Shown: piece after piece, positions 1 to 12,874 of the stretch
Numbering within the stretch: the first letter of the stretch is position 1
How the letters are laid out: each line of letters begins with the position of its first letter
The notes under the pieces: generated by a model
Told to the model about the DNA's origin: nothing
Database searches by the model: none
Seen by the model: only the letters and a program-made list of their open reading frames with translations
Source: Candidatus Bathyarchaeota archaeon
Lineage (GTDB): Archaea; Thermoproteota; Bathyarchaeia; Bathyarchaeales; SOJC01
Direction: 5' to 3'
DNA: 12,874 nucleotides
Assembly (NCBI GenBank): GCA_030641425.1
Contig: DAOWHM010000072.1
Span: forward strand, 1-12,874
Position numbers and translations under genes: made by a program

Positions 1-189
1 AAGGAATGGACAAAACGTTTGACCCAATATCTTGAGCAGACAAGAACCAAACCGAACACGTTCTTCTGGACCGAGTTGCATAGTCTGGTAGGTCGCGAAG
101 TGAAAGACATAGAGGGTATATTGCCTTTCATCTTCACCTTGAAGAAGAAGAGTGGAAATTCGCAAACTATAATAGAGAGGATATTATAA
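1..189 (+). CDS. C-terminal end of an unrecognised protein (5' truncated)
   Basis: The first reading frame is open from base 1 and closes at a TAA at 187-189, giving 62 residues of a protein that begins outside the window. The fragment is basic and hydrophilic with a hydrophobic stretch near residues 44-50 (GILPFIF), and it ends in IIERIL. I do not recognise the family and see no cysteine cluster, signal or membrane segment. The coding call rests on the open frame, sensible residue composition, and the position of the stop next to a small hairpin and about 70 bp before dnaG. It lies on the same strand as dnaG and could be cotranscribed with it. Confidence 0.6.
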   Translation, partial: KEWTKRLTQYLEQTRTKPNTFFWTELHSLVGREVKDIEGILPFIFTLKKKSGNSQTIIERIL

Positions 190-203
190 CCGAGTAATCG
201 GTT
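188..203 (+). repeat. Inverted repeat / small hairpin with a GTAA loop
   Basis: AACCGA (188-193) and TCGGTT (198-203) are perfect 6-bp complements around a 4-base loop, GTAA. As RNA the loop fits the GNRA tetraloop class. The hairpin overlaps the TAA stop of the upstream partial gene and lies 56 bp before dnaG. It could be an RNA processing or 3'-end element of the upstream gene. There is no long T run after it, so a simple intrinsic terminator is doubtful. Confidence 0.4.
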
Positions 204-259
204 TACACTTCACATTTAGTGACGTTAATCCTTACACAAATCATCTGGAAGTAATATTA

Positions 260-1393
260 ATGGGACCATCACAGACCGTTACAGTAAAATATGTAGTAAG
301 CGCGAAGTTTGAAATCGATGGCGTTGTGGAAAAGCCAGACGTAATTGGAGCAGTTTTTGGACAAACGGAAGGCTTGTTCGGACCTGAACTAGACTTACGA
401 GAACTACAGAAATCCGGTAGAATTGGGCGAATTGAAATCACCCTGCAATCAAAACAAGATAAGACTACTGGAACAATCATAATACCAACGAGCCTTGATC
501 GTGTGTCAACAGCAATACTTGCCGCCAGTTTAGAAAGCATCAATCGAGTAGGACCCTGCAACTCCACAGTTACTCTAGAAAAAGTAGAAGACATACGTGA
601 CGCCAGACGCAAGCTCATCATTACCCGGGCAAAACAGATTCTTCACCAATGGAACATCGAAACTATGCCAAGCACAGACGAAGTCTTCCGTGAGGTTTCA
701 GAGACACTGCGAACAGCTAAGGTTGAGAAATATGGCAAGGACAAACTGACAGCTGGACCAGAGATTGACAAGGTAAAAGAAATACTACTAGTAGAGGGAA
801 GAGCAGATGTTCTCAACTTACTCAGATGCGGGATGCAGAACGTTATTGCCCTTGAAGGAGCAAAAATCCCTGAGACAATAATAAAACTGTGCAAAGAAAA
901 GGAAGCAACCGCATTTCTTGACGGCGATCGAGGAGGCGACCTTATACTTAAAGAATTAATGCAAGTTACTCACACAAAGTTTGTTGCGAGAGCCCCTCCT
1001 GGAATGGAAGTTGAAGAACTAGACTGCAAGGAAATTATGGCTGCAATAGACAAGAAGACTAGACTGGAACCAGTCAAGAAAAAAGACCGGCGAAGAGTAC
1101 TTGTACCAAAGCAGATCGTTGAAGTTGCCAAGGAACTGGAAGGAACCTTGGAAGCAGTAATGCTGAACAAAGAGATTGAGAAAGTTCTGCGTCTGCCAGT
1201 AAGTGAACTTGCAGAAAAGCTTCAAGAAATAGAAAAAATCGATGCTGTAGTCTTCGATGGCGTGATAACACAACGCCTAGTTGACGTTGCTAACAATCGG
1301 AAAGTCAAGTATCTAATTGCTGCACGAGTATCCGATGTTGTGAAACATCCTTTAAACGTACACTTAATCACATTCGCAGATATACTAGGCTAA
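260..1393 (+). CDS. dnaG: DNA primase DnaG, archaeal type (Toprim domain)
   Basis: This is the archaeal DnaG-like protein, a Toprim-fold primase homologue. In other archaea the family has primase activity in vitro and is also found bound to the RNA exosome. The 377-residue product begins with the family's conserved N-terminal region (about 8-120: VKYVVSAKFEIDGVVEKPDV, then IIIPTSLDR). A Toprim domain follows at about 172-245, with the catalytic glutamate in LLVEGRAD (E179) and the metal-binding DGD (D221-D223). A charged linker and a C-terminal region complete it; the length is at the short end for the family. It lacks the zinc-binding and helicase-binding domains of bacterial DnaG. The ATG at 260 has a weak upstream GGAAG and starts directly at the conserved N-terminus. 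The main replicative primase in archaea is PriSL, so this enzyme's in vivo role could be in replication, RNA decay or both. Confidence 0.95.
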   Translation: MGPSQTVTVKYVVSAKFEIDGVVEKPDVIGAVFGQTEGLFGPELDLRELQKSGRIGRIEITLQSKQDKTTGTIIIPTSLDRVSTAILAASLESINRVGPCNSTVTLEKVEDIRDARRKLIITRAKQILHQWNIETMPSTDEVFREVSETLRTAKVEKYGKDKLTAGPEIDKVKEILLVEGRADVLNLLRCGMQNVIALEGAKIPETIIKLCKEKEATAFLDGDRGGDLILKELMQVTHTKFVARAPPGMEVEELDCKEIMAAIDKKTRLEPVKKKDRRRVLVPKQIVEVAKELEGTLEAVMLNKEIEKVLRLPVSELAEKLQEIEKIDAVVFDGVITQRLVDVANNRKVKYLIAARVSDVVKHPLNVHLITFADILG

Positions 1394-1678
1394 TTGCTAG
1401 CTGCTTCCTACCTTTCTTGCGCAGGGAACAAACCCACCTTCTTACGCGTGTACTCAGAGCTGGACTCGCCACAATGTAACTTCATAAATAACTCTGTTTA
1501 AGACCCCAACCATAAGCATATTTTCCGAACTGCCAAACACCCAACACTTAGCTTCAACCATTATCAACTGCATCATAGATGCACGCGCATACAATAGAGG
1601 ATATGCTAATTTCTGAATTCAGATTCCCCCTTCATAGATCTTTTCACAGCAAGATGAGAAGGATCCTACGGGACCTTT

Positions 1679-2797
1679 ATGCGAACGCGGACAATCCGAG
1701 TCTTGACAGTTACCATTGGGTTTATTGTCACAATGTTGCTCTTCACACACGGTTACGCACAAAATTTTGAACAAGAGTATCTCTTGTATGATGGTCAAAC
1801 TACGTTTCAACTTACACTATCAATCACTCCCGAGCTTCACGAGCATTACCTGCAGAAGAGCCATCAGCTTACTCAAGGAAATTTCGGGAGTTTTGTAACC
1901 CCTTATTCGCTAGAACTAGTTGCATCAGACATTAGAAGCATTTCTACTGGTGAAGAAAACTTCGTAAATCTGGTCCTCATGATTGTCCATCAGCTACCAT
2001 ATGAAATAGTTGAAGAAGCTAAGTATCCTGTGGAAACAATCATCGATAACAAGGGAGACTGTGACTGCTTCTCGTTTTTTGCAGCATCGTTGCTGAAGGC
2101 CGAGGACTTCGATGTTGTGCTTTTGTACTATGAAGAGGAAAGTCACATGAACATCGGAGTGCATTTGCCTCAGCCTCCTACGGAAGCACGTACACCGATC
2201 TCTTACGTGGACTACATGGGAACTCGATATTATATGGCTGAGTGCACCGGTGAGGACTGGCAGAATGGTTGGAGAGTTGGTGAACGTCCCCCGGAGCTTG
2301 AAGATGCGCAAGTAACAGTCGTAACATTGGAAAACTATGAACAGATCGCCCCAGGTCGGGTTTCCTCAAGCTTTGGAAGTCTTGAAGACTCGGCAATATC
2401 CCTGACTATTCCTTCAAACTTTGTAATAGAAGGGGTTCCACTTGTTATGAATGGTCAGGTTTCCATTCCCAATTCCGGAGGAACCGTTACTCTGTACGCC
2501 GGAGTCGGAAACAGCTGGTTCTCTATCGGAACAGTGGATTTGGACTCAAACGGGCGATTCTCACTTACATGGATTCCTACAGCATGGGGGCAATATTTCC
2601 TGAAAGCAAGTTGGTCTGGAAATGACGAATATGCTGGTGCCGACAGCCAGTTCATCTCCATCTACGTTATCCCTGAAATCCTAGTTTTTCTCGTAGGTGC
2701 TCTGCTTATGACAACAATTGTTTCAGTTACAGTAATCTTGATGTATAAAACTACACATTACCAAGAAACACAAGTTCTCGAAGCGGCTCCTGAATGA
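1679..2797 (+). CDS. Secreted, membrane-anchored transglutaminase-like protein with Ig-like domain
   Basis: The 372-residue product has an N-terminal hydrophobic signal segment (about 6-26), an extracellular region, and a C-terminal transmembrane helix (about 332-355) followed by a short cytoplasmic tail. Residues 95-200 look like a transglutaminase/cysteine-protease fold: GDCDC supplies a nucleophilic cysteine (C128 most likely), SHMNIGVHL a histidine (H156 or H162), and YYMAECT an acid (E188). Residues about 240-330 form a beta-rich Ig-like domain (VIEGVPLVMNGQV, then TLYAGVGNSW and GRFSLTWIPTAWGQY), a type common in archaeal surface proteins. It therefore probably acts on the outer face of the membrane, as a peptidase or amidase or as a crosslinking enzyme; the substrate is unknown. 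The start is the first in-frame ATG before the hydrophobic segment; the only upstream purine run (GAAGGA) is too distant to decide it. It stands alone between two long intergenic gaps. Confidence 0.75.
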   Translation: MRTRTIRVLTVTIGFIVTMLLFTHGYAQNFEQEYLLYDGQTTFQLTLSITPELHEHYLQKSHQLTQGNFGSFVTPYSLELVASDIRSISTGEENFVNLVLMIVHQLPYEIVEEAKYPVETIIDNKGDCDCFSFFAASLLKAEDFDVVLLYYEEESHMNIGVHLPQPPTEARTPISYVDYMGTRYYMAECTGEDWQNGWRVGERPPELEDAQVTVVTLENYEQIAPGRVSSSFGSLEDSAISLTIPSNFVIEGVPLVMNGQVSIPNSGGTVTLYAGVGNSWFSIGTVDLDSNGRFSLTWIPTAWGQYFLKASWSGNDEYAGADSQFISIYVIPEILVFLVGALLMTTIVSVTVILMYKTTHYQETQVLEAAPE

Positions 2798-2843
2798 ATC
2801 AAAAAGACTCTTCACGGACAAACAGCTATGGAATGCCCTTTCG

Positions 2844-2853
2844 AAATATATAA
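2844..2853 (+). promoter_or_regulatory. TATA box with BRE-like CGAAA, upstream of the DUF6125-like gene
   Basis: CGAAATATATAA (2842-2853) combines a BRE-like CGAAA with a strong AT-rich TATA element, the best archaeal promoter match I see in the window. Transcription would start about 2875, leaving a leader of roughly 105 nt before the ATG at 2982. A 10-bp palindrome follows it closely. Confidence 0.5.
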
Positions 2854-2858
2854 CCGAC

Positions 2859-2868
2859 ATGCATGCAT
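2859..2868. repeat. Palindrome ATGCATGCAT next to the TATA box
   Basis: ATGCATGCAT is a perfect 10-bp palindrome five bases downstream of the TATA element. It sits between the TATA box and the predicted start of transcription, where repressors often bind in archaea. It may be an operator; no regulator is identified. Confidence 0.3.
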
Positions 2869-2981
2869 TGCGATCTTATTAAGCCCTTGGCGTTTGAGCG
2901 TTGACATAGAATGCGCAAAAGAACAATGAAGACTTATGTTCTACAACGAAAGATAACTCGACTAGAGTGGGTGGGGTTCAA

Positions 2982-3515
2982 ATGAGCTGGCCAACCAAAC
3001 AAGATCTAGAGATTCTTGGAAAAATGCCAAGAGAAAAACTATTGGAACTCTTCTTCTTACAAGTAAAAAATCTTTGGCGAGTTGACGGTCTTTACTTCCT
3101 AGGCATAGAAAAGAAGTTTGGAACAGAAAGGGCAACAGAAATCGACTCAAACTGTTGGAAGATCATGGGCAAGATTGAGGCCAGAGAACTGAAAGAAAAG
3201 CTTGCCACTAAAGAGGGTGATATCCCAACCCTTCTACAGATCCTTGGAAAGACTAGTTGGGCTCTTTATCAAATCGAAAAAGAATCCTTCGCATCAGCCA
3301 AACGAGGAACATTTCATGTAAAGCGTTGTCGTACTCAAGAAGCCAGATTAAGAAAGGGATTACCTGAGTTTCCATGTAAAAAAGTTCGGTTTGGCTATCT
3401 CCAGAGTTTCACAAAGGAGTTTAATCCCCACATCAAAGTAATCTGTAGAATGTGCCCTCCAGACCCCCACCCGGACAACAAATGGTGCCAATGGGATTTT
3501 GCCCTACGAAAATAG
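2982..3515 (+). CDS. DUF6125-like conserved protein with five-cysteine C-terminal half
   Basis: The 177-residue soluble product resembles the DUF6125 family, as I recall it, known from archaea and anaerobic bacteria and without an established function. The N-terminal half is helical (PREKLLELFFLQVKNLWRVD, then GLYFLGIEKKFG). The C-terminal half holds the family-like pattern RTQEARLRKGLPEFPCK, then CRMCPPDPHP and a closing WCQWDF. Cysteines 116, 132, 155, 158 and 169 are well placed to bind a metal, so a ligand-binding or enzymatic role is possible but unproven. I chose the ATG at 2982 because GGTG at 2970-2973 lies eight bases upstream as a Shine-Dalgarno motif. A GTG at 2967 in the same frame would add five residues (MGGVQ) and would consume that motif. 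A strong TATA box lies about 130 bp upstream. Confidence 0.75.
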   Translation: MSWPTKQDLEILGKMPREKLLELFFLQVKNLWRVDGLYFLGIEKKFGTERATEIDSNCWKIMGKIEARELKEKLATKEGDIPTLLQILGKTSWALYQIEKESFASAKRGTFHVKRCRTQEARLRKGLPEFPCKKVRFGYLQSFTKEFNPHIKVICRMCPPDPHPDNKWCQWDFALRK

Positions 3516-3649
3516 AAGATTACTTCACTTATTACCTCTTTTCTGAAAGAACCATCATCTTTTCTGTCGATGTTTCTGCAGCCCACTCAAGCTTCTTTGC
3601 TTCATCAGCTGTTTCCTCTATTGCTGAATGACATTTGTATTAATCTGTT

Positions 3650-4105
3650 CTACACAACATAATAGTCAACCACTTTTTGCATGCGTTTTGGACCCATTTT
3701 TCTACTTAACTTCTTAAGCAGACGAATCATTTGCGGTTGACAACGGGCAAGATCGGTAAGGGTAACTAATCCTTTAAGCTGTCCATTTTTAACAACTGGA
3801 AGCTTCTTGATTTTCATTCTAAACATTAGTTTTGCCGCTTCTTCCAAATCCATCTCTGGTTCCACAACGATAATTGGCTTTGACATCACAGATGATACTT
3901 TGACTCTTCTAGGACTTTTTGCCTGGCTGATAATTCTCTTCAGCATATCTCGCTCCGTTAAAATGCCAACAGCCTTACCATCTTTAGTTGCAATGAGACA
4001 ACCGATCTCAAATTTGTTCATAATATCCGCTGCTTCCTTTATAGTGGATTTTTCATCAACGGTGATTACTTCCTTCACCATTATGTCTTCAATTCTTAGT
4101 GGCAT
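3650..4105 (-). CDS. Protein with tandem CBS domains
   Basis: The 151-residue product consists almost entirely of two CBS motifs forming one Bateman module. The first covers about residues 5-60 (IEDIMVKEVITVDEKSTIKE to GILTERDML), the second about 70-122 (VSSVMSKPIIVVEPEMDLEE to GLVTLTDLA). A basic C-terminal helix follows. Such stand-alone modules bind adenosine ligands (AMP, ATP, SAM) and act as energy or metabolite sensors; the partner cannot be read from the sequence. I prefer the ATG at 4105, which begins MPLRIEDIM. It lies about 38 bp below a TATA-like CTTATATT on this strand (4140-4147) and follows a GGTTGGGA stretch. A TTG at 4135 would add ten residues but is too close to the TATA box. 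The gene is divergent from the flavoprotein gene. Confidence 0.88.
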   Translation of the reverse strand: MPLRIEDIMVKEVITVDEKSTIKEAADIMNKFEIGCLIATKDGKAVGILTERDMLKRIISQAKSPRRVKVSSVMSKPIIVVEPEMDLEEAAKLMFRMKIKKLPVVKNGQLKGLVTLTDLARCQPQMIRLLKKLSRKMGPKRMQKVVDYYVV

Positions 4106-4139
4106 ATGTTCCCAACCATTTCTAGTATTCCACAACAGG

Positions 4140-4147
4140 AATATAAG
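4140..4147 (-). promoter_or_regulatory. TATA-like box for the CBS-domain gene
   Basis: Read on the minus strand this is CTTATATT, centred about 38 bp before the ATG at 4105. Transcription would begin near 4118 with a leader of only about a dozen bases, which supports that start over the TTG at 4135. Confidence 0.45.
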
Positions 4148-4326
4148 TTGACTAAGTATGCTCGCTGATCAATCTTTTAGATTTCGTTTCTGCTGATAAG
4201 AACAGACAAGCGCATAAGTGGAGCTCTGAAAATAGGTGTATAGATATGATTTTGAACCCATTCCATCATAGGGGCTTGCTTTGGACGTTCGCATCTGCTC
4301 CGCGAATATGTTTTTAGGTGGGACTT

Positions 4327-4334
4327 CATATTTA
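4327..4334 (+). promoter_or_regulatory. TATA-like box for the flavoprotein gene
   Basis: CATATTTA is centred about 23 bp before the ATG at 4353, so transcription would begin at or very near the start codon and give a leaderless mRNA. No Shine-Dalgarno motif is present at good spacing, which fits. Confidence 0.4.
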
Positions 4335-4352
4335 GGGGAACTGTGTTGTATC

Positions 4353-5534
4353 ATGCCTTCAAAAACTGTTGAAATCAGCCCAGACATATTTTGGGTTGGC
4401 GTTGAAGATTGGAATAGGAGGGTTTTCGACGCCTTAATTCCATTGCCTTATGGCACATCTTATAACGCATATCTAATTGTTGGCAATGATAAGATTGCGT
4501 TGGTTGACACAGTTAATCCGGGTTTCGAGGAAGTTCTTCTTGAGAAGATCAGCCAAATAGTGCCCCCTGAGAGAATCGACTACGTGGTAATGAACCACGC
4601 TGAACCGGATCATGCTGGTGGGATACCTAAAGTCTTGGAGATCGCTGATAAAGCCAATGTCGTTTCCACAAAACTCGGAGTGGATATGGCGAAGTTGTAT
4701 TTTGGTGTGCCCCCAGAAAGGACAGTTATGGTTAAAGAGGGAGATACTCTGTCATTGGGGAGCAAAACATTGAAGTTCACTCAGGCTCCTTGGTTGCACT
4801 GGCCCGAGACCATGTTTACCTATGCTCTCGAAGATCAAGTGCTGTTTCCCTGCGACTTCTTCGGTTCACACCTGACATCTGACAAGCTCTTTGCCGATGA
4901 AGTAAGTGGAATTCTGCTACCTGAAGCTAAGAGATACTATGCTGAGATAATGATGCCTTTTGCAGCATTTGGACAAAAAGCTCTTGACAAAGTAAAAGCC
5001 TTGAACCCAAAGATAATTGCACCAAGCCACGGACCTGTATATCGAAATCCTCAACCTATAATTGAAGCTTATGAAAAGTGGACACGAGGTCCGCTTGAGA
5101 AGAAAGTTGTCGTTGTTTACGTTTCTATGTGGGGAAGCACTCAGACTTTGGAACGAACGATCACAAAAGCTATTTCAGTCAACGGAGTGGAGGTCGTGCC
5201 CTACAACCTCACAGTTGCTGACCTATCCCACATACTCAGGGACTTGGTGGATTCAAGCGCCGTCGTTATTGGCACCCCAACTGTCCTTGGGGGAGCACAT
5301 CCTTTAGTCTTATACGCGACAGAGCTTATAGCCTCCTTTGGCATCAGAGGAAAAGTAGCCGCTGTTTTTGGTTCATACGGTTGGGGCGGGGGAGCCGTGA
5401 AAAAGGTTAAGACTCGCCTTCAGGAAGGCGGCTTCGAAGTAATCGACACATTGGAGATTCGCGGACCACCGAAGCCTGAACACATCGAGAAAGCTTTCGC
5501 ATTAGGCAAAGCTATTGCAGATACAATAAGCTGA
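4353..5534 (+). CDS. fprA: A-type flavoprotein (FprA / flavodiiron protein)
   Basis: The 393-residue product is a two-domain flavodiiron protein. These cytoplasmic enzymes reduce O2 to water or NO to N2O with electrons from coenzyme F420H2, rubredoxin or other donors, protecting anaerobes. The N-terminal metallo-beta-lactamase-like domain (about 1-250) keeps all expected diiron ligands: H82, E84, D86 and H87 in NHAEPDHAGG, H149 in LHW, D168 in PCDFF and H226 in SHGP. The flavodoxin-like domain (about 251-393) shows the FMN phosphate loop SMWGSTQT and the later GTPTVLGGAHP and GSYGWGGGA loops. There is no extra rubredoxin or flavin reductase domain, so it needs a separate electron donor. The ATG at 4353 begins at the conserved N-terminus; an upstream TTG at 4281 in frame would add a non-conserved extension. 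Confidence 0.95.
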   Translation: MPSKTVEISPDIFWVGVEDWNRRVFDALIPLPYGTSYNAYLIVGNDKIALVDTVNPGFEEVLLEKISQIVPPERIDYVVMNHAEPDHAGGIPKVLEIADKANVVSTKLGVDMAKLYFGVPPERTVMVKEGDTLSLGSKTLKFTQAPWLHWPETMFTYALEDQVLFPCDFFGSHLTSDKLFADEVSGILLPEAKRYYAEIMMPFAAFGQKALDKVKALNPKIIAPSHGPVYRNPQPIIEAYEKWTRGPLEKKVVVVYVSMWGSTQTLERTITKAISVNGVEVVPYNLTVADLSHILRDLVDSSAVVIGTPTVLGGAHPLVLYATELIASFGIRGKVAAVFGSYGWGGGAVKKVKTRLQEGGFEVIDTLEIRGPPKPEHIEKAFALGKAIADTIS

Positions 5535-5558
5535 CCAGCCGAGGTTCAACTACTTTCC

Positions 5559-5576
5559 ATCTCTTTGGAGATTTTC
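5559..5576 (+). terminator. Possible terminator hairpin after the flavoprotein gene
   Basis: ATCTC (5559-5563) and GAGAT (5568-5572) pair around a TTTG loop, and four T residues follow (5572-5575). The stem is only 5 bp, so this is a weak candidate. It sits in the 65-bp space between two convergent genes. Confidence 0.25.
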
Positions 5577-5599
5577 GTAAACTAATTACAGAATCGCTG

Positions 5600-5971
5600 T
5601 CAACCGGAGTCACTGCCAGTCATAGTAGCTGCCGTGACTTTCTCGAAAAGCCGCGCAAGGATCGGCATTGCCATCGTCTCGTCAACAGTTTTTAGGAAAA
5701 CTGAGACTAAACTTATCTTGCCTGTTTTGGATGCCCAACGTTCTGCCAACATGCGTGTTGATGTGATATTTCTATTCCCAAGAAGAATCGAAGAAAACGT
5801 TGGCTGAGTTCTCACTTCGATGTTGGCTGGAACTGACGCTGCTAAGGTGCCCAATTGATCTTCTCCTTCGCTGAGAAAAACAAGAATTGAATTTTTAGTC
5901 TCTATGTAAAGAGCGAAGAAACGTTTGTCTCCTTCTGAGATCTCTTCTCTCAAAACTTTTGCTCGGGACAA
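5600..5971 (-). CDS. Small protein resembling proteasome assembly chaperone 4 (PSMG4/PAC4)
   Basis: The 123-residue product aligns by eye, from my memory of human PSMG4 (also 123 residues), over most of its length. The short beta-strand region NSILVFLSEGEDQLGTLAAS (27-46) matches the segment SLFLWVGATPHLRNLAVA. FSSILLGNRNITSTRMLAER (59-78) matches STSLLGDTSDTTSTGLAQR, followed by the shared ARKTNK-like ASKTGK and a V(S)xxLxxxD motif. In eukaryotes PAC4 pairs with PAC3 to build the 20S alpha ring. Archaea have 20S proteasomes and PAC1/2-like PbaA/PbaB, so a role in proteasome assembly is plausible but inferred. The start is TTG at 5971: a TAA stop lies in frame just before it (nine bases upstream), and GGTAATCC precedes it as a possible Shine-Dalgarno. 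Only a second TTG (residue 7) is an alternative. It lies downstream of the parvulin gene on the same strand. Confidence 0.7.
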   Translation of the reverse strand: MSRAKVLREEISEGDKRFFALYIETKNSILVFLSEGEDQLGTLAASVPANIEVRTQPTFSSILLGNRNITSTRMLAERWASKTGKISLVSVFLKTVDETMAMPILARLFEKVTAATMTGSDSG

Positions 5972-6006
5972 ACAGGATTACCAAGCATAACTAGCACTAC
6001 ATAAAC

Positions 6007-6014
6007 ATATTTAG
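6007..6014 (-). promoter_or_regulatory. TATA-like box for the PAC4-like gene
   Basis: On the minus strand this is CTAAATAT. It would place the transcription start near 5984, about 13 nt before the TTG at 5971. It suggests the gene has its own promoter although it follows the parvulin gene by 75 bp. Confidence 0.35.
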
Positions 6015-6046
6015 TGTTTGGTGAATTTAATCAATTAACTCTTTGT

Positions 6047-6322
6047 TTATTCGAGCCTTTTGATTATGTGATATCCAAATTTCGTCTTTGTGATTGGTGA
6101 GACTTGACCTTTTTGAAGCGCGAAGGCAGCTTTCTCGAATTCCTTCACCATCTTACCTCTTCCAAAGATCCCAAGGTCTCCGCCGCGTTTCTTAGAAGGG
6201 CATAAGGAAACAGCTTTGGCAACATTCGCAAACTTCTCGCCCTTCTGTATACGTTCTAGAACGATTTTTGCTTCTTTTTCTGTCTTCACAAGGATGTGGG
6301 CGCAACGAATTTTGTTGGGCAT
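6047..6322 (-). CDS. Single-domain parvulin peptidyl-prolyl isomerase (PpiC/Pin1 type)
   Basis: At 91 residues this is a stand-alone parvulin catalytic domain, the compact form known from some archaea and similar in size to the core of human Par14. It catalyses cis-trans isomerisation of proline peptide bonds in folding proteins. It opens with IRCAHILVKTEKEA (histidine H9). The core SLCPSKKRGGDLGIFGRGKM carries C41 and the GGDLG turn. The hydrophobic pocket residues follow in FEKAAFALQKGQVSPI, and it closes with KFGYHII (H85). There is no signal peptide or membrane segment, so it acts in the cytoplasm, unlike most bacterial PrsA/SurA proteins. The ATG at 6322 lies about 28 bp after a TATA-like AAATATTAG with no Shine-Dalgarno, suggesting a leaderless mRNA. 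It lies between the RuvC-fold and PAC4-like genes. Confidence 0.92.
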   Translation of the reverse strand: MPNKIRCAHILVKTEKEAKIVLERIQKGEKFANVAKAVSLCPSKKRGGDLGIFGRGKMVKEFEKAAFALQKGQVSPITKTKFGYHIIKRLE

Positions 6323-6345
6323 AGAAAGTGAGTAGTATCATTAGT

Positions 6346-6354
6346 CTAATATTT
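6346..6354 (-). promoter_or_regulatory. TATA-like box for the parvulin gene
   Basis: Read on the minus strand this is AAATATTAG, preceded by an A-rich GAAAAC that resembles a BRE. It is centred about 28 bp before the ATG at 6322, consistent with a leaderless or nearly leaderless transcript. Confidence 0.4.
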
Positions 6355-6447
6355 GTTTTCTCGCAGTGTTTTATCCACTTATGTGCGTGCTGCCACAGTC
6401 AAATACCTAGTAACAAGCTCGGGGTACAACCGTTTGATGGTTAACTG

Positions 6448-7104
6448 TCAGCTTTTCCTTTTGGAGATATTTCGACCCAGTCTTTGAGCGATTTTTATAG
6501 CTGAGCTGATATCCCTTTTCCCTCTCCTCTGGGGAGTCTTTCCCAAGGATTGACTTGTTCCTTCCTCGCTTACTATTTCAAACGTTACGTCTCTCTGATG
6601 GTTGTTGAGGTGACATAGGAGTTCTTCAGCAATCGATGGGATCCCATCGCCAACCCTAACAGTTTTGAAGGCAGCAGGTATCCTTTTCAGTATGCCATCT
6701 ACAACTTTCACAGTTTCAGCCACGCTAAAACAGTTTTTCGTCTCGATTAAACTCTTATCTCCAAGAACTGCAACACCGAAACTTGAACCCGGGTCGATTC
6801 CGATCACCAAATGTTCGTATGACTCTCTTCCTTTAACCAGTCTAATCGCTTCTTCAACTATCTCCACAGGATTTGCATCTTCCGCATATTCTAACGTATT
6901 TTGATGGTTGATTCCAGACCCCTCCTCCTTTGTGGTTATTACGACCTTGATGTATACTGGAATTTCATCGTTGGGCGTTAAACTTATGAAAGATTCCCCT
7001 CTTTTTCGAAGTTCGTTCACTAGCAGATAGTAAGCTTTCCCAGATACAGTCGCAACGGCAATCCTCGGATTCTTTGTTTCGTCCTTTCGAGTTGGCTTAG
7101 TCAA
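6448..7104 (-). CDS. RuvC/RNase H-fold protein, possible nuclease
   Basis: The 218-residue product has an N-terminal domain of about 95 residues that I do not recognise (RIAVATVSGKAYYLLVNELR). A RuvC-like RNase H-fold domain follows. The first strand and loop, LVIGIDPGSSFGVAVLG (99-115), closely match the opening of RuvC (ILGIDPGS) with catalytic Asp D104. Other acids fit the fold order: D153 in VRVGDG, E180/E181 in VSEEGTS, and D198 in KRDISSAIKIA, which recalls the C-terminal DAADALAIA of RuvC. The second aspartate of that RuvC motif is a serine here (S201), so activity is uncertain. The start appears to be TTG at 7104, with no good Shine-Dalgarno and a TATA-like box about 30 bp upstream. 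It is divergent from radB. A role in Holliday junction or other nucleic-acid cleavage is inference; a non-catalytic RNase H-like protein is the alternative. Confidence 0.75.
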   Translation of the reverse strand: MTKPTRKDETKNPRIAVATVSGKAYYLLVNELRKRGESFISLTPNDEIPVYIKVVITTKEEGSGINHQNTLEYAEDANPVEIVEEAIRLVKGRESYEHLVIGIDPGSSFGVAVLGDKSLIETKNCFSVAETVKVVDGILKRIPAAFKTVRVGDGIPSIAEELLCHLNNHQRDVTFEIVSEEGTSQSLGKTPQRRGKRDISSAIKIAQRLGRNISKRKS

Positions 7105-7130
7105 TGTGAACAGTTAATAATTTTCGCAGC

Positions 7131-7138
7131 TATTAAAT
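7131..7138. promoter_or_regulatory. Shared TATA-like box between the RuvC-fold and radB genes
   Basis: TATTAAAT on the plus strand reads ATTTAATA on the minus strand, so it can serve either direction. It lies near the middle of the 55-bp spacer, about 25 bp before the TTG of radB (7160) and about 30 bp before the TTG of the minus-strand gene (7104). Neither gene has a clear Shine-Dalgarno, so both transcripts may be leaderless. Confidence 0.4.
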
Positions 7139-7159
7139 CGTTTTAACATGTGAATTAAT

Positions 7160-7855
7160 TTGCCCCAAACAATTCCAACAGGCTGTGGTTCTCTAGATGA
7201 ACGGTTGAAAGGTGGATTGCGAAGGGGAAATATTGTGTTAGTTTACGGTGAGGCTGAAACAGGAAAAACTACTTTGGCGATTCAGTGCTCAGTCAACTGT
7301 GCAAGAATGGGCTACAAGACAATATTCATAGATTGTGACAACACTTTCTTCGCCAGACGTATGGCACAAATAGCCTCAGGGGACTTTGATGAATTGGCGA
7401 CACAGATAATCTTGATGAGACCCCAAAATTTTAATCAACAAGCTTTTGTCATCGATAGGCTGGCAGAATATGTAGGTGAGAAGGTTGGGCTCATCGTAGT
7501 TGACACTATTACAGGCTATTACCGCGAAGAACTCAGCGGCAATATGACGAGGACTTTGAAGCTGAATCGTGAACTGAATCGTCAAATGGCATGTCTTGCA
7601 CAAATTACTAGAGCTAAGAACGTGGCAAGCCTTATTGTGAGTCAAGTTAGAAGTGTAGTTTTTGAGAATGCAGATGTAACTATGCAACCTGTCGCAATGA
7701 GAGTTATGAAGTTTTGGGCAGACACAGCTATTAGTATTTGGCCTACAACAGAGTCCGACAAAATCAGAGTTAATGTAGAGATGCGTTCCAAAAAGAGAGT
7801 TAAACCTACACTCTTAAAAATCGCAGAAAAGGGGTTACAGGACTATAGAAAATAG
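7160..7855 (+). CDS. radB: RadB-type RecA/Rad51 family ATPase
   Basis: The 231-residue product is a single RecA-fold core without the N-terminal helix-hairpin-helix domain of RadA, which is the layout and size of archaeal RadB. RadB is a Rad51 paralogue thought to assist recombination and repair. The opening IPTGCGSLDERLKGGLRRG is typical of the RadA/RadB/KaiC group. Walker A is GEAETGKTT (30-38), Walker B is LIVVD (111-115), and SQVRS at 161-165 follows where Rad51-family proteins have the L1/L2 region. A KaiC-like single-domain ATPase is the main alternative. The start is a TTG at 7160 right before the conserved PQTIPTG, about 25 bp after a TATA-like box. It is divergent from the RuvC-fold gene and 27 bp ahead of the CDP-archaeol synthase gene, probably cotranscribed with it. 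Confidence 0.85.
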   Translation: MPQTIPTGCGSLDERLKGGLRRGNIVLVYGEAETGKTTLAIQCSVNCARMGYKTIFIDCDNTFFARRMAQIASGDFDELATQIILMRPQNFNQQAFVIDRLAEYVGEKVGLIVVDTITGYYREELSGNMTRTLKLNRELNRQMACLAQITRAKNVASLIVSQVRSVVFENADVTMQPVAMRVMKFWADTAISIWPTTESDKIRVNVEMRSKKRVKPTLLKIAEKGLQDYRK

Positions 7856-7882
7856 GAATTCAAGGAGGCGCCTTCAAAAACA

Positions 7883-8377
7883 ATGTCGCTTGAGATAATT
7901 GTAGATTCCCTCCTGTATATCTTTCCCGCCTATAGTGCCAACGCTATCCCTGTAATCTTCGGGGGAGGTTCACCATTAGATTTTGGGAGAACTTTCAAAG
8001 ACGGACGACCTATCTTTGGCTCTCACAAAACCTTCAGGGGATTCTTTGCGGGATTAGCGGTTGGAACTTTGGTCGGTTTGGGAGAAAGCTTCGTCTTCAC
8101 GTCTTACAACCCTCTGTTAGGCTTTTTGCTCTCATCAGGCGCATTATTGGGAGACCTCGCTGGTGCATTTGTCAAACGCAGAATTGGTCTTAATCCAGGT
8201 GCTTTCATGCCCGTAATTGATCAAATAGACTTTGTGTTAGGCGCACTTCTTTTCTCTCTTCTCCTTGCTCCACCCTCGCTCATCATGGCTTTTATCATAC
8301 TAGCTTTCACAATACCCATACATCTTCTAACAAACCTCTTGGCGTATCTGCTGAAAGCAAAGAACAAACCATGGTGA
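7883..8377 (+). CDS. carS: CDP-archaeol synthase (CTP:2,3-di-O-geranylgeranyl-sn-glycero-1-phosphate cytidyltransferase)
   Basis: CarS transfers CMP from CTP to the unsaturated archaeal ether lipid precursor (digeranylgeranylglyceryl phosphate), making CDP-archaeol before polar head groups are attached. The 164-residue product has the family hallmarks in order: FPAYSANAIPVIFGGGSPLD (14-33), FKDGRPIFGSHKTFRG (38-53), GALLGDLAGAFVKRRIGL (86-103) and PVIDQIDFVLGAL (110-122). The last two carry acidic metal-site residues D91, D113 and D116. About five hydrophobic stretches (6-26, 54-72, 76-96, 117-130, 132-157) indicate an integral membrane enzyme. A strong AGGAGG (7863-7868) lies 14 bases before the ATG at 7883, a longer gap than usual. 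No other start fits the conserved N-terminus. It probably shares an mRNA with radB. Confidence 0.95.
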   Translation: MSLEIIVDSLLYIFPAYSANAIPVIFGGGSPLDFGRTFKDGRPIFGSHKTFRGFFAGLAVGTLVGLGESFVFTSYNPLLGFLLSSGALLGDLAGAFVKRRIGLNPGAFMPVIDQIDFVLGALLFSLLLAPPSLIMAFIILAFTIPIHLLTNLLAYLLKAKNKPW

Positions 8378-8419
8378 CTGTTGATAACCACACCTTATCG
8401 AGGCTAGTACACTTATCTT

Positions 8420-8854
8420 CTATCCTTGAAAGGGTTCAATGGTACCTGGAAAAAGAAAGAATTCGATGATACCCCATCCAATAAGAAATAAAACAATACC
8501 GATCAGAAGCCAAGTAAACGCTTCTCTAGGCCTATAGACATACTTTGTGCTTCGATACACCACTATCAACCCTACAACACCAATTGAATACAAGACCATC
8601 GATGCAATACTTTCACCAAGAAGTTGATCGTTCAAAGCTTGAGGATAGTAAGGTATGATCCTACCGCCGCTGACAAACGCTACTATTGGCTGCTCTAGAA
8701 TATCATAAATCCCTCCTCCAAGCAAGAAAATAGAAGCACCTATAGCCAAACTAGCCAAAAGAAGCGTAGAAGGTTTTAGAGTCAGAAGTCTCCAGTAAGT
8801 TTTCTGGAGATAATAAGAAACTGAAGATGCACTTCTCCTAGCCCTGCGGGACAA
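8420..8854 (-). CDS. OSTC/DC2-like membrane protein (oligosaccharyltransferase subunit family)
   Basis: The 144-residue product has a basic N-terminus and three predicted transmembrane helices (about 30-53, 81-101 and 113-134), the size and layout of human OSTC/DC2 (149 residues). By eye, from memory of OSTC, two blocks match. FLLGGGIYDILEQPIVAF at the end of helix 1 matches FLITGGIIYDVIVEPPSVG. LLGESIASMVLYSIGVVGLI, then VYRSTKYVYRP and LLIGIVLFLIG, match [23 protein letters not shown] with its third helix. OSTC links the STT3A oligosaccharyltransferase to the translocon in animals. Here it may assist the single-subunit AglB, which is inference. The start is a TTG at 8854, with an in-frame TAG directly before it and AGGAG ten bases upstream, so it is well supported. 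It is convergent with carS, 42 bp apart. Confidence 0.75.
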   Translation of the reverse strand: MSRRARRSASSVSYYLQKTYWRLLTLKPSTLLLASLAIGASIFLLGGGIYDILEQPIVAFVSGGRIIPYYPQALNDQLLGESIASMVLYSIGVVGLIVVYRSTKYVYRPREAFTWLLIGIVLFLIGWGIIEFFLFPGTIEPFQG

Positions 8855-8912
8855 ACTACTTGTCGCTCCTAAGATTGAGCATACACTTCTTACCTATATG
8901 CATTCCCTTAAT

Positions 8913-8924
8913 CACTTAAATATT
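8913..8924. promoter_or_regulatory. TATA-like element between the OSTC-like and NIF3-like genes
   Basis: CACTTAAATATT contains a near-symmetrical AAATATT. On the minus strand (AATATTTAAG) it would start the OSTC-like mRNA near 8893, leaving the AGGAG motif at 8866-8870 within the leader. On the plus strand it could start the NIF3 cluster near 8946, with a leader of about 120 nt. Either or both directions are possible. Confidence 0.35.
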
Positions 8925-9007
8925 CGCATCAACCAAAATCCATCTTTAATGCAAACGTATTCATCGTTTCCCCTGCTTCTAATCGAGCAAGAAGAATCTA
9001 ACAGTCA

Positions 9008-9034
9008 CCGTGCATTCCTACGATCGATGCACGG
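9008..9034 (+). repeat. Perfect 8-bp inverted repeat upstream of the NIF3-like gene
   Basis: CCGTGCAT (9008-9015) and ATGCACGG (9027-9034) are exact complements separated by 11 bases. The repeat lies 34 bp before the ATG of the NIF3-like gene. It could fold as a leader hairpin or be a two-fold binding site for a regulator. No T run follows, so a terminator is unlikely. Confidence 0.4.
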
Positions 9035-9067
9035 AAATCGACAGAAAAATAAAGTACTAGATGAAAA

Positions 9068-9916
9068 ATGAAGTGTATGTTTGAGGAAGTGACTAATTTA
9101 GTAAGTACAGGAGAGATCATGGATATCGCGCTTAAGTTAGCAGGCTTTGAAGAGACTCCGGCGGACAGCACTATATACATTAAAGGGAAAAACATCGAGA
9201 AGGTTTTGTTCGGAATCGATGCAGGAGCGGCAGAACTACTCCTTGCCAAACAATTTGGCTACGACGCAGTAATTTCACATCATCCTAAGGGTGGTTCAGC
9301 TATCATTAATTTCCACAAAGTGTTCCGAAAACATATTCAGCAAATGACAATGGCTGGAGTTCCCAGAAACGAAGCTGAGAAGGCAACTGAGAAAAAGATG
9401 AGAGTCTTAGAGTTGGAAATGCACACTAGAAACTACAACCATGTTGTGGATTTCGCTCAGCTTTTGAAGATACCCTACATGAACATACACATGCCTCTAG
9501 ACGAAGTAGGTAGAAGAATAATGACTCAGAAAATTAGAGACAAAACAAGTAGGAACACAAAAGTAGGAGATGTTGTTTCAGCATTGAATGAACTGCCTGA
9601 ATTCAAAAACGCGGAGACCAAAATCAAGATTCGTCTAGGGACATCTTCAAATCCCGCTGGAAAGACCGTGCTTTCCCATGGTGCTGGAACCAATGGAGGC
9701 TACGAAATTGCTAGAACCTACTTCAAATACGGAGTACAGACGCTAATTTACATTCACATAAGCCCCACAGACCTAGAAAGGCTTAACGCAGATCATATAG
9801 GCAACCTAATTATCACCGGACATATTGCCAGCGATTCGGTGGGAATAAACCCCTTGATTGAAGAACTTAAGAAGCTCAACATAACAGTTACAAGACTAGG
9901 CATTGTTCCCTCATAG
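9068..9916 (+). CDS. NIF3-family dimetal-binding protein
   Basis: The 282-residue product belongs to the NIF3/YbgI family (GTP cyclohydrolase I type 2-like fold), a widespread family with a dinuclear metal site; its physiological substrate is not settled. Metal-site motifs are visible: VLFGIDAG (47-53), SHHP (70-73, with H71 and H72), NIHMPLDEVG (139-148, with H141 and D145) and GHIASDSVGI (251-260, with H252 and D256). An inserted helical region (about 82-125) lies between the two lobes. The start is the ATG at 9068, with no clear Shine-Dalgarno. The ATG at 9119 (residue 18) has AGGAG five bases upstream and is a real alternative, but it would cut the TGEIMD helix that seems part of the fold. 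It heads a tight cluster with the FAH-family and AMMECR1 genes. Confidence 0.88.
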   Translation: MKCMFEEVTNLVSTGEIMDIALKLAGFEETPADSTIYIKGKNIEKVLFGIDAGAAELLLAKQFGYDAVISHHPKGGSAIINFHKVFRKHIQQMTMAGVPRNEAEKATEKKMRVLELEMHTRNYNHVVDFAQLLKIPYMNIHMPLDEVGRRIMTQKIRDKTSRNTKVGDVVSALNELPEFKNAETKIKIRLGTSSNPAGKTVLSHGAGTNGGYEIARTYFKYGVQTLIYIHISPTDLERLNADHIGNLIITGHIASDSVGINPLIEELKKLNITVTRLGIVPS

Positions 9917-9946
9917 AAAATGCATATTTCCAAGAAGGCACCGCCA

Positions 9947-10849
9947 ATGAAGCTTGTGCACTTCTCAGACTCCGGGAAAGAACTTTACGGGGTTTCAAAC
10001 GGGGACCAAGTGATATGCTTACCTACCTTAGCTTCGATACTGAAGGAACCTTTTCCATCCTGCATTGAAATGTTAATCTTTGAAGGACAAAACGAATCCA
10101 TTGTAAAAAACCTGATGCAAAAGGCAACCAGTGAAAATCTTCAGAAGGCAACATTCCAACTTAGAAAATTGAAACTACTGGCACCTATCAAGAAGCCTCC
10201 CAAAATTATCTGCTTAGGATTGAACTATAGAGACCATGCCAAAGAACAAGGAAAACATCCTTCTGATGAGCCAATAATTTTCTTGAAACCCCACACAACA
10301 ATAATAGGCTCAGGAGAGAACATAGTTAAACCAAGTTTCGTGAAGCAACTTGACTACGAAGCAGAACTAGCTGTAGTGATTGGTAAAGAAGTGAAAAACG
10401 CAACGATTCGAGAAGCTGAAGAAAGCATCTTTGGCTACACAATCCTCAATGACATTTCAGCAAGAGACATACAGTTCAAAGACAGGCAATGGACACGAGG
10501 GAAAAGCTTCGACACTTTTGCCCCCACAGGTCCATGTATCACAACTGCGGATCAAATTAAAGATCCCACAAACTTGAAGATTCGTACGTGGGTGAATAGA
10601 GAACTCCGCCAAGATTCCACCACCTCTAATATGGTGCTTAACGTCTTCAAGATTGTTCGAAGCCTCAGCCATGTTATGACGTTGGAACCTTGCGACATCA
10701 TTTCAACAGGCACTCCTGCAGGCGTCGGTTTCGCAGTAAAGCCCAAACCAAAGTTTCTTCAAGAAGGTGACTTTATAGAAATCATTATTGAGCGAATAGG
10801 AACCTTAAGGAATAGGGTAGTAGAAGACTCAGGTGAGAAGAGCGGATAA
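9947..10849 (+). CDS. Fumarylacetoacetate hydrolase (FAH) family protein
   Basis: FAH-fold enzymes are metal-dependent hydrolases, decarboxylases or isomerases of small keto-acids. From the ATG at 9947 the product has 300 residues: an N-terminal subdomain (MKLVHFS..., 1-80), then the FAH catalytic domain. GLNYRDHAKE (91-100) opens the active site. The metal ligands appear as LDYEAELAVVIGKE (E138, E140) and NDISARDIQ (D169), with GKSFDTFAPTGP (185-196) and STGTPAGVG (253-261) completing it. The substrate cannot be told from sequence: acylpyruvate hydrolase, oxaloacetate decarboxylase and homoprotocatechuate-type activities share this scaffold. I prefer 9947 because families often begin MKLVRF and GAAGG precedes it. 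An ATG at 9920, three bases after the NIF3 stop, would add nine residues. Cotranscribed with the NIF3-like gene. Confidence 0.9.
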   Translation: MKLVHFSDSGKELYGVSNGDQVICLPTLASILKEPFPSCIEMLIFEGQNESIVKNLMQKATSENLQKATFQLRKLKLLAPIKKPPKIICLGLNYRDHAKEQGKHPSDEPIIFLKPHTTIIGSGENIVKPSFVKQLDYEAELAVVIGKEVKNATIREAEESIFGYTILNDISARDIQFKDRQWTRGKSFDTFAPTGPCITTADQIKDPTNLKIRTWVNRELRQDSTTSNMVLNVFKIVRSLSHVMTLEPCDIISTGTPAGVGFAVKPKPKFLQEGDFIEIIIERIGTLRNRVVEDSGEKSG

Positions 10850-10898
10850 CCTTAAGCCTTGCAACTGTAATAGACGTCAGTTAGCGGGGAGAATTAAA

Positions 10899-11531
10899 AT
10901 GGGAATTGAGTTGACTCAAGAAGAAGGTGAATTCTTAGTAAGACTCGCTCGAAGAAGCGTTGAGGAATATCTGGGAACCCACAAGTTAGTTATGCTGCCT
11001 GAAAATACTCCTGTCAAGTTAATGCAGCAATATGGAGTGTTTGTCACTTTAAACACCATTATGCATGGCAGAAAAAAACTTAGGGGATGCATCGGCCATC
11101 CCTACCCCACAATGAACCTAGCAAAAGCAGTTATTGAATGCGCAGTTAGCTCCTCAACCCGAGACCCTCGTTTTCAATCCCTATCCGTGGATGAACTTGA
11201 CCGCACAATATTTGAAGTCAGCATTCTTACACCGCCACAGCAAATCAAAGTTGAGAACCCGAAACATTTACCGTCAAAAATCAACGTTGGGAAAGACGGA
11301 TTGATTGTGGAAAAAGGAATCAACCGAGGTCTACTTCTACCCCAAGTACCAGTGGAATATCAATGGGACGAAGAGGAGTTTCTTAGTCAAGCGTGTATGA
11401 AAGCAGGTTTAACTCCCGATTGTTGGCTAGTAAAAGCAACAAAGATCTTCAAGTTTCAATGCGTTATAGCTAGTGAAAAGTCTCCAAAGGGCCTTATCGA
11501 GCTAAAAGGACCCAGCCTTATAGCATCCTGA
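10899..11531 (+). CDS. AMMECR1-domain protein
   Basis: The 210-residue product is a single AMMECR1 domain, a fold present across archaea, bacteria and eukaryotes whose biochemical role is unsettled. In prokaryotes it is often linked to MEMO1-like and radical SAM proteins. The signature LRGCIGHPYP (61-70) holds C64, and STRDPRF (86-92) and FEVSILTPP (105-113) are other conserved blocks. LTPDCWL (171-177) lies near the C-terminus. The ATG at 10899 is well supported by GGGGAG six to seven bases upstream. A GTG at 10833 in frame would add 22 residues overlapping the FAH gene and is less likely. It is the third gene of the cluster, 49 bp after the FAH-family stop. Neither MEMO1 nor a radical SAM gene lies within the window. 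Confidence 0.93.
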   Translation: MGIELTQEEGEFLVRLARRSVEEYLGTHKLVMLPENTPVKLMQQYGVFVTLNTIMHGRKKLRGCIGHPYPTMNLAKAVIECAVSSSTRDPRFQSLSVDELDRTIFEVSILTPPQQIKVENPKHLPSKINVGKDGLIVEKGINRGLLLPQVPVEYQWDEEEFLSQACMKAGLTPDCWLVKATKIFKFQCVIASEKSPKGLIELKGPSLIAS

Positions 11532-11640
11532 TTTTCTGTATAATTAATGGGGAAGAGACAATTACTTTTGGGCATAGACCTTCACATGATTATCAGCATT
11601 CTCTCCTACTCCTCCATCAGCACAATTTTAAAACATGATC

Positions 11641-11647
11641 TTTAAAT
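11641..11647 (+). promoter_or_regulatory. Possible TATA box for the glycosyltransferase gene
   Basis: TTTAAAT, with a similar ATTTTAAAA just upstream (11625-11633), is the most AT-rich stretch before the gene. It would start transcription near 11670 and leave a leader of about 75 nt containing the palindrome at 11696-11711. Confidence 0.3.
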
Positions 11648-11695
11648 CAGCATAAAACAGATAACTCATCTAACTGGCTCTCCACTTACTCAGAA

Positions 11696-11711
11696 TTTGA
11701 GTCAACTCAAA
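11696..11711. repeat. 16-bp dyad TTTGAGT-CA-ACTCAAA, operator-like
   Basis: The two 7-bp arms are perfect inverted copies around a 2-bp centre. The loop is too short for a hairpin, so a binding site for a dimeric regulator is more likely. It lies 34 bp before the ATG of the glycosyltransferase and downstream of its likely TATA box, a position from which a bound protein could block transcription. Confidence 0.4.
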
Positions 11712-11731
11712 ACCGATTTCAGGAACTTGAC

Positions 11732-11736
11732 GGTGA
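11732..11736 (+). promoter_or_regulatory. Shine-Dalgarno motif of the glycosyltransferase gene
   Basis: GGTGA lies eight bases before the ATG at 11745 and matches the archaeal 16S 3' end. An in-frame TAA follows at 11739-11741, so the ATG at 11745 is the first possible start. Confidence 0.6.
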
Positions 11737-11744
11737 ATTAACAG

Positions 11745-12874
11745 ATGCGAGTTCAATTCGCTCCATGTGGTATTGGATTAGGGCACGCAGGTCGTTGTAT
11801 CCCCATAGCCCGGGAGATGCAGAGGAGACATGCGGATGTAGACGTCTTCTTTTCCACCTACAATGAAGCTGTGAGCTACCTACGTCAAGAAGGATTCAAC
11901 ACAATTGAAGTCCCAGCGATGGACTTCAAGGTTAAACCAGATGGAGCTGTCGACCTCCGGAGAACAGCTATCAATCCAGGTCCCTTCGTTGCTCCTTTAA
12001 ATTTTCTGGGGCAGCTAGGCAAGGAAATTGAAATCATGAGAGCTCATGAACCAGACGTAGTTGTTTCAGATTCGAGGATCTCGCCCATAATTACGGCGCG
12101 GATGCTGGGCATACCAACTATATGTATGCTTAACCAATTCCAAGTGATAATTCCAAGAAGAACTCAGTATCTGCGGCTTGCGAAATTCGCAGACGCATCA
12201 ACTTTGGCAATCCTTGGGAGAATTTGGATTTCCGGAGCAAAAGTAATCATACCTGATTTTCCAGCACCTCACACCATATCTATAGATAATCTACGTGTCC
12301 CTCAATCTTATCAGAAGAAGATCGAGTTGATTGGCCCAATTCTCCCAGTTCGCCCAGAAGCCCTGCCGACAAAGCAACACCTCCGCGAGAAACTTGGCCT
12401 GCAACAAGAGAACACTGTAGTCTTTGTCCCCTTAAGTGGTCCTTTAAAGGAACGGGTTTATCTGACGAATCTTCTTCGAAATATTCTCATAGATCTCCCA
12501 GATAATTTCCAAATCATCATGTCAACTGGGCATCCTGGACCAAATAAGAAACCAGTTAAGCACGGCAATCTCACAATCTTCAGATGGATCCCCAATCGCT
12601 TTGAATATTTAAAAGCCTGCGACGTTCTAGTCTCGCGTGCCGGTCACGGAACTGTTTCACAATCCATATGCTACGGGAGGCCATCAGTCCTGATTCCAAC
12701 CCCGAATCACACAGAACAACATAACAACGCTAGTAGAGCCAAAGAGCTTGGCATAGCAGTTGTTATCAACCAACACAACTTAGACAAGCACACGCTCCTG
12801 ACTGCAATAGATGATGTCTTGACAAACGGTTTCTCAGAGAGAGCTAGAGCAATCCAGAAGGAGGTTTCAGAAAT
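11745..12874 (+). CDS. GT-B fold glycosyltransferase (MurG/GT28-like), 3' truncated
   Basis: The frame is open from the ATG at 11745 to the window edge, about 376 residues so far, and no stop is seen. The N-terminal half begins with a Rossmann strand and loop, RVQFAPCGIGLGHAGRCIPI, whose GxGxGHxxR pattern is typical of MurG, GT1 and related nucleotide-sugar enzymes. It continues with HEPDVVVSDSR (about 103-113). The C-terminal half carries the donor-binding region: VFVPLSGP, then IFRWIPN, DVLVSRAGHGTVSQSICYGR and PSVLIPTPNHTEQHNNA, the usual GT-B UDP-sugar motif. It probably transfers a sugar from a UDP donor; the acceptor is unknown. A lipid or surface glycan is possible. No membrane segment is evident. 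It has its own Shine-Dalgarno and a palindrome in the leader. Confidence 0.88.
   Translation, partial: MRVQFAPCGIGLGHAGRCIPIAREMQRRHADVDVFFSTYNEAVSYLRQEGFNTIEVPAMDFKVKPDGAVDLRRTAINPGPFVAPLNFLGQLGKEIEIMRAHEPDVVVSDSRISPIITARMLGIPTICMLNQFQVIIPRRTQYLRLAKFADASTLAILGRIWISGAKVIIPDFPAPHTISIDNLRVPQSYQKKIELIGPILPVRPEALPTKQHLREKLGLQQENTVVFVPLSGPLKERVYLTNLLRNILIDLPDNFQIIMSTGHPGPNKKPVKHGNLTIFRWIPNRFEYLKACDVLVSRAGHGTVSQSICYGRPSVLIPTPNHTEQHNNASRAKELGIAVVINQHNLDKHTLLTAIDDVLTNGFSERARAIQKEVSE

What the first reader, a model, noticed from the sequence alone, without database searches (positions are those of the whole stretch)
8420..8854. Archaeal membrane protein resembling OSTC/DC2, a eukaryotic oligosaccharyltransferase subunit
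Three membrane helices, 144 residues, and two blocks (GGGIYDIL and ESIASMVLYSIGVVGLIVVYRS) parallel OSTC at the same positions. Archaeal N-glycosylation is usually thought to need only AglB. An OSTC relative would suggest a multi-subunit or translocon-docked archaeal enzyme. The start (TTG with in-frame TAG and an AGGAG) is well supported.
Basis: partly seen in the sequence, partly recalled or inferred. Interest (0 to 1): 0.75.

Follow-up and report, generated by a model that had tools for sequence, protein, structure and literature searches.

The report
Archaeal OSTC-like oligosaccharyltransferase subunit
This gene of an uncultured archaeon encodes a small membrane protein that is a true relative of OSTC, a helper part of the human machine that attaches sugars to proteins, and gene-content patterns suggest that many archaea build a multi-part version of that machine rather than a single enzyme.

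Summary
The ORF is real (window 8420-8854, minus strand, 144 aa, TTG start) and is a genuine relative of the OSTC/OST3-OST6 subunits of eukaryotic oligosaccharyltransferase. The protein alone finds OSTC as its only PDB match (1.7e-6). A profile of 70 archaeal relatives, with no eukaryotic row, finds OSTC (1e-15) and MAGT1 (8e-10); the next chain is at 0.37. The predicted fold ranks OST-complex chains first, at moderate scores. It is the short form without a thioredoxin domain. The family is in 132 of 250 Thermoproteota genomes and 109 of 119 genomes of a Heimdallarchaeota-centred (Asgard) phylum sample, nearly always with AglB/STT3. Where both positions could be read it lies within 10 kb of AglB in 60 of 120 and 28 of 105 genomes, inside an old block of mostly unrelated genes. 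It also co-occurs with an unlinked ribophorin I (Ost1) homologue: 97 of 100 genomes. The window's own genome has all three genes. Most likely it is an accessory subunit of a three-part AglB complex; docking to SecYEG is plausible but untested. Novelty is limited: a 2024 paper already states that TACK and Asgard archaea have OST1 and OST3/6. The linkage and co-occurrence I did not find in the searches made.

The parts
8420..8854 (-). OSTC-like subunit gene, 144 aa, TTG start, three membrane helices (30-45, 76-105, 109-134), basic N-terminus
8866..8870 (-). AGGAG, putative ribosome-binding site 11 nt upstream of the TTG start
   Evidence: sequence read directly
8612..8626 (-). Codons of Q77 to E81, the Q-x3-E motif that aligns with QYIME of OSTC and QFVAE of MAGT1
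   Evidence: Q77 invariant in A1, at least 90% in A2; Q and E both invariant in the divergent set A5
7883..8377 (+). CarS, CDP-archaeol synthase; conserved neighbour in the ancestral block
7160..7855 (+). RadB-like RecA-family gene (TIGR02237 135 bits, below its cut-off of 172); conserved neighbour in the block
6448..7104 (-). DUF460-like gene (PF04312 21.6 of 28 bits); conserved neighbour in the block

Best explanation
The gene encodes an accessory, non-catalytic subunit of the archaeal oligosaccharyltransferase: a member of the OST3/OST6-OSTC membrane-domain family in its short, thioredoxin-less (OSTC-type) form, and probably the orthologue of the Asgard OST3/6. Shown: sequence relationship, a matching predicted fold, mostly single-copy conservation across Thermoproteota and the Asgard phylum sample, co-occurrence with AglB/STT3 and with an Ost1/ribophorin I-like protein, and an old gene block shared with AglB. 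Inferred: it sits with its N-terminus inside and C-terminus outside the cell membrane, packs against the AglB membrane domain through the conserved face around G47, G48, Q77 and E81, and together with Ost1 (outer domain, one membrane helix, cytosolic helical domain) makes a three-subunit enzyme. More speculative: as OSTC/DC2 does for STT3A, it may hold AglB next to SecYEG so that chains are glycosylated while being translocated.
Confidence: 0.82

Rival explanations
1. Same family and fold, different job: a stand-alone membrane protein (for example a SecYEG-associated factor, or a transporter of the kind once proposed for MAGT1) that does not bind AglB.
For: No physical data; gene-positive genomes without a detected STT3: G042 and 4 of 109 in the Asgard sample; conserved neighbours are mostly unrelated to glycosylation.
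Against: The gene tracks both STT3 (131 of 132) and the unlinked Ost1-like gene (97 of 100); the only significant PDB matches of the A2 profile are OST subunits.
Confidence: 0.1
2. Synteny hitch-hiker: the gene lies near AglB only because both sit in an old housekeeping block, and it belongs with CarS/RadB rather than with AglB.
For: RadB and CarS are frequent neighbours in Thermoproteota (57 and 40 of 85 stretches) and appear in several Asgard-sample loci.
Against: Homology to OST subunits is independent of position. The presence pattern follows Ost1, which is within 10 kb of this gene in only 1 of 97 genomes.
Confidence: 0.05
3. Chance resemblance between three-helix membrane proteins; the true family is something else (DUF6962 is the next Pfam match).
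For: The window protein's own Pfam scores are weak for both (OST3_OST6 E=0.016, DUF6962 E=0.025). No Foldseek match passes 0.001.
Against: At family level 43 of 43 match OST3_OST6 (best 1.8e-9) against 15 of 43 for DUF6962 (best 2e-4). In the PDB only OST chains are significant.
Confidence: 0.02

Closest known systems
OSTC / DC2, STT3A-specific subunit of human OST-A (PDB 6s7o_H, 8b6l_J, 9n9j_J)
   Different: Archaeal; 25-26% identical in the structural alignments of these chains; outer loop about 5 residues shorter; docking to Sec61/SecY not tested.
OST3/OST6, MAGT1, TUSC3 (PDB 6s7t_H MAGT1; 6ezn_C and 8agc_H of yeast OST, taken as Ost3/Ost6 by inference)
   Different: No N-terminal thioredoxin domain; 144 aa against 335 in the MAGT1 chain.
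Asgard OST3/6 (reported in PMC11417166, PMC10307638, PMC8813620; passages seen)
   Same: The same profile finds it in 109 of 119 genomes of the phylum sample around a Heimdallarchaeota genome; short architecture; same gene block in most of the loci mapped. Probable orthologue; I did not compare with the published accessions.
   Different: Most of the Asgard-sample sequences aligned carry a KPRLKL...P-type N-terminus that extends the match to OSTC (from residue 12 instead of 28), and EG instead of ES after the Q.
Single-subunit archaeal AglB (as in the 2020 review PMC7226087, passages seen)
   Same: Same catalytic subunit, WWDYG motif in the window's genome.
   Different: The review calls archaeal OST monomeric; here two non-catalytic homologues accompany it.

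Membership tests
OST3/OST6-OSTC membrane-domain family (PF04756, C-terminal half) | Significant sequence similarity to characterised family members | tested here: met
   OSTC 1.7e-6 from the single sequence; family profile OSTC 1e-15, MAGT1 8.1e-10, next unrelated 0.37
Pfam model PF04756 (a cut-off of the 294-position model, which includes the thioredoxin half; not a biological feature) | Curated score cut-off reached by the window protein alone | tested here: not met
   15.1 of 27 bits; a 74% identical relative, P0061, carries PF04756 in its precomputed annotation
OST3/OST6-OSTC membrane-domain family (PF04756, C-terminal half) | Three-helix membrane domain with the OSTC/Ost3 fold | tested here: met
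OST3/OST6 proper (Ost3, Ost6, MAGT1, TUSC3) | Lumenal thioredoxin domain fused before the membrane domain | tested here: not met
   144 aa, first membrane helix at 30; in the Asgard sample, open frames are mostly 120-220 aa, one 336, fragments of 79 and 56, two weak extra matches in frames of 458 and 463
OSTC/DC2 | Closer to OSTC than to OST3/6 by descent | tested here: inconclusive
   Profile scores favour OSTC (61.0 against 41.9 bits; 55.5 against 17.7 with the Asgard-sample profile) but no tree was built
OSTC/DC2 | Binds the catalytic STT3 subunit | not testable with these tools
   only genomic association:
OSTC/DC2 | Links OST to the Sec61/SecY translocon | not testable with these tools
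   no complex modelling available
Multi-subunit oligosaccharyltransferase | Catalytic STT3 plus at least one further OST subunit homologue in the same genome | tested here: met
   own genome: STT3 on C10, Ost1-like on C52, OSTC-like on C19
Multi-subunit oligosaccharyltransferase | Ost2/DAD1, Ost4, Ost5, Wbp1, Swp1 subunits | not tested

The most novel reading that the evidence does not exclude
A three-subunit, ribosome- and SecYEG-docked co-translational oligosaccharyltransferase (AglB + Ost1 with its cytosolic domain + OSTC-like) existed before Thermoproteota and Asgard archaea diverged, is still the rule in Bathyarchaeia, and was stripped back to AglB alone in other lineages; OST3/OST6 arose later when a thioredoxin domain was fused to this OSTC-type core.
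Probability: 0.35. Interest if true: 0.78.

Novelty: new member of a known kind. Interest (0 to 1): 0.52.

Why it matters
A 2020 review describes archaeal oligosaccharyltransferase as the single protein AglB (PMC7226087, passages). A conserved OSTC-type subunit that goes with AglB and with an unlinked ribophorin I homologue, in a gene block shared by two archaeal phyla, says that the eukaryotic OST core is probably older than the Asgard lineage, and gives defined gene sets for testing what accessory subunits do without the rest of the eukaryotic complex.

Tried and rejected
PF04756 on the own genome hit only a thioredoxin-like ORF on C8 (L001, with a CGPC motif), unrelated to the finding; the same model rings in 5 of 14 control genomes, so I used family profiles instead.

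Whether gene-negative lineages hide a diverged copy beside STT3: I listed predicted membrane ORFs up to 260 aa in 13 loci, seven of them STT3 neighbourhoods of gene-negative genomes (L131-L136, L148), and saw no candidate by eye. This is weak: the ORF picker discards overlapping ORFs, and in the same listing it missed the real gene in L144 (G303), which one search finds. The same picker made the gene maps, so missing genes there mean little.

G018 seemed to lack STT3: wrong, its STT3 is cut by a contig end; G042 remains an exception. G342's match was dropped from the 133 because it has four stops. G185, negative, carries the gene by local hmmsearch but stays negative in the counts. Twelve of 132 gene-positive genomes were left out: ten because their STT3 position was not in the capped listing, G018 and G042 because one search gave no match. 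A1 used 42 of the 50 loci plus the window; A7 used 9 of the 13 Asgard-sample loci; I cut the N-terminus of four rows (L038, L112, L115, L119) by choice of coordinates.

The first structure job (pLDDT 68.6) was superseded. With the Asgard-sample profile, TACAN channels score 0.003 and MAGT1 only 0.025; I treat TACAN as a chance match. DUF6962 was set aside. No tree of OSTC against OST3 was built. Euryarchaeota were not sampled.

Literature searches. No listed title or abstract start, and no passage I looked at, mentions linkage of this gene with aglB or its co-occurrence with Ost1 beyond the statement that both occur in TACK and Asgard archaea; most hits were seen as listings only and the library is open-licence only. 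The supplement of PMC11417166 (its Table S1) was not available to me.

Full report
Observation. The ORF lies at 8420-8854 on the minus strand and gives 144 aa from a TTG. An in-frame TAG is 14 codons upstream, TTG is the first ATG/GTG/TTG after it, and AGGAG stands 11 nt before it. Close relatives have a start codon at the aligned position (where the nearest start was picked). The window is the whole of contig C19 of a 1.0 Mb, 79.5% complete genome. By name its nearest public relatives are Candidatus Bathyarchaeota MAGs.

Homology. One-sequence phmmer against the PDB returned two hits up to E=10, both OSTC (1.7e-6, 2e-5). A profile of 43 near relatives (A1) gave the two OSTC sequences (6.1e-12, 3.8e-11) and nothing else below 0.46. 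A profile of 70 members from across the phylum (A2), again without any eukaryotic row, gave OSTC 1e-15 and 1.7e-14, MAGT1 8.1e-10, then 0.37. All 43 A1 members match Pfam OST3_OST6 at E<=0.1, best 1.8e-9, against 15 of 43 for the runner-up. The window protein alone stays below Pfam's cut-off (15.1 of 27 bits). Invariant in A1 are F43, G47, G48, Q77, G95, Y100, G119 and E131. Q77 and a glutamate four residues on (E81) align with QYIME of OSTC and QFVAE of MAGT1.

Architecture. There is no thioredoxin domain. In the Asgard sample the open frames are mostly 120-220 aa, with one of 336. The archaeal protein is therefore OSTC-like in build, not OST3/6 proper. Profile scores also lean to OSTC (61.0 against 41.9 bits; 55.5 against 17.7 with an Asgard-sample profile). 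No tree was built.

Distribution. Found in 143 of 151 near relatives, own genome counted; 93 of 250 phylum genomes with A1 and 133 of 250 with A2, of which one (G342, four stops) is dropped, leaving 132. Named protein hits also include Caldarchaeum, Nezhaarchaeota and Calditenuaceae. STT3 is in 227 of 250 and 111 of 119. Counting G018, whose STT3 is cut by a contig end, 131 of 132 gene-positive Thermoproteota genomes have STT3 against 97 of 118 gene-negative (Fisher p about 1e-6, not corrected for ancestry); the exception is G042. In the Asgard sample 105 of 109 gene-positive genomes have STT3, against 6 of 10 gene-negative, one of those weak.

Linkage. For 120 of the 132 genomes both positions were listed; 76 have both on one contig, 60 within 10 kb (55 divergent, 4 same direction, 1 convergent; 19 of 35 family labels), and 22 within 1.5 kb, all divergent. 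In the Asgard sample, 105 genomes have both positions, 38 on one contig, 28 within 10 kb (21 same direction, 7 divergent). Chance would be of the order of 1-2% per genome (my estimate from genome size). Gene maps show an old block: DUF460, RadB, CarS, this gene, a small gene and TopA, GcvT/GcvH, STT3, Nop10, aIF2-alpha; TopA, GcvT, GcvH, aIF2-alpha, Nop10, PAC2 and Clp1 labels rest on one representative each. The RadB label comes from single-linkage clustering and may include RadA. In the window's genome the block is split: DUF460-RadB-CarS-OSTC-like on C19, and the small gene-TopA-GcvT-STT3 on C10 (L130). The shared block makes the window gene a probable positional orthologue of the Asgard OST3/6. 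Because most of the block is unrelated housekeeping genes, I do not treat linkage alone as evidence of joint function.

A third subunit. Ribophorin I (PF04597) is found in 31 of 121 phylum genomes, 26 over cut-off, and in none of 14 control genomes. The own-genome protein (L164:1366-3111, 581 aa) scores 30.2 bits against a cut-off of 25; of the seven such proteins scanned, six match PF04597 and one (L168) does not, although the genome search had reported it. A profile of the seven hits human ribophorin I (2.3e-21), the MK-D1 OST1 cytosolic domain 8whn (1e-18) and yeast Ost1 (4.4e-11). With that profile 120 of 250 genomes match at E<=1e-3, a number of them only by the C-terminal cytosolic/coiled region. 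At E<=1e-8, 97 of 100 Ost1-positive genomes have the OSTC-like gene, against 35 of 150 others; of the three exceptions G185 does carry it. Ost1 is on the same contig as this gene in 19 of those 97 genomes and within 10 kb in one, so this association does not come from synteny, though it is not corrected for shared ancestry.

Mechanism. In humans DC2 (OSTC) binds STT3A, MAGT1 binds STT3B, and DC2 with KCP2 links OST to Sec61 (PMC7226087, passages). The MK-D1 OST1 cytosolic domain binds ribosomes (PMC11417166 section 7, read whole). By analogy the archaeal protein is a membrane subunit packed on AglB. With an Ost1 whose profile covers that cytosolic domain, a translocon-docked enzyme is possible. 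Binding and docking are inferred, not shown.

Known and new. PMC11417166 states that OST1 and OST3/6 occur in eukaryotes, TACK and Asgard archaea (passage). PMC10307638 and PMC8813620 report Asgard subunits (passages), and PMC5222938 cites OST3/OST6 in Lokiarchaeota (passage). A 2016 HMM search found no promising prokaryotic homologues of non-catalytic subunits (PMC4973528, passage). So membership is known in outline. The AglB block and the genome-by-genome Ost1 co-occurrence I did not find in the searches listed under Tried and rejected. I file it as a new member of a known kind.

Noticed in passing
G000:C52:9865-11607 (L164:1366-3111): Ost1/ribophorin I-like protein in the window's genome, next to a histone-deacetylase-family gene (PF00850, 309 bits); a similar gene is adjacent in L169 and L170 (judged by eye).
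   Followed up: partly
G000:C10 (L130:6927-9125): The window genome's AglB/STT3 (732 aa, WWDYG at 534) sits with a small gene, TopA and GcvT: the other half of the block that elsewhere includes the window gene.
   Followed up: yes
G363, G448, G433 (Asgard sample): Two or more OSTC-like copies in some genomes (G363 at 3203034 and 2801398; G448 two in tandem on C46); G433 also has two STT3 hits, one directly divergent from an OSTC-like gene. Possible parallel to the OSTC/OST3 paralogy of eukaryotes.
   Followed up: no
L036:5076-5309 and 22 relatives (cluster c7): A small (about 70-90 aa) protein with an N-terminal CxxC...CxxH-type motif, often between TopA and the OSTC-like gene in the block; no Pfam match at E<=0.001.
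   Followed up: partly
window 1679-2797 (+): Protein of 372 aa with an apparent signal peptide, an Ig-like domain (PF16640, 33.6 of 35.5 bits) and a C-terminal hydrophobic stretch: a possible surface protein and AglB substrate.
   Followed up: no
window 3650-4135 (-): Probable CBS-domain protein, judged from many below-cut-off NCBIfam matches to CBS-containing families.
   Followed up: no
G042: Single-contig, 92% complete genome of the window's order with the OSTC-like gene and an Ost1-like gene but no STT3 match in two searches.
   Followed up: partly
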